Shown here: in pieces, positions 1-64,000 of the stretch | Layout: each line of letters starts with the position of its first letter | How positions within the stretch are numbered: the first letter of the stretch is position 1 | Source: Flavobacterium sp. 1 | GTDB lineage: Bacteria; Bacteroidota; Bacteroidia; Flavobacteriales; Flavobacteriaceae | Length of the DNA stretch: 64,000 nucleotides | Assembly (NCBI RefSeq): GCF_002797935.1 | Contig: NZ_PGER01000001.1 | Span: 992,001-1,056,000 of the forward strand | Reading direction: 5' to 3' | The notes under the pieces: generated by a model | Database searches by the model: none | What the model was told of the DNA's origin: nothing | The model's input: the letters and a program-made list of their open reading frames with translations, nothing else | Made by a program: the position numbers and the translations under genes

Positions 1-1
1 G

Positions 2-304
2 CGATTGTACCTGAACACGCCCATGCGAAAAATTGCTAAAAAAGAAGTGGGTGATACCGCCAATTTTGAAATAGCCTTTGACCCGGAAGAAAGAGTGATT
101 CCTATGCATCCCAAATTAATTCAAGCTTTAAAGAAAAATCCTGATGCTCACAAAATATTCGACAGTTTGAGACCTTCGCTTCAGTTGGAAATCGTTCGAT
201 ATATATCTTTTTTAAAAACAGAAGAATCCATTGATAAAAATGTTTTGAGAGCCGTAGACTTTTTACTCGGAAAAGAAAGATTCATAGGAAGGGATAAACC
301 TTAA
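2..304 (+). CDS. YdeI/OmpD-associated family protein, C-terminal part
   Basis: The reading frame is open from the first bases of the window and stops at 302-304, so only the C-terminal ~100 residues are present and the true start lies upstream. The segment HPKLIQALKKNPDAHKIFDSL followed by a short helical region ending in FLLGKERFIG resembles the C-terminal domain of proteins annotated as bacteriocin-protection YdeI/OmpD-associated (often fused to DUF1905). Function in the cell is not established. The TTG at position 5 is not a credible start because the family is longer at the N-terminus. Family assignment is from memory of the motif pattern and is moderately secure. Confidence 0.6.
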   Translation, partial: RLYLNTPMRKIAKKEVGDTANFEIAFDPEERVIPMHPKLIQALKKNPDAHKIFDSLRPSLQLEIVRYISFLKTEESIDKNVLRAVDFLLGKERFIGRDKP

Positions 305-395
305 CAATAATTTTTTTTACCGGAAGGTTCTCAAAGCTTTGCGAACCTTGCATTTCTTTCGCGGTTAATTTTATGGTTATAATATCAAATACAGT

Positions 396-424
396 TTGGT
401 TTTTCTTCAAAACACTTATATTTA
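396..424 (+). promoter_or_regulatory. Candidate Bacteroidota promoter for the Gfo/Idh/MocA gene
   Basis: TTG at 396-398 and TATATTTA at 417-424 are separated by 18 bases, close to the Bacteroidota consensus TTG-N17-23-TAnnTTTG with one mismatch in the -7 box. It lies 23 bases upstream of the ATG at 448. Confidence 0.45.
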
Positions 425-447
425 CGTATTAAAAAAGAAAAACTCCA

Positions 448-1425
448 ATGGAAAACAACATAAAAATAAAATGGGGAATTGTTGGTTTGGGAAATATTGC
501 CCAGCAATTTGCTAGTGAATTACAATTGATTGAATCTGCCGAACTTTGTGCTGTAGCTTCCAGAAATATCAGCAAAGCCCAAGATTTTGCTAATCAGTTT
601 CAATGTCCAAAGGCTTATGGTTCGTATGATGAACTCTTTCATGACGAAAATATCGACATTCTTTATATCGCAACACCGCATGATTCTCACGCTGAGCTGA
701 CCATTAAAGCTTTGCAGAATAATAAACATGTGTTGTGTGAAAAACCGCTGGCCCTGCATTATAATGATGTTTTGCAGATGATTAATACCGCCAAAAAGCA
801 CAATAAATTTTTCATGGAAGCCTTTTGGACTCGTTTCAATCCTTCGATACGAGAAACTTTGGAGCATATTCAAAATGGTTCGATTGGTGAAGTGAAATAC
901 GTCAATGCCGATTTTGCAATTACATTCGAAAACCCGGATAATACCAGAATGACTGATATTAAACTGGGAGGCGGAGCACTGATGGATATTGGCGTTTATC
1001 CATTGTTTTTGGCCTATTTAATATTAGGAAAACCTCAAGAAATTTTAGCAAAATCCAATTTTCATGCCACAGGTGCCGATACGCAGACTTCCATCATTTT
1101 GCAATATGAAAAAGCACAAGCCGTACTTCATGCCAGTTTTTTATATACTTCGAATGTGGAAGCAACAATAAGCGGTACTAAAGGCCGAATCAATCTGGAT
1201 CCGCTTTGGTTTATGACCGAATCGTACAGCTTGACTCAAGGCGATCAAAAAACTAAATTTGATAGACCAACATTAGGTAAAGGCTACACTTACGAAATCG
1301 AGGAATGCCATGCCTGTCTTAGAGCCAATAAAATGGAAAGCGAACTTTGGTCCCATCAAAACAGCTTAGAGCTTTCCGCGATAGTGGAGGAGGTCAAAAA
1401 TCAGATTGGCTTAGTGTATTCATAA
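448..1425 (+). CDS. Gfo/Idh/MocA family oxidoreductase
   Basis: Encodes a 325-residue NAD(P)-dependent dehydrogenase of the Gfo/Idh/MocA family, a normal length for the family. The N-terminal Rossmann fold shows GIVGLGNIA at about residues 10-18. The conserved CEKPL segment near residue 98 contains the lysine that normally takes part in catalysis. The C-terminal half is the alpha/beta substrate-binding domain, with GGGALMDIGVYPL in the region that usually supplies the catalytic histidine or aspartate; here the position reads MDIG-Y. These enzymes oxidise sugars, polyols or trans-dihydrodiols in the cytoplasm. The sequence gives no specific substrate, and neighbours do not help. It is probably monocistronic, with its own promoter just upstream. 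Confidence 0.85.
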   Translation: MENNIKIKWGIVGLGNIAQQFASELQLIESAELCAVASRNISKAQDFANQFQCPKAYGSYDELFHDENIDILYIATPHDSHAELTIKALQNNKHVLCEKPLALHYNDVLQMINTAKKHNKFFMEAFWTRFNPSIRETLEHIQNGSIGEVKYVNADFAITFENPDNTRMTDIKLGGGALMDIGVYPLFLAYLILGKPQEILAKSNFHATGADTQTSIILQYEKAQAVLHASFLYTSNVEATISGTKGRINLDPLWFMTESYSLTQGDQKTKFDRPTLGKGYTYEIEECHACLRANKMESELWSHQNSLELSAIVEEVKNQIGLVYS

Positions 1426-1501
1426 TTTGCGTTTCAAATTGTATAAAAACAGCATCATTTGTGATATAAACGGCGGTAAGTAAGAATTTAATTAAATGTT
1501 T

Positions 1502-1532
1502 TTGGTTTGAAGTAAAATAGTATTTATATTTA
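1502..1532 (+). promoter_or_regulatory. Candidate promoter for comM
   Basis: TTG at 1502-1504 and TATATTTA at 1525-1532 are 20 bases apart and lie 15 bases upstream of the ATG at 1548. One mismatch from the Bacteroidota -7 consensus TAnnTTTG. Confidence 0.35.
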
Positions 1533-1547
1533 GAAAAACTATTTTAT

Positions 1548-3083
1548 ATGTTAGTCAAAGTTTACGGAAGTGCTGTTTTTGGTGTAGATGCAACAACCAT
1601 CACTGTGGAGGTGAATATTGATAAAGGGGTGGGCTACCACTTGGTAGGTTTGCCGGATAATGCCATCAAAGAGAGCAGTTACCGCATTGCAGCCGCCTTA
1701 AAAAATAATGGTTACAGTCTTCCGGTAAAAAAAATAACTATCAATATGGCTCCTGCCGATTTACGGAAGGAAGGTTCTGCCTATGATTTGACACTTGCCA
1801 TAGGAATTCTTGCCGCATCGGGACAAATCAAATCCGATGAGGTGGATAAATATATCATAATGGGAGAACTTTCGCTCGATGGAAGTTTACAGCCTATAAA
1901 AGGTGGGCTTCCTATTGCCATTAAGGCTAAAGAAGAAGGTTTTAAAGGTTTTTTTCTGCCAAAACAGAATGTAAAAGAAGCGGCTATTGTTGCCGGTCTT
2001 GACGTTTATGGTGTGGAGAATGTATTGGAAGTGATTGATTTTTTTGAAGGCAAAGGAACATTAGAACCCACCACTATCGACACTAGAGCCGAGTTTTATA
2101 AAACCTTAGATTTCCCGGAATTTGATTTTGCCGAAGTACGAGGGCAAGAATCCATAAAACGCTGTATGGAAATTGCAGCTGCCGGCGGACATAATATTAT
2201 TTTGATAGGTCCTCCAGGCTCCGGAAAAACGATGATTGCCAAACGATTACCGAGTATTTTGCCTCCAATGACTTTGAAAGAAGCTTTGGAAACTACAAAA
2301 ATTCACAGTGTAGCGGGAAAAGTAAAAGATGCGGGATTAATGAATCAGCGCCCGTTTCGCAGTCCGCATCATACAGCTTCGAGCGTGGCGCTTGTGGGCG
2401 GTGGCAGTTATCCGCAGCCAGGCGAAATTTCGCTGGCACACAACGGCGTTTTGTTTTTGGATGAATTACCTGAATTTAAGCGCGAAGTGCTGGAAGTAAT
2501 GCGGCAGCCATTGGAAGATAGGGAAGTAACTATTTCGAGGGCAAAATTTACGATAACCTATCCCTCGTCATTTATGCTGGTGGCAAGCATGAATCCGAGT
2601 CCGAGCGGATTTTTCAATGATCCGGATTCTCCCAATACGTCGTCACCTCATGAAATGACCCGTTATTTGAGCAAAATTTCAGGGCCTTTATTGGATAGAA
2701 TTGATATACATATTGAAGTAACGCCTGTTCCTTTTGATAAATTAACCGAAAAAAGAAATGGGGAAAGCAGCGTAGAAATAAGAAAACGAGTGACTTCGGC
2801 TCGTGAAATTCAAACTAAAAGATTCGAAGAAATCGATCATATTCATTATAATGCACAAATGAGTTCGAAACAAATTCGGGAGCATTGCGCACTTGATGAC
2901 GCTTCACTGCAATTGTTGAAAACCGCTATGGAAAGACTGAATCTTTCTGCCCGTGCTTTTGACAGAATTCTCAAAGTATCGAGAACCATAGCCGATTTAG
3001 AAGGGGCAGATGTGGTTGGTTCAGCTCATATTGCCGAAGCTATTCAATACAGAAGTTTGGATCGAGATGGGTGGTTGGGGTAA
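1548..3083 (+). CDS. comM: YifB/ComM family AAA+ ATPase (Mg-chelatase-like)
   Basis: A 511-residue protein of the YifB/ComM family, of normal length. In naturally competent bacteria ComM is a hexameric helicase that drives branch migration of invading single-stranded DNA during transformation; outside such species the role is less certain. The N-terminal ChlI/Lon-protease-like domain (about residues 20-170) begins LVKVYGSAVFGVDA. The AAA+ domain has Walker A GPPGSGKT near residue 222 and Walker B LFLDELPEF near residue 299. The C-terminal Mg-chelatase domain ends in the usual ARAFDRILKVSRTIADLEG. A decayed second copy of the Walker A region lies at 4196-4309 (separate entry). comM is a known integration hotspot for islands in Acinetobacter, which makes the duplicated fragment noteworthy. 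Confidence 0.93.
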   Translation: MLVKVYGSAVFGVDATTITVEVNIDKGVGYHLVGLPDNAIKESSYRIAAALKNNGYSLPVKKITINMAPADLRKEGSAYDLTLAIGILAASGQIKSDEVDKYIIMGELSLDGSLQPIKGGLPIAIKAKEEGFKGFFLPKQNVKEAAIVAGLDVYGVENVLEVIDFFEGKGTLEPTTIDTRAEFYKTLDFPEFDFAEVRGQESIKRCMEIAAAGGHNIILIGPPGSGKTMIAKRLPSILPPMTLKEALETTKIHSVAGKVKDAGLMNQRPFRSPHHTASSVALVGGGSYPQPGEISLAHNGVLFLDELPEFKREVLEVMRQPLEDREVTISRAKFTITYPSSFMLVASMNPSPSGFFNDPDSPNTSSPHEMTRYLSKISGPLLDRIDIHIEVTPVPFDKLTEKRNGESSVEIRKRVTSAREIQTKRFEEIDHIHYNAQMSSKQIREHCALDDASLQLLKTAMERLNLSARAFDRILKVSRTIADLEGADVVGSAHIAEAIQYRSLDRDGWLG

Positions 3084-3106
3084 AGTCTATTGCTATTTAA
3101 ATTGGG

Positions 3107-3379
3107 ATGGACACGGGTTGCAAATCCGCTCTATCGGGTAAATCAATTTATAGTTATGTTTTTAATTTGACCGAAATTGCTTCTGTAAAACCTGTAAGAA
3201 TGAGTATTACTTTTTATAATAAGTCTGGAACTCCATCAATAATTTATCATTATTTTAATGAGGGTAGTAATTCTGAACAATCTGAAACTGTAACAAAAGC
3301 AAGTATTGATAATATTTCAAATAATCTAGCACTAGAAATTGCTGGAGATTTAAAATATGCTTGGCAATTTGTCTTGTAA
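3107..3379 (+). CDS. Hypothetical protein or gene remnant
   Basis: A 90-codon frame that I do not recognise. The first ~15 codons overlap a small palindrome (CGGGTTGCAAATCCG type, near 3116-3132) common between genes in flavobacteria, so the real N-terminus may be absent or start later (for example the Met in PVRMSITFYN). The remaining residues look protein-like (hydrophilic, balanced composition) rather than random. It sits between comM and the SieB-like gene, within the segment bounded by comM and its duplicated fragment, and could be the tail of a gene cut by that rearrangement. Confidence 0.3.
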   Translation: MDTGCKSALSGKSIYSYVFNLTEIASVKPVRMSITFYNKSGTPSIIYHYFNEGSNSEQSETVTKASIDNISNNLALEIAGDLKYAWQFVL

Positions 3380-3527
3380 TAAAAAAGGATAAAACCGAAA
3401 GAGATTAAAGTTATTAAAGAATCGATATTTAATTTTTTCCCCGAGATATCAAAATTGAAAATCATATTATTTAATTATTGTTGCTATATTTATATTTTTA
3501 TTTGAGAAATAAACAAAATAAAACAAT

Positions 3528-4124
3528 ATGGGTTTAGAAGAAATTTTTAAAGGAATATTTGATATTAAAAAAATACCAACCAAAATCTTTTTTGTAATAT
3601 TTCTAGTAGGTACATTTATATTTTATGCACCAGCTAATCTTGTTCATATTCATTTGGATGAAAAAAGTAATATCAAAATATATGGTTATGTTATTTATTT
3701 AATTTGCACAGGTATTTTTGCAATCAATTGTATTACGGGTTTATATAACTTAATTAATAATTTTTTTCAAAACCGAAAAATTAATAAAGAAAATAAAAGA
3801 GTGTTAACTAATCTTGATAAGTATGAAAGGGCTGTATTAAGAGAATTTTATTTATACAATAAAAACACATTAGATTTTCCTTATGATGATAGTATAATAA
3901 AAGGTTTAATAGATAAAAAGGTTCTGCTATTTCCAAAACAATTTGGTTCAAGTATAATTATAAGTGGAAGGAAAACCACATTTAAAATTAATAGTATTCT
4001 AAAGGAAATAATTGATGCTGAAAAAGATTTGGGAATGACACAAAATCCAAATAAAGAAGAACAAATTTTTATAATGAATAGTAGACCAAATTGGACTCAA
4101 AACGATTTACGATATATTGAGTAA
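3528..4124 (+). CDS. SieB-like superinfection-exclusion family membrane protein
   Basis: 198 residues. There are two hydrophobic segments near residues 17-36 and 52-75, then a cytoplasmic domain with the pattern NLDKYERAVLREFYLYNKNTLDFPYDD...IKGLIDKKVLL. This layout (two membrane spans followed by a soluble domain with L..E...L..F......T......V..L...G.L) matches the super-infection exclusion protein B family. In lambda and P22 prophages SieB aborts lytic growth of other phages; flavobacterial homologues are uncharacterised. The gene is AT-richer than comM and lies between comM and a decayed comM fragment, so horizontal acquisition is likely. Assignment is from motif recall and hydrophobicity, so a generic membrane protein is the alternative. 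Confidence 0.55.
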   Translation: MGLEEIFKGIFDIKKIPTKIFFVIFLVGTFIFYAPANLVHIHLDEKSNIKIYGYVIYLICTGIFAINCITGLYNLINNFFQNRKINKENKRVLTNLDKYERAVLREFYLYNKNTLDFPYDDSIIKGLIDKKVLLFPKQFGSSIIISGRKTTFKINSILKEIIDAEKDLGMTQNPNKEEQIFIMNSRPNWTQNDLRYIE

Positions 4125-4195
4125 TCATATTTCAATACCTTTATAAAATATATGTTACTGACCATTAATATAAGGTATTTCTTTACTATATTTTA

Positions 4196-4309
4196 TTTTG
4201 ATAGAACCTCCAAGATCAGGAAAAAGTATGATTGCTAAGCGATTGCAAAATATTTTGCCTCCAATGACTTTGAAAGAAGTGTTGGAAACTACAAAAATTC
4301 ACAGTGTAA
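4196..4309 (+). pseudogene. Decayed duplicate of the comM Walker A region
   Basis: About 114 bases closely match comM positions 2200-2312, starting at TTTTGATAG and ending at ATTCACAGTGTA. It covers the codons for Walker A and the following helix. The copy has substitutions that alter the P-loop (GPPGSGKT becomes EPPRSGKS in the matching frame), and homology stops abruptly at both ends. It is therefore a broken partial copy, not a gene. It lies 1.1 kb downstream of intact comM, beyond the SieB-like gene. Confidence 0.8.
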
Positions 4310-4351
4310 TTTTTTTTGGAAAATTTGAAAGAAGTAAAAAATAGTCTGTTT

Positions 4352-4459
4352 TAGCCCCGATTGCAACGAAAATCCTTGTGGGGGCTGGTATTTTGCCCCC
4401 ATAAGATTGTAGTGTAAAGCGGGACTTATCTTCAAAAGAAACGAAAATTGGCTGCTCCT
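4352..4459 (-). repeat. Flavobacterial intergenic palindrome, copy A (plain form)
   Basis: Read on the minus strand it runs GGAGCAGCC...AGTCCCGCTTTAC...CAATCTT, a GGGGGC/GCCCCC hairpin, then AAGGATTTTCGTTGCAATCGGGGCTA. The same framework occurs at 25902-26052 and 43591-43742 on the plus strand with different hairpin cores. This copy lacks the 45-base insert seen in the other two. It lies just downstream of the rhlE stop, where it could also act as a terminator. Confidence 0.75.
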
Positions 4460-4494
4460 AAAAAATAATAAAACTCAAACTTCTTAGATAAAAA

Positions 4495-5784
4495 TTATCG
4501 ATTAGAACGCCTGTCATTATTTTGACTTGGACGTCTTGGACCAAAACTATTATTCCCGCTTCTGCTAGAAGTTGTAGTGGTTGGTTTTTTAGGAGTTGAG
4601 TTGCGCTGTTGTCTGCCTTGACCTTGTTTGATAGGTTCAGTTGATGCGTTAGGATCTGGTTCAAAACCTTTGATGTTTTCTTTAGGTAATTTCAGGCCAA
4701 CCAATTTTTCTATATCGCGTAAAAAAGTCGTTTCGTCTGGACTAACCAGCGAAATCGCTTCTCCGCTTGCTCCAGCTCTTCCTGTACGGCCAATTCGGTG
4801 AACATAATCTTCGGGAATATTTGGCAATTCAAAATTAATAACATGCGGTAACAACGGGATATCCAAACCTCGAGCGGCAATATCTGTAGCAACCAAAGCG
4901 GTTAGGCTTCCGTTTTTAAAACCGGCTAGGGCTTTCGTTCGTGCGCCCTGCCCTTTATTGCCATGAATAGCTGCTGCTTTAATGCCGGAACTAATCATGC
5001 TTTCTGTCAGTTTGTTAGCACCCTGTTTGGTACGTGTGAATACCAAAATCTGTTTCCAGTTGCCTTCAGTGATAAGTTTAATTATTAATTCTGTTTTTTT
5101 CTCTTTGGCAACAGGATATATTTTTTGAGCAATAGCATCAACTGTTGTGTTTTCGGGTGTAGCTTCAACCTGAACCGGATGGTGCAGAATGCCCATTGCC
5201 AATTTCTTTATGTCTTTTGAAAAAGTTGCCGAAAATAGTAAGTTTTGTCTTTTTGGAGGCAATACTTTCATAACGCGCTCAATGTCTCGTAAAAAGCCCA
5301 TGTCAAGCATACGGTCTGCTTCGTCCAAAACCAGTATTTCTACTTTTGAAAGCGAAATTAAGCCTTGATTCTGCAGATCAATTAATCTACCGGGAGTTGC
5401 AACAAGAATATCAACCCCTTGGCGTAATTGACTAACCTGCGGATTTTGGTTTACGCCGCCAAAAATAACTGTGCTGCGTAAATCTAAAAATTCACTGTAT
5501 TCTTTTATATTGACCAATATTTGTGCAGCTAATTCTCGTGTTGGAGTTAATATTAAGGCACGAACGGGTCTTTGTCTTAAGTGCTGTCCCTGTGATAATA
5601 ATTGTAATATTGGAAGTGTAAAACCTGCTGTTTTTCCTGTTCCTGTCTGTGCCGATGCTAATACATCTTTACCTTCTAAAATTGGCGGAATTGCTTTTTG
5701 CTGTATTGGGGAAGGAGTTGTATATCCTTTTTTGCTGATGGCTTTTAATAAAGCATCAGATAAGCCTAATGAGTTGAATGACAT
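4495..5784 (-). CDS. rhlE: DEAD-box ATP-dependent RNA helicase, RhlE type
   Basis: A 429-residue DEAD-box helicase that unwinds RNA duplexes, typically in ribosome assembly, RNA decay or cold adaptation. Visible motifs in order: Q motif (F-N-S-L-G-L then [14 protein letters not shown]), motif I AQTGTGKT near residue 46, Ia [19 protein letters not shown] near residue 154, SAT, the helicase C motif [11 protein letters not shown], and [10 protein letters not shown] near residue 330. The last ~50 residues are rich in Q, N, T, S and R, the basic disordered tail usual for RhlE in Bacteroidota. The start is supported by the [16 protein letters not shown] opening and by an upstream promoter with a leader hairpin (5789-5847). 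Confidence 0.93.
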
Positions 5785-5788
5785 AAAA

Positions 5789-5847
5789 AGTGTTTATGAA
5801 GTAAACACTATATATTTAGTTTACTCCTTTAATTTGGCGCAAAGGTA
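5789..5847 (-). promoter_or_regulatory. rhlE promoter -7 box and leader hairpin
   Basis: On the minus strand TACCTTTG (5840-5847) matches the Bacteroidota -7 box; I see no good -33 TTG. The leader of roughly 50 bases contains a perfect stem AGTGTTTA-CTTCA-TAAACACT (5789-5809) ending 4 bases before the ATG. Such a hairpin could limit ribosome access when stable (for example in the cold), but that is inference. Confidence 0.55.
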
Positions 5848-5981
5848 CTGCTAATTTTTCCGATGTGCCTTTGATTGCTTTACTTTTGTTTACTCAAAGA
5901 TAAATGGAATGTTGTTTAATCCTCAAAAAACACATAAATTAGAGGTTAATAATTATAGAATTACGATTGATATGCTTCAAT

Positions 5982-6842
5982 TTAATTAGACTCCGAAAAA
6001 GTATCTCCTTTTTTGAAATCTCCGCTTTCAAAGCCACGATTGAACCAATACATTCTTTGTTGAGAGGTGCCATGAGTAAAGGAATCGGGTACAACCTGTC
6101 CCTGCATTTTTTTCTGAATCGCATCATCGCCTACAGCATTTGCAGCGCTCAGCGCTTCTTCAATATCGCCTGCTTCCAGTATTTTGTTTTGTTTTTCGTT
6201 GTAATGCGTCCAAAGACCTGCATAAAAATCGGCTTGCAGTTCTAAAGCTACAGATAATTTATTGCCTTCGGTTTCATTTCGGTTTTCTTGTAATAGCCGT
6301 ATTTTTCCAGAAGTTCCCAACAGGGTTTGAATATGATGTCCAAATTCGTGTGCCATTACATAAGCAACTGCAAAATCTCCGCCTTCAGCTCCAAATTTGG
6401 TTCTCAGTTCATCAAAAAAGGTCATATCCATATAAATGGTTTTGTCGCTAGGGCAATAAAAAGGTCCAGAAGCTGAACTGGCTCCTCCACAGGCTGTTTC
6501 TACTTGACCGCTAAACAGAATAAGTTTTGGAGCTTCAAAAGTCAGACCGTTTTCTTCAAATATTTTTGTCCAAACATCTTCATTGTCAGCCATAAGTGTT
6601 TTGACAAATTCACCTTCCGTTTTTTCGGCTTCGGTTAAAGGTCTTGATTCAGTTTGTGTAGTCTGCTGTTGGTTGAATTGTTCTAATATTGGGGTTATCA
6701 TCTGAGCATTTTCACCTCCAAAAGTATTTAAAAGCAAAATAATAATACCAATTATTCCTCCGCCTACAATAGTTTTGCCTCCAGAAGACATTCCTCTTCG
6801 GTCTTCTACATTATCGCTTTGTCTTCTTCCAATCCATTTCAT
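5982..6842 (-). CDS. Neutral zinc metallopeptidase (YpfJ/KPN_02809 family)
   Basis: 286 residues, the usual length of the putative neutral zinc metallopeptidase family. The N-terminus MKWIGRRQSDNVEDRRG is the family signature; a single membrane span follows (about residues 25-43, IVGGGIIGIIILLLNTFGG). The zinc-binding motif HEFGHHIQTLLG lies near residue 165, preceded by the conserved CGGASSASGPFYCPSDKTIYMD with two cysteines. The C-terminal HGTSQQRMYWFNRGFESGD is also typical. Likely a membrane-anchored protein with the peptidase domain outside the cytoplasm; no substrate is known. Upstream and downstream genes are unrelated. Confidence 0.9.
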   Translation of the reverse strand: MKWIGRRQSDNVEDRRGMSSGGKTIVGGGIIGIIILLLNTFGGENAQMITPILEQFNQQQTTQTESRPLTEAEKTEGEFVKTLMADNEDVWTKIFEENGLTFEAPKLILFSGQVETACGGASSASGPFYCPSDKTIYMDMTFFDELRTKFGAEGGDFAVAYVMAHEFGHHIQTLLGTSGKIRLLQENRNETEGNKLSVALELQADFYAGLWTHYNEKQNKILEAGDIEEALSAANAVGDDAIQKKMQGQVVPDSFTHGTSQQRMYWFNRGFESGDFKKGDTFSESN

Positions 6843-6898
6843 AGGCTGTACAATTTATTGGTTAGTCTTTAAATATGGTATTTTAAATAAAGATAAGT

Positions 6899-9800
6899 TT
6901 ATAAAGAGATATTTTTTGGTTTTAGCCATTTTTCTAAAATATCTTCAAGAGTTTTCTTTATGATAGGTTTTGAAACATAATCATTCATGCCTGCTTCTAT
7001 GCACTTTTCTTTTTCTCCCATTATAGTTCCTGCTGTAAGGGCAATAATGATGGTGTTTTGTAATTTTTCTATTTTTCGGATTGCTTTTGTGGCTTCATAT
7101 CCGTTAATTAATGGCATCTGAATGTCCATAAAAATGATGTCTGGATTGATTTCTAACACTTTATCAAGTGCTTTTTCTCCGTCGCTGGATTCATAAATGA
7201 TGCATTTTGGAACAATTTGCTTGACTAAAGTTTTAGTCAAAAGCATATTGATTTTATTATCTTCTACAATTAGGATTTTTGGTTCTTCATTTTCAAATTG
7301 AAGTATGCGGTTTTCTGAAATTACTTTCAAAGAATTTATTACTTTGTTTTGTTTTAATTTATTACTGCTTTTTAATTTTATGTCAAAGAAAAAGGTACTT
7401 CCTATATTATACTGACTTTTTATCTGCAGCTTACTGTTCATCAGACTTAACAATTGATTTGAAATTGTTAATCCTAATCCTGTTCCGCCAAATTTTTTGG
7501 TAGTCGAGCTGTCTTCTTGGGAAAAGGCCTGAAAAATAATTTTTTGATTGCTTTTTCGAATACCAATTCCTGTATCTTTTACTGAAAATCTCAAAGAAGT
7601 TGAATTTTTATGAACATCTAATACTGATATCGTAAGATCTATTCCTCCAACATGGGTAAACTTAATTGCATTAGTTAATAGATTGATAAGTACTTGTTTT
7701 AGTCGGATATAATCAACCCAAACGTATTTTGGAACATCTTCATCAATTATATAATTTATTTGTAAATTTTTGGAGAGGGCTTGATAATTGACCAATTCTT
7801 TTATTTGAAGGATAATATCTTCAATACAGTATTTCTCAATATTAAGCTCAAGTTTACCCGACTCAATTTTGGAAAAATCGAGTATGTCATTAACCACTTC
7901 CAATAAAATATTAGCCGATTGGTTAATGGTTTTCATGTATTGTTTTTGAGTGGTTTCGAGCTTGGAATTCATCAGCAGATCGGTGTAGCCTATGATTCCG
8001 TTTAAAGGGGTTCGTATCTCATGGCTCATATTGGCAAGAAATTCTGATTTGGCTTTATTTGCAGCTTCTGCTAATTCTTTTTCTTTGACAATGGATTCAT
8101 TTTTTTTCTTTTCGGTAATATCAATAAATATTCCTTCCATGAAAGCAATTTCACCATTCTTTAAAATCGAATCACCAAATTCTTCAACCCATACTATTGA
8201 GCCATTTTTATGAGTAATTCGGTATACAATATGTAATGCTTTTTTTTCTTCCAGAGCAATTTTGTTTTTTAATAAAACACCTTCTATATCTTCATGAAAA
8301 ATTAGGTCTATGAAAAATATTTTATTCTCTAAAAAATCAGATTTAGGATATCCAGTCAGTTTTTCAATTTCATCATTGAGAAAAATTTTTGTGTAATTTT
8401 CATCATAATTCGATAAATATACGGTACCAGGGATATTATTAGCTAATAAACGAAATCGCTCTTCGCTTTCTTCAATCATAGATTCATTGATGTTTCGCTC
8501 AATAGAAGAGGAGATATTTTTAACTAATAATTGCAAAATCGAAATTTCATCCGGACTCCAAATCCGTTCGCTGGCTGAGTTATCAAATGCAAAAAAACCG
8601 TCAAATTCATTTTTTATAAAAACAGGAAAAAACAGCATTGAACTGGCATTTAAATGACTCAAGGCAGATTTTACCTTTTCATTTTTAAGATTATTTTTAA
8701 TGCTTTCAAAGAATTCTGCTGGAGATAAATCTTTTAGATTACTGTCAAATTCAGTAAATTCAAGATTTTGAAGAATAGGATGAACAGTATCAAAACCTTG
8801 TAACTCATTTGTCCACATACATTTTTGGTCAAAAAAATTGGTTTTTCTATCCCTTTTAAAGAATGAAATGCGTTCAGATTTTGTTACTTTGCCTAGCTCA
8901 TTAATGATTCCCGTTATAAGCTTTTCGGTGCTTTTTTCTAATAAAAACTGATTAGTATTTTTATTTATAACTAAAAGCAATTCACTTTTATAAGCCAGTT
9001 TCCTTTCGATTTCTAACCGCATCTGAGAGGCCAAAGCGATTATAATTAAATCGGAGATTGATTTAGCAAAATTAATATCCTCATTGTCCCAGTTTTTAAC
9101 TTGATGTGTTGATTCGAAAGAAAGAATGCCTTTTAATTCACCGTCAAAAAAGACAGGAGTATCAAGTGTCGAAAATATGTTATTGGTATAAACATAATCG
9201 CTTTTTATTTTATTGTTGGTAGAATAAGATCTAATGTCTGATTGAACAACTTGAAGTTTATTTTCAATTTTTTCGAAATAAGCTGGATTTTCATGTTTGT
9301 AAAACTCAATTTTGTTTTCCAGCACATCTGTTTGTGCTTCATAGAGCTTACAGCAAATAATTTTATCGGTGTCATAAATCCAATAACCAGCTCGGTTTAC
9401 ACCCAATGCTGCAGAGGTGATTTGAAGAATATTAATAATAGTTTGTTTAAAATCATTACTATTCGAATGGTTTAATACTGCTAAATCTTTTAGGGTTTTG
9501 CTGTATTTTTCGATTTTAAACTGCCGTTTTGCTTTTTCGTCTTCAATGTTTTTTAAGTGCGTAATGTCACGTGCAATTCCTGAGTATCCATCTATTTCTC
9601 CAAAACTGTTTCTTCTGACAAAAACGTTTTGAGATATCCATATTTCATCTCCGTCTTTTTTGATAATAGGAAATTCAAGTGTGGTGAAATTTTCTTCAAT
9701 ATCAAGAATGTTTTGGTAAAAACTCATGGTATTGGTAATGTAATCTTTTCTGATTATCGAAGAGAAGTCTTTGGAAAAGAGTTCTTCTTTGGAGTATCCC

Positions 9801-10951
9801 AATGCTTTTATTCCATAATCATTGATAAAAATAAAGTTACCTTTTGAATCTGCTTCAAAAATTATATCAACTGCAGTTTGAATCAAGGTTTCGTATTGTT
9901 TTCTTATTTTTATTTCATTGGTTATGTCTTGTCCTATTCCAATGATACAGTTTTCATTGAATTTTTTATCAATCCATTGAATGAATTTATATTCTCCGTT
10001 TTTACATTTTAATTTTCTAATATATAAGCGATTGTCTACGAGGTTTTTATAGTAATCGATTCCAATAAATTCCGGATCTTCGGTAAGTGTCCAAAAGCCA
10101 TATCCCATTACTTCCTCAGGAGTATATCCTAAAATGGATGTTATAGTATCACTGCAAAAGGTTATTTCTCCCATTTTGTTTGTGGCAATGGTAAGTGAAT
10201 TTCCTCTATTTACAATTTCATTTGTAAAATTGACTTTTTCCTGAATTTTATATATAGCGATGTGTTTTATATGATTTATTATAAATATCATTATAGAATA
10301 GTTGATAAGTATAATAGCCTTGGCAACAGGAACTATGCTGAAAGCAAGTAATATAATTAAATAAGCAAAAACGCATCCGCAGAAAATCCAATACTTTTTT
10401 ATGGGTTTTATAATAATGTACGAAAAGAAAAATGCTAAAATGAATGTGTAAGTTGGTATGTTATCCTTTGGTAAGAAAACTATATTGTAGGCAGTTAATA
10501 TAAAATGAATATAAAATAAGCCTGTAAATATTGTTTGAATTCTATTGAATAAATATTTTGATTTTTCACTCAATATAAAAAATAATAAAAAAATGATTCC
10601 AACGGAAAAGTAATAATTTAATAAGCTTTTGGGTCTAACCTTAAATAATTCAAATAATATTTCTATAAAAGGAAGAGCTAATCCGAGAAATAATAAATAA
10701 AGTAGATATTCTCTTTTGTCTAATTCTTTTGATGTAAGATTATCTATATTTTTTAATATAGAATTTATTTTGTGATTGGAATATATAATAGCCAGTAATA
10801 TGATAAAAAACAATGCTATCAAAATGCTGTTTCGATTCGTAATATCTATCAATAAATTTTGCGCCAGGCTTAATGCCACAGGAGTGCAAACTGAACTTGA
10901 TAAAGAAAAGTTGAAGTTGAAAAACAGTAAATTTTCACAACATAATAGCAT
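6899..10951 (-). CDS. Hybrid sensor histidine kinase with PAS and GAF domains and a receiver domain
   Basis: A 1350-residue membrane kinase. About seven hydrophobic helices span residues 40-235. Then come two PAS domains (about 250-355 and 360-475), two GAF-like domains (about 495-650 and 660-830; both with the [20 protein letters not shown] type core), a third PAS/PAC (about 840-955), the HisKA box [14 protein letters not shown] near residue 985, an HATPase domain with [14 protein letters not shown], and a C-terminal receiver domain with [10 protein letters not shown] and phosphoacceptor [14 protein letters not shown]. It should autophosphorylate on His and pass phosphate to its own receiver; output partner and signal are unknown. 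It stands alone with no adjacent DNA-binding regulator. The first ~20 residues are unusual and the true start may be a little downstream. Confidence 0.88.
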
Positions 10952-11021
10952 AGTCGTTGGGGGTAACTATTTAATTTAAGATTTAATCGTCTGCAATTTA
11001 ATATTTATAGTTAAAATATTA

Positions 11022-11789
11022 TTAATTTTCTGCGGTATTATCTATTCCTACAATAGCACTGTAAATAGCATAATTCATGGAATAAATAAATGGTATTGTA
11101 AAAAATAGACCGACACAGCATGCCATTAGACCTATTAATGAGCCAATAATTGCTACAATTATTAATCCTAATAAAACAACTGGCTGTTTGAGAACAATTT
11201 GAATACTGAATTTTATAGCATCAATCGCTTGTAAATCGCCAAATATAATCAGAGGAATGGTAAGAAGTGTTGTAAATGATATGAAATAGTTAATTATGAT
11301 GCCTAGAAATTCAAGTTTTACATATCTCAATAAAGTAGCTTGAGCAAAGATGATTACTGTAATGATCAAAGTAGAAATTATAATTTCTTTTAAATAAGGC
11401 AATTTATAGAATGAAAATAGTGAAGAAACTGGGAAATTCTCGTCTCTGTCTCCATGGTCTGCCATTTTTAAGAAAGCCGCTTGAAACGGGCTAAGCAAAC
11501 AAGAAATAATTATGGAAATGATTCCCATGGCTAATAGATTAGTCTGAAGAAGGTTTTCTATTTTAAGCTGTCCCGAAGAAAGTTCTTTTGTCATTTCAGT
11601 TACACCAATAAATGATACTAGAGAAAAAGCACCAAAAACCACAAACAATATGCTGAAGATGACTATTACTGATCCCGCATATAAAGCAATTTTTTTATAA
11701 TTCTCAAAGGCATGATTGAATACATTTCCAAAATCTATTTGGTATCCGTTTTTTTCAATTTCCTGTAATCTTTTTAGAGTTTGATTCAT
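11022..11789 (-). CDS. Multipass membrane protein of unknown function
   Basis: 255 residues with a soluble N-terminus (QTLKRLQEIEKNGYQIDFGNVFNHAFENYKKIALYAG) followed by about six hydrophobic segments. The FxxAFxxYKK entry into the first helix is characteristic of a family of small flavobacterial membrane proteins that databases often mislabel as beta-carotene 15,15'-monooxygenase; nothing here supports that enzyme activity. A distant relation to DUF975-like integral membrane proteins is possible. It probably forms a single-gene unit with its own promoter upstream of 11789. Confidence 0.65.
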   Translation of the reverse strand: MNQTLKRLQEIEKNGYQIDFGNVFNHAFENYKKIALYAGSVIVIFSILFVVFGAFSLVSFIGVTEMTKELSSGQLKIENLLQTNLLAMGIISIIISCLLSPFQAAFLKMADHGDRDENFPVSSLFSFYKLPYLKEIIISTLIITVIIFAQATLLRYVKLEFLGIIINYFISFTTLLTIPLIIFGDLQAIDAIKFSIQIVLKQPVVLLGLIIVAIIGSLIGLMACCVGLFFTIPFIYSMNYAIYSAIVGIDNTAEN

Positions 11790-12003
11790 TTATATTGTTA
11801 GGTTAGTTAGTTATTTGTTAGATTTATTATTAAAAAAAAACAGACTTTTCAAATGATATTTGGTAAGAATTATGCGACATCCTCAATCTCGTATCAGTTA
11901 TTATAAAGGTCTGCATCAGTGTGTAAATTTACTGTTTTTTTATTTTTAATAAACGAAGAAATTTTTTCGGTGCTATTTTTTAAGTTTAGTTAATTTTTGT
12001 TTG

Positions 12004-13335
12004 TTATAACCAGTTTAATAATTTTTTTAGAGTACTAATTTTATTATTTGTATAAGGAGCGTATCTTAAATTTAAATCCAGCCAATTTGCTTTTTTTACA
12101 ATTCCTTTGTGATGAGAGAAAGTATCAAAACTCAATTGACCATGATATGCACCAATACCGCTGTGGCCTACACCGCCAAAAGGAAGCTTTTTATTTGCAA
12201 AATGAATTACCGTATCGTTTATACATCCTCCGCCAAATGAATGCTTTAAAATTGTTTTTCGCGCAAATTTTGTATCATCAGTAAAGACATACAAGGCAAG
12301 CGGTTTTTCATATTTTGAAATTATTTTATCGATTTCTTTTTCATCTTTATAAGTGATTATTGGGAGTAAAGGACCAAAAATTTCCTCCCGCATGAGTAAA
12401 CTGTCAAGATTATTTTCCTCTATTAATGTGGGTGAAATATAGCAGTCTTCAACATCAGTTTTGCCTCCCGTAATTATCTTTTCAGGTTCAATCATGCTCA
12501 CTAATCGATGCCAGTTTTTCTCGTTTATGATTCGGGCAAAATCAGGAGAATCTTTCGGGTTTTCTCCATAAGCATTTGTGATTTCATTTTTCATGAAATC
12601 TATAAAATGGCTTTTCATTTTTTCTTGAATTAAAATATAATCTGGAGCAATACAGGTTTGGCCGGCATTCAAAAATTTCCCCCAGACTATTCTCTTGGCA
12701 GCGAGTTTTAAATTGGCTGTTTCATCAATAATACAAGGATTTTTTCCGCCTAATTCAAGAGTTATGGGTGTGAGATGTTTTGCAGCTGCTTTGGCAATAA
12801 TTTTGCCTACAGCTACACTTCCTGTAAAGAAAATGTAATCCCATCGCTGTGCTAATAATTTTTGAGTAGCTTCAACACCGCCCTCAATTACTTTGGCATG
12901 CTGATGCTGGAAAACTTTTTCTATAATTCTAAAAATTATAGCCGATGTTTTTGGAGTTAGCTCTGAAGGTTTTAGCGTAACCTGATTGCCAGCGGCTACA
13001 GCAGCTATCAATGGACTTATAGCTAATTGAAATGGATAATTCCAAGGTGCTATAATCAAAACTTTTCCGTAAGGTTCTTTAACGATATAATCTGTTGAAG
13101 GAAAATTAAATATAGAAGGGGTTACATTTTTAATTTTGGCCCATTTTTCAATATTCTTTATGGTACTTTTTAATTCCGAAATGATGTAGCTGGTTTCGGT
13201 TGCAATCGATTCAAAGACTGGTTTTTTGAAATCCTCATATAATGCCTGGATGATCTCATTTTCATGCTTGACAATTTCATCCATTAATTTTATTAAAGCT
13301 TCTTTTCTGGCACTAATATTCAGTTTGTAACTCAT
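12004..13335 (-). CDS. Aldehyde dehydrogenase, class 3-like
   Basis: A 443-residue NAD(P)-dependent aldehyde dehydrogenase, similar in length to class 3 enzymes, which lack the N-terminal extension of class 1/2. Seen directly: the oxyanion asparagine in APWNYP (N99), the general base glutamate in LELGGKNP (E194), and the catalytic cysteine in FLNAGQTCIAP (C228). The C-terminal GGVGHSGIGAYHG segment closes the active site. These enzymes oxidise medium- and long-chain or aromatic aldehydes. No neighbouring gene specifies the substrate. A hydrophobic, basic C-terminus (LKKLLNWL) could be a peripheral membrane anchor as in fatty aldehyde dehydrogenases, but this is inference. Confidence 0.92.
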   Translation of the reverse strand: MSYKLNISARKEALIKLMDEIVKHENEIIQALYEDFKKPVFESIATETSYIISELKSTIKNIEKWAKIKNVTPSIFNFPSTDYIVKEPYGKVLIIAPWNYPFQLAISPLIAAVAAGNQVTLKPSELTPKTSAIIFRIIEKVFQHQHAKVIEGGVEATQKLLAQRWDYIFFTGSVAVGKIIAKAAAKHLTPITLELGGKNPCIIDETANLKLAAKRIVWGKFLNAGQTCIAPDYILIQEKMKSHFIDFMKNEITNAYGENPKDSPDFARIINEKNWHRLVSMIEPEKIITGGKTDVEDCYISPTLIEENNLDSLLMREEIFGPLLPIITYKDEKEIDKIISKYEKPLALYVFTDDTKFARKTILKHSFGGGCINDTVIHFANKKLPFGGVGHSGIGAYHGQLSFDTFSHHKGIVKKANWLDLNLRYAPYTNNKISTLKKLLNWL

Positions 13336-13412
13336 AGCAAAAAAGATTTAAATCATTATGTAAGTGCAAGTTAAATTTAAATTTCAAAATATAATCCTTT
13401 TCAGACTGAAAT

Positions 13413-14108
13413 TTAAATAGCTTTCCAAATAATTTCTTCTGGAGTAGGAGCAATTATAGTGATATCTTCTTTAGAAACGGGATGGACAAAAACCAGCTTC
13501 CTGGCATGTAAATGAATGCCTCCATCAGGATTGCTTCGGTCAAAACCATATTTCAAATCTCCTTTTATTGGCGAACCGACTGCTGATAATTGTGCTCTAA
13601 TTTGGTGGTGTCTTCCGGTGTGCAGTTGAATTTCAAGTCCGTAATAATTATCGAGCTCTTTGATGATTTTATATTCTAAACTCGCCATTTTACTGTCAGG
13701 AACTTCTTTAAGATAGGCTTTTGAAGTGTTGTTTTTTTCGTTTCTTTTAATATAATGAACGAGTGTATCTTGGTTTTTGGGCGGTTTATTTTTGACTACT
13801 GCCCAATATGTTTTTTTGGTTTCTCTGTTGCTGAACAGCTCATTCATACGGGTTAAAGCTTTGCTGGTACGGGCAAAAACTACAATTCCAGTAGTAGGTC
13901 TGTCCAGTCGATGAACCACTCCTAAGAAAACTTCGCCAGGCTTATTGTATTTATCTTTGATATATTCTTTTACAACATCGCTTAACGGTTTGTCACCTGT
14001 CTTGTCACCCTGCACAATATCACCCACACGCTTGTTTATCACGATAAGGTGGTTGTCTTCGTGCAGGATTTGGAGATTGGATTTTGTTGATATTATTTTA
14101 TTGGACAT
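13413..14108 (-). CDS. RluA family RNA pseudouridine synthase
   Basis: 231 residues; converts specific uridines in rRNA or tRNA to pseudouridine. The catalytic motif HRLDRPTTGIVVFARTSKA contains the active aspartate. A second conserved stretch, LHTGRHHQIRAQLSAVGSPIKGDLKYG, follows near residue 160. There is no S4 RNA-binding domain at the N-terminus (the protein begins almost directly with ILHEDNHLIVINKRVGDIVQGDKTG), as in RluC-like short members of Bacteroidota. The gene lies in the same direction as panB and the four-helix gene but with gaps of about 60 and 180 bases, so operon membership is uncertain. Confidence 0.9.
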   Translation of the reverse strand: MSNKIISTKSNLQILHEDNHLIVINKRVGDIVQGDKTGDKPLSDVVKEYIKDKYNKPGEVFLGVVHRLDRPTTGIVVFARTSKALTRMNELFSNRETKKTYWAVVKNKPPKNQDTLVHYIKRNEKNNTSKAYLKEVPDSKMASLEYKIIKELDNYYGLEIQLHTGRHHQIRAQLSAVGSPIKGDLKYGFDRSNPDGGIHLHARKLVFVHPVSKEDITIIAPTPEEIIWKAI

Positions 14109-14170
14109 CTTAGATTTTTTGACTTTTTAGATTTTTTAGAACAGTGAGACGTCTAAAAAAATATAAGTTT
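14109..14170. repeat. Degenerate TCTAA-type short repeats, left of the four-helix-bundle gene
   Basis: Several imperfect copies of a 10-11 base unit of the form TTAGATTTTTT occur here; read on the minus strand they resemble AATCTAAnAAGTC. The same unit occurs in plus orientation at 14640-14712 on the other side of the four-helix-bundle gene. Confidence 0.45.
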
Positions 14171-14530
14171 TTATTGGTTTTGTATTAAGTTTGATCTGAA
14201 TTTTGATGTCATTTTTACAATTTCATCAAGTATATTTATTAATTCATCGGTTTTGTCTAGGTTGATAAATCCTAAATCAGATGCGATTAATAGTTGTGTT
14301 TCAATTTCATAAGCTGAACCAATAGCGATTTCTAAAAATCTTGCAAAATCTTTGTTTGATTGCCTGGAGGAACCTTCTGCTATATTAGAAGGAATCGACA
14401 CAGCCGCTCTTCTTAATTGATTTGTGAGTCCAAATCTTTCTTCACTTGGAAAAGTGGATGTAACTGAATATATTTTAACACAAAAGGTTCTGCTTTTTTT
14501 CCAGATTTCTAATTCTTTAAATCGATGCAT
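14171..14530 (-). CDS. Four-helix-bundle protein, 23S rRNA intervening-sequence (IVP/bAvd-like) family
   Basis: 119 residues, the normal length. The start HRFKELEIWKKSRTF and the core GLTNQLRRAAVSIPSNIAEGSSR...FLEIAIGSAYEIETQLLIA are diagnostic of the S23/four-helix-bundle family. Relatives are encoded within spacers that interrupt 23S rRNA genes, and the same fold serves as the accessory protein bAvd of diversity-generating retroelements; most lone copies have no assigned role. No rRNA gene or reverse transcriptase is nearby. The gene is flanked on both sides by clusters of degenerate TCTAA repeats, a common setting for this family. Confidence 0.9.
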   Translation of the reverse strand: MHRFKELEIWKKSRTFCVKIYSVTSTFPSEERFGLTNQLRRAAVSIPSNIAEGSSRQSNKDFARFLEIAIGSAYEIETQLLIASDLGFINLDKTDELINILDEIVKMTSKFRSNLIQNQ

Positions 14531-14635
14531 TTTTATTTATTTGAAAGGTTGTATAGTTAGTTTTATCAAAAATTTGTTTCGATATACAAAACTAAATACA
14601 ATTTAAAATAAAATATAAAAAGACTGAAAGAAAAA

Positions 14636-14712
14636 TTCTCTAAAAATCAAAGAAGTTTAAAATTCTAAGAATTCTAACAATCTAAGAAGTCTAAAAATCT
14701 AAGTGGTCTAAT
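14636..14712. repeat. Degenerate TCTAAG tandem repeats
   Basis: Roughly six imperfect units of the form AGTCTAAnAATCTAAG follow each other between the four-helix-bundle gene and panB. No long exact period is kept. The opposite-strand version lies at 14109-14170. Confidence 0.55.
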
Positions 14713-15531
14713 TTAATATTGTTCCTTTTCGTTTGGAAAATCTTTGGATTTCACATCTTCAACATATTGACTGATCGCTGAGGTCATTCCTTCGTATAAA
14801 TTCATGTAACGTCTTAAGAAACGGGGGCTAAATTCGTTGTTCATTCCCAACATATCATGGATTACCAATACTTGACCATCTACACCGCCACCAGCACCTA
14901 TTCCAATTACTGGAATCGAAATGCTTTTTGCCACTTTTTCAGCCAAATGAGCTGGAATTTTTTCAAGTACCAAAGCAAAACAGCCTAATTTTTCGAGTAA
15001 TTTGGCATCTTCCATCAATTTTTCAGCTTCTTCTTCTTCTTTGGCACGAACGGTATAAGTGCCGAATTTATAAATAGACTGCGGAGTTAATCCCAAATGT
15101 CCCATAACAGGAATTCCGGCATTCAAGATTTTTTTGATAGAATCTTTTATTTCTTTTCCACCTTCTAATTTTACAGCGTGACCGCCGCTTTCTTTCATGA
15201 TTCTGATGGAAGAACGCAATGCTTCTTTCGAATCAGATTGGTAGCTTCCAAAAGGCAAATCAACAACAACCAAAGCTCTTTCTACAGCTCTAACTACTGA
15301 TGAAGCATGATAAATCATCTGGTCCAAAGTGATGGGTAAAGTGGTTTCATGACCAGCCATAACATTTGAAGCAGAATCTCCAACCAGAATTACATCTATT
15401 CCGGCAGTATCCACAATCTTAGCCATTGTATAATCATAAGCCGTTAACATAGAGATTTTTTCACCATTGGATTTCATCTCGATTAATGACTTAGTGGTAA
15501 TTCTTTTGTAATCTTTTTTTATTGCAGACAT
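14713..15531 (-). CDS. panB: 3-methyl-2-oxobutanoate hydroxymethyltransferase
   Basis: 272 residues. PanB transfers a hydroxymethyl group from 5,10-methylene-tetrahydrofolate to 2-oxoisovalerate, giving ketopantoate, the first committed step of pantothenate and CoA synthesis; it acts in the cytoplasm. Diagnostic sequences are [45 protein letters not shown] (metal ligands are the two Asp), [18 protein letters not shown] and [22 protein letters not shown]. Length and all motifs are normal. No panC or panD is adjacent, so the pathway genes are dispersed, as often in flavobacteria. Confidence 0.97.
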
Positions 15532-15817
15532 CTAAATAATTATTTTATTTCCGAAATGCTCGGTATTGATTTTGTTTTGAGAGCGTAAAAGTACTAAATA
15601 GAAATTTTCTAAATTGAATTTTTAAGAAGAATGTCACAAAAGGGACTGCGTAAATTACGGTATTACGATTTAAACATCCTATTTTGAAGAATTCTTGTAA
15701 AAATATTGAATCGGTTAAACTTTAACCCTTATTTTGTTTTCATCCGGGTAAATCAAATCTTTATAAAATCTTTATATCCAGCCTTGTTATATTATAAAAT
15801 ACTTATGGGATATGATT

Positions 15818-15825
15818 TAACTTTG
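15818..15825 (+). promoter_or_regulatory. -7 promoter box upstream of the DUF4118 kinase
   Basis: TAACTTTG at 15818-15825 matches TAnnTTTG, 24 bases before the ATG at 15850. I see no convincing TTG at the proper -33 spacing. Its position argues that translation starts at 15850, not at the earlier in-frame ATG at 15706. Confidence 0.5.
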
Positions 15826-15849
15826 TCTTATCAAATAAATACGGGGATT

Positions 15850-16962
15850 ATGAATAGTATTTTGAATCAAATAAAGATTAAAAATCAATATTTAATAAGC
15901 GTTTTATCGGTTGGGACAGTCGCATCATTGTGTTTGTTTATCAGAGACTATTTAGACTATAAAATTGTTGGTTATATTTTGTTGGTGGTTGTTTCGGTGC
16001 TGTCTATGTTTTTGGCAATTTTACCATTACTGCTCAGTGCTATTTTAAGTGCACTGATTTTGAATTTTTTCTTTATTCAGCCATACTATACTTTGCACAT
16101 CAGCAATGCCGAAGATTCATTACTGTTGTTTTTATTTTTCATAATTGCTCTTGTAAATGCTGTTCTGACCCACAAAATAAGAAGAGCAGAAAAGATACTG
16201 CAGGTAAAAGAAGTCAGGATCAATACCATGAAACTGTACAATGCTTTATTGGATTCTTTATCTCATGAATTAAGAACACCAATTTCGACTATTATGGGGG
16301 CTATCGATACAATTCAAAGCAAATCGGTGCATATTTCCGAAGAAAATAAAGAAAATTTATATTCAGAAATTGAAAAAGCATCTTTGAGACTGAATCATCA
16401 AGTGGAAAATTTATTGAATATGTCCCGATTGGAATCGGGTGTTATTGAACCAAAAATGGATTGGTGTGATTTAGAAGAATTGGTTTATAATGTTTTGGAT
16501 CATTTAAAGGACGATCTGCAGTTTCATAAAGTAGTCGTGAAAACAGACGAAAACTTGCCTCTTTTTAAATTGGACTACGGGCTGATGCAGCAGATTATTT
16601 TTAATTTGGTTTTTAATGCTTCGCAATACACACCCAAAGGAGCTAAAATAGAAATCAGGGTTTCTTATAATGCTGATGTCGATTTTGAATATAATCCCGA
16701 TAAATTAGCTCCCTGCGTGATTACGATTGCCGATGACGGCATCGGTTTTCCTGATAATGAAATTGGTAAAGTGTTTGATAAATTTTATCGTCTGCAAAAT
16801 TCAAAAACAGGCGGAACAGGATTGGGTTTATCAATTGTAAAAGGATTTGTTGAGGCACAACACGGAAAAGTGACACTTGAAAACAGGGAAGAAGGAGGTT
16901 CAATTTTTACGCTTAGCTTTCACACCTTAACAATGAATACTAAAGAAATTTCAAATGAATAA
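15850..16962 (+). CDS. DUF4118 sensor histidine kinase, KdpD C-terminal-like
   Basis: With the start at 15850 the protein has about 370 residues. Four hydrophobic helices (the DUF4118 module, FIRDYLDYKIVGYILLVVVSVLSMFLAILPLLLSAILSALILNFFFIQPYYTLHI) are followed by a HisKA box SHELRTPISTIMGA and an HATPase domain with FNASQYTPKG, DDGIGFP and GGTGLGLSIVKGFVEAQHG. This is the C-terminal half of KdpD; the cytoplasmic KdpD and Usp domains that sense K+ in the full-length protein are missing. The frame extends to an ATG at 15706 but a -7 box at 15818 makes that start unlikely. It overlaps the response regulator by 8 bases and is followed by a Kup K+ transporter, so potassium control is the likely job. 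Confidence 0.85.
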   Translation: MNSILNQIKIKNQYLISVLSVGTVASLCLFIRDYLDYKIVGYILLVVVSVLSMFLAILPLLLSAILSALILNFFFIQPYYTLHISNAEDSLLLFLFFIIALVNAVLTHKIRRAEKILQVKEVRINTMKLYNALLDSLSHELRTPISTIMGAIDTIQSKSVHISEENKENLYSEIEKASLRLNHQVENLLNMSRLESGVIEPKMDWCDLEELVYNVLDHLKDDLQFHKVVVKTDENLPLFKLDYGLMQQIIFNLVFNASQYTPKGAKIEIRVSYNADVDFEYNPDKLAPCVITIADDGIGFPDNEIGKVFDKFYRLQNSKTGGTGLGLSIVKGFVEAQHGKVTLENREEGGSIFTLSFHTLTMNTKEISNE

Positions 16963-17641
16963 TAGTGCTCAAATTTTGGTTATTGATGATGAAATTCAAA
17001 TTAGGAAACTGCTTGAAATTACATTGGAGTCAAATGATTACAGAACAATTTTTGCCGTAAATGCAAAAGAAGGTCTGTCTATGGTGGCTAATCATCAGCC
17101 TGATTTGGTTATTCTTGATTTGGGTTTGCCAGATGAAGACGGACAAGTTGTTTTGAAACGATTGCGGGAATGGTATAATAATCCAATTATAATTTTAACG
17201 GTAAAAAGCGCCGAAGAAGAGATTGTTAAAGCACTTGATAACGGAGCAAATGATTATTTGACCAAACCGTTTCGCACACAGGAATTACTAGCTAGAATTC
17301 GAACTGCTTTGCGAAATATAGTTTCCAATGAAAAAGAACCGATAATTGAGTTTGGTGCTGTTTCAATTGATTTGGCTTCCAGAATTGTGAGGCTGAATAA
17401 TGAAATTTTGAAACTTACAACAACTGAATACAACTTGCTTTCTATTTTTGTAAAAAATGAGGGACGAGTATTAACACATCAATATTTACTGAAACAGGTT
17501 TGGGGAAACAGCTATGCAGACCAGACACAATACCTGCGTGTTTTTGTCGCACAGCTTCGAAAAAAAATTGAAGAAGACCCCAACCGCCCTAAGTTCATCA
17601 TCACTGAATCTGGTGTAGGATACCGATTTAACACCAGTTAG
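16955..17641 (+). CDS. OmpR/KdpE family response regulator
   Basis: 228 residues: a receiver domain (about 1-120) with acidic pocket VIDDE, phosphoacceptor aspartate in VILDLGLP and the conserved lysine in DYLTKPF, then a winged-helix DNA-binding domain (about 130-228) ending VGYRFN. The overlap of 8 bases with the upstream kinase implies translational coupling. Among OmpR-type regulators the LDLGLPDEDG and LTVKSAEEEIVKALDNGANDYLTKPF stretches are closest to KdpE. No kdpFABC genes are in the window; the next gene is kup. Confidence 0.9.
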   Translation: MNNSAQILVIDDEIQIRKLLEITLESNDYRTIFAVNAKEGLSMVANHQPDLVILDLGLPDEDGQVVLKRLREWYNNPIIILTVKSAEEEIVKALDNGANDYLTKPFRTQELLARIRTALRNIVSNEKEPIIEFGAVSIDLASRIVRLNNEILKLTTTEYNLLSIFVKNEGRVLTHQYLLKQVWGNSYADQTQYLRVFVAQLRKKIEEDPNRPKFIITESGVGYRFNTS

Positions 17642-17887
17642 AATTAATTTAGTTTTTAGTGCTTAGTAATTAGTGATTAGCCTTTTATTATACTAATAAA
17701 AAGAATTAGCAGAGCCTATCATAAAGCTTTTTGGTTTAGTTTTTTATAAATTATAAATGTTAGATTCTGCAATGGAAAGCTAATCACTGAATTTAAAAGA
17801 ATGTAATATGGAGTGTTGTATTCACCTCATATAGGACTTTCTATATCCAAAAAATAATGAATTATAATGAATAAAAATTAAAATAAA
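17642..17887. other. Intergenic region before kup with inverted repeat
   Basis: A 246-base gap. TTAGTGATTAGC near 17668-17680 and GCTAATCACTGAA near 17779-17792 form separated inverted arms of about 10 bases, so the stretch may fold or may be a short palindromic repeat element. I do not see a clear TAnnTTTG promoter. Confidence 0.3.
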
Positions 17888-19828
17888 ATGAATAAATCAA
17901 CGGTTCAAAAAGTAACAGCAGCCTCACTTTTGGTGGCGCTTGGAATTATTTACGGAGATATAGGAACCAGTCCGTTATATGTTATGAAAGCCATTATTGG
18001 GCATAGGGAAATATCAAAATTATTGGTTTATGGAGGAATTTCGTGCATATTTTGGACGCTTACTTTTCAAACCACCTTCAAGTATATTTTATTGACGCTT
18101 TCGGCAGATAATCATGGTGAAGGCGGCGTTTTTTCGCTTTATGCTTTGGTTAAACGTTTTGGAAAAGGAAAGCTAGTGATTCCAACTATTTTGGGAGCTA
18201 CAACACTTTTGGCAGACGGGATTATTACGCCTCCCATTTCAGTGGCTTCGGCAGTTGAAGGATTAGGGGATGTCGTTCCTGGTATTCCAACACTTCCTAT
18301 TGTGATTGTGATTTTGTCAGGATTGTTCTTTTTTCAACGATTTGGAACCCAAAAGGTAGGTTTCTTTTTTGGACCCGCCATGGTAGTTTGGTTCACCATG
18401 CTTTTAGTATTGGGATTTGTGCAAATATTAGGACATCCTGCTATTTTGACCGCATTAAATCCAATTTATGCTTATGAATTGTTAGTTGAATATCCCCATG
18501 GATTTTGGCTATTGGGCGCCGTTTTTCTTTGTACCACTGGAGCGGAAGCCTTGTATTCGGATCTTGGACATTGTGGAAAAAAGAACATTAGATTCACTTG
18601 GATTTTTGTAAAAATTGCATTGATTGTCAATTATTTGGGTCAAGCTGCTTGGCTTATGAATCAAGGAAAACCATTGCTTGAGGGAAGAAATCCTTTTTAT
18701 ACCATTATGCCGCAATGGTTTCTTTTTTCGGGTGTTATCATCGCTACTTTTGCCGCAATCATTGCTTCTCAGGCTTTAATAAGCGGATCTTATACGCTAA
18801 TAAATGAAGCGATGTCTCTTAATTTTTGGCCTCGAGTTTCTATGCGAAATCCGACGAATTTGAAAGGACAAATCTATATTCCGTCAGTAAACACGATTCT
18901 TTGGATTGGTTGTATTTTGATGATTTTATATTTTAAAAATTCCTCAAATATGGAGGCAGCTTATGGTTTTTCCATTACCATTGCCATGCTTATGACAACC
19001 GTTCTTTTAAATTATTATCTGATTTATATAAAGAAAATGAACAGGATTTTGATAACCATAATTATAACGGTTTTTGGGATTATCGAAATTGCATTTTTTG
19101 TTGCCAATATTATAAAAATCAAAGAACGTTGGATGTTTTTGTTCTTTGAACTATTCATTTTCATGACCATGTATACTTGGTTTTTTGCTAGAAAAATCAA
19201 TAATAAATTTCTAAAATTCACCAATTTAGCGGAGCATACACAACAACTTCAGGAATTGAGTAATGATCTTAGTATTCCAAAGTATTCCACCCACTTGATT
19301 TATTTGTCCAAAGCTGACAGAAATTATGAAGTGGAAGAAAAAATATTAAAATCAATTTTTTCAAAAAAGCCAAAAAGAGCGGATGTTTATTGGTTTTTTC
19401 ATATCAATAGAACTAGTGAACCCTTTACTTTAAATTATGAAGTAATCGAATTATTGGACGATAAAGTAATCAAAATTGTGTTAAACATTGGTTTCAGAAT
19501 TCAACCCAAAGTAGAGTTATATTTCAAAAAAATTGTTCAAAATTTGGTTAAAAATAAAGAATTGAATTTACATATTCGTCCAGATGGTTCTACAAAATAC
19601 AATGCCGAACCTGATTTTAAATTCATTATTATAGAAAAATTTCTTTCTGTCGAAAATGAATTTGCGGTGAAAGATGCGATGCTGTTGAATTCCTATTATA
19701 TGCTAAAAAACTGGTCAATGTCAGATATTAGAGCATTTGGATTGGATAAAAGTGATGTTGAAATTGAAGAGGTACCTTTTGTGTACCAACCTATTTCAAA
19801 ATTAGAATTGGAAAGAAAAAAGGCTTAG
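17888..19828 (+). CDS. kup: KUP/HAK/KT family potassium transporter
   Basis: 646 residues, normal for Kup. It mediates K+ uptake, probably as K+/H+ symport, across the inner membrane. The diagnostic opening is ALGIIYGDIGTSPLYVMKAI, followed by the gating segment DNHGEGGVFSLYALV and ADGIITPPISVASAVEGL; twelve hydrophobic helices lie in about residues 12-430 and a ~200-residue cytoplasmic C-terminal domain follows. The DUF4118 kinase and KdpE-like regulator 246 bases upstream in the same direction are the natural candidates for its control. A strong hairpin-T terminator follows at 19839. Confidence 0.95.
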   Translation: MNKSTVQKVTAASLLVALGIIYGDIGTSPLYVMKAIIGHREISKLLVYGGISCIFWTLTFQTTFKYILLTLSADNHGEGGVFSLYALVKRFGKGKLVIPTILGATTLLADGIITPPISVASAVEGLGDVVPGIPTLPIVIVILSGLFFFQRFGTQKVGFFFGPAMVVWFTMLLVLGFVQILGHPAILTALNPIYAYELLVEYPHGFWLLGAVFLCTTGAEALYSDLGHCGKKNIRFTWIFVKIALIVNYLGQAAWLMNQGKPLLEGRNPFYTIMPQWFLFSGVIIATFAAIIASQALISGSYTLINEAMSLNFWPRVSMRNPTNLKGQIYIPSVNTILWIGCILMILYFKNSSNMEAAYGFSITIAMLMTTVLLNYYLIYIKKMNRILITIIITVFGIIEIAFFVANIIKIKERWMFLFFELFIFMTMYTWFFARKINNKFLKFTNLAEHTQQLQELSNDLSIPKYSTHLIYLSKADRNYEVEEKILKSIFSKKPKRADVYWFFHINRTSEPFTLNYEVIELLDDKVIKIVLNIGFRIQPKVELYFKKIVQNLVKNKELNLHIRPDGSTKYNAEPDFKFIIIEKFLSVENEFAVKDAMLLNSYYMLKNWSMSDIRAFGLDKSDVEIEEVPFVYQPISKLELERKKA

Positions 19829-19838
19829 GAAAAGTTGG

Positions 19839-19889
19839 CAGATTTCAGATTAAGAATGTTAAACATCTTATCTGAAATCTGTTTTTTTT
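19839..19889 (+). terminator. Rho-independent terminator after kup
   Basis: A stem of about 20 base pairs with two small bulges (CAGATTTCAGAT...ATCTGAAATCTG) is followed by eight T. It lies between convergent kup and sdaA. Confidence 0.85.
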
Positions 19890-19934
19890 GCTGCCTAAAA
19901 ATTACAAACTGCAAAGTGAAATCTGAATTGCTCC

Positions 19935-21362
19935 TTAACAGTCCGCCAAGTTTACGGCAATTGCCAGTCCGCCTTCGGAGGTTTCCTTGTATTTGGAGTT
20001 CATGTCTTTAGCTGTTTGCCACATAGTATCTATAACTTTATCCAGAGATACTTTTGCATTTTTGGCATCGGTTTCCAAAGCGAGTTCTGCTGCATTAATC
20101 GCTTTTATGGCACCCATGGTATTTCTTTCGATACAAGGTATCTGCACTAAACCGCCAATAGGATCACAGGTCAGACCCAAGTGATGTTCCATGGCAATTT
20201 CGGCAGCCATCAATACCTGATCAGGTGTTCCTCCCATCAATTCGCATAAAGCTCCAGCAGCCATAGCGCTTGAAACGCCAATTTCGGCTTGACAGCCCCC
20301 CATTGCAGCAGAGATTGTTGACCCTTTTTTGAAAATGCTTCCTATTTCGCCGGCAACCATCAAAAACTGCTTGATTTCTTTCTCGTTTGCCTGATGGTTT
20401 TCAATAACCAAATAATACATCAAAACAGCTGGAATTACCCCAGCACTTCCATTAGTTGGAGCCGTTACTACACGGCCTAGCGCAGCATTTACTTCATTAA
20501 CAGCCAATGCAAAACAGCTAACCCATTTTAGAATCTGCCTAAATTTAACTTCAGTTTTTCTGATTTCTTCCAGCCATTCCTGCGGAGTAGAATAATTGGA
20601 TAAACCAATCAGATTTTGGTGCATATCAAAAGCGCGTCTCCGTACATGCAGCCCTCCGGGAAGTATGCCTTCAGAATGACAGCCGATATACATGCATTCC
20701 AGCATAGTATTCCAAATACGCATTAATTCCTTATGAATTTCTGCTTCAGGGCGCATGGATTTTTCGTTTTCATAAACGATTTCCGAAATGGATTTATTTT
20801 GTTTTATGCAATACGCCAAAAGTTGGCTGGCTTTGTCAATAGGGAATGGGAAAGCACATTTTAGGGCTAATTTGTTTTGGGCATTTTCCCGTTCTTCTTT
20901 AACTACAAATCCGCCTCCTATAGAGTAAAATGTAGAACTGTATTCGGTTTCATTGTTAAAATAGGCAGTAAACGTTAATCCATTAGCGTGAAAAGGAAGA
21001 AAGTTTTTGTTGAAAACAATGTCCTTCAGCATAAAAAAAGGAATATGGATTTGGTTTCCCAAATGGATTTCTTTTTTAGCTTCAATCGATTTGATGATGC
21101 CGTCTATATTTTGAACAGGAATATATTCAGGATCTTGTCCGCTAAGCCCAAGCATTATGGCTAAGTCAGTTGCATGTCCTTTTCCTGTTAATGAAAGAGA
21201 GCCGTACAAATCGACTTTAACTCGGGTTATTGTATTAATGTCATAATCGATTCTTAGTTCAGCTAAGAAGCGTTCGGCAGCACGCCATGGTCCTAGAGTA
21301 TGGGAACTTGACGGACCAACACCAATTTTTAGCATATCAAAAACTGAGATACATTCTTCCAT
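19935..21362 (-). CDS. sdaA: L-serine ammonia-lyase, single-chain iron-sulfur type
   Basis: About 475 residues from the preferred start [22 protein letters not shown]. It deaminates L-serine to pyruvate and ammonia using a [4Fe-4S] cluster. The beta domain with [14 protein letters not shown] is N-terminal; the alpha domain carries [23 protein letters not shown] and [18 protein letters not shown], giving the three or four cysteines of the cluster. In Bacteroidota the two halves are fused in one chain, as here. The frame opens at 21383, but the codons between 21383 and 21362 overlap a perfect -7 box (21381-21388), so the start at 21362 is favoured. Confidence 0.95.
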
Positions 21363-21380
21363 AAATTTTATTTTGATGAA

Positions 21381-21388
21381 CAAATATA
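21381..21388 (-). promoter_or_regulatory. sdaA -7 promoter box
   Basis: TATATTTG on the minus strand, a perfect match to the Bacteroidota consensus, 19 bases upstream of the favoured ATG at 21362. No clear TTG at -33. Confidence 0.55.
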
Positions 21389-21666
21389 ACTATTATTTGA
21401 AGTATGATTACTGGTTTTTGTTTAAAAAAAATGACAATTTGGTAATTTTAGTAAAAAAAAAGGTTGTTGTGTTAAAGGATTGATAATGTAAGAGATGATT
21501 AAAAATCTTCTTTTTTATACTATCCTTGATGGTAAACAACATTGTATTTAAAAAGAGGAGAAGCTAATATTTTTAAATTCATATTTTTCTAAAGTATTGT
21601 CACTCATTTCAGATTTTAGGCATAAAAAATAATTTTACTGCAAATTCATAGTTTTTATTGATTTTA

Positions 21667-21697
21667 TTGGCTTTAAAAGATTAAAAACTTATATTTG
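21667..21697 (+). promoter_or_regulatory. Promoter of the small membrane protein gene
   Basis: TTG at 21667-21669, 20-base spacer, then a perfect TATATTTG at 21690-21697. Transcription would begin near 21703, so the ATG at 21725 is the only sensible start. The rest of 21384-21666 shows no gene. Confidence 0.75.
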
Positions 21698-21724
21698 TCG
21701 CTACATTCAAAAATTCCGGAAAAC

Positions 21725-21895
21725 ATGTTTGAATTTCAGCAGTATTTAGGCTTTCTACTTTTCTTAACCATCCTTACAATGGGATTTTGGTTAATGTTTT
21801 TCTTAGTTGGTTTCGTATCTTATTGGGTAGGAGGAGCAACTTGGGAAGCTTACAAAGAAAAGAGAGCAAAACAAAAAGAAGGATTAGAAGCTTAG
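21725..21895 (+). CDS. Small conserved membrane protein
   Basis: 56 residues: MFEFQQYLGF, then one or two hydrophobic helices (about 8-42: LLFLTILTMGFWLMFFLVGFVSYWVGG), and a charged tail EAYKEKRAKQKEG. It has its own well-formed promoter and a strong terminator, so it is a real, independently expressed short gene. I do not recognise a characterised family. A one-helix or hairpin inner-membrane protein with a cytoplasmic basic tail is the best structural description. Confidence 0.7.
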   Translation: MFEFQQYLGFLLFLTILTMGFWLMFFLVGFVSYWVGGATWEAYKEKRAKQKEGLEA

Positions 21896-21922
21896 TCTTT
21901 TATTTACTTTACAAACAAGAGG

Positions 21923-21956
21923 CTGTCCGAAAAGTATTTTTCGGGCAGTTTTTTTT
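21923..21956 (+). terminator. Rho-independent terminator of the small membrane protein gene
   Basis: CTGTCCGAAAA-GTATT-TTTCGGGCAG stem-loop directly followed by a run of eight T. Confidence 0.9.
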
Positions 21957-22222
21957 GTTTATAATATTGGCATTTATATATTCAAGTACTAATATCAATA
22001 TTAATGCAACCCGCTTTTAAACAACATCCAGTTCATCAATAAGAACTTTTTCCATTAAATTTAATTATTAAATTTCAGAAAATTATTCCACTAGATTAAT
22101 AGATTCAGTGGTTGAAAAATTGGAAATATTTTAGATCATTTCGCAGTGCAAATGAGGTGGAACATCTAGTTCCCTCCTAAAATGTTATTTAAAATAGCCT
22201 TTTATGGGTATTTAAGTAATGT

Positions 22223-22408
22223 CTATTTTTGCAGAATGTGGTTTACTTTTAAAATAGAGGCTAGTTCTGTTTTACTTAATGAACGTTCACTTTTCTTAAG
22301 AATTAACAATATTTGAATGCGATTTTTTTTGTGAATAGGTTGCTGTCTTATTAATCTCTTAAGTTCCAATTCACTTTCTGTTACAATTATGTTTTTTGAA
22401 TTTGCCAC
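22223..22408 (-). pseudogene. N-terminal helix-turn-helix fragment of a transposase-like protein
   Basis: A 61-codon frame whose second half, IHKKNRIQILLILKKSERSLSKTELASILKVNH, looks like the helix-turn-helix that opens IS630-type transposases (where a motif such as W-L-x-x-Y would follow). Here the frame runs into a stop four codons after the HTH and no catalytic domain follows, so it is probably an insertion-sequence remnant. The remaining 22020-22220 has no convincing gene. A small stand-alone regulator is the alternative. Confidence 0.45.
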
Positions 22409-22446
22409 ATATAAATATATAAAATTATATAACAGTCCAATATGTA

Positions 22447-22478
22447 CAAAAAATAGCCCGAAATAATTCAGGCTATTT
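22447..22478. terminator. Hairpin with A/T tails
   Basis: AAAATAGCC-CGAAATAATTCA-GGCTATTTT stem flanked by A on one side and T on the other; it could terminate in either direction upstream of the RuBisCO-like operon. Confidence 0.5.
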
Positions 22479-22603
22479 TATAATGCTAATAGTATAACTG
22501 CTATAAATAGAATTTTTCAAAATTCTAAAACCTAATTTCAGCACAGCACAGGACAGTTGCTTTCCTTAAAATACTTTAATTTAGAATCTTAAAATAAATT
22601 AGA

Positions 22604-23845
22604 ATGGAAAGAGTTTTTGCAGAATATCTTATAGAAACCCCTTATGATGTAGAACAGGCTTCGGCAGTTTTGGCAGGCGAGCAGTCATCGGGAACGTTTG
22701 TTTCTGTTCCGGGTGAAACCGAAGAATTGAAAAAACGTTTTTCCGCAAGGGTAGAGGATATTCAGTTATTGGGTTTGGCCGACGAACCATCGATTCCGGG
22801 CGGAAGTGTTCCCGGGAAAAAATACCAGAAAGCAAGAGTAAAAGTAAGCTGGTCGATTGAGAATTTTGGCTATAATCTGCCGGTTTTGATTAGCACTTTA
22901 CAAGGAAATTTATATGAAATCACACAGTTTACCGGTTTAAAGCTGATAGATTTTGAAGTGCCGGATTCTTTTCAAAATCATTTCAAAGGACCAAAATTCG
23001 GAATCAAAGGTTCTAAATTATCCTGTGGCGTAACTGACAGACCGATGATTGGAACCATTATAAAACCAAGCATCGGAATGAGTGTGGAGGAAACCGCTAC
23101 TTTGGTCAAATCACTGATAGATGCCGGAATCGATTTTATCAAAGACGATGAATTGATGGGATCAGCTTCCAATTCGCCTTTTGATGAAAGGGTAAAAGCG
23201 ATTATGAAAGTCATTCGGGATAACGAACAAAAAACAGGTAAAAAAGTAATGTATGCCTTCAATATCAGTGATGAAATTGACGAAATGCAGCGAAAATACG
23301 ATCTGATAAAAAAAGAAGAAGGAAGCTGTGCGATGATCAGCATCAACAGTGTTGGGCTTTCGGGAACAAAGAAAATTTGTGATCAGGGCGAACTCGTTAT
23401 TCACGGTCACAGAAACGGCTGGGGAATGCTGAACCGGCATCCGTTGTTGGGAATTGAATTTCCTGCTTATCAAAAAATTCAGCGTCTGGCAGGAGTCGAT
23501 CAACTGCATGTTAACGGAATCCAGAATAAATTTTGGGAATCGGATGACTCGGTGGTAACGTCGATAAAATCCTGTTTGAAACCCTTTTTGAGCGGATACG
23601 AAATTTTGCCTGTAGTATCTTCAGGACAATGGGGCGGACAAGCCGTAGAAACCTACCGAAGAACCCAAACCACGGATTTGCTGTATATGGCAGGCGGCGG
23701 AATTTTGGCACATCCAATGGGACCGAAAGCGGGAGTGAATGCATTACAGCAAGCCTGGACTGGAGCCGTTGCCGGTTTGTCTGTGGAAGAAACTGCCTTG
23801 AAATACCCAGAATTTGCCGAATCGGTAAAGAAATTTTCTAAATAA
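22604..23845 (+). CDS. RuBisCO-like protein, probable OiaX/OiaC-type enzyme
   Basis: 413 residues, shorter than true RuBisCO large chains. The fold and most catalytic positions are kept: K154 in TIIKPSIG, the carbamylation lysine K180 with D182 and E183 in IKDDELMG, H269-R270 in IHGHRNGWG, H302 and K309 in HVNGIQNKFW, S340 in SSGQWGG, and GGG at 364-366. Loop sequences differ from CO2-fixing forms. Established work on apiose catabolism (Carter and colleagues) shows RuBisCO-like enzymes OiaC (decarboxylase) and OiaX (transcarboxylase/hydrolase) acting on 3-oxo-isoapionate 4-phosphate made by a DUF1537 kinase. A DUF1537 kinase is the next gene, overlapping by 1 base, so a branched acid-sugar phosphate substrate is likely. 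Which reaction it performs cannot be told by eye. Confidence 0.85.
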   Translation: MERVFAEYLIETPYDVEQASAVLAGEQSSGTFVSVPGETEELKKRFSARVEDIQLLGLADEPSIPGGSVPGKKYQKARVKVSWSIENFGYNLPVLISTLQGNLYEITQFTGLKLIDFEVPDSFQNHFKGPKFGIKGSKLSCGVTDRPMIGTIIKPSIGMSVEETATLVKSLIDAGIDFIKDDELMGSASNSPFDERVKAIMKVIRDNEQKTGKKVMYAFNISDEIDEMQRKYDLIKKEEGSCAMISINSVGLSGTKKICDQGELVIHGHRNGWGMLNRHPLLGIEFPAYQKIQRLAGVDQLHVNGIQNKFWESDDSVVTSIKSCLKPFLSGYEILPVVSSGQWGGQAVETYRRTQTTDLLYMAGGGILAHPMGPKAGVNALQQAWTGAVAGLSVEETALKYPEFAESVKKFSK

Positions 23846-25224
23846 TGAAGAAAGATAAATTGCTCTTGGCCTATTATGGCGACGATTTCACGGGCTCTAC
23901 GGATGCCTTGGAATTCCTAACCCTGGCCGGAGTGAAAACCGTTCTTTTTCTTCGAAAGCCAGAACAAAAAGACCTGGATCGTTTTCCGGGAATTCAGGCG
24001 ATTGGTCTGGCGGGGAAAAGCAGATCGATGTCACCTTCGGAAATGGAAACAGAACTTTATACTGCTTTTGAGAATCTGAAAAGTTTTGCCCCAAATCATT
24101 TTCATTATAAAGTCTGTTCCACTTTCGATTCCGCGCCACATGTAGGGAACATCGGGAAAGCAATCGAAATCGGAAGCGAAGTTTTCAATCAAAAGACCAT
24201 TTTGGTTTCTCCATCAGCACCGCATTTGGGACGATTTTGTGTTTTCGGAAACCTGTTTGCCCGAATGGGAACGATTGGAAATGGCGAAATTTACCGTATC
24301 GACCGACATCCGTCCATGAGCAAACATCCCGTAACACCGGCTTTAGAAGGAGATTTGACTCTTCATCTGGCTAAACAAACGGAGAAATCCATCAATCTTA
24401 TCAACCTAACCACAATCGAAAAAGGCATATCAGCAGTTCTTGAAGCGGTTAATAATAACAAAGCAGAGATTCTGTTTTTTGACGGTTTCAATTCGGAGCA
24501 TCTCAAAACCATTGGAAGTGTTTTTAACCAATTGGCAACCGAAAAAACATTGTTTTCTGTAGGTTCATCCGGAATCGAAATGGCTTTGGGATTAGATTGG
24601 AAGGATAAAAAAATCATCGGAACCGAAATAGCATTTGAATCAGCAGGAGAAGTTTCACCCATACTCGTTTTATCGGGAAGCTGTTCTCCGGTGACGTCTA
24701 GCCAAATTGAATTTGCTCTCGAAAATGGATTTCTGGAAATTGCATTAGAAAGCAAAGCTGTCGATATTCAAAATCATGAAGCAATTATAAAAAATACCGT
24801 TGCTCAGGTTATCGAGAATTTTAATCAGGGAAAAAGCACAATTCTACATACAAGCATTGGTTCAAACGACCTGCGGATTGCAGAAACCGAAGCGTATTTT
24901 ACAACAAAAGGTTTTTCGGAAAACGAGATTCAAAAACAATGCAGTTCGATTTACGGAAGTGTTCTGGGACAAATAACCAAAGAAGTATTAAAGGCTGTCA
25001 AAATAAAAAGAATCCTTTTTGCGGGTGGCGACACTTCCAGTTACTCCGCATCTGAATTGGATATTCTGGCACTGGAAATGATTGCGCCAATAGCTCCGGG
25101 AGCTCCGCTTTGCAAAGCAATTTCGGACAATGAATGGGTAAATGGAATAGAAATGAATTTTAAAGGCGGACAAGTTGGTACCGCCGATTATTTTATAAAA
25201 GTATTAAAAGGAGAAAAATTATGA
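23845..25224 (+). CDS. Four-carbon acid sugar kinase family protein (DUF1537), OiaK-like
   Basis: 459 residues, typical for the family, with two domains. The N-terminal substrate-binding domain starts YYGDDFTGSTDALEFL (the DDFTG motif is diagnostic) and has YKVCSTFDSAPHVGNIG. The C-terminal nucleotide-binding domain carries VLSGSCSPVTSSQI and FAGGDTSS, with PGAPLCKA near the end. Known members phosphorylate tetronates, 3-oxo-tetronates or 3-oxo-isoapionate. Start overlaps the stop of the RuBisCO-like gene by one base (TAATG) and its own end overlaps the next gene by four, so the three are translationally coupled. Pairing with a RuBisCO-like protein favours 3-oxo-isoapionate or a close analogue. 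Confidence 0.88.
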   Translation: MKKDKLLLAYYGDDFTGSTDALEFLTLAGVKTVLFLRKPEQKDLDRFPGIQAIGLAGKSRSMSPSEMETELYTAFENLKSFAPNHFHYKVCSTFDSAPHVGNIGKAIEIGSEVFNQKTILVSPSAPHLGRFCVFGNLFARMGTIGNGEIYRIDRHPSMSKHPVTPALEGDLTLHLAKQTEKSINLINLTTIEKGISAVLEAVNNNKAEILFFDGFNSEHLKTIGSVFNQLATEKTLFSVGSSGIEMALGLDWKDKKIIGTEIAFESAGEVSPILVLSGSCSPVTSSQIEFALENGFLEIALESKAVDIQNHEAIIKNTVAQVIENFNQGKSTILHTSIGSNDLRIAETEAYFTTKGFSENEIQKQCSSIYGSVLGQITKEVLKAVKIKRILFAGGDTSSYSASELDILALEMIAPIAPGAPLCKAISDNEWVNGIEMNFKGGQVGTADYFIKVLKGEKL

Positions 25225-25883
25225 GCGCAAAAGTTTTAGGTTTCGTACATACATCGGCAACATTGGTTCCGTTGTTTCAGCAATTGAGCAACGAGTTTTT
25301 ACAGGGAATTGAAACATTCAACATAGTCGATGACAGTCTGATAAAAGACGTAATCAAAAAAGGAAAATTAATGCCGAATACGGCTGCGAGAGTAGTGAGC
25401 CACGTTCAGGCTGCCGAAGCCGCAGGAGCCGATGTAATTTTGGTAACCTGTTCATCTATTGGAGTGGCGATTGAAACGGCTGCAACATTAGCAACAGTTC
25501 CGGTTATTCGTGTGGATCAGGCGATGGCTGACGAAGCGGTGCAGATCAGCAACAAAATTGGTGTTATCGCCACTTTGCCAACCACTTTGGAACCCACCAG
25601 TGATTTGGTTAGAAGAAGAGCAGAATTGGCAGGCAAAAACGCAACGATTACTTCCAAATTATGCGAAGGCGCTTTCGAAGCTTTAATGAGTGGAGACGCT
25701 GCGAAACACGATGAAATGGTAGCCAAAGCACTAAAAGAATTAATGAAAGAAGTTGATGTGATTGTTTTGGCGCAGGCTTCAATGGCAAGAGTTGTTGATG
25801 GCTTAAGTGCTGAAGAAAAACTAGTGCCGATTTTAGCAAGCCCGGCTATTGCCATGAAAAAATTGGCGGAGCTTTATTTTTAA
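25221..25883 (+). CDS. Aspartate/glutamate/hydantoin racemase superfamily protein
   Basis: 220 residues. The fold is indicated by VILVTCSSIGVAIE (C77, the first catalytic cysteine position), KIGVIATLPTTLEPT and VIVLAQASMARV. In two-cysteine racemases the last motif carries a second cysteine; here it reads AQASMA (about 185-189), so only one cysteine remains. A single-cysteine enzyme is not expected to racemise by the classical two-base mechanism; decarboxylase, isomerase or lyase chemistry is more plausible. It overlaps the kinase gene by 4 bases (ATGA), so it acts in the same pathway. No exact function can be stated. Confidence 0.82.
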   Translation: MSAKVLGFVHTSATLVPLFQQLSNEFLQGIETFNIVDDSLIKDVIKKGKLMPNTAARVVSHVQAAEAAGADVILVTCSSIGVAIETAATLATVPVIRVDQAMADEAVQISNKIGVIATLPTTLEPTSDLVRRRAELAGKNATITSKLCEGAFEALMSGDAAKHDEMVAKALKELMKEVDVIVLAQASMARVVDGLSAEEKLVPILASPAIAMKKLAELYF

Positions 25884-25901
25884 AGAGTTCAATTATTGAT
25901 T

Positions 25902-26052
25902 TTGGAGCAGAAAGATCAGGCATTTTTGGCAATATAGTCCCGCTTTCCGTTACAAACGAAGTTCACTGAACTCTTATGAAAATAAAAGCATAGTGAAGTA
26001 ATCTTTTGTGCCGAACACCTGCACAAAAGGATTCCCACTGCAATTGGGGCTA
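25902..26052 (+). repeat. Flavobacterial intergenic palindrome, copy B, with 45-base insert in the left arm
   Basis: Framework as in copy A: GGAGCAGAAAGAT...AGTCCCGCTTTCCGTTACAA...ATCTTTTGTGC-hairpin-GCACAAAAGGATTCCCACTGCAATTGGGGCTA. A 45-base segment (25956-26000, beginning ACGAAGTTCACTGAAC and ending AGTGAAGTA) interrupts the left arm. It lies between the racemase-like gene and the transporter. Confidence 0.8.
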
Positions 26053-26087
26053 GGAGTTAAGATTCGGTTTTTTTGCCATCATCTAAA

Positions 26088-26118
26088 GACCTAACAGGTT
26101 TTGAAAACCTGTTAGGTC
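26088..26118. repeat. Perfect 31-base palindrome
   Basis: GACCTAACAGGTTTT, one G, then the exact reverse complement of the first arm. This palindrome is, to my recollection, widely dispersed between genes of flavobacteria. It stands 68 bases before the transporter start and could attenuate read-through from the upstream operon. Confidence 0.8.
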
Positions 26119-26186
26119 TGCATTGAATCACGAAAAGGAACAAATCTAATTAGGCTCACATAATTAACATTTAAAAAACAAATTGT

Positions 26187-27476
26187 ATGCGTAAATATTT
26201 TCTTTGGGCTGCCCCACTATTTTTCATCGTTGTCGGTTTGGGCTGGTTACAGCAAATAGACATATTGTGGAAATTGGGATTAATCTTTGGTTTTTCAAGT
26301 ACTGCCATTGGGGCAGGACATCTGAAAGTATTAAGCGGTTATCAATATACTTTTTGGATTATTACTGCGGTTTGCGCCGGACTGCTCTATCCAGAATTTT
26401 TTCTGCACGTGGGCAGTTTCGATATGCGCAACAAATGGCTCATTCTGATTATCATTCAAATGGTAATGTTCGGAATGGGAACTCAAATGAGCATTGAGGA
26501 TTTTACAGGTATTCGAAAATCGGGAAGAGGAGTATTGATTGGTCTACTGGGACATTTTACCATTATGCCAATTATGGGTTTTATCATTGCCAAGACTTTT
26601 GGTTTTGAACCTGAAATCGCAGCAGGAATTATCCTGATTGGATCTTGCAGCAGCGGATTGGCTTCTAATGTGATGACGTATATCGCCAAAGGAAATCTGG
26701 TTTTGTCGGTTACCGTAACGGCAATGTCTACATTGGCAGCACCAATTATGACGCCATTTTTGATGAAAATATTCGCGGGAACCATGGTCGAAGTTCATTT
26801 TTTCAATATGATGATGGAAATTATTAAAATCGTCCTTGTTCCTTTGGCAGCAGCAATGATTCACGATATTCTAAAAAATTATGGAACTCTGGCAAAAAAG
26901 AGAATTTATGTTTTGACAGCACTGTCAATGATTTGGCTGGCTGTTTTTATTTTCTTCGACCATTCATTCGCGGTTGCCGAAGGTAGTGCAGCAGCACACA
27001 TTTTAGAAATTATTAATTTCTCCTGTGGTGCTTTTATCGTGGGAACATTATATCATTTGCTGTATAAAGTATATCCAAAAATCGATGCGATTATGCCTTA
27101 TTTCTCCATGTTTGGAATCATCTATTTTACTTTGGTGACCACAGCTGCCGGAAGAGATAATTTAATTCAGATCGGTTTTTTGCTTTTCTTAGCCTCGGTA
27201 CTGCACAACGGAGCGGGCTACTTTTTTGGTTATTGGCTCAGCAGATTAAGCGGTCTCGACAAAAAAAGCAGTCAGACCATCGCTTTCGAAGTCGGTCTCC
27301 AAAACGGCGGAATGGCTTCTGGATTGGCAGGCTCTATGGGTAAATTAGCAACATTAGGTTTAGCCTCAGCGGTATTTAGTCCCTGGATGAATGTTTCTGG
27401 TTCTTTATTGGCTAATTATTGGCGTAAAAAAGGAAATAGGGAAGAAGCAACAGAAATCGTTCCCGTTACTAATTAA
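26187..27476 (+). CDS. Bile acid:sodium symporter (BASS) family transporter
   Basis: 429 residues with about ten to twelve hydrophobic helices. The BASS signature is clear: MGTQMSIEDF near residue 100, then ILIGSCSSGLASNVMTYIAKGNLVLSVTVTAMSTLAAPIMTPFL (about 152-195), which forms the crossing helix that binds Na+ and substrate. A second conserved stretch FEVGLQNGGMASGLAGSMG lies near residue 375. It should import an organic anion with sodium across the inner membrane. Its position 0.3 kb behind the RuBisCO-like operon, same direction, suggests that the anion is the acid sugar consumed there. The first ~70 residues are an extra hydrophobic segment compared with short bacterial homologues. Confidence 0.88.
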   Translation: MRKYFLWAAPLFFIVVGLGWLQQIDILWKLGLIFGFSSTAIGAGHLKVLSGYQYTFWIITAVCAGLLYPEFFLHVGSFDMRNKWLILIIIQMVMFGMGTQMSIEDFTGIRKSGRGVLIGLLGHFTIMPIMGFIIAKTFGFEPEIAAGIILIGSCSSGLASNVMTYIAKGNLVLSVTVTAMSTLAAPIMTPFLMKIFAGTMVEVHFFNMMMEIIKIVLVPLAAAMIHDILKNYGTLAKKRIYVLTALSMIWLAVFIFFDHSFAVAEGSAAAHILEIINFSCGAFIVGTLYHLLYKVYPKIDAIMPYFSMFGIIYFTLVTTAAGRDNLIQIGFLLFLASVLHNGAGYFFGYWLSRLSGLDKKSSQTIAFEVGLQNGGMASGLAGSMGKLATLGLASAVFSPWMNVSGSLLANYWRKKGNREEATEIVPVTN

Positions 27477-27846
27477 AAATGACGTTGAATTTCTATTTAC
27501 AGAAAATGTTCTCATTTTGCCTGAACCTAAAAGACCGTGTTGTTTGCTGCAGGCTGTTATTGCTATCACGATTAACAGCTATGAGTAAAACAATTTGGCT
27601 GTTTTCTGATTTGGATTAAATTTTTAATTGAAATTCTCAGTAGATCCAACAGTTAAATGTAAATTTCTTTTTTTCTGATTTTCATAACAGGATGCTACAG
27701 GATAACAATTGTAATTCATTATTTTATTTTTATACAGATTTTGCATTCAATATAATTCAGTAAAACTTGTCTGTTTTGATACTATATTGGATTACTATTT
27801 GACTATCTGTAAAATACAGACGGTTTACTTGCTATAAAACTATAAA
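27477..27846. other. Intergenic region before the GH2 gene
   Basis: A 370-base gap with no credible gene. It probably carries the GH2 promoter, but I see no clear consensus box. Confidence 0.4.
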
Positions 27847-30747
27847 ATGATAAAAAAATACAGTTATATCAGCCTGCTGTTAGTGGTTTTGTTTTCCTTA
27901 AGCAGTTTCAAAAATGAAGAAATTAAGCTGAACGGCACTTGGCATTTTCAAATTGACCGAAAAGAAGAAGGCATCACTGAAAAATGGTACAATAAAAATC
28001 TTTCAGATGCCATAAAGCTTCCTGGTTCGATGGCACAATTCTTAAAAGGGGATGAAATAACTTTAAAAACAAAATGGACAGGTTCTATTTATGACAGTTC
28101 TTATTATTTTGTTCCAAGATTAAAAAAGTACCGTGAACCTGGAAACATACATATTCCTTTTTGGTTAACGCCCGCAAAACATTATGTTGGTGCAGCTTGG
28201 TATCAGAAAGAAGTTAATATTCCAGCCAATTGGAAAGGCAAACGAATATTGCTCCATTTAGAAAGAACTCATATAGAAACCAGAGTTTGGATAAACGATA
28301 AAGAAGTGGGGATGCAAAACTCCTTGGTAGCGCCTCATGTTTATGATTTGAGCCAATATCTAACAACGGGCAAACAGCGCATTTCTATTCGGATAGATAA
28401 TCGGATTAAAGAAATTAATGTGGGACCCGATTCGAACAGCATTACCGATCATACACAAGGAAACTGGAATGGCATCATTGGCAAAATTGCATTGGAGTCC
28501 GGTTCGCCAGTTTATATCGATGATGTTCAAATTTATCCAGATGTAAAAAACAGAAAAGCCCGCGTGAAAATCACGATTAGTAACAGCACTCAAAATCAGT
28601 TTAGCGGAGTGCTTTCTATAGCTGCAAAAAGTTTTAATTCTCAAGAATCCGACAAAACCGAAGTGATTACAAGCAGTTTTTCCGCAGCCAAGCTGGGAGA
28701 CCAAACAATCGAACTTGAACTGCCTTTCGGAAAAGGAATGCTGACTTGGAATGAATTTGATCCTGCTTTGTATCATCTGGAAACAAAACTTTCTTCGAAT
28801 GAGATAAGCGACATAAAAATAGTCCAGTTTGGAATGCGTGAATTCAAAATCAAAGGAAACCAATTTTTAATAAATGATGTTCCCATATTTCTTAGAGGAA
28901 CGGTTCATAATTGTGAATTTCCGCTAACTGGTTATCCTGCAACAACAGTGGAAGCTTGGATGAAAATTTTTAAAACCATCAAAAATTATGGATTAAACCA
29001 CGTCCGTTTTCACTCGTGGTGTCCGCCCGAAGCGGCTTTTATTGTAGCAGACAAACTGGGACTCTATCTGCAGCCCGAAGGTCCCAGCTGGCCTAATCAC
29101 GGTCCTAAAATTGGATTGGGCCAGCCGGTAGATCAGTATTTATACGACGAAACCACTCGAATGGCAAAAGAATACGGGAATTATGCGTCGTTTACAATGT
29201 TGTCTGCCGGAAATGAGCCTGCGGGAAATCAAGTGAAATACCTTAACCAATTTGTGGATTTTTGGAAAGCAAAAGACAGCAGAAGGGTTTATACCGGCAT
29301 GACTGTGGGAGGAAGCTGGCCTGTGGTTCCGAATGCGGAATATCAGGCTCGTGGAGGCGTGAGAGGTTTGAAATGGGAAAAAATGCCCGAAACGGAATCT
29401 GATTTCAGTGCCGGAATTGCTCCTTTTAAAGTTCCTTTCGTAGCTCATGAAATAGGTCAGTATTGTGTTTTTCCCAATTTTGAAGAAATCAAGAAATATA
29501 AAGGAGTCTATAGAGCCAAGAATTTTGAAATGTTTCGTGAGGATCTTAAAGATCATAACATGGAAAATCAGGCAAAAGATTTTTTGAATGCCTCTGGAAA
29601 GCTACAGGTTTTGTGTTATAAAAATGAAATTGAAAAAATATTGAGAACGCCAGGTTATGCCGGTTTTCAAATGTTAGGATTACAGGATTTTCCTGGACAG
29701 GGAACTGCTTTAGTGGGAGTTTTAGATGCTTTTTTTCAGGAAAAAGGATATGTGTCCGCTCAAGAATATGCCCGATTTTGTAACGAAACTGTTCCTTTGG
29801 CAAAAATTCCAAAATTTGTTTATACGAATGGAGAAACTTTCAAAGCGGCAATTGCTCTTTTTCACTCTGGAAAAGCACCTTTAAAAAATGCAGTAATTAG
29901 CTGGACAATCGAAGATGAAAAGGGAAATATATTTACTGCTGGAAGCTTCGATCCTAAAACATTCGAAAACGGGAATGGTCTTTTCGCTGGAAATATAGAA
30001 TTTTCTTTGGGCGGAATTAATGATGCTTCCAAATTAAATCTTGAAGTAAAAGTCAATAATACAATCTTTGCCAACGACTGGAATTTTTGGGTATATCCCG
30101 ATAAAAAAAGTGAAATATCTCCTTCCGTTTATTATACGACCGTATTAGACGATAAAGCAAAAGAAATACTGCAAAATGGAGGAAAAGTGTTTTTGAATGC
30201 TTCGGGCAAAGTAGTGAAAGGGAAAGAAGTTGAAATGCATTTTCTTCCTGTTTTTTGGAATACTTCTTGGTTCAAAATGCGTCCGCCACATGTTACCGGA
30301 ATGCTAATTCAGGATAAAAGTCCTGCTTTTAATGATTTTCCAACTAGTTTTTATAGTGATCTGCAGTGGTGGGAAATTCAAAATCGTTCGCAGGTAATGA
30401 ATCTTGAAGATTTTCCAGCCGATTTTCGTCCGTTAGTTCAGCCAATTGACACTTGGTTTATGAACCGCAGACTGGCTTTAGTATTTGAAGCCCAAATAGG
30501 AAAAGGAAAAATCATAGTAAGCAGTGCTGATATTGGCCCGGATATGGAGAATAAGCCTGCATCCAAACAATTATTTTTCTCGCTTCAAAAATATATGGAT
30601 TCGGATAAATTCAATCCGAAAAGCATACTGGATTTTGAGGTGATAAAAGATGTTTTTGTAAGTCCGTCCCGCGAAGCGTTTAATACCTATACAAAAGACA
30701 GTCCTGACGAATTGAAACCTAATTCAAACCAGAATAAAGTGAAATAG
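27847..30747 (+). CDS. Secreted glycoside hydrolase family 2 protein
   Basis: 966 residues. Signal peptide MIKKYSYISLLLVVLFSLSS, then the GH2 sugar-binding jelly roll (LNGTWHFQIDRKE, WYQKEVNIPANWKGKRILLHLERTHIETRVWINDKEVG), an Ig-like domain and the TIM barrel (HVRFHSWCPPEAAFIVADKLGLYLQPEG). The acid/base glutamate is in SAGNEPAG (about residue 457) and the likely nucleophile in AHEIGQ (about 534). About 300 further residues of beta-rich sequence follow. Most GH2 enzymes are beta-galactosidases, beta-glucuronidases, beta-mannosidases or alpha-L-arabinopyranosidases; specificity cannot be told here. Its position behind the acid-sugar operon suggests it releases the sugar that feeds it. No SusC/SusD pair is adjacent. 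Confidence 0.87.
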   Translation: MIKKYSYISLLLVVLFSLSSFKNEEIKLNGTWHFQIDRKEEGITEKWYNKNLSDAIKLPGSMAQFLKGDEITLKTKWTGSIYDSSYYFVPRLKKYREPGNIHIPFWLTPAKHYVGAAWYQKEVNIPANWKGKRILLHLERTHIETRVWINDKEVGMQNSLVAPHVYDLSQYLTTGKQRISIRIDNRIKEINVGPDSNSITDHTQGNWNGIIGKIALESGSPVYIDDVQIYPDVKNRKARVKITISNSTQNQFSGVLSIAAKSFNSQESDKTEVITSSFSAAKLGDQTIELELPFGKGMLTWNEFDPALYHLETKLSSNEISDIKIVQFGMREFKIKGNQFLINDVPIFLRGTVHNCEFPLTGYPATTVEAWMKIFKTIKNYGLNHVRFHSWCPPEAAFIVADKLGLYLQPEGPSWPNHGPKIGLGQPVDQYLYDETTRMAKEYGNYASFTMLSAGNEPAGNQVKYLNQFVDFWKAKDSRRVYTGMTVGGSWPVVPNAEYQARGGVRGLKWEKMPETESDFSAGIAPFKVPFVAHEIGQYCVFPNFEEIKKYKGVYRAKNFEMFREDLKDHNMENQAKDFLNASGKLQVLCYKNEIEKILRTPGYAGFQMLGLQDFPGQGTALVGVLDAFFQEKGYVSAQEYARFCNETVPLAKIPKFVYTNGETFKAAIALFHSGKAPLKNAVISWTIEDEKGNIFTAGSFDPKTFENGNGLFAGNIEFSLGGINDASKLNLEVKVNNTIFANDWNFWVYPDKKSEISPSVYYTTVLDDKAKEILQNGGKVFLNASGKVVKGKEVEMHFLPVFWNTSWFKMRPPHVTGMLIQDKSPAFNDFPTSFYSDLQWWEIQNRSQVMNLEDFPADFRPLVQPIDTWFMNRRLALVFEAQIGKGKIIVSSADIGPDMENKPASKQLFFSLQKYMDSDKFNPKSILDFEVIKDVFVSPSREAFNTYTKDSPDELKPNSNQNKVK

Positions 30748-30765
30748 TCAATTATAAAATCGGCT

Positions 30766-31497
30766 TTAATTTAAAGTCTTATGATAATCCATTTTTTCGC
30801 TCCATTCCAATTCATTTGGCAGGTTTTTATTGCTGAATTCGATATGAATTACTCTCCGTCTTTTGTTATTTGTGGTTTTGTTAGAAGCGTGAAAAAGCAA
30901 GGGTTTCATAATCATTATTCCTCCTTTATCAACTTCGCAGATAGTTTCGACTTCGTTCTCGATGTCAACTTTATCGGTTCTGTAAATTCCTTTTTTATGC
31001 GATTTATTTAAGACTTTCAAAGCTCCATTTTCTTTAGTTGTTTTATCCAGATGAATTCTAATTGTAAAAATGTTTTCCAGAATTTCTTTTGGAGGCTGAA
31101 CAGCAAATTGATTTTGCTTATTTGTCCAATTTTCAAAATTTTCTATCTTCATTTTTTTGTCAACTGAAATTGTCAAATCTTGGTGATAAGAAACAAACCA
31201 ATTCGATTTTTCAGGTTTGTCAAAATAAATTGATTTTGTTATGAAATAATCTTCTCCAAAGTTTGATTTTATAATATCAATCAGGTTTTGGTTGAAAATA
31301 AAGTGCAGCGATTCTGGAATTTCTTTGTGGAATTGTCTAATTGCAAATAAATCGTCCGATTTTCGAAATGTTGATTTTTCAGTTTTATTTTCAGTTACGT
31401 TTTCTATTATTGCTGTCAGTTTTTCAATTTCATTTTGATCGTAAACATTTTTTATAATTGTAAAACCTTCAGTTTCTATTTCTTTTAAATTTTGCAT
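30766..31497 (-). CDS. Phytanoyl-CoA dioxygenase (PhyH) family protein
   Basis: 243 residues. A non-haem Fe(II)/2-oxoglutarate dioxygenase: the HxD pair is in SYHQDLT (H105, D107), the distal histidine in LLFHASNK (H203) and the 2-oxoglutarate-binding arginine in NKRRRVIHIEF (R214/R215). Also typical is IRIHLDKTTKENGALKVLNKSH. The substrate is unknown. It has the same strand and AT-rich composition as the cassette array to its right, and its upstream end touches a truncated attC, so it may be a cassette that lost its own recombination site. The convergent GH2 stop is only 18 bases away, with no terminator visible between. Confidence 0.85.
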   Translation of the reverse strand: MQNLKEIETEGFTIIKNVYDQNEIEKLTAIIENVTENKTEKSTFRKSDDLFAIRQFHKEIPESLHFIFNQNLIDIIKSNFGEDYFITKSIYFDKPEKSNWFVSYHQDLTISVDKKMKIENFENWTNKQNQFAVQPPKEILENIFTIRIHLDKTTKENGALKVLNKSHKKGIYRTDKVDIENEVETICEVDKGGIMIMKPLLFHASNKTTNNKRRRVIHIEFSNKNLPNELEWSEKMDYHKTLN

Positions 31498-31541
31498 TTT
31501 TTGACTAAAATTCGTTTAGTTATTGTTTCACAAGTTTAAAA

Positions 31542-31604
31542 ATCCCAAATACAAAACCATCTTTCCATTAAGCCTAATGCCCAAATCCGTTGTAGCTGTT
31601 ATAG
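31542..31604 (-). repeat. Truncated attC site of the lipoprotein cassette
   Basis: Matches the right-hand half of the complete copy at 39179-39305 (CCCAAATAC...CCATTAAGCC...TTGTAGC) and ends with GTTATAGGTGG, which mirrors the start of the lipoprotein cassette. The other half, with GCTACAAGCAGTTTGGG, is missing, so this site is broken and marks the left edge of the array. Confidence 0.7.
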
Positions 31605-31618
31605 GTGGTTTTTCTTTT

Positions 31619-32341
31619 TCAGCGGTCAAATGTCTTATAATTTTGTAGCCAATATTTTTCAATAAAGTCCCGTTTGTCGGCAATTTTCGGAATATGTTTT
31701 AGATATGCTAAAGACGCAATTAATTTCATACTATTATTTTCTGAATTAGTTACTTTATAGATCTCTATTACTTGGGGATTTTCTTTAATCTCAAAGTCGC
31801 AACCTTTTCCATTTATAAAACCATAACCAACCAATTTGTAATTCTCAATTTTACTTAAATGACTTTCCCAATCCATATCTGCACAACCTGCGCGGTTATA
31901 TGAATAATAAAAATCAGTTCCTTTTATTTTTTTAATATCAAGGTCACAATTTTCAATTTGTTTGAATGTCTTAAGATTTTTGTCAAATAGGTAATTCTCA
32001 CACTCGTTAGGAGTATTACTGAAAGTAAAAACCCGAATATCTTTATATCCGTCCTCGTTGATATCTAAAAACTTCGCTTGAAAATAATAATCTTCAGCTT
32101 TTATTATTGTGTCTCCTTTTATTGTTACTAAACAATTGAATTTATCATCTTTTATAGTCTGAATAAACTGAAAGCCATTAATTTGCAAAGTATCAATGTC
32201 AATAATTGTAGTTTCCTTTTGGCGAATATTCGTTTTATTTGACGAACTGTCTGTTTGAGTTTTGTTAATAGGCTCATTGTTTGACTTTGAGTTACAAGAT
32301 GTCAAAATAATGAGAAGTATTATGTTGGTTAGTTTCTTCAT
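31619..32341 (-). CDS. Hypothetical lipoprotein (integron-type cassette gene)
   Basis: 240 residues. The N-terminus KLTNIILLIILTSCNSKSNNEPINKTQTDSSSN is a lipoprotein signal with lipobox LTSC, followed by a disordered, charged linker. The rest, including CLVTIKGDTIIKAEDYYFQAKFLDINEDGYKDIRVF, has an FG-GAP/VCBS-like acidic turn (DINEDGYKDI) that often binds calcium. No known function. It is the last complete gene of the cassette array: the stretch from 32355 (after the MITE) opens TTATAGGTG on the minus strand, and its truncated attC at 31542-31604 ends with the mirror of that sequence. Confidence 0.7.
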   Translation of the reverse strand: MKKLTNIILLIILTSCNSKSNNEPINKTQTDSSSNKTNIRQKETTIIDIDTLQINGFQFIQTIKDDKFNCLVTIKGDTIIKAEDYYFQAKFLDINEDGYKDIRVFTFSNTPNECENYLFDKNLKTFKQIENCDLDIKKIKGTDFYYSYNRAGCADMDWESHLSKIENYKLVGYGFINGKGCDFEIKENPQVIEIYKVTNSENNSMKLIASLAYLKHIPKIADKRDFIEKYWLQNYKTFDR

Positions 32342-32358
32342 AAAATCACCTATAACGT

Positions 32359-32467
32359 CAGTCTGTGAAAAAACTAAAATCTGCTTCCTGAGAATCTCAT
32401 ATTTGAGTTTTTTCTTTGGTAGCCCTCCGAATACTTTCTAAATTTGAAGTAGTTTTTTTACAGCCTG
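32359..32467. mobile_element. 109-bp MITE with IS1182-type ends
   Basis: Left end CAGTCTGTGAAAAAACT and right end, read inward, CAGGCTGTAAAAAAACT match the terminal repeats of the two full IS elements at 34339 and 36712. The interior is unrelated and has no gene. It is flanked by ACGT at 32355-32358 and 32468-32471. It splits an attC at the same place as the two full elements, so it was probably moved by their transposase. Confidence 0.85.
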
Positions 32468-32595
32468 ACGTTCTGGTACTCAGCGGGTTTGGGACTAAAT
32501 TAAGCTCTATTTTCGGATTTGCCAAAATCATCACAAATACAAACCAATTTTTCCATTAAGCCAAATGCCTAAATTGCTTGTAGCGTGTGTTGGCG
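32468..32595 (-). repeat. attC-like site of the HNH cassette (split by the MITE)
   Basis: Imperfect palindrome whose right arm TTGCTTGTAGCGTGTGTTGGCGG is intact while the left arm is diverged (CTGGTACTCAGCGGGTTTGGG instead of CTCGCGCTACAAGCAG...). The outer right end GTTGGCGGT mirrors the start of the HNH cassette (TTGGCGGT on the minus strand at 33367). The core is interrupted by the MITE. Confidence 0.75.
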
Positions 32596-32613
32596 GTTCG
32601 TTGTTTCTTCTTT

Positions 32614-33312
32614 TTACTGATTCCTCCAAATTACTTCAATAGCAAGATAGTTCCAAATTAATATTCTAACAATCTCAACTCCAGATGAAACAGAAACCAT
32701 ATATTGATAAGTTCCTTCTTGAACTATTGTCCAATGTGATAGTATTTCTTGATTATGTCCAATAAGCAAATTTTGTAATCCTCTACTTCCAACTTCTGGT
32801 GCTTTATCAAATACTGTTGGTGTAAAAAAAGCTTCTTCTTCATTTTCATCCATATCAAAGATAGATTTAAAAGCTATACTTGTCGGATTTTCAAATTGAG
32901 GTTCACTATTTTCAAATTTCAAATGTCCTTTCGCTAATTTAGTTATAGCATTTTCAAAACGAGGTAAGTCAATTTTGAAATATTTATTTTCATTTTCTAC
33001 TACAAAAGAACTTTCAATACGTTTCTTTAAATTTTCTTTTTTCGATAGAATTGATTTAATTTTTTGTCTATTTAAAAATTCGATTTCTGTTGTTCCTTGA
33101 ATAATACATTCTATAGCACAAGCAAAATATTCTTCGTCCAACGAAAAACCTTGGTTACATTTATCACAACAAGGTACAACAGGCAAATTTTCAGGAAATG
33201 GTTCATCAAGTAATATTCTAGAAGGTACGTGGTCTCTTGTGTCAGGAAAATCTCCACAATAGGAACACATATTGTCAAGTCGTTTATCACTAAATGTGTT
33301 TATTTGTCTCAA
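32614..33312 (-). CDS. HNH-endonuclease-like zinc protein (cassette gene)
   Basis: 232 residues. Near the N-terminus C16 and C19 (CSYCGD), D27-H28 (TRDHVPSR), and C48/C49 and C52-N53 (CCDKCNQG) form the arrangement CxxC-x7-DH-x19-CxxC-N, as in HNH/McrA-type zinc fingers where the His is catalytic and the cysteines hold zinc. The remaining 180 residues are not recognised. HNH proteins with a short nuclease head and long unknown tail occur in restriction and anti-phage systems, but also elsewhere. It occupies a complete cassette bounded at 33367 and by the attC at 32468-32595. Confidence 0.65.
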   Translation of the reverse strand: MRQINTFSDKRLDNMCSYCGDFPDTRDHVPSRILLDEPFPENLPVVPCCDKCNQGFSLDEEYFACAIECIIQGTTEIEFLNRQKIKSILSKKENLKKRIESSFVVENENKYFKIDLPRFENAITKLAKGHLKFENSEPQFENPTSIAFKSIFDMDENEEEAFFTPTVFDKAPEVGSRGLQNLLIGHNQEILSHWTIVQEGTYQYMVSVSSGVEIVRILIWNYLAIEVIWRNQ

Positions 33313-33367
33313 TTTATTTGTCTTAATTTTTAGTTTTCGTCTTCTTTTTTTTCACAATGACCGCCAA

Positions 33368-33492
33368 CTTTCTCGCGCTACAAGCAGTTTGGGATTAAGT
33401 AAGTCTAATCTTCGGATAAACACAAATTTATCTGATACAAGATCACCTTTCCATAAGCCTAAAACCCAAATTGCTTGTAGCGTGTGTTAGCG
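33368..33492 (-). repeat. attC-like site of the slipin cassette
   Basis: 125 bases. Left arm CTCGCGCTACAAGCAGTTTGGG and right arm CCCAAATTGCTTGTAGCGTGTG are complementary apart from one mismatch and unpaired bases. Right outer end GTTAGCGGTA mirrors the slipin cassette start (TTGGCGGTA, one mismatch). Its left core reads AACTTTC, not AACGTTC, and this site carries no insertion. Confidence 0.82.
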
Positions 33493-33501
33493 GTATGTGG
33501 C

Positions 33502-34269
33502 TTATTTATCAAGTTTCTTTTTATTCACAAGTTCAGTAAAACTTTTTGCAGCGTTTGTAAAGTCAGACGGCATAAGAATTACAGTTGTTGTGTTGTTGTC
33601 AATGCCAATTTCAGATAGCATTTGCATACGTCTAAGTTCAAGTGCAATTGGACTGCCTTCCATTTCTTTTGCTCCTTGTGTCAGTTTAATTGACGCTTCT
33701 AATTCTGCTTCTGCTTTTACAATTCTTGCTCTTTTTTCTCTGATTGCTTCGGCTTCTCTTGCCATAGCTCGTTGCATTGCTTCTGGAATTTCAACATCTT
33801 TCATTTCTACCATTTCAATTTTAATTCCCCAAGGTTCTGTTGTTGTGTCAACTATTTTTTGAAGTGTTCCGTTTATCTGTTCTCTTTCTCTTAAAACTTC
33901 GTCAAGTGTATGCTGTCCGATAATGTTTCTTAGGGCTGTCACTGAAAATTGATAAACCGCTTTGTTGTAGTCAGCAATCTTGATAATTGCGTCTTCAGCA
34001 TTTGTTATTTTAAACCACAATACTGCGTTAACTTTAATCGTTACGCTGTCCTTAGTGATTGTTTCTTGTTGTTCAAGGTCAACCGTTTTTGTTCTAATGT
34101 CAACACGCTGTTGTCGGTCAATTAGAGGTATAATCCAATAAAGTCCAGGACCTTTTATTGATTGAAAACGTCCGAGTCTGAAAACAACTGCACGTTGGTA
34201 TTCTTGTGCAATACGAAGTCCTGATAAGAGTATTGCGATGATGATTCCTAAAATTGGGAGTAGTGTCAT
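33502..34269 (-). CDS. Slipin / SPFH (band 7) domain membrane protein (cassette gene)
   Basis: 255 residues. One hydrophobic helix at the N-terminus (LLPILGIIIAILLSGLRIA), then the SPFH domain: EYQRAVVFRLGRFQSIKGPGLYWIIPLIDRQQRVDIRTKTVDLEQQETITKDSVTIKVNAVLWFKI...YQFSVTALRNIIGQHTLDEVLREREQIN. The end is an alpha-helical, Glu/Ala-rich coiled coil. Slipins organise membrane microdomains and in prokaryotes usually stand beside a NfeD-type protease partner; none is here. The gene sits alone in an integron-type cassette, which is unusual for a housekeeping scaffold. Domain assignment is secure. Confidence 0.93.
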   Translation of the reverse strand: MTLLPILGIIIAILLSGLRIAQEYQRAVVFRLGRFQSIKGPGLYWIIPLIDRQQRVDIRTKTVDLEQQETITKDSVTIKVNAVLWFKITNAEDAIIKIADYNKAVYQFSVTALRNIIGQHTLDEVLREREQINGTLQKIVDTTTEPWGIKIEMVEMKDVEIPEAMQRAMAREAEAIREKRARIVKAEAELEASIKLTQGAKEMEGSPIALELRRMQMLSEIGIDNNTTTVILMPSDFTNAAKSFTELVNKKKLDK

Positions 34270-34338
34270 ATTATTTTGATTTTATGTTTAATTATAAATG
34301 TTCTTGTTTGGTTGTCGTCCTGCCATTACCGCCAACGT

Positions 34339-36051
34339 CAGTCTGTGAAAAAACTTCCGTTTGCTTAGGAACAAATATAACAAAAAACTTGTGTTAAAAC
34401 AGGAATTTTCGTATTTTTAGGAATGCAGCATATCATAGGAATTTCCCGCCACCAGATGCGTATTTCCAGTTTAGAAGACGCCATAGCTCCCGATAATCAA
34501 GTGCGATTTATAGATGCATTTGTGACGTTTACAGACCTTGCTAAGCTGGGTTTTGCAGTGCAAACCATCAAAACCGAAGGCCGCCCGAGCTACGATACCA
34601 AAGTGTTTCTTAAAATCTATTTATACGGTTATCTGGGCGGAATAAGAAGCTCGCGAAAATTAGAGAAGGAATGTTTTAGAAACATTGAAATGCAATGGCT
34701 ATTGGAAGATATTCGTCCCAATTACCACAGCATCTCAGATTTCAGAAAAAACAATCCCGCTGCCTTGAAGAAACTCTTCAAGCTTTTTGTCTCATTCTTG
34801 AAAGATGCGGACTTGATAGGCGGTGAAACCATTGCCATTGACGGCACCAAAAGCCGGGCTCACAACAGCAAAAAAGCCAATTTTAACCAAAAGAAAATTG
34901 ACAAGCACCTGGAATACATTGAGACCAAAACCCAAGAATATCTTGATGCTCTGGAAGCAAATGATGCAAAAGAAAACTCTCCAAAAATCAAAAATGTCCA
35001 ACAAAAAATAGAGTGTCTCAAACAAAACAAAATCCGCTACGAATTGCTGGAAGAAAAACTAAAAGCAAGCGGAGAACCCCAAATAAGCACCACCGACAGC
35101 GATGCCAGAGCATTATTGGTTCAGGGACAGGTGGTTGAAATCTCATTTAATATGCAGGCAGCCGTCGATGCCAAACACAATCTTGTAGTAGCCACGCACA
35201 CCATCAATCGTAATGACCGCAACGCCTTGTCGGCTATTGCCATAGAAGCCAAAGAGAATTTAGAAATAGAAACCTACACGGCTTTGGTGGACAAAGGCTA
35301 TCATAACGGGCGAGAAATAGAAGCCTGTAGGCAAGCCAATATCACTACAATTGTAGCGCAACCCGAACAAGGAAAAAATAAGGAAAACGGAACAACCAAG
35401 GATTATTTTGTTTCTAAGTTCCAATACAATAAAACCACCGACACCTACACTTGCCCACAGGGCGAAACGCTTAAAACTACAGGCCACTGGCACAAGAAAA
35501 CCACGGACAGAGACAGTTATGAGTTCAAGAGATACCGAACACCCAAATGCAGAGAATGTCCTGTAAAACATTTATGCACCAGTAGGATGGCCGGTCGAGA
35601 TATAGACCGCAGCCAATATGCCGATGCCGTAGAAGAAAACAACAAACGCTACCACGCAAATGCACAGCTCTACCGCAAGCGGCAGGAAATCAACGAACAC
35701 ATTTTTGGCACTATCAAACGGCAATGGGGCTACAATCACACCAATTTAACAGGATTGGAAAAAGTAAATGGAGAACACAGCCTGATTATGCTGGTCTATA
35801 ACATCAAACGCAGCATCAATATACTCGGAGTTCCCGAGCTCATTGCCAAACTCAAGAAATGGAACTCACCCTACAAGGCAAAAGTCTTGTTTTTGTTAAA
35901 AATGAGTTATTTAAAACCGAAATTAGACTTCTTTTTCTTTGAAACTAAATTAGCCTCCTAAAAAAGAGGCTTCGTTAAAAGCCCTTATTTGAATTTTGTG
36001 AGGGCAAAATAAAGAGGTTGGAATGAAAAAAAGAGGTTTTTTCACAGCCTG
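34339..36051 (+). mobile_element. IS1182-family insertion sequence, copy 1
   Basis: 1713 bases. Left end CAGTCTGTGAAAAAACTTCC; right end read inward CAGGCTGTGAAAAAACCTC. Flanked by ACGT at 34335-34338 and 36052-36055. It differs from copy 2 at only two positions that I noticed (34422 A versus 36795 G; 35229 G versus 37602 A), so at least one of them moved recently. It splits the attC core of the GNAT cassette. Confidence 0.93.
34423..35961 (+). CDS. IS1182-family DDE transposase, copy 1
   Basis: 512 residues and intact. The N-terminal domain (FLKIYLYGYLGGIRSSRKLEKECFRNIEMQWLLEDIRPNYHSISDFRK) is typical of IS1182/IS5-like enzymes. The catalytic residues are probably the Asp in TIAIDGTKSRAHNS, the Asp in TALVDKGYHNGREI and the Glu in RQEINEHIFGTIKRQWGY. 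A cysteine cluster (CPQGE...CRECPVKHLC) may bind zinc. Codon use is slightly richer in GC than the cassette genes. Confidence 0.95.
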   Translation: MQHIIGISRHQMRISSLEDAIAPDNQVRFIDAFVTFTDLAKLGFAVQTIKTEGRPSYDTKVFLKIYLYGYLGGIRSSRKLEKECFRNIEMQWLLEDIRPNYHSISDFRKNNPAALKKLFKLFVSFLKDADLIGGETIAIDGTKSRAHNSKKANFNQKKIDKHLEYIETKTQEYLDALEANDAKENSPKIKNVQQKIECLKQNKIRYELLEEKLKASGEPQISTTDSDARALLVQGQVVEISFNMQAAVDAKHNLVVATHTINRNDRNALSAIAIEAKENLEIETYTALVDKGYHNGREIEACRQANITTIVAQPEQGKNKENGTTKDYFVSKFQYNKTTDTYTCPQGETLKTTGHWHKKTTDRDSYEFKRYRTPKCRECPVKHLCTSRMAGRDIDRSQYADAVEENNKRYHANAQLYRKRQEINEHIFGTIKRQWGYNHTNLTGLEKVNGEHSLIMLVYNIKRSINILGVPELIAKLKKWNSPYKAKVLFLLKMSYLKPKLDFFFFETKLAS

Positions 36052-36178
36052 ACGTTCTCGCGCTACAAGCAGTTTGGGATTAAATCAGCGTTATCTTTCG
36101 GATTTGCCAAATCTTCCAAATACAAACCAATTTTTCCCTTAAGCCAAATCCCCAAATTGCTTGTAGCGTGTGTTAGCG
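36052..36178 (-). repeat. attC-like site of the GNAT cassette (split by IS copy 1)
   Basis: Left arm CTCGCGCTACAAGCAGTTTGGG and right arm CCCAAATTGCTTGTAGCGTGTG. Outer end GTTAGCGGT mirrors the GNAT cassette start (TTAGCGGT on the minus strand at 36708) over 8 bases. The core AACGTT is cut by IS copy 1, with ACGT on both sides. Confidence 0.85.
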
Positions 36179-36218
36179 GTTCGGGCTTATTTCGGGCTCG
36201 GTTTTTGCCCTGTCATTG

Positions 36219-36665
36219 TTATTTTGAATAAACGTTTTTATTATGAAGTTCCATCCATTTGGTTGGGTCTGCAATGTCTATCCACCCAAATTTACGATAT
36301 AGCTCGTGTGCGTCTCCTGTGAGTAAAATCCAACGTCTTAAACCTTGTAGACTCGGATAGTCCATAACCGTTTCCATTAACCATTTAGAAAGCCCCAATC
36401 CCCTGTATTCTTCTAAAATATATACGTCGCCCAAATAGGCAATCGTTGAAAAATCGGTAATGATTCTTGCAAGGCCAATTTGTTTTTCGTCTTGGTAAAC
36501 ACCAAAGCAGAATGAATTTTCAATAGCAGTTTGCACCTTGTCTTTCGGAATGTTTATGCACCAATACGCTTTGGTTGATAAAAATTCGTGAATGGCGTCA
36601 ATGTCTAATTTTACCTTGTCGGTTGAAATGCAAAACTCGCCTTTGTATATGTTTACGTCTGTCAT
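36219..36665 (-). CDS. GNAT family N-acetyltransferase (cassette gene)
   Basis: 148 residues. The acetyl-CoA pyrophosphate-binding motif EEYRGLGLSKWLM (R/Q-x-x-G-x-G/A type, here R-G-L-G-L) follows the beta strand YLGDVYI. The middle TFNIPKDKVQTAIENSFCFGVYQDEKQIGLARIITDFS is typical of the family. GNAT proteins acetylate amines on small molecules or proteins and are one of the commonest cassette-borne classes, including aminoglycoside acetyltransferases; nothing here shows drug resistance. The cassette (36708 down to its attC) is now enclosed by two direct IS copies. Confidence 0.9.
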   Translation of the reverse strand: MTDVNIYKGEFCISTDKVKLDIDAIHEFLSTKAYWCINIPKDKVQTAIENSFCFGVYQDEKQIGLARIITDFSTIAYLGDVYILEEYRGLGLSKWLMETVMDYPSLQGLRRWILLTGDAHELYRKFGWIDIADPTKWMELHNKNVYSK

Positions 36666-36711
36666 AGTTTCTGTTTACTGTGCGGTGTCGTTTTAGCCTG
36701 ACCGCTAACGT

Positions 36712-38424
36712 CAGTCTGTGAAAAAACTTCCGTTTGCTTAGGAACAAATATAACAAAAAACTTGTGTTAAAACAGGAATTTTCGTATTTTTAGGGATGCA
36801 GCATATCATAGGAATTTCCCGCCACCAGATGCGTATTTCCAGTTTAGAAGACGCCATAGCTCCCGATAATCAAGTGCGATTTATAGATGCATTTGTGACG
36901 TTTACAGACCTTGCTAAGCTGGGTTTTGCAGTGCAAACCATCAAAACCGAAGGCCGCCCGAGCTACGATACCAAAGTGTTTCTTAAAATCTATTTATACG
37001 GTTATCTGGGCGGAATAAGAAGCTCGCGAAAATTAGAGAAGGAATGTTTTAGAAACATTGAAATGCAATGGCTATTGGAAGATATTCGTCCCAATTACCA
37101 CAGCATCTCAGATTTCAGAAAAAACAATCCCGCTGCCTTGAAGAAACTCTTCAAGCTTTTTGTCTCATTCTTGAAAGATGCGGACTTGATAGGCGGTGAA
37201 ACCATTGCCATTGACGGCACCAAAAGCCGGGCTCACAACAGCAAAAAAGCCAATTTTAACCAAAAGAAAATTGACAAGCACCTGGAATACATTGAGACCA
37301 AAACCCAAGAATATCTTGATGCTCTGGAAGCAAATGATGCAAAAGAAAACTCTCCAAAAATCAAAAATGTCCAACAAAAAATAGAGTGTCTCAAACAAAA
37401 CAAAATCCGCTACGAATTGCTGGAAGAAAAACTAAAAGCAAGCGGAGAACCCCAAATAAGCACCACCGACAGCGATGCCAGAGCATTATTGGTTCAGGGA
37501 CAGGTGGTTGAAATCTCATTTAATATGCAGGCAGCCGTCGATGCCAAACACAATCTTGTAGTAGCCACGCACACCATCAATCGTAATGACCGCAACGCCT
37601 TATCGGCTATTGCCATAGAAGCCAAAGAGAATTTAGAAATAGAAACCTACACGGCTTTGGTGGACAAAGGCTATCATAACGGGCGAGAAATAGAAGCCTG
37701 TAGGCAAGCCAATATCACTACAATTGTAGCGCAACCCGAACAAGGAAAAAATAAGGAAAACGGAACAACCAAGGATTATTTTGTTTCTAAGTTCCAATAC
37801 AATAAAACCACCGACACCTACACTTGCCCACAGGGCGAAACGCTTAAAACTACAGGCCACTGGCACAAGAAAACCACGGACAGAGACAGTTATGAGTTCA
37901 AGAGATACCGAACACCCAAATGCAGAGAATGTCCTGTAAAACATTTATGCACCAGTAGGATGGCCGGTCGAGATATAGACCGCAGCCAATATGCCGATGC
38001 CGTAGAAGAAAACAACAAACGCTACCACGCAAATGCACAGCTCTACCGCAAGCGGCAGGAAATCAACGAACACATTTTTGGCACTATCAAACGGCAATGG
38101 GGCTACAATCACACCAATTTAACAGGATTGGAAAAAGTAAATGGAGAACACAGCCTGATTATGCTGGTCTATAACATCAAACGCAGCATCAATATACTCG
38201 GAGTTCCCGAGCTCATTGCCAAACTCAAGAAATGGAACTCACCCTACAAGGCAAAAGTCTTGTTTTTGTTAAAAATGAGTTATTTAAAACCGAAATTAGA
38301 CTTCTTTTTCTTTGAAACTAAATTAGCCTCCTAAAAAAGAGGCTTCGTTAAAAGCCCTTATTTGAATTTTGTGAGGGCAAAATAAAGAGGTTGGAATGAA
38401 AAAAAGAGGTTTTTTCACAGCCTG
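36712..38424 (+). mobile_element. IS1182-family insertion sequence, copy 2
   Basis: 1713 bases, same ends and orientation as copy 1 and nearly identical. Flanked by ACGT at 36708-36711 and 38425-38428. It splits the attC core of the next cassette. The two copies form a direct repeat around the GNAT cassette, so recombination between them would delete it. Confidence 0.93.
36796..38334 (+). CDS. IS1182-family DDE transposase, copy 2
   Basis: 512 residues, identical in protein sequence to copy 1; same catalytic residues and cysteine cluster. The single base change before the start codon (GGGATG here, GGAATG in copy 1) lies in the ribosome-binding area. Confidence 0.95.
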   Translation: MQHIIGISRHQMRISSLEDAIAPDNQVRFIDAFVTFTDLAKLGFAVQTIKTEGRPSYDTKVFLKIYLYGYLGGIRSSRKLEKECFRNIEMQWLLEDIRPNYHSISDFRKNNPAALKKLFKLFVSFLKDADLIGGETIAIDGTKSRAHNSKKANFNQKKIDKHLEYIETKTQEYLDALEANDAKENSPKIKNVQQKIECLKQNKIRYELLEEKLKASGEPQISTTDSDARALLVQGQVVEISFNMQAAVDAKHNLVVATHTINRNDRNALSAIAIEAKENLEIETYTALVDKGYHNGREIEACRQANITTIVAQPEQGKNKENGTTKDYFVSKFQYNKTTDTYTCPQGETLKTTGHWHKKTTDRDSYEFKRYRTPKCRECPVKHLCTSRMAGRDIDRSQYADAVEENNKRYHANAQLYRKRQEINEHIFGTIKRQWGYNHTNLTGLEKVNGEHSLIMLVYNIKRSINILGVPELIAKLKKWNSPYKAKVLFLLKMSYLKPKLDFFFFETKLAS

Positions 38425-38551
38425 ACGTTCTCGCGCTACAAGCAGTTTGGGATTAAATTAAGCCCTATTTTCGGATTTGCCAAATCTTCCAAATACAAAC
38501 CAATTTTTCCCTTAAGCCAAATCCCCAAATTGCTTGTAGAGTGTGTTGTGC
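38425..38551 (-). repeat. attC-like site of the secreted-protein cassette (split by IS copy 2)
   Basis: Left arm CTCGCGCTACAAGCAGTTTGGG; right arm CCCAAATTGCTTGTAGAGTGTG. Outer end GTTGTGCGTC exactly mirrors the start of its own cassette (TTGTGCGTC on the minus strand at 39178), a nine-base match not shared with neighbouring cassettes. Confidence 0.87.
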
Positions 38552-38560
38552 GTCGTTTTT

Positions 38561-39133
38561 TTATTTATAATCAGTTGAAATAGAAGTTTCGCTTAGATTT
38601 AGAATTCTAATAATATCAAATTTTTCACCTTCAAACATCGCATTTAGAACATTGTCTTTTAGATATTCTTTTGTTTGTGAGTCCCAAGACAGATTTTCAA
38701 CTTGATTTTTATCCCAATTTAAAATATAGCTTTTTGATTTTCTTAAAAATTTATGAGTTTCTATAGTGCCTTTTGTTGGATTTACAGGTCTTGCATAAAT
38801 AACTTCTTTTGCTTCTTTTTCAATGAAAATAGGTTTTTTATTTTGTAAATAAATTTTTATTGATTCATAACTTTCCAAATTATTGCCTGTAGAATAATAT
38901 TCAATTTTAACTATCTTGTTATTAATCTTTTTTACAATAATATTTTCATTTGTATTATATTTTTTTACCTTGATAATTTCTGAAGGGGGAACTTCATAAG
39001 TTTTTAAATTTGAATTTTGATTTATTTTAAAAATTGTTTTTTCAATTTTTAAAATAGAATCATTCTTGCTTTGAGCATACAGATTTGTGACACAAAATAA
39101 AATAATTAAAAATACAGATAATATTTTTTTCAT
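38561..39133 (-). CDS. Hypothetical secreted protein (cassette gene)
   Basis: About 190 residues from the favoured start at 39133: signal peptide MKKILSVFLIILFCVTNLYAQS, then a lysine-rich, beta-prone sequence (EVPPSEIIKVKKYNTNENIIVKKINNKIVKIEYYSTGNN). The frame extends to 39178, but those extra 15 codons overlap the cassette boundary and precede a clear signal peptide. No family recognised. It fills the cassette between the attC at 39179 and the attC at 38425-38551. Confidence 0.65.
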   Translation of the reverse strand: MKKILSVFLIILFCVTNLYAQSKNDSILKIEKTIFKINQNSNLKTYEVPPSEIIKVKKYNTNENIIVKKINNKIVKIEYYSTGNNLESYESIKIYLQNKKPIFIEKEAKEVIYARPVNPTKGTIETHKFLRKSKSYILNWDKNQVENLSWDSQTKEYLKDNVLNAMFEGEKFDIIRILNLSETSISTDYK

Positions 39134-39178
39134 TGATTGTTGTTTTGGTTTTCTGTTGTTTCTTAAAATGACGCACAA

Positions 39179-39305
39179 CGTTCCCGCGCTACAAGCAGTT
39201 TGGGACTAAATTAAGCCCTATTTTCGGATTTGCCAAATCATCCCAAATACAAAACCATCTTTCCATTAAGCCTAATACCCAAATTGCTTGTAGCGTGTGT
39301 TGAAC
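39179..39305 (-). repeat. Complete attC-like site (127 bases, no insertion)
   Basis: The best uninterrupted copy. Left arm CGCGCTACAAGCAGTTTGGG, right arm CCCAAATTGCTTGTAGCGTG. Outer end GTTGAAC mirrors the cassette start at 39559 (TTGAAC on the minus strand). Core AACGTTC is intact. Confidence 0.87.
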
Positions 39306-39450
39306 TAAACCTTCGGTAGCTGTATTACGTGAATACAACGTCTCAAAAAATAGCTCTAAATCAAATTTCAAAAACAATAGTGCAACATAAATATATTTCT
39401 TATTTTTGAGCTGTAAAAAACTAATCAACAAAATTTTAATTCATTTAAAA

Positions 39451-39553
39451 TTAGATATTTGTCGATAAATCCATAATAAGCTTAGTAAGCTTTCTTAAAT
39501 ATTCCTTTTCACACTTTTCGATAACTCCATAGGGATGGATGTACAGCGGTTCC
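39451..39553 (-). pseudogene. Remnant C-terminal coding fragment in a cassette without an intact gene
   Basis: The cassette 39179-39559 has no complete gene. One frame on the minus strand reads YIHPYGVIEKCEKEYLRK then LTKLIMDLSTNI and stops at 39451; it looks like the tail of a real protein but has no start codon before the cassette boundary. It was not assigned to a family. Confidence 0.4.
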
Positions 39554-39559
39554 GTTCAA

Positions 39560-39613
39560 CACGGGTTTCATTGTTGGTGCTACGCACCCAACGAAACCCT
39601 TGCTGTTAGCTGT
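39560..39613 (-). repeat. Short attC-like site (54 bases) of the NTase-hydrolase cassette
   Basis: Arms GGGTTTC-ATT-GTTGG-TGC and GCACCCAACGAAACCC pair with unpaired extra bases on one side, the pattern attC sites use for strand choice. Outer right end GTTAGCTGTA mirrors the first nine bases of its cassette at 40837. The left junction on the minus strand is GTTGAAC, a perfect match to GTTRRRY. Unrelated in sequence to the 127-base sites. Confidence 0.82.
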
Positions 39614-39618
39614 AGGGT

Positions 39619-40794
39619 TTATTTGCTATATTTCCTTTTATAATACTCCACTTTTTCGGTTTGATATGAATATCTATTGGCGTTTAGAAATGGCATCCAT
39701 TTGCTTTCAATGATATCTCTTTTTATGGAATTATTATGGTTTAATATTTCAAAACTATTTTGTGTTAACATTGATGTTTTACTTTCAAACCCTTCAATAC
39801 CAGCTTGTCCAAAAATAGGACTCATTCCTATATATTTTTTCAATTCTGATGAAGGCATATATTTAACAAACTCATCATTAGGTGCAATGGTATTATAGAC
39901 ACTTCCTACACTATATCCTCTATATTTTTCCCATTCAAAATTTTTATTCAAAATCGATCCTGTTAGTATAATACTATTAAAAGCCACAGGAGAAAACTCT
40001 TCATTAATAAAACCTTCTAGATATGCTCCAATTATGTATGTTCCAAAAGAATGTGCAATGATTGAAATTTCTCCTTCAAACCGACTTTGTAGGTCGTATA
40101 TCCACTCTCGAAAATCATCCACTACTTTAGATCTTTTTCCTGGTTTAAAAAGCAAATCAGGTTTATTAGTTTCGTAGGTGTAGGGTGCAAAAATCCAATC
40201 TTGGCTACTTGCGATAGGTGCAATTTCCTGATTCCATTCAGCTTCACTTAATAAACCGTGAATACTTACCAATATTCCTCGTTTCTCTTTTAAATCAATT
40301 AAACTTCGGTCATTATAGACTCTTTTTATAATTTCAAAATCTTCATCATTCGGGTAATGCCTTATTTCCCATATTTTATTTTTAGCATAAAGATCGATTT
40401 GAATAACCCCAACATCTTTGCTACCATATCTGCAAGTTGAGAATAGTTTTATGTAAGAGTCAATTAAATTTGGACTTTCTAATGAAGCAAATAGAATATC
40501 AAATTTTAATCCTTTAATAGAAACTTCTTCCGTATTGTTAGGAATATATCTATCTTCATTAAACACTATAACACAATCTAAATCTTTTGGGTTTTTATTT
40601 GCAGTAATAAAAGAACCTCCAATGAAAACTTCTACAGCTCCCCGTTCTTGTGCATAGTCTAAAATATCACTTATTGGTTTTACGAAATTTTTACGAATTT
40701 CACTTAAGCAAAATCTATTGAGAAACTCCTCGCCTGAACAAATATGTATTCCTATTGGTAGTTTTCCTTGGGTTGTAAATTCAGGTATTGTCAT
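39619..40794 (-). CDS. Nucleotidyltransferase-alpha/beta hydrolase fusion (cassette gene)
   Basis: 391 residues with two enzyme domains. The N-terminal part (about 35-140) has the minimal nucleotidyltransferase pattern: GGSF (59-62), then D71 and D73 in NPKDLDCVIVF, and D99 in LKFDILFA, which can form the metal-binding triad; this resembles DUF6932-type proteins. The C-terminal part (about 172-340) is an alpha/beta hydrolase: oxyanion HG (179-180), nucleophile S249 in IIAHSFGTYI, and probable acid D307 in IAPNDEF; the His is not certain (perhaps in LNHNN). No signal peptide, so cytoplasmic. I know no characterised protein with this pair. It is the first cassette of the array. Confidence 0.75.
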   Translation of the reverse strand: MTIPEFTTQGKLPIGIHICSGEEFLNRFCLSEIRKNFVKPISDILDYAQERGAVEVFIGGSFITANKNPKDLDCVIVFNEDRYIPNNTEEVSIKGLKFDILFASLESPNLIDSYIKLFSTCRYGSKDVGVIQIDLYAKNKIWEIRHYPNDEDFEIIKRVYNDRSLIDLKEKRGILVSIHGLLSEAEWNQEIAPIASSQDWIFAPYTYETNKPDLLFKPGKRSKVVDDFREWIYDLQSRFEGEISIIAHSFGTYIIGAYLEGFINEEFSPVAFNSIILTGSILNKNFEWEKYRGYSVGSVYNTIAPNDEFVKYMPSSELKKYIGMSPIFGQAGIEGFESKTSMLTQNSFEILNHNNSIKRDIIESKWMPFLNANRYSYQTEKVEYYKRKYSK

Positions 40795-40844
40795 AAATAT
40801 AATATTATCTCTGGTTATTTGTTAACCTTACAGCTAACTAGTAT

Positions 40845-40869
40845 ATATGTGTGACTCCGTCACACATAT
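40845..40869. repeat. Perfect hairpin at the right edge of the array
   Basis: ATATGTGTGAC-TCC-GTCACACATAT: 11-base arms around a 3-base loop, only 7 bases beyond the last cassette junction (40837/40838). It may belong to an attI-like or attC-like site, or be a terminator for incoming transcription. It lacks an obvious RYYYAAC partner box. Confidence 0.6.
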
Positions 40870-40921
40870 CCGCCCAAAATCGGGTGTATAAGTGTGATAA
40901 AATACGCACTTTTCTCAAAAC

Positions 40922-40929
40922 CAAATATA
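40922..40929 (-). promoter_or_regulatory. -7 promoter box reading into the cassette array
   Basis: TATATTTG on the minus strand, about 130 bases upstream of the first cassette gene. A TTG occurs 14 bases further upstream, which is short of the usual spacing. If used, it would serve as the common cassette promoter (Pc-like). Confidence 0.45.
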
Positions 40930-41109
40930 CATATTAATCCTTACAAATCATCAAAGGGACTTTTTATTTGGCTTCTGCAATCAGTCTATTTTATGAATCT
41001 TTTTGAACACCTCAAGCTGTGTCAGCAAGGTCTCTATTTATTTTGCTTTTTCGGGCAATATTTTGAGTAAAGCAAGTTTTTGATTAAAATATAATCAGAA
41101 GGAGATGAA

Positions 41110-41874
41110 CTATTTTTTCTGTTTTATTTCATGGATATCTCTTTTCAGTTCCAGAAACATCTCTTTGACAGTATCGGATTCTGTGGTCAGGAGTTTAGCG
41201 TCGTCTCTTCCAATATGGCATACATATTCCCAAATCTCCAAAATATCAGAAAGCTTGATTTCGTATGGGCTGTAAATGATATTGTCTGAAACTACAGTTA
41301 CCGAATCATCATTTTTATTCCCAAGCCGTTTATAGGTAATCCCTTCGCTGGAGGTAATGAGTATGTAGGTTTTGTTCTGTTTTATTTCTCCCAGATTGTC
41401 TACATATTTTCCGACCACAAAGGATTTATTGGTGTGCGGCGGCATAGAATCGCCGTTAATCGGGAAAGCCCTCATTTTGCCCAAACCTAAAAACGGAAGT
41501 GCTATCTGCTGCAGGTTTTCTATGTATTCGGCATCGGCATAACCGCTCAGATAGCCGGCTTGTGCTTTGTGCGGGATAATTTCGATAAGGTTGTTTCCAT
41601 CAGTATCAACTGTTATGGGCAAAACTATTCGGTTGTCTTCTAACAGCATTAAATTATCAATAGAAATTTTTCGCAGATCAACCGTCAAAAGCAAATCGAT
41701 ACTGATATGGTAATACCGTGAAATAATCACCAGCGTTTCGGCAGGCGGCGTGTTTTTTCCGTATTCATATTTCTTGTAGCGGTCAAGGGGCAGCGCCATT
41801 CCGTCTGAGACTTCCTGCTGCGAGAGATTTCGCTTGCTTCTCAGCCATTTAAGATTGTCAGAAATATATAACAT
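41110..41874 (-). CDS. XRE-family regulator with S24/LexA-like C-terminal domain
   Basis: 254 residues. N-terminal helix-turn-helix (about 1-65: NLKWLRSKRNLSQQEVSDGMALPLDRYKKYEYGKNTPPAETLVIISRYYHI). The C-terminal part resembles the S24 peptidase fold: KAQAGYLSGYADAEYIENLQQIALPFL followed by FPINGDSMPPH (the Ser in GDSM would be the nucleophile) and TYILITSSEGITYKRL with the partner lysine. Bacteroidota carry such regulators for stress or SOS-type control. An inverted repeat around its own -7 box suggests autorepression. A 185-base repeat separates it from the divergent nuclease gene. Confidence 0.85.
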   Translation of the reverse strand: MLYISDNLKWLRSKRNLSQQEVSDGMALPLDRYKKYEYGKNTPPAETLVIISRYYHISIDLLLTVDLRKISIDNLMLLEDNRIVLPITVDTDGNNLIEIIPHKAQAGYLSGYADAEYIENLQQIALPFLGLGKMRAFPINGDSMPPHTNKSFVVGKYVDNLGEIKQNKTYILITSSEGITYKRLGNKNDDSVTVVSDNIIYSPYEIKLSDILEIWEYVCHIGRDDAKLLTTESDTVKEMFLELKRDIHEIKQKK

Positions 41875-41886
41875 ATGTTAAAGGGA

Positions 41887-41925
41887 TTTTAAGTCACTAC
41901 AAATATAGGTTTTAAAGTGATTTAA
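41887..41925 (-). promoter_or_regulatory. Promoter and operator of the XRE/S24 regulator
   Basis: A perfect -7 box TATATTTG (41900-41907, minus strand) lies between two inverted arms, TTAAATCACT and AGTGACTTAA, related with one mismatch. This is the geometry of a repressor operator over the promoter. A further palindrome TAACATATGTTA (41869-41880) overlaps the start codon. Confidence 0.65.
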
Positions 41926-41957
41926 CGTCCTAATTTTGTAAAATATTTTGATGTAAG

Positions 41958-42145
41958 CCGTTGGGCGCAATTTTTTTTCAACACATAGGAACATAGATTT
42001 TCTAAATTTAAAATTAGGCGTTTCACTTATTTAAAAAACACATAGTGCTATGTGAAAGAAATGTATTTCTTTTTTTGCGATCTTTTTATGCCTATAGATT
42101 CTATGTTTCTATGTGTTAAATAATTTTTTTATGAATTAGACCAAC
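41958..42145 (+). repeat. 185-base palindromic repeat, copy 1
   Basis: Starts CCGTTGGGCGCAATT, contains AACACATAGGAACATAGATTTT and its mirror ATTCTATGTTTCTATGTGTT, plus an inner hairpin CACATAGTGCTATGTG, and ends AATTAGACCAACATG. An inverted copy lies at 47208-47391. It occupies the divergent promoter region between the XRE gene and the nuclease gene. Confidence 0.75.
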
Positions 42146-42204
42146 ATGTTATTGATTAAAGTTAATAGAGGAGTTGCAGGAATAATATTCACGTTAGATA
42201 CTAT

Positions 42205-43569
42205 ATGAAAAAGAAGGAATACGCCATTGTAGATATAGAAACGACTGGAGGCAATGCCGTAGGAAGCCGTATTACAGAGATAGCCATAGTTATCCATGAC
42301 GGAACTAAGGTTATCGACCGCTGGGAAACCCTTGTGAATCCGCAGCAGGAAATACCGCTCCCTATTTTTGCGCTGACAGGAATTGATAATAATTTGGTTC
42401 GTAATGCTCCAATTTTTGACGAGGTTTCCGAAAAAATTCTGGAGATGCTTACCGACCGTATTTTTGTAGCGCATAATGTCAATTTCGATTATTCTTTTGT
42501 CCGCCATCAATTGGAAAAATCAGGTTTTAAATGGACTGCCAGAAAATTATGTACCGTTCGTGCTGCAAGAAAGATTAGACCTGGATTAGGTTCTTACAGT
42601 TTAGGAAACCTCTGCAGTTCATTAGACATAAATATAGAAAACCGTCACCGTGCCGGCGGTGATGCAGATGCGACCGCTATATTGTTTTCCAAATTACTGG
42701 AGTGGGACACGGAAGGCGAGATGGATAAAATGATTAAAAAAACGGCACAGGATCAGCGTTTGCCTCCCAATCTGCCTTCTCAGGATTTTGAGCAGCTGCC
42801 TGAAAAAATAGGGGTGTATTATTTTTACAATCAAATGAAAGAAGTAATCTATGTTGGTAAAGCCGTTAATTTAAAAAAGCGTGTTGCTTCTCATTTTAGC
42901 GGTCATAATGTGAATGCGCAAAGGCAGCATTTTTTAAAGGATATTTACGGAATTTCCTTTGAAGTCTGCGCTACCGAACTTATGGCGCTGCTGTTAGAAT
43001 GTGATGAGATTAAGAGGTTGTGGCCAATGCATAACAGAGCATTAAAACGTTTTGAATCTAAATACGGATTGTATGAATATGAAGCCCGAAACGGATATAA
43101 ATATCTGGCGGTTGGAAAACTGACTAAATTTCAAAAGTGTATTCAGGAATTCAACAGCCAATTTAGCGGAATAACTGTATTGCAGAATCTTGCTCAGCAG
43201 TTTAAAATTGATTACCGATTCTGTCAATACGGCATTTCGGCTACAGGAGATTTTTTTCAAAAAAAAGATGCAGCAAATCTGCCTGATGTAACAGATCACA
43301 ATAAGAAAATTGAAAAAGCCATTGACTTTTTGTTAGGCAATAGGACAAGTTTTGCAATCATAGACAAAGGAAATTCTATAGAAGAACAGAGCTGTATTTG
43401 GGTTGAGAATGGACACTTTTATGGAATGGGCTATATTCCGTCAGATGTTGGATTTAACGAACCTTCTGAGATAAAGGATTGCGTTACGCCTTACAGGAGC
43501 AATCAATACATGATGCATTTAATCCATGCTTATGCAGAGAAATATCCGGGAAAAGTAAAACGTTTCTAA
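42205..43569 (+). CDS. Exonuclease (DnaQ/epsilon-like) fused to GIY-YIG nuclease
   Basis: 454 residues. The N-terminal DEDDh exonuclease (about 1-170) has AIVDIETTGG, VAHNVNFDYSFV and the final HRAGGDADATAILF. The GIY-YIG domain (about 195-280) has GVYYFYNQMKEVIYVGKAVNLKKRVASHF, as in UvrC and Cho. Such fusions occur in several bacterial phyla and are thought to work in DNA repair; the original annotation as DNA polymerase III epsilon is not supported by the second domain. The remaining ~170 residues are unassigned. It is divergent from the S24-type regulator. Confidence 0.9.
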   Translation: MKKKEYAIVDIETTGGNAVGSRITEIAIVIHDGTKVIDRWETLVNPQQEIPLPIFALTGIDNNLVRNAPIFDEVSEKILEMLTDRIFVAHNVNFDYSFVRHQLEKSGFKWTARKLCTVRAARKIRPGLGSYSLGNLCSSLDINIENRHRAGGDADATAILFSKLLEWDTEGEMDKMIKKTAQDQRLPPNLPSQDFEQLPEKIGVYYFYNQMKEVIYVGKAVNLKKRVASHFSGHNVNAQRQHFLKDIYGISFEVCATELMALLLECDEIKRLWPMHNRALKRFESKYGLYEYEARNGYKYLAVGKLTKFQKCIQEFNSQFSGITVLQNLAQQFKIDYRFCQYGISATGDFFQKKDAANLPDVTDHNKKIEKAIDFLLGNRTSFAIIDKGNSIEEQSCIWVENGHFYGMGYIPSDVGFNEPSEIKDCVTPYRSNQYMMHLIHAYAEKYPGKVKRF

Positions 43570-43590
43570 CTTGAATCCGATTAGTATTTT

Positions 43591-43742
43591 TTGGAGCAGA
43601 AAGATTGGGCATTTTCAGGAAGTATCGTCCCGCTATCCGTTGCAATCTTGTTTGCCGAACCCCGGCAAACAAGGATTTTCACTACAAACAAAGTTCACTG
43701 AACTCCTATAAAAATAAAAGTATAGTGAAGTAATCGGGGCTA
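43591..43742 (+). repeat. Flavobacterial intergenic palindrome, copy C, with 45-base insert in the right arm
   Basis: Framework GGAGCAGAAAGATTGGGCATTTT...CGTCCCGCTATCCGTTGCAATCTTG, hairpin GTTTGCCG/CGGCAAAC, AAGGATTTTCACTACAA, insert, ATCGGGGCTA. The 45-base insert (about 43688-43732) is the same sequence as in copy B but sits in the opposite arm. Confidence 0.8.
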
Positions 43743-43791
43743 AAAGGAGATATTTTGCTTTTTTGAACACATTACAAAAAAAACAACATTT

Positions 43792-44403
43792 ATGATTCTC
43801 TTTGACGACACCGAAATCTTTACATCAGGTACAGCCGGCAAAAAAATATTTGACGTTCCTGATGCTGACTTAATGCTGATTGATAGTTTTTTTACAAAAG
43901 AAGAATCAGACAGTTATTATAACATTTTATTAAACAATACATCGTGGCGGGAGTACGACATGCCCATGTATGATAAAATAGTTACAGCTCCACGGATGGT
44001 TGCTTGGTATGATGATAGTGATGCCTCTACGGGTAAATTTGATTGGCCAAAGGAATTAAAGACTATTAAAACCAGAGTCGAAAATGAAACCAAAATAAAC
44101 TTCAATGCTGTTTTACTGAATTTATACAGAAACGGAAAGGACGGAGTTTCTTGGCATAGCGATAAAACCAGTAGCGAGAATAAAGATATGAATATTGCAT
44201 CGGTGACATTTGGAGAAACCCGTATGTTCCGGCTGCGCCATAAACTTTTGAAACATCTTCCGCAGCTAGAGATTCCTTTGCATCATGGTACATTCTTATT
44301 AATGGCAGGAAAAACGAATAGCTTCTGGGAACATCAAGTGCCAAAAACCGCAAGAGATGTGCTCCCGCGGATTAATCTCACTTTTAGGCAGGTGAGAATA
44401 TAA
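43792..44403 (+). CDS. alkB: AlkB-type Fe(II)/2-oxoglutarate DNA dealkylase
   Basis: 203 residues. Iron ligands H122 and D124 (VSWHSDKTSS) and H181 (FWEHQVPKT), and the 2-oxoglutarate arginine R193 in LPRINLTFR are all present; NLYRNGKDGVSWHSD and ASVTFGETRMFRLRHK are classic AlkB/ALKBH2-like motifs. The enzyme removes 1-methyladenine and 3-methylcytosine lesions by oxidation. It follows the exonuclease-GIY-YIG gene in the same direction, about 220 bases on, with a repeat between them, so this is a small DNA-repair neighbourhood. Confidence 0.92.
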   Translation: MILFDDTEIFTSGTAGKKIFDVPDADLMLIDSFFTKEESDSYYNILLNNTSWREYDMPMYDKIVTAPRMVAWYDDSDASTGKFDWPKELKTIKTRVENETKINFNAVLLNLYRNGKDGVSWHSDKTSSENKDMNIASVTFGETRMFRLRHKLLKHLPQLEIPLHHGTFLLMAGKTNSFWEHQVPKTARDVLPRINLTFRQVRI

Positions 44404-44495
44404 AGCAGGTAAATACTAATATCATGCCTTTGCAAATTTTGCAGTTTTTTTAATGCTGAAAGATTAAAAAGATTCAACTAGAGACTTATTACTTT

Positions 44496-46076
44496 CTAGA
44501 GATACCGAAGCTTTTCTTCTTCAATATCTAAATAATGCATCTGCCGTCGTATTATTGATTCGTCAAGATTTTGATCTTCTCTGTTTTTATTGATGAGCCA
44601 ATGCCTTTGCTGATGCAATAAATCCAGATAAATAACTTTTAAATCCTCTCCAATTGATTCGTCATCGATTCCATTACGGTGCTGTTCCCATTTCAGAATA
44701 AGATGCTGTAATGAAGCATTACTTTCTACTTGATCGCTATAATTCGTTTTTAAGTAATGTGTTGCAAATTCGGCTAATTCCTGTCGTATGTTATTATACA
44801 TTTCAGTACGTGACAAAGTATCGTCATCATTATTAGTTAGAATTTTTTTGATAAAATAAGGCAGCGTTAATCCTTGAATTAATAATGTCAAAAGAATAAC
44901 AATGAAAGTGATAAACAGGATGAGATTACGCTGCGGAAATCCGTTGCCATTATTGAGATAAACCGGTATAGATAATGCAGCTGCCAATGAGACAACACCG
45001 CGCATTCCGGTCCAGCCAAGTATAAAGGAGACTTTGTATCCGGGATTTCTACTGTCTGCTACTTTGATGAAATTACGGGCAATGAGCGTAACAATTACAG
45101 CACCATAAGAAGACAGAATCCGGCTGACAATCAAAACAAACGTAATCAGCACGCCGTATCCAACTGCAGCTGTAACACTAATATTTGCTTCTTCGAGTCC
45201 TTTAGTAATTTGAGGCAGATCTAACCCAATCAGCATAAAAACAAATCCGTTTAGTATAAAGCAAAAGCTTTCCCAGACGTTTACTCCCCGAAGACGGGAT
45301 CTGCTGTTAAGAAAACGATGTCTGTTATTAGACAGAAGCAAACCGCCGCTCACAACTGCCAATACACCGGAACAGTGAACCTCTTCGGCAGTGAGATAGA
45401 TAATGTATGGAGTCAGTAATGTCAGCACACTGTCTGCATTCACATCAGTCGGCAGGTATTTATGGGCTTTCATAAAAATCCATCCAATGAGTAAACCAAT
45501 TGACACACCGCCAATAATCATCCAGCTGAAACTCGTCGCAGCTTTGTAAAATATAAACTGCTCGGTTGCCACGGCGATCATCGCAAATCTAAAAGTAATT
45601 AAAGATGAAGCATCGTTCAATAGACTTTCTCCTTCTAAAATGGACGAAATGGTTTTGGGTACTTTAACGAATTTCAAAATCGCTCCGGCACTTACAGCAT
45701 CTGGCGGTGATACAATGCCGCCTAACACAAATCCTAATGCCAATGAAAAACCAGGAATAACATAATTAGCAACTATTGCTACAGAAAGTGCAGATACAAA
45801 AACGACTACAAAGGCAAAACTTGTTATAATCCTCCGCCAGCGCCATAATTCTTTCCACGAAACCGTCCATGCGGCTTCATAGAGCAGCGGAGGAAGGAAA
45901 ATAAAAAATATTAGATCGGGTTCAATGTTTATAACCGGTATGCCGGGAATAAAGCTTATGACCAAACCTGCTAGAACTAATAGTATTGGGTAAGCAACTT
46001 TTATTTTATTAGCCAGCATAATCAGCAATAAAATAACGAGCAATATACCAAGATAAAAAGGGAAATTTTCAAGCAT
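44496..46076 (-). CDS. Na+/H+ antiporter, CPA1 (NhaP/NhaG-like) family
   Basis: 526 residues. About twelve hydrophobic helices (residues 1-410), then a ~110-residue cytoplasmic tail rich in charged helices. Characteristic stretches are FLPPLLYEAAWTVSWKEL, LGGIVSPPDAVSAGAILKFVKVPKTISSILEGESLLNDASSLITFR (the DA pair in PPDA and the LLNDASS segment carry ion-binding acidic residues), and GWTGMRGVVSLAAALSIP. It exchanges Na+ (or Li+) for H+ across the inner membrane. No partner gene is adjacent. Confidence 0.93.
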   Translation of the reverse strand: MLENFPFYLGILLVILLLIMLANKIKVAYPILLVLAGLVISFIPGIPVINIEPDLIFFIFLPPLLYEAAWTVSWKELWRWRRIITSFAFVVVFVSALSVAIVANYVIPGFSLALGFVLGGIVSPPDAVSAGAILKFVKVPKTISSILEGESLLNDASSLITFRFAMIAVATEQFIFYKAATSFSWMIIGGVSIGLLIGWIFMKAHKYLPTDVNADSVLTLLTPYIIYLTAEEVHCSGVLAVVSGGLLLSNNRHRFLNSRSRLRGVNVWESFCFILNGFVFMLIGLDLPQITKGLEEANISVTAAVGYGVLITFVLIVSRILSSYGAVIVTLIARNFIKVADSRNPGYKVSFILGWTGMRGVVSLAAALSIPVYLNNGNGFPQRNLILFITFIVILLTLLIQGLTLPYFIKKILTNNDDDTLSRTEMYNNIRQELAEFATHYLKTNYSDQVESNASLQHLILKWEQHRNGIDDESIGEDLKVIYLDLLHQQRHWLINKNREDQNLDESIIRRQMHYLDIEEEKLRYL

Positions 46077-46167
46077 TTGTTTGGTTTTTAAGAACAGTTT
46101 CTAGTTTAGGCTTCGGTATTTGATTAAAGTGCTGCAGCTATTTAAAGACCAGTTCAATGCTATTTCT

Positions 46168-47064
46168 TTAATTCAAAATTCTATATTCATTAGGTGTACT
46201 GCCAACATGCTGTTTGAAAAAACGAGTGAAATGCTGCGGATATTTAAACCCTAATTCATAAGCTACTTCATTAATAGTTTTTGAAGAATCAAATATTTTG
46301 TTTTTGGCTGCATCAATAATTTTATTTTGAATGTATTCCTGAGCCGATTTTCCCGTTTCTTTTTTAATTAAGTCCCCAAAATAATTTGGAGATAAATTAA
46401 GTTCTCCAGCATAATAGGCAACAGAAGGCAGTCCTATGATATTAGGCTTGTCAGAAGAAAAATAACTGTTTAGCAATTCCTCAAATTTTTCAACAATTCC
46501 TTTGTTGGTAGTATCTCTGGTAATAAATTGGCGGTCATAAAATCTTTCGCAATAATTCAAAAACAGCTCAATATTTGAAGTAATAAGTTTTTTGCTATGC
46601 TTATCAATAGATTGCTTTAATTCAGTTTCAATTTTAGAAAAGCAGTCGAAAACAAGCTGTTTTTCTTTTTCTGACAAATGCAGTGCTTCACTGGTGTTAT
46701 AACTGAAAAAATTGTATTCATTAATATTTTTTGCTAGCGATGTACCGCGAATTAAATCAGGGTGAAAGATCAATCCATGTCCTGCTGGCTGATAGTAGTC
46801 GGTTTTGTTTTCAACATCAATTGTCTGACCAGGTGAAATAAACACTAATGTTCCTTCCTGATAATCGTAATAATTACGGCCGTATTTTAAATCACCGCAA
46901 TTCACTTGCTTTAAAAATATACAGTAAAGTCCAAAGTTCATTTTACAACCGGTTCTTTCCTTTGCTTTTGAAAAATCAATAACACTAACTAATGGGTGTA
47001 ATGTTTCATGATTGTTGAAAGTATTGTATTCACTAATGGTTTCAAAGTTAAATACCTTATCCAT
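46168..47064 (-). CDS. AraC family transcriptional regulator
   Basis: 298 residues. An N-terminal cupin-like effector domain (about 1-185) precedes the double helix-turn-helix (about 205-298: GELNLSPNYFGDLIKKETGKSAQEYIQNKIIDAAKNKIFDSSKTINEVAYELGFKYPQHFTRFFKQHVGSTPNEYR). Regulators of this type commonly control adjacent aldo/keto reductase or related genes. The aldo/keto reductase cluster starts 1.4 kb away in the opposite direction, but a repeat and an IS1595 element now lie between. Confidence 0.92.
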   Translation of the reverse strand: MDKVFNFETISEYNTFNNHETLHPLVSVIDFSKAKERTGCKMNFGLYCIFLKQVNCGDLKYGRNYYDYQEGTLVFISPGQTIDVENKTDYYQPAGHGLIFHPDLIRGTSLAKNINEYNFFSYNTSEALHLSEKEKQLVFDCFSKIETELKQSIDKHSKKLITSNIELFLNYCERFYDRQFITRDTTNKGIVEKFEELLNSYFSSDKPNIIGLPSVAYYAGELNLSPNYFGDLIKKETGKSAQEYIQNKIIDAAKNKIFDSSKTINEVAYELGFKYPQHFTRFFKQHVGSTPNEYRILN

Positions 47065-47207
47065 GTCTTTATTGTTTGTTAAACAAATTTAGGTATTTAA
47101 GTATAGGTATAACAGTAATTTGTTATTAATCAGTAATCTTGGTAGGAGATTCAGTAATCCGTATACCAATGCCGTCGTATTTTGTTTGGAAATTTGTATT
47201 AACCAGT

Positions 47208-47391
47208 TGGGTGTAATTCATAAAATTTTCATTTAACACATAGAAACATAGATTTTACTTTAAAAAAGAGTGCAAAAAAGAAATACATTTCTTTCACATA
47301 GTGAGCTATGTGTCTTTTAAAAAAGTGAAACGCCTATTTTTGAGCTTATAAAATCTATGTTTCTATGTGTTGAAAATAATTACGCCAACGG
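47208..47391 (-). repeat. 185-base palindromic repeat, copy 2 (inverted)
   Basis: Reverse orientation relative to the copy at 41958. Contains AACACATAGAAACATAGATTTT and AAAATCTATGTTTCTATGTGTT, an inner CACATAGTGAGCTATGTG hairpin and matching ends (CCGTTGGCGTAATT read on the minus strand; AATTACACCCAACTGG at the other). No gene inside. Confidence 0.75.
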
Positions 47392-47407
47392 GTTTGTATT
47401 AATAAAA

Positions 47408-49339
<1,932 letters not shown>

Positions 49340-49363
49340 ATCATAAAATAAAAATATTCCAAA

Positions 49364-50509
<1,146 letters not shown>

Positions 50510-50518
50510 TTTTAATGA

Positions 50519-51513
<995 letters not shown>

Positions 51514-51514
<1 letters not shown>

Positions 51515-51561
51515 AAAAGAGAGGAATCATAAAAAATTGTTTTTATGATTCCTCTCTTTTT
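51514..51561. terminator. Bidirectional rho-independent terminator
   Basis: AAAAAGAGAGGAATCATAAAAA, a 4-base loop, then the exact complement ending TTTTT. It sits between the convergent aldo/keto reductase and GH2 genes and can serve both strands. Confidence 0.93.
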
Positions 51562-51620
51562 AAATTTTTTGCAATCTGCTTAAAATTTTAGCTGATTGAG
51601 ATTGATGCAGTACATCGGAT

Positions 51621-54032
51621 TTATTTATTTGATGATGTTTTGATTGTTATACTGGATCCAGTTAGACCGGATGAGCTGGCTTTTAGGGTAATGGCACCTG
51701 TTTTATGAGTGCTTTTAATAACAACCTGTGCACGTCCATTCCATGCTTTACAAGTATTCCCAGCATATTGATCGATATCTTTTATGTTTGCATTTCCCAC
51801 ACCGGCAATAGTTCCTTCGCCCTGTATATCAAACTGCAGTTTATTTGCAGCATTGGGTACAGTATTTCCGTTTTTATCAATTACTTCAACGGTTAAATAG
51901 GATAAATCCTGACCATTTGCCATTATGGTTTTACGGTCAGCAGTAAGTTTAATTGTAACTGGATTATCAGCTGTTTTCAGTGTTTTGAATTCCACTTCCT
52001 TATCATTAATTACACCGGCAGCTCTCAATACCCCTGAGGAGTAAGGCACTGCAAATTTAGCCTTAAACTGCTGTTCTTGGCTTGTTTTTTCTTGACCAAT
52101 GAGTTTGTCATTTAAATACAGTCTGACTTCAGGATATTTGGAATACACTTCTACTTCAATGTTTTTATGTTCAAAACCAGACCAGTTCCAGCTTTCCCAT
52201 GTGGGCCAGACTGACCACATTGTCTCTTTGATCTCCAAATTTTCTACATTCGGTTCACGAACTGCCATGTACAATTTTTCATTTTCGTTGTACAGCATGC
52301 TTCTATAATGTGATATCGGTTTTCTCCATCCGGTTAAATCAACATCACCGCAATAAGCACCATGCCAAGGGAACAATTCACCTTCCCAGTGTTCGCCTGT
52401 TTTTTCACCATTATAAAACCAGCGCCCAATGCCGGACTCGCCTAAATAATCCAAAGCTGTCCATACAAAATCGCCAATGATATAATTGTTTTGCTGTACC
52501 AGTTTCCAGTTCTCGAAGGCGTCTCTTGGATAGGATTCTGTTTGTACAATAACTCGCGAAGGAACTCTGGCATGATCCGATGGAGCACGCTGCAGCTGAT
52601 AATTATAACCGCCAATATCCTGAGCAGCAAATAAAGGGTCGAATATTTCCCAATCCTTATCCCAAGTGGTCATAGCAGAAGTTATAGGGCGGGTAGTATC
52701 TATTTTTCGGATACATGCTGCCATCATCTTAGCAGTCAGGACTGCATCTGGACTTTTTCTTTCAATTATTTCATTTCCTATGCTCCACATAATAATGGAG
52801 GGATGGTTACGGTCTCTTAGTATCATTGATTCCAGATCACGCTGCCACCAGTCATTAAAAATTGATGCATAGTCATGTGTTGTTTTGCTTTCTTTCCATC
52901 CGTCAAATGACTCATCTATTATTAATATGCCTAATCTGTCGCAGGCATTCAAAAAAGCTTCAGAAGGAGGGTTATGAGAAGTTCTTATTGCATTGAATCC
53001 TGCCGATTTCATCATTTCTGCTTTTCTTTCTTCGGCTCTGTCATAAGCGACAGCACCTAAGATTCCATTATCGTGATGTACGCAGCCTCCGTTAAGTTTC
53101 ATAGTTTTGCCATTGAGCTGAAAACCATTCTCAACAGTAAATTTTATTGAGCGTATTCCAAAGGTTGCAGCTGTCTGGTCAATTATTTTATTTTCTTTCA
53201 GAATTTGTATCTGAGCCTGATATAAATGCGGTTTGTGTAAATCCCAAAGCTGCGGTTTTGAAACCACAATCATTTGTTCAACTTCTTTTTCACCTCCGGC
53301 TGCAAGATCAATTTTTAATTCAGCATTTCCAGATTTTCGGGTTTTATCATCAAATAACTGTGTGTTAAGTGTTAACTGCTGTGCGGTATTGGATTCATTC
53401 TTAATTTTTACTTTTACTGCTACTGTTGCTTTTTCGGCAGTTATTTCTGGAGTGCTGATTCCAATTCCTTGATGTGCAATGTGCAGTTCATCTGTAACTG
53501 TCAGCCAGACATGGCGGTAGATTCCTGAGCCGCTATACCATCGGCAATTTTGCTGCTGCGAATTATCAACTTTGACCGAAATAATATTTTCTTTAGAAAA
53601 ATCCAAATAGGGAGTAAGGTCATAAAGGAAAGAGGAGTAACCATAAGGATATATGCCAAGTGATTTTCCATTGATAAAAACCTCCGAATTCATATACACA
53701 CCTTCAAAGTATATCGAAACCTGTTTTCCTTTTAACGAAGAAGGAATGTTGAATGTCTTGCGGTACCAGCCAATTCCCGCCGGAAAGTAACCACCGGCAC
53801 CGCGGGTTGGATTGTCGCTGCTTATTTTTCCCTCAATGCTCCAATCATGAGGCAAATCCAGTGAACGCCAAGTTTTATCATCAAAATTCAGGTTTTTTGC
53901 CTGTGGCATATCGCCTAATGAAAATTTCCAATTGTCATCAAAAAGTAATTTTCGCTGCTTGTTTTCCTGTGCTGTAAGATTGAAAGAAAAATAAAGAAGC
54001 AGGATTGATAAGAATTTTAAAGTAGTCGGCAT
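51621..54032 (-). CDS. Secreted GH2 beta-galactosidase-like enzyme
   Basis: 803 residues. A signal peptide (TLKFLSILLLYFSFNLTAQE) is followed by the GH2 sugar-binding domain (LPHDWSIEGKI...GGYFPAGIGWYRKTFNIPSSLKGKQVSIYFEGVYMNSEVFINGKSLGIYPYGYSSF), an Ig-like domain, and the TIM barrel (KLNGGCVHHDNGILGAVAYDRAEERKAEMMKSAGFNAIRTSHNPPSEAFLNACDRLG). The acid/base Glu is in MWSIGNEII (about residue 421) and the nucleophile in VIVQTESYPRDA (about 499). The C-terminal ~200 residues contain DUF4982-like and bacterial Ig-like domains (LTVEVIDKNGNTVPNA). These enzymes remove beta-galactosyl or related units from plant or algal glycans. The nearby SusC/SusD pair fits a polysaccharide utilisation locus. 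Confidence 0.92.
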   Translation of the reverse strand: MPTTLKFLSILLLYFSFNLTAQENKQRKLLFDDNWKFSLGDMPQAKNLNFDDKTWRSLDLPHDWSIEGKISSDNPTRGAGGYFPAGIGWYRKTFNIPSSLKGKQVSIYFEGVYMNSEVFINGKSLGIYPYGYSSFLYDLTPYLDFSKENIISVKVDNSQQQNCRWYSGSGIYRHVWLTVTDELHIAHQGIGISTPEITAEKATVAVKVKIKNESNTAQQLTLNTQLFDDKTRKSGNAELKIDLAAGGEKEVEQMIVVSKPQLWDLHKPHLYQAQIQILKENKIIDQTAATFGIRSIKFTVENGFQLNGKTMKLNGGCVHHDNGILGAVAYDRAEERKAEMMKSAGFNAIRTSHNPPSEAFLNACDRLGILIIDESFDGWKESKTTHDYASIFNDWWQRDLESMILRDRNHPSIIMWSIGNEIIERKSPDAVLTAKMMAACIRKIDTTRPITSAMTTWDKDWEIFDPLFAAQDIGGYNYQLQRAPSDHARVPSRVIVQTESYPRDAFENWKLVQQNNYIIGDFVWTALDYLGESGIGRWFYNGEKTGEHWEGELFPWHGAYCGDVDLTGWRKPISHYRSMLYNENEKLYMAVREPNVENLEIKETMWSVWPTWESWNWSGFEHKNIEVEVYSKYPEVRLYLNDKLIGQEKTSQEQQFKAKFAVPYSSGVLRAAGVINDKEVEFKTLKTADNPVTIKLTADRKTIMANGQDLSYLTVEVIDKNGNTVPNAANKLQFDIQGEGTIAGVGNANIKDIDQYAGNTCKAWNGRAQVVIKSTHKTGAITLKASSSGLTGSSITIKTSSNK

Positions 54033-54133
54033 TTGACAAAGTTAGGATTGTTGAACTAAGTTTTTTATCTCAAAATATTAAGTGTCAAATATACACTTTT
54101 AAAATAAAACAAGATAATTTTTTAAAGACAATC

Positions 54134-55979
<1,846 letters not shown>

Positions 55980-58900
55980 ATGAAAATAAAATTATCTAAA
56001 ATTCTAAACGGAGCTATGTATCTGCCTTTAGGAATTTTGTTTCAATTTTTGTTTACGGGTGAGCTGTCAGCTGCTGAGAAAAATATCCCAGTTTCTGTGA
56101 CAGATGTAAGCGTTAAAATTAAACAGCAAATTAAAATTTCTGGAAGGGTAACATCGTCAGAAGACGGCAATGGAGTGCCGGGAACTACAGTTTCAGTCAA
56201 AGGGGTAGCTAATTCAAGTGTTTCCACTGATTTCGATGGAAGATATACCATTAATGTGCCTTCGGATGCTGTTTTGGTATTCACCTTTGTTGGGTTTAAA
56301 ACTGTTGAAAAGCAAGTTGGCGGTAACAAAGAGATTAACGTGGTGCTGACACCTGAGAAAACATCATTAGATGAGGTTATTGTAGTTGGATATGGCAAGC
56401 AGAAAAAAGCAAGTTTAGTAGCAGCAATTACCCAAGTTTCCGGAAAAATTCTGGAACGTGCCGGCGGTGTTCAAAGTATAGGTTCCGCATTGACTGGTAA
56501 TGTGCCAGGTTTGATAACATCGGCTAGTTCAGGTATGCCTGGTGAGGAAGATCCTCAGCTTTTTATACGCGGTGCAAGTACCTGGAATAATGCACAGCCA
56601 CTTATTCTTGTTGACGGTGTAGAGCGGCCAATAAACAGTGTTGAGATTACTTCTGTTGAATCTGTTTCGGTATTAAAAGATGCATCAGCGACTGCAGTTT
56701 ATGGAGTTAGAGGTGCAAATGGAGTAATCCTTATTACTACTAAACGAGGCCAATCTGGTAAAGCACTAATAAGGACTACTTTTAATACGACTGTGAAAAC
56801 TCTTTCTAAACTGCCTGCTAAGCTAGATTCTTATGACGGGTTAATGGTTAAAAACAGTGTCATCGAAAACGAGCTGGCATTAAGTCCATCGAGCTGGGCT
56901 GATTATGTTCCTCAGGCTATTATTGATAAGTACAGATATCCAGCAAATGTACAAGAATCTGAGCGCTATCCTAATGTAGACTGGCAGAAGGCTTTATTTA
57001 ATGACTATGCAATGTCTTATAATGCGAGTTTAAATGTAAGCGGCGGCACTAAATCTGTAAAATATTTTGCAAGTGCTGATTTTTTAAGTGAAGGCGATAT
57101 GTTTAAAAAATATAACAATAATAGAGGATATGATCCTGGATATGGTTATAACCGTCTGAATGTTAGAAGTAATTTAGATTTCCAAGTTACCTCTAGTACA
57201 GTGTTTAAAGTAGGTCTTGCTGGTTCCCGTGGCGTGAAAAAAAGCCCTTGGGGTGCTTCAGGAGGCGAATATACTATATGGGATGCAGCATATTCAACAG
57301 CTCCAGATGTTTTCCTGCCTTATTATGAGGATGGTTCTTGGGGGTATTATGCTCCAAATCAAGGAAAAGCATCAAATTCTGTAAGGAATCTTGCGATAAG
57401 CGGTGTTCAATTTGTAACAACAACAAGACTAAACACCGATTTTACACTCGAACAAAATTTTGACAAATGGCTGAAAGGGCTAAGTTTTAAAGGAATGGTT
57501 GCCTTAGACAACTCATTTGTAGAAGGAGACAGAGGAATAAGTGATTTATTTAATGATGTGCAGGAAAAGTATATTGATCCCGTTACTGGCGTAGTCCTTT
57601 TCAAAAAAGCTTATGATTCTAATAACAGGTTTGATTTTCAAGAAGGCGTAAAGTGGAGTACTACAGGAGGATCTGTGCGGGATTGGAATACTTACCGTAA
57701 ACTTTTTTATCAATTACAGTTAAATTATCAAACAAAAATTGCTGATAATCATCATGTAACCGCTTTGGGACTTTTTAGCAGAGATCAGCAGGCTATGGGA
57801 AGCGAGATTCCTCATTATAGAGAAGACTGGGTATTCCGTACTACTTATAATTATGCCGATAAATATTTTATAGAATATAATGGGGCATACAATGGATCTG
57901 AAAAGTTTAGCGCGGCCAATCGTTTTGCATTTTTCTCTTCTGGTGGTCTAAGCTGGATTGTTTCCAAAGAAAATTTTATGAAGAGTACTGAATCGTTCCT
58001 TGATTTATTAAAGATTAGAGCTACTTATGGCGAGATTGGTGATGATAATATTAACGGGAGATTTCTTTATCAATCCCAATGGGCATACGGCGGTAATTCT
58101 GTTTTAGGAACAACTGGAGAGGCAGCAGAGGGAAGCCCTTATACTTGGTATAAGCAGGCAACCGTTGGTAATGAGGATGTGCACTGGGAAAAAGCAAAGA
58201 AAAGCGACATAGGTGTTGATTTTGCTTTCTTTAAAGGATTTGTCACTGGCACTTTTGATTATTATAAAGAAGACCGAACAGATATTTTATTAGCTGGCGG
58301 CAGCAGGGCAATTCCTTCTTATTATGGAGCTGTGGCACCGGTTGCAAATTTAGGTCAAGTTCAAAATAAAGGTTATGAATTAGAATTAAAGTTCAATCAT
58401 ACTTTTGGGAATGACTTGAATTTATGGTGGACAACTAATTTCACTCATTCAAAAAATAAAATTATAAGCGCTGATAATCCTGAATTACTGCCAGATTATC
58501 AAAAAAGTGAAGGATATTCTATTGGTCAGGCTCATTCGTATGTAAGTCAAGGTTATTACAATACTTGGGATGAGTTATATGCCAGTACAGTTCATAGTAC
58601 AAATGATGCTGCAAAGCTTCCTGGTAATTATAATATACTAGATTATAATGGTGACGGTGTCATTGATTCTAAAGATAATATCCCTTTTGGCTATACAGGA
58701 ACACCACAAAATACTTACAATAATACTGTTGGTATTAATTGGAAAGGTTTCAGTGCGTTTGTGCAGTTTTATGGTGTAAATAATGTTACCAGACAAGTTG
58801 TTCTTACAAGTTTATCAGGACAAAATCATGTTGTATATGATCAAGGTTCATACTGGTCACAAGATAACACGAACGCAGATCAGCCAATGCCTCGCTGGCT

Positions 58901-59183
58901 TGCTACAGCTAGTGAATATAACAACGGGAGCAGGTATATGTATGACGGATCCTACCTTCGTTTGAAAAATGCCGAGATTGCTTATACTTTCGACGGAAAA
59001 ACAAATTGGATAAAATCGTCAGGGCTACAAAGCATTCGATTTTATTTAAATGGAAATAATTTGTTTTTATGGTCTAATATGCCCGATGATAGAGAAGCAA
59101 ATTATGCTGGAACGGGCTGGGCATCACAAGGTGCTTATCCAACTGTAAAAAGGTTCAATTTGGGGGCTAACATTATATTCTAA
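55980..59183 (+). CDS. SusC/RagA family TonB-linked outer-membrane protein
   Basis: 1067 residues. After a signal sequence, a carboxypeptidase-like (CarboxypepD_reg) domain runs about residues 45-120 (KISGRVTSSEDGNGVPGTTVSVKGVANSSVSTDFDGRYTINVP), the SusC signature DEVIVVGYGKQKKASLVAAITQV is near residue 133, the plug domain holds LFIRGASTWNNAQPLILVDGVERPINSVEITSVESVSVLKDASATAVYGVRGANGVILITTKRG, and the rest is a 22-strand beta barrel. It imports oligosaccharides with its SusD partner, powered by TonB. SusD starts 10 bases after its stop. Confidence 0.95.
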   Translation: MKIKLSKILNGAMYLPLGILFQFLFTGELSAAEKNIPVSVTDVSVKIKQQIKISGRVTSSEDGNGVPGTTVSVKGVANSSVSTDFDGRYTINVPSDAVLVFTFVGFKTVEKQVGGNKEINVVLTPEKTSLDEVIVVGYGKQKKASLVAAITQVSGKILERAGGVQSIGSALTGNVPGLITSASSGMPGEEDPQLFIRGASTWNNAQPLILVDGVERPINSVEITSVESVSVLKDASATAVYGVRGANGVILITTKRGQSGKALIRTTFNTTVKTLSKLPAKLDSYDGLMVKNSVIENELALSPSSWADYVPQAIIDKYRYPANVQESERYPNVDWQKALFNDYAMSYNASLNVSGGTKSVKYFASADFLSEGDMFKKYNNNRGYDPGYGYNRLNVRSNLDFQVTSSTVFKVGLAGSRGVKKSPWGASGGEYTIWDAAYSTAPDVFLPYYEDGSWGYYAPNQGKASNSVRNLAISGVQFVTTTRLNTDFTLEQNFDKWLKGLSFKGMVALDNSFVEGDRGISDLFNDVQEKYIDPVTGVVLFKKAYDSNNRFDFQEGVKWSTTGGSVRDWNTYRKLFYQLQLNYQTKIADNHHVTALGLFSRDQQAMGSEIPHYREDWVFRTTYNYADKYFIEYNGAYNGSEKFSAANRFAFFSSGGLSWIVSKENFMKSTESFLDLLKIRATYGEIGDDNINGRFLYQSQWAYGGNSVLGTTGEAAEGSPYTWYKQATVGNEDVHWEKAKKSDIGVDFAFFKGFVTGTFDYYKEDRTDILLAGGSRAIPSYYGAVAPVANLGQVQNKGYELELKFNHTFGNDLNLWWTTNFTHSKNKIISADNPELLPDYQKSEGYSIGQAHSYVSQGYYNTWDELYASTVHSTNDAAKLPGNYNILDYNGDGVIDSKDNIPFGYTGTPQNTYNNTVGINWKGFSAFVQFYGVNNVTRQVVLTSLSGQNHVVYDQGSYWSQDNTNADQPMPRWLATASEYNNGSRYMYDGSYLRLKNAEIAYTFDGKTNWIKSSGLQSIRFYLNGNNLFLWSNMPDDREANYAGTGWASQGAYPTVKRFNLGANIIF

Positions 59184-59193
59184 AAATTTAACT

Positions 59194-61083
59194 ATGAAGA
59201 ATTATATTAAAATAATATCAAAGTACAGCTTAATTATAGGCTTGCTTTTACTTTCAGGATCCTGCAATGAATATCTTGAAAAATCTCCTGATTCAGATAT
59301 ATCTCCTGAAGAGGCTTTCAAAAATTTTGAAAATTTTCAAGGATTCACTGAGGAATTGTACCAAAGCATTCCAGATTTTACCAATGGATATTGGACAAAT
59401 TCATGGAATTGGGGAGAAGATGAAATTCAGTCTACAGCCCGTGATTTTCACTTTATATGTAAGATAGATAAAGGGGATTTTTGGGGCTGGCAAAGAGAGT
59501 ATGACGGATGGCAGGCTGGCTGGATGAACAGAAACAATGTCAGCACCGATAATGACCGTATGCATAAGGATTTGTGGACATTAGGCTGGGCTGGTATTCG
59601 TAAGGCAAATATTGGTCTTGCCAATATTGATAAAATGACCGAGTATACCCAAGAAGAAAAGGATTTAATCAAAGGGCAATTGCTGTTTTTTAGAGGATGG
59701 TTTCATTTTGAGTTTATGCAGTATTTCGGCGGGCTTCCTTACATTGATGAAGTGCTTCCAAGTGATCAGCCGCTTAAATTGCCAAGACTTAGCTATCAAG
59801 TATGTGCTGATAAAGCCGCTGCTGATTTTAGAGCCGCTGCAGACTTGCTTCCTGTTAATTGGGATAATACTGTTATCGGAAAAAGAACATTAGGGAAGAA
59901 TGAGCTTCGTATTAATAAAATAATGGCTCTTGGGTATTTAGGTAAAAATTATTTATGGGCAGGAAGTCCGCTTATGAATAAAGTGTCTACAGGAAATGCT
60001 TCTTATAATGCTGAATACTGTAAAAAAGCAGCTGCAGCTTTTGCAGAATTATTAAATATTACTGAAAGCGGTACTTCACAATATAAATTAATGCCGTTTG
60101 CAAAATACAGTGATAATTTTTATACAACAGGAAGTAACTGGAAAATGCCAGGCGGAACTGAAGCTATTTTTAGAGGTCCTTACTGGGGAGCAAACGGATC
60201 TAACTGGGGTACTTCTAAGCAGTATCAGCCTGCACCTCAAATATGCGATGGGGATGTGAAATTCCTGCCTACAGCTAATTATGTTGATAATTATGGAATG
60301 GCGAATGGAAAACCTATTAAAGATATAACTAAAGCAGATGCAGATTCAGGATATGATCCAAGATATCCTTGGAAAGGCCGTGATCCCCGTTTTTACAATG
60401 ATATTGTATATGATGGTGTAAAATGCGTTACAGGTTCTATTCCGGCTGCTGAAGAAAGTAATCGTTATGCAAATCTTTATACTAACGGTAGCTACCGAAA
60501 TATAAGCACAGGAAGCCGAACTGGTTATTTGCTTTATAAGTTTATTCCGAGAAGTGCAAATAAGTTTGATGATGGTTTTGGTTATGGCAACAATTTAAAT
60601 ATTCATCTTCCTTGGATGCGTTTGTCTGATATCTACATTATGTATGCTGAAGCTGCCGCGCAGGGTTACGGTACTGCAACAGGAAAAGATCCAAAATATA
60701 CAGGAACTGCTGTCGATGCTATAAATATTATTCGTGATAGAGCCGGAGTTGGACACGTCGCAGCGGAGTACTTGGGTTCATTAGATTCTTTCATGAACGA
60801 GGTTAGACGTGAACGTGCTGTTGAGTTGAGCTTTGAGGGACACCGCTTTAATGATTTACGCCGCTGGTTATTATTGATTCAAAGTCCATATACGATTAAA
60901 AAATCTATAGAATTTGACCGTGCTTCTACATTTGATGCAACAAAACCAAGCGAAAATAGAGTTATTAATATTCGTGAGGAAGTAATTTTGGTGAGAAATT
61001 TTAGCGAAAAGCATTATTGGCTTCCGTTAAAAAATGCAGATGTAAATATGTATTTAGAATTTTCACAAAATCCTGGATGGTAA
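59194..61083 (+). CDS. SusD/RagB family nutrient-binding outer-membrane lipoprotein
   Basis: 629 residues. Lipoprotein signal with lipobox LSGSC, then NEYLEKSPDSDISPEEAFKNFENFQGFTEELYQSI. The SusD core includes WAGIRKANIGLANIDKMTEYTQEEKDLIKGQLLFFRGWFHFEFMQYFGGLPYIDEVL (about 150-200) and the C-terminal LSDIYIMYAEAAAQGYG...ERAVELSFEGHRFNDLRRW with the final LPLKNADVNMYLEFSQNPGW. It sits on the cell surface as a lid over the SusC barrel and binds the glycan. The pair is followed 46 bases later by a second SusC. Confidence 0.95.
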   Translation: MKNYIKIISKYSLIIGLLLLSGSCNEYLEKSPDSDISPEEAFKNFENFQGFTEELYQSIPDFTNGYWTNSWNWGEDEIQSTARDFHFICKIDKGDFWGWQREYDGWQAGWMNRNNVSTDNDRMHKDLWTLGWAGIRKANIGLANIDKMTEYTQEEKDLIKGQLLFFRGWFHFEFMQYFGGLPYIDEVLPSDQPLKLPRLSYQVCADKAAADFRAAADLLPVNWDNTVIGKRTLGKNELRINKIMALGYLGKNYLWAGSPLMNKVSTGNASYNAEYCKKAAAAFAELLNITESGTSQYKLMPFAKYSDNFYTTGSNWKMPGGTEAIFRGPYWGANGSNWGTSKQYQPAPQICDGDVKFLPTANYVDNYGMANGKPIKDITKADADSGYDPRYPWKGRDPRFYNDIVYDGVKCVTGSIPAAEESNRYANLYTNGSYRNISTGSRTGYLLYKFIPRSANKFDDGFGYGNNLNIHLPWMRLSDIYIMYAEAAAQGYGTATGKDPKYTGTAVDAINIIRDRAGVGHVAAEYLGSLDSFMNEVRRERAVELSFEGHRFNDLRRWLLLIQSPYTIKKSIEFDRASTFDATKPSENRVINIREEVILVRNFSEKHYWLPLKNADVNMYLEFSQNPGW

Positions 61084-61128
61084 TTAAAATGATTATTTTA
61101 AAAAATTTAAAAATAAAATTATAGAATA

Positions 61129-64000
61129 ATGAGATATATACAACTTAAAATAGTGTTATGTTTTGTGCTATTTGCTTTCTTACCTGCCAAGATTTTCGCT
61201 CAAATTGATCAGAAATTAAATTTAGCTGGAATTGTTATTGGAGCAGGCGGGAAGCCACTTGAGAATGTAACTGTTGTCAGTAAAAAAGATAATATTACAA
61301 CTGCTACCGATAATAAAGGAAGCTACTCAATAAGCGTAACAGCAAACACAGACATCGAGTTTAGCGTTGCTGGCTATACTACATTGGTAGTAAAAGCAAC
61401 AGCTGCTGTAAGTGACGTAAATTTAAATAAAGAAAATTCAAATTTAGTTCAGGTTGCTTTCAAGAAAGAAGAAAGCAGGGATTTAATGGGAGGTATTTCT
61501 TTTGTAAACCTGCCAGAAATTTTAGAAAAAAACTATACAACGTATAGTTTAGATGGAGTACAGGCTTTAATCGGTGGACTTAATGGTAACATCTGGGGAA
61601 TGAACGGCATTTTAGTGCTAGTAGATGGAGTTCCCCGCGATATTAATTCGGTATTGTCTACCGAGGTTGAGCAAATCACTTTTCTAAAAGGGGTTTCTGC
61701 GGTAGCACTTTACGGTAGCCGTGCTGCAAAAGGAGTAGTTTATATTACAACAAAAAAAGGTAAAGTACAAAAACAGCAAATTACAACAAGATTTGATAAT
61801 GGAGTATTCGTGCCTAAGAGCCTTCCAAAATATTTAGGTTCTGCAGAATACATGCATTATTATAACCAAGCTCGTGTTAATGATGGTTTGGATCCAACAT
61901 ATTCTGATGAAACCATTTATAATTATGCAGCTGGCAAAAATCCATATAGATATGCTGATGTTAATTATTATGCACCAAAATACGTGAAGGAGTTTTATTT
62001 TAATTATGATGCAAATGTTGAGATAACAGGAGGAAATAAATCGGCAAAATACTATACAGTAGTTAATTTTTCGTCTCAGCAGGATCCTCTGCAAAGTTTT
62101 GGAGAGGCGGCAAATAACAACAGTAATAGATTTAATGTTAGAGGAAATGTAGATCTTCAGATTAATGACCGCTTTTCAGCAACAATTGGTGCAAATGCTA
62201 TTTATAGTACTTCCAGAGGAGTAAATACAGATTACTGGGGCAGCGCTGCTACATTGAGACCATATTTATTTAGTCCATTAGTGCCAATCAGTATGATTGA
62301 ATCTAGTGATGATGCATCAATGGCTCTTGTAAATAACAGTAATTATATAGTTGACGGACAGTATTTATTAGGTGGTACACAGCTTAATCCTACTAATCCT
62401 TTTGCAGCTATATATGCTGGAGGACATAACACTTATTCAAGCCGTCAGTTTCAGTTTAATACGGGGATTAATGTAGAGTTAGGCGACGTCATTGACGGGC
62501 TGACATTTCGTACTGATTTTGCGGTTGATTATTCTAATGCGTACAGTCAATCCTATAATAACAGTTATGCGACTTATGAGGCATCTTGGAATAACTATGC
62601 AGGCATTGACCAGATTACTTCTTTAACGAAGTATGGAAAAGATTCAAAAACAGGTATTGAGAATTTAAGCGGAAGCTCTCTTTTTCAGACGGTTGCTTTT
62701 TCCGGGCAATTTAATTATGTAAAAAAAATAAAAGAACAGCATAATTTATCGGCAATGCTTATTGGTTCAGGATATCAGCAAAGTCAGTCTGCTGTTTATC
62801 ATAAAACAAGCAATGCTAATTTAGGTCTAAATTTATCTTATAATTTTGATCAAAAATACTACGCAGAATTTAATGGAGCATATGTACATTCTGCCAAATT
62901 TGCAGAAGGTAACCGTGAAGGATTTTCTCCTACAATGTCTATTGGATGGAAATTATCTGAAGAAGATTTTATGAAGGATGTGACAGCTGTCAATAATTTA
63001 AAATTAAGTATTTCAGGAGGTATCTTAAATACAGATTTAGATGTTTCAAATTATTATTTATATGAAAGTATATATACTCAAACTGACGGACAATGGTTCA
63101 GCTGGAGAGACGGTGCTCTTAACAGAAGTACTGACGTTAGAAGAGGTGAGAATTTAGATTTAAGCTTTGCAAAAAGAAATGAGCTGAATGTTGGATTAGA
63201 AGGAGCATTCTTTAAAAACCTGATTACCTTAAATACTAACTTTTTTGTTAATGAAATTACAGGAAATGTTATTCAGGCTTCAAGTTTATATCCAAATTAT
63301 TTTGTTACGGGCTTTCCTAACACTTCATTCCTACCTTATATTAATTATAATAATGATAAACGTATTGGATTTGATTATGATGTAAGATTCAATAAAAAAA
63401 TTGGAAATGTTGATTTAGCTCTTGGATTAACAGGGACTTATGTGGATTCAGAAGCAACTAAAAGAGCTGAATTATTTGATGACAGTTATCAAAACAGACA
63501 AGGCAGACCTTTAGATGCACTTTGGGGTCTAAGAAGCAATGGCTTTTTTATGGATGCGCTTGATATTACGAATTCACCTTCACAGACTTTTGGACAGGTT
63601 AAACCAGGAGATATAAAATACATTGATCAGAATGGTGATGGCATTATCGACAATAAAGACGAAGTTTATTTAGGTAAAGCAGGCTGGTATGGAGCTCCAT
63701 TTACATTTGGTATTAATTTTACTTCAAAATGGAATAATTTCACATTTTTCACAATTTTCACAGGACAAACAGGTGCTAATGCAATGAAAAACAACACCTA
63801 TTTTCAAATGGATGGAGAAGATAAATATTCTATTAACGTAAGAGACAGCTGGACAGAAGAAACTAAAGAAACAGCAATTTATCCAAGGGTATCTTCATTG
63901 AGCAGTGATAATAATTTCCGTTCGTCAGATTTCTGGATGTATAGTACTAACAGAGTAAATCTTTCGAAAGTGCAGCTTACTTATGATTTTCCTAAAAAGA
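61129..64000 (+). CDS. Second SusC/RagA family outer-membrane protein, 3' end cut by the window
   Basis: At least 957 residues; no stop before the edge. It starts with a signal peptide (IQLKIVLCFVLFAFLPAKIFAQ), then the CarboxypepD_reg-like domain (LAGIVIGAGGKPLENVTVVSKKDNITTATDNKGSYSISV). The plug contains VQVAFKKEESRDLMGGISFVNLPEILEKNY in place of the usual DEVIVVGYG and has ILVLVDGVPRDINSVLSTEVEQITFLKGVSAVALYGSRAAKGVVYITTKKG. It follows the SusD gene by 46 bases in the same direction, giving a SusC-SusD-SusC order. A SusD partner is expected to its right, outside the window. Confidence 0.93.
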   Translation, partial: MRYIQLKIVLCFVLFAFLPAKIFAQIDQKLNLAGIVIGAGGKPLENVTVVSKKDNITTATDNKGSYSISVTANTDIEFSVAGYTTLVVKATAAVSDVNLNKENSNLVQVAFKKEESRDLMGGISFVNLPEILEKNYTTYSLDGVQALIGGLNGNIWGMNGILVLVDGVPRDINSVLSTEVEQITFLKGVSAVALYGSRAAKGVVYITTKKGKVQKQQITTRFDNGVFVPKSLPKYLGSAEYMHYYNQARVNDGLDPTYSDETIYNYAAGKNPYRYADVNYYAPKYVKEFYFNYDANVEITGGNKSAKYYTVVNFSSQQDPLQSFGEAANNNSNRFNVRGNVDLQINDRFSATIGANAIYSTSRGVNTDYWGSAATLRPYLFSPLVPISMIESSDDASMALVNNSNYIVDGQYLLGGTQLNPTNPFAAIYAGGHNTYSSRQFQFNTGINVELGDVIDGLTFRTDFAVDYSNAYSQSYNNSYATYEASWNNYAGIDQITSLTKYGKDSKTGIENLSGSSLFQTVAFSGQFNYVKKIKEQHNLSAMLIGSGYQQSQSAVYHKTSNANLGLNLSYNFDQKYYAEFNGAYVHSAKFAEGNREGFSPTMSIGWKLSEEDFMKDVTAVNNLKLSISGGILNTDLDVSNYYLYESIYTQTDGQWFSWRDGALNRSTDVRRGENLDLSFAKRNELNVGLEGAFFKNLITLNTNFFVNEITGNVIQASSLYPNYFVTGFPNTSFLPYINYNNDKRIGFDYDVRFNKKIGNVDLALGLTGTYVDSEATKRAELFDDSYQNRQGRPLDALWGLRSNGFFMDALDITNSPSQTFGQVKPGDIKYIDQNGDGIIDNKDEVYLGKAGWYGAPFTFGINFTSKWNNFTFFTIFTGQTGANAMKNNTYFQMDGEDKYSINVRDSWTEETKETAIYPRVSSLSSDNNFRSSDFWMYSTNRVNLSKVQLTYDFPKK

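Follow-up and report, generated by a model that had tools for sequence, protein, structure and literature searches.

A cassette array in a Flavobacterium chromosome and its assignment to a candidate second integron lineage of Bacteroidota

A series of gene-sized units separated by palindromes occupies part of the Flavobacterium sp. 1 chromosome stretch analyzed here (64,000 nucleotides, referred to as the window), and a first-pass annotation made from the sequence alone described it as an integron-type gene cassette array without an integrase. This locus raises the question of which recombination system assembled it. The integron-type character of the array is supported by a covariance model of its sites, by comparison across species and by cassettes shared between genomes, and we consider, with a probability of about 0.9, that it represents the cassette part of a Bacteroidota-centred integron lineage consisting of a recombinase related to XerA and IntI but lacking the IntI patch, an attI site and cassettes.

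All seven units previously proposed are present in tandem on the minus strand, from position 40837 to approximately 31542. Cassette 1 (39560–40837) encodes a 391-aa protein with a DUF6932 domain and ends in a short attC (39560–39616) of a separate type, distinct from the GCTACAAGC repeat, and cassette 2 (39179–39559) contains no evident gene and ends in the long attC F (39179–39307). Long attC sites also terminate cassette 3 (38427–39178; attC E, 38427–38553), cassette 4 (36054–36708; attC D, 36054–36180), cassette 5 (33368–34335; attC C, 33368–33494) and cassette 6 (32470–33367; attC B, 32470–32597), which encode a protein labelled as secreted by the earlier reader, a GNAT acetyltransferase, a slipin (Band 7) and a protein that the same reader labelled HNH, respectively. 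Cassette 7 (31542–32355), labelled lipoprotein-like in the same way, closes the array with attC A (31542–31607), of which the right half is lost. The proteins of cassettes 3, 6 and 7 gave no match in Pfam. The crossover points of three attC sites are occupied by mobile elements. Two copies of a 1717-bp insertion sequence, which we take to be of IS1182 type and which encodes a 512-aa transposase with DDE domains, lie on the plus strand at 36710–38426 (attC E) and 34337–36053 (attC D), and a 113-bp MITE with the ends of this insertion sequence lies at 32357–32469 (attC B).

The first bases of each cassette had been reported to mirror the outer end of its own attC, and this was borne out. When the G preceding the crossover was counted, exact matches of 10, 7, 10, 9, 3, 9 and 10 nt were observed for cassettes 1 to 7 in order; the slipin cassette has a single mismatch at the fourth base (G counted), after which agreement resumes up to base 10. 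With the G left uncounted and the slipin cassette set aside, the lengths agree with the 9, 6, 9, 8, 8 and 9 nt of the original observation. Linear neighbours in the array match over 3–4 nt only, and the diagonal sum of 58 was attained by only 4 of the 5040 permutations of starts to attC sites, the true pairing being one of the four.

The annotation had also stated that no tyrosine recombinase is present. It is the case that no complete gene was found and that the bulk of one is missing; however, the last codons of a deleted integrase gene (..KSPFDDL stop) remain at 40941–40965 on the minus strand, their bases identical to the 3' end of an intact integrase gene elsewhere in the chromosome (L026:11684–12811), and are followed by an attI-like site. 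This site (40838–40910, minus strand) contains dyads and ends in TATATACTAG, with the crossover between 40838 (G) and 40837 (T). A promoter -7-like box of the form TAnnTTTG (TATATTTG), positioned from the sequence at 40922–40929 on the minus strand, is a candidate cassette promoter, Pc.

The intact integrase gene is located at 789.7–790.8 kb of the same genome together with an attI and cassettes, and a further copy carrying in-frame stops was found at locus L027. A genome search for intI, as suggested in the annotation, yielded none over the TIGR02249 cut-off and taken alone would have misled; its sub-cutoff matches were the lead to the integrase clade described here. The intact integrase scored 209.3 bits against the TIGR02249 cut-off of 265, below the threshold for the IntI family, and 222.3 against NF040815 (XerA), above the curated cut-off of 220. 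The distance between the catalytic motifs K..DR and HxLRH was 59 residues at 74 and 58 at one of the 75 loci with motifs found (80 loci, L030–L109), compared with 100 residues in all 19 IntI proteins with motifs found (20 examined), and alignment to 2a3v placed 18 residues of the new integrase, against 60, at the IntI-specific insertion. The new integrase thus lacks the IntI patch, the insertion specific to IntI. Many members of the clade possess an N-terminal domain of approximately 70 residues; in the alignment VIA-align, model residues 1–66 of this N-terminal part were barely covered by rows. The clade is placed apart from IntI in a tree whose long branches leave its relation to IntI unsettled and whose rows for the new clade were picked from similarity matches, so that the unity of the clade is partly due to selection. 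Of 8000 clusters scored in a protein search, 7316 reached E ≤ 1e-80, some possibly outside the clade; among the best 120 the name XerD is common, and a few are called site-specific tyrosine recombinase/integron integrase. The recombinase at L027:7443–8282, which does not belong to the clade, was discounted as one member of an IS91-type pair, since its frame overlaps a transposase-like frame and L166 contains an annotated pair of IS91 neighbours built in the same way.

Integrases of this clade precede attI sites and arrays across Bacteroidota. A pattern search called attI at 73 of 83 loci, some of these calls being pattern errors, and 41 copies were aligned. At 44 of the 73 loci the attI is comparable to that of the window and lies 99–109 nt past the integrase stop, and TAnnTTTG was found within 45 nt of the stop at 40 of 69 loci against a background of 2.5%. 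The arrangement is that of integrons, with attI beside the integrase and the array beginning there (walked from attI at 34 of 73 loci). Folding of the entire attI as a single hairpin was rejected, pairs 19–24/51–57 being strong (89.0% of cells) and the outer helix weak (58.5%); the three mutually complementary segments of the site are equally compatible with repeated binding half-sites. The mirror rule was met by 86 walked cassettes at the 34 loci, compared with 5 of 1344 starts in controls. Of these cassettes 81 mirror at least 9 nt, G included, and in 79 the longest reading frame is codirectional. Within the GTTRRRY core only GTTR is general among walked cassettes, GTT itself being a requirement of the walker. 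As in integrons, a cassette end pairs with the attC of the same cassette (R'' with R'), and the core is AAC/GTT. These counts supersede those of a first walker with a rigid stem rule (30 cassettes, 20/73 loci), and exclude a walk over own-genome and relative loci, which overlooked sites already known and built some false chains on T-runs. At 39 of the 73 loci no cassette was reached by the walker; 11 of these loci stop within approximately 210 nt of the attI call, and some calls are errors of the pattern.

An attC covariance model (R1) built from other genomes only, run as the kind of check that the annotation had proposed, matched the five full-length long sites of the window with 99.8, 99.6, 98.8, 87.8 and 44.8 bits for D, C, F, E and B, respectively. 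The attC-like palindromes reported between units were upheld for B to F, whilst the first cassette carries the other, short type and the half-lost attC A gave no match to the covariance model. A search of Rfam gave nothing that reached gathering score, and a match of the MIR7807 microRNA model to attC F (E 0.014; 29.6 against the 90 needed) was taken as chance. The attC model gave 41 matches in the own genome at E ≤ 0.01 and matches in 179 of 247 genomes of the class, but none at E ≤ 1 in 100 kb of E. coli. Compensatory changes were observed at all 18 modelled stem pairs, with 230 cells altered on both sides compared with 75.4 in shuffles and at most 64 with slid pairing; the sites are thus imperfect palindromes with a conserved structure, as are the attC sites of integrons.

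Some cassettes are 93–99.9% identical in other genomes from the same first base, and such shared cassettes lie among other neighbours and at other positions across species. One F. denitrificans cassette recurs in a Bacteroidia MAG at 94.3% identity and in Pelobium at 93.3%, and the body of the GNAT cassette of the window is 96–98% identical in four other genomes; in G399 this cassette lies directly behind an attI. Within the own genome, the body of cassette 2 is repeated without change at approximately 4155.7 kb (L143). The slipin cassette has relatives (76–89%) in five other genomes, but these match from base 35–115 onward only and for this reason give no exact boundary. Comparison of the shared cassettes suggests movement as units, which the slipin relatives do not show. 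A search of plasmid DNA with window positions 31500–33500 gave no match.

The term CALIN denotes, by IntegronFinder's models, a cluster of at least two attC that has no integron integrase beside it, and the array might be such a cluster of canonical sites, which an ordinary IntI integron left behind or serves. It shares AAC/GTT cores, palindromic sites and own-end pairing with these, and canonical IntI over the cut-off is found in 105 of 395 genomes of the phylum, but not in the own genome. The sites also differ. An A.C mismatch fixed 15 nt past AAC (A+15/C-19) is present in 62 of 86 new attC sites, or 1 of 12 among those outside the 100–139 nt classes, against 2 of 79 IntI-type attC of the same phylum walked by the same script at a laxer setting, a measure weakened in that the strand of the IntI chains is not fixed. 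Independently of strand, the best ungapped 20-bp stem has 9–14 matches in IntI-type sites (n=77) and a mode of 17 (range 12–19, n=81) in the new sites, which on this measure do not have the extrahelical stem bases of IntI integrons. The ungapped measure was preferred because a gapped aligner inserts gaps into the new sites as well (42/86, right about equal to left; 76/77 IntI-type sites). Finally, the long-attC model found only two weak matches in 360 kb of IntI loci, and a canonical cluster appears highly improbable. Over whole sites the bottom strand is the more stable by energy in 54 of 86 and the top in 29, a modest bias.

With 15 tyrosine-recombinase matches in the genome, an array of the new type could be worked by another recombinase, host XerC/D or other, the neighbouring gene being a passenger. 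We regard this as very unlikely, given that in many Bacteroidota it is this same clade that accompanies attI, with a spacing that hardly varies, and that arrays without a clade integrase look like relics, both in the window and at G399 and L197, where a stretch of 16 kb yielded no integrase. It is hardly credible that the palindromes are ordinary REP- or MITE-like repeats and the genes were shuffled by homologous recombination or insertion sequences. Insertion sequence and MITE copies do sit at the repeats, which are similar enough to recombine, but homologous exchange would not make the start of a unit mirror its own far end, in several pairs of species the shared units have their first base in common, and the mirror rule is obeyed even by the short, unrelated attC of cassette 1.

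The anatomy, the mirror rule, the site structure, the linkage of integrase, attI and array and the cross-species sharing of cassettes seen in these sequences are best read as those of a second integron lineage, for which we infer recombination itself. The patchless tyrosine recombinase would release cassettes in circular form and insert them again at attI, approximately 105 nt beyond the 3' end of its own gene, with gene, attI and cassettes read in the same direction and with the promoter-like box possibly driving cassette expression. Crossover would take place at G|TT, and therefore the first bases of a cassette would end up paired with the outer end of the attC that belongs to it. In the window, deletion has reduced the integrase gene to its last codons and spared attI, the box and seven cassettes, on which the integrase encoded intact at 790 kb might still act in trans. 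The attC probably functions in folded, single-stranded form, the strand being selected by fixed non-Watson-Crick stem pairs rather than by bulged bases. The array is not assigned to canonical integrons because the IntI patch is absent and the long attC stems have a fixed A.C mismatch and no regular bulges. We give even odds to a more specific reading, in which the patchless Xer-like integrase of this second Bacteroidota lineage, with attC in most sampled genomes of the class, recognizes, instead of extrahelical bases, a fixed G.T wobble that lies 15 nt from the AAC core and is A.C on the opposite strand, and may have arisen independently of IntI.

By these comparisons the system is widespread in Bacteroidota, and both its recombinase and its DNA sites differ from their counterparts in the integrons familiar from antibiotic resistance. 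With IntI integrons (class 1, VchIntIA and the IntI type of the same phylum) it has in common a tyrosine recombinase by attI, tandem cassettes, the AAC/GTT core, pairing between a cassette's ends and its own attC, covarying stems in palindromic attC and integrase-less fragments; it differs in the missing patch (59 against 100 residues between the two catalytic motifs), in long attC stems with the fixed A.C mismatch and without regular extrahelical bases, in an attI behind the 3' end of the integrase gene and in the N-terminal domain of many members. Integrase and cassettes are also read the same way in the reverse integrons of Treponema, described with intI in excerpts of PMC7691350, a likeness in reading direction taken from that description. 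From XerA-like simple tyrosine recombinases (NF040815, named site-specific tyrosine recombinase/integron integrase) the new clade differs by its link to attI and cassette arrays and by its N-terminal domain. Excerpts of Smyshlyaev 2021 (PMC8138268) describe an integron-like subgroup of simple tyrosine recombinases and mention no cassette arrays for members without the insertion; that subgroup is set beside the new clade by description only. A literature search covering titles and the starts of abstracts, with preprints and most subscription papers outside it, gave no description of the new system among the matches listed. Extrahelical bases are described as the main determinant of attC strand choice, 20–300-fold (PMC6393395), and the IntI insertion as essential for integron function (PMC8138268), yet neither is regular in the new system. 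If truly a second lineage, the system would reveal what the integron mechanism cannot do without, would give access to a large pool of cassette genes on Bacteroidota chromosomes and plasmids, and would offer a new candidate single-strand recombinase.

The array is flanked on the minus strand by an HTH/S24 repressor-like gene (41110–41874) and, beyond the truncated attC, by a PhyH dioxygenase gene (30766–31497). In two relatives lacking the array the repressor-like gene adjoins an MreB-like gene; as the other side of the site was not found in these and the MreB-like neighbour has no match in the window, a rearrangement may have occurred there. Certain mobile elements, the IS1111-attC insertion sequences and group IIC-attC introns, aim at attC. 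Similarly, an IS110-type element lies at or in attC at L026 and L027, whereas the element of the window is a DDE transposon with its 113-bp MITE, positioned at the crossover point.

Seven cassettes lie on the minus strand of the window (positions 992001–1056000 of the single contig that makes up this 5.35 Mb genome), from 40837 down to approximately 31542. In five the closing palindrome belongs to one long family; that of the first cassette is short and unrelated, and the long palindrome of the last has lost its right half. Every cassette begins immediately after G|TT, and the outer end of the palindrome that closes it repeats this start in mirror image over 10, 7, 10, 9, 3, 9 and 10 nt including the G, with a single mismatch in the mirrored stretch of the slipin cassette. 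Only 4 of the 5040 possible start-to-end assignments equalled the match of the true one, which was itself among the 4, and palindromes adjoining on the DNA agreed with a cassette start over 3–4 nt only. As own-end matches exceed those of neighbours and of nearly all permutations, the key observation of the first-pass annotation, that each cassette start is mirrored at its own attC (the closing palindrome), was right.

The same annotation had described the array as lacking an integrase. A full gene is indeed missing, but the 3' end of a tyrosine-recombinase gene, encoding KSPFDDL and a stop codon, had been overlooked at 40941–40965, upstream of the first cassette. Behind this tip is TATATTTG and then a dyad-rich, attI-like stretch with terminal TATATACTAG|TT. 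The same three elements (integrase end, TATATTTG and dyad-rich stretch) are present at a second locus of this genome, L026, there behind a complete frame of 375 codons from the first TTG (347 aa if an internal ATG is used), and L026 cassettes carry the same long attC. The array of the window thus represents an integron that has lost its integrase gene by deletion, in a genome that retains an intact integrase. In a third copy, L027, the integrase frame is interrupted by one TGA and two TAA codons and is followed by attI (the insertion site behind the integrase) and long attC. The product of the first cassette in the intact array (L026:11056–11580) contains the Tdi1 C-terminal domain (PF08906), Tdi1 being a T6SS immunity protein. 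A structural model of a related integrase, L031, predicts an N-terminal beta-beta-alpha-beta-beta-alpha domain at residues 1–66, and this domain occurs in many, not all, members.

When the L026 integrase was searched against named genomes, at least 557 relatives were confirmed and the best 80 retained; these derive from many Flavobacterium species, Lutibacter, Chitinophagaceae, Saprospiraceae, Algoriphagus, Pelobium and Bacteroidales MAGs, together with two further MAGs, one of Ignavibacteria and the other labelled Azoarcus. Adding L026, L027 and the window gave a set of 83 loci. An attI pattern was called behind the integrase stop in 73 of the 83, some calls being pattern errors, with the crossover 99–109 nt past the stop in 44 of the 73. 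At least 8 bases of the first cassette (9 with the G) were mirrored within approximately 2.5 kb in 40/73 loci, 1–5 of 72 starts from other loci being equally good. A cassette-tracing script recovered 86 cassettes from 34/73 loci, up to 8 in a row (median length 968 nt), with at least 9 nt mirrored including the G in 81 and the longest reading frame codirectional with the array in 79. Among 1344 random GTTR starts drawn from upstream of the integrases, 5 succeeded. No cassette was traced in 39/73 loci, 11 of which end approximately 210 nt or less from the attI call. The integrase is also encoded on two Chryseobacterium plasmids, L165 (NZ_CP041688.1) and L166 (NZ_CP094530.1), cassettes being traced on just one of the two. 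The genes behind the L165 integrase include a group II intron gene. A more distant recombinase on a Rufibacter tibetensis plasmid (L167, NZ_CP012644.1) joins the clade with support 86; the small genes lined up behind it on the same strand, possibly another cassette system, gave no cassette chain on tracing.

Traced attC sites measured from R'' to R' are mostly near 44, 84, 110–121 or 162 nt. Compensatory changes were found in 18/18 stem pairs across 42 sites, with 230 both-side changes compared with 75.4 in shuffled and at most 64 in slid alignments. The stem comprises approximately 20 pairs in register with a single fixed mismatch, A opposite C at the fifteenth position past AAC, seen in 62/86 sites (61/74 within the 100–139 nt class). 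Among 60 distinct arm pairs (left versus reversed right arm) there were 87 A/G and 0 G/A mismatches and 30 T/C versus 8 C/T, so the A.C of the top strand at the main position corresponds to G.T on the bottom strand. Folding energy favoured the bottom strand in 57/66 outer stems, and in only 54/86 whole sites (top in 29/86). Twenty canonical IntI loci from the same phylum, traced with the same script under less strict settings on whichever strand gave the longest chain, yielded 79 attC from 13 loci; the +15 pair occurred in 2/79, the strand of these chains not being fixed, and the strand-independent best ungapped 20-bp stem matches were 9–14 compared with a mode of 17 in the new sites. A covariance model (R1) of the long class (116–122 nt) only, whose E-values are rough, matched all five full-length long window attC, at least 41 sites in this genome, clustered and single, at E≤0.01 (best 150 of 6592 candidates scored), and, at E≤1e-5 with 13 candidates scored per genome, at least 179 of the 247 genomes searched in the class. 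It gave 2 weak matches at E≤0.01 in 360 kb of IntI loci and zero at E≤1 in 100 kb of E. coli.

Alignment of 41 attI copies revealed a common AG|TT preceded by a TATA-like stretch. The inner arms covary between species (149 cells changed on both sides, compared with 49.7 shuffled and at most 75 slid), and columns 20 and 56, for example, are paired in 93%, through four kinds of pair. Three segments are complementary to one another, and both a hairpin and repeated protein-binding half-sites therefore fit. Columns 7–12, 19–24, 51–57 and 63–68 hold 3–4 copies of a 5–6 nt half-site, whose sequence varies by locus yet whose copies co-vary, even between sister integrases (L037/L042).

Judged from sequence, the system operates like an integron. 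The integrase, which we infer could act in trans, would recombine attC with attC, excising a cassette as a circle, and attC with attI, inserting it, with a break at G|TT in both reactions; such a break in attC recombination would derive the first bases of a cassette from its own attC. By analogy with IntI integrons the folded attC bottom strand is the likely substrate. A TAnnTTTG box, the Bacteroidota-type -7 consensus, follows the integrase stop in 40/69 loci (background 2.5%) and is a candidate cassette promoter. Two defining features of the IntI family, the IntI-specific catalytic-domain patch and regular extrahelical bases, are lacking here and the system is therefore not classed as an IntI integron. 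The IntI patch contacts bulged attC bases. The fixed wobbles may instead mark the orientation of folded attC, which would suit an enzyme lacking a patch for bulged bases. The bulged bases are described as interacting prominently with IntI (PMC6393395). Incomplete conservation of the insertion that forms the IntI patch has been noted in an integron-like subgroup (Smyshlyaev and others; PMC8138268), and the codirectional integrase and array are likewise a feature of what have been termed reverse integrons (PMC7691350). Literature screened by title and start of abstract, with preprints and most subscription papers outside its scope, contained no description of this system.

Cassettes are shared between genomes. 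Along its full length, F. denitrificans cassette 1 shares 94.3% identity with cassette 5 of a Bacteroidia MAG (L089), and it is 93.3% identical to a Pelobium stretch, whilst DNA 99.9% identical to cassette 4 of that MAG lies immediately after attI in another genome, G001. The window GNAT cassette has 96–98% identical copies in G448, G397, G598 (two copies) and G399, all beginning at cassette base 1 and preceded by attC, IS or, in G399, attI. The G399 locus (L197, contig 24) resembles the window in its state, having attI and a cassette but no integrase in the 16 kb examined. An identical copy of the window's geneless cassette 2 lies at approximately 4155.7 kb of the same genome as the window. 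As counter-evidence, relatives of the slipin cassette (76–89%, five genomes) align from base 35–115 only, with no exact boundary. In two relatives, where the flanking repressor gene is approximately 90% identical, an MreB-like gene adjoins it and no array is present; nothing in the window matches the MreB-like gene, and an empty site is therefore shown for one side only.

Two copies of a 1717-bp IS1182-like element (34337–36053 and 36710–38426) and its 113-bp MITE (32357–32469) are present in the window. Wherever read (the window and nine further loci of this genome, L026–L029 and L140–L144), element and MITE follow an attC right arm, or at some sites an IS110-type end in its stead, and precede the next cassette; their orientation is uniform where one end is distinguishable from the other, and some copies form head-to-tail tandems. 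IS end-like copies numbered 51 in the genome, part of them read, with 0 in a reversed-pattern control, and this DDE transposon seems to target attC crossovers. IS110-type elements also lie among or inside attC (L026 4235–5236 and 6489–7490; L027 9312–10313; L165 13302–14303); in L026, L027 and L142 their outer end is conserved (..tctaaaggtagtaccagaac). They resemble the IS1111-attC elements that occur in other integrons.
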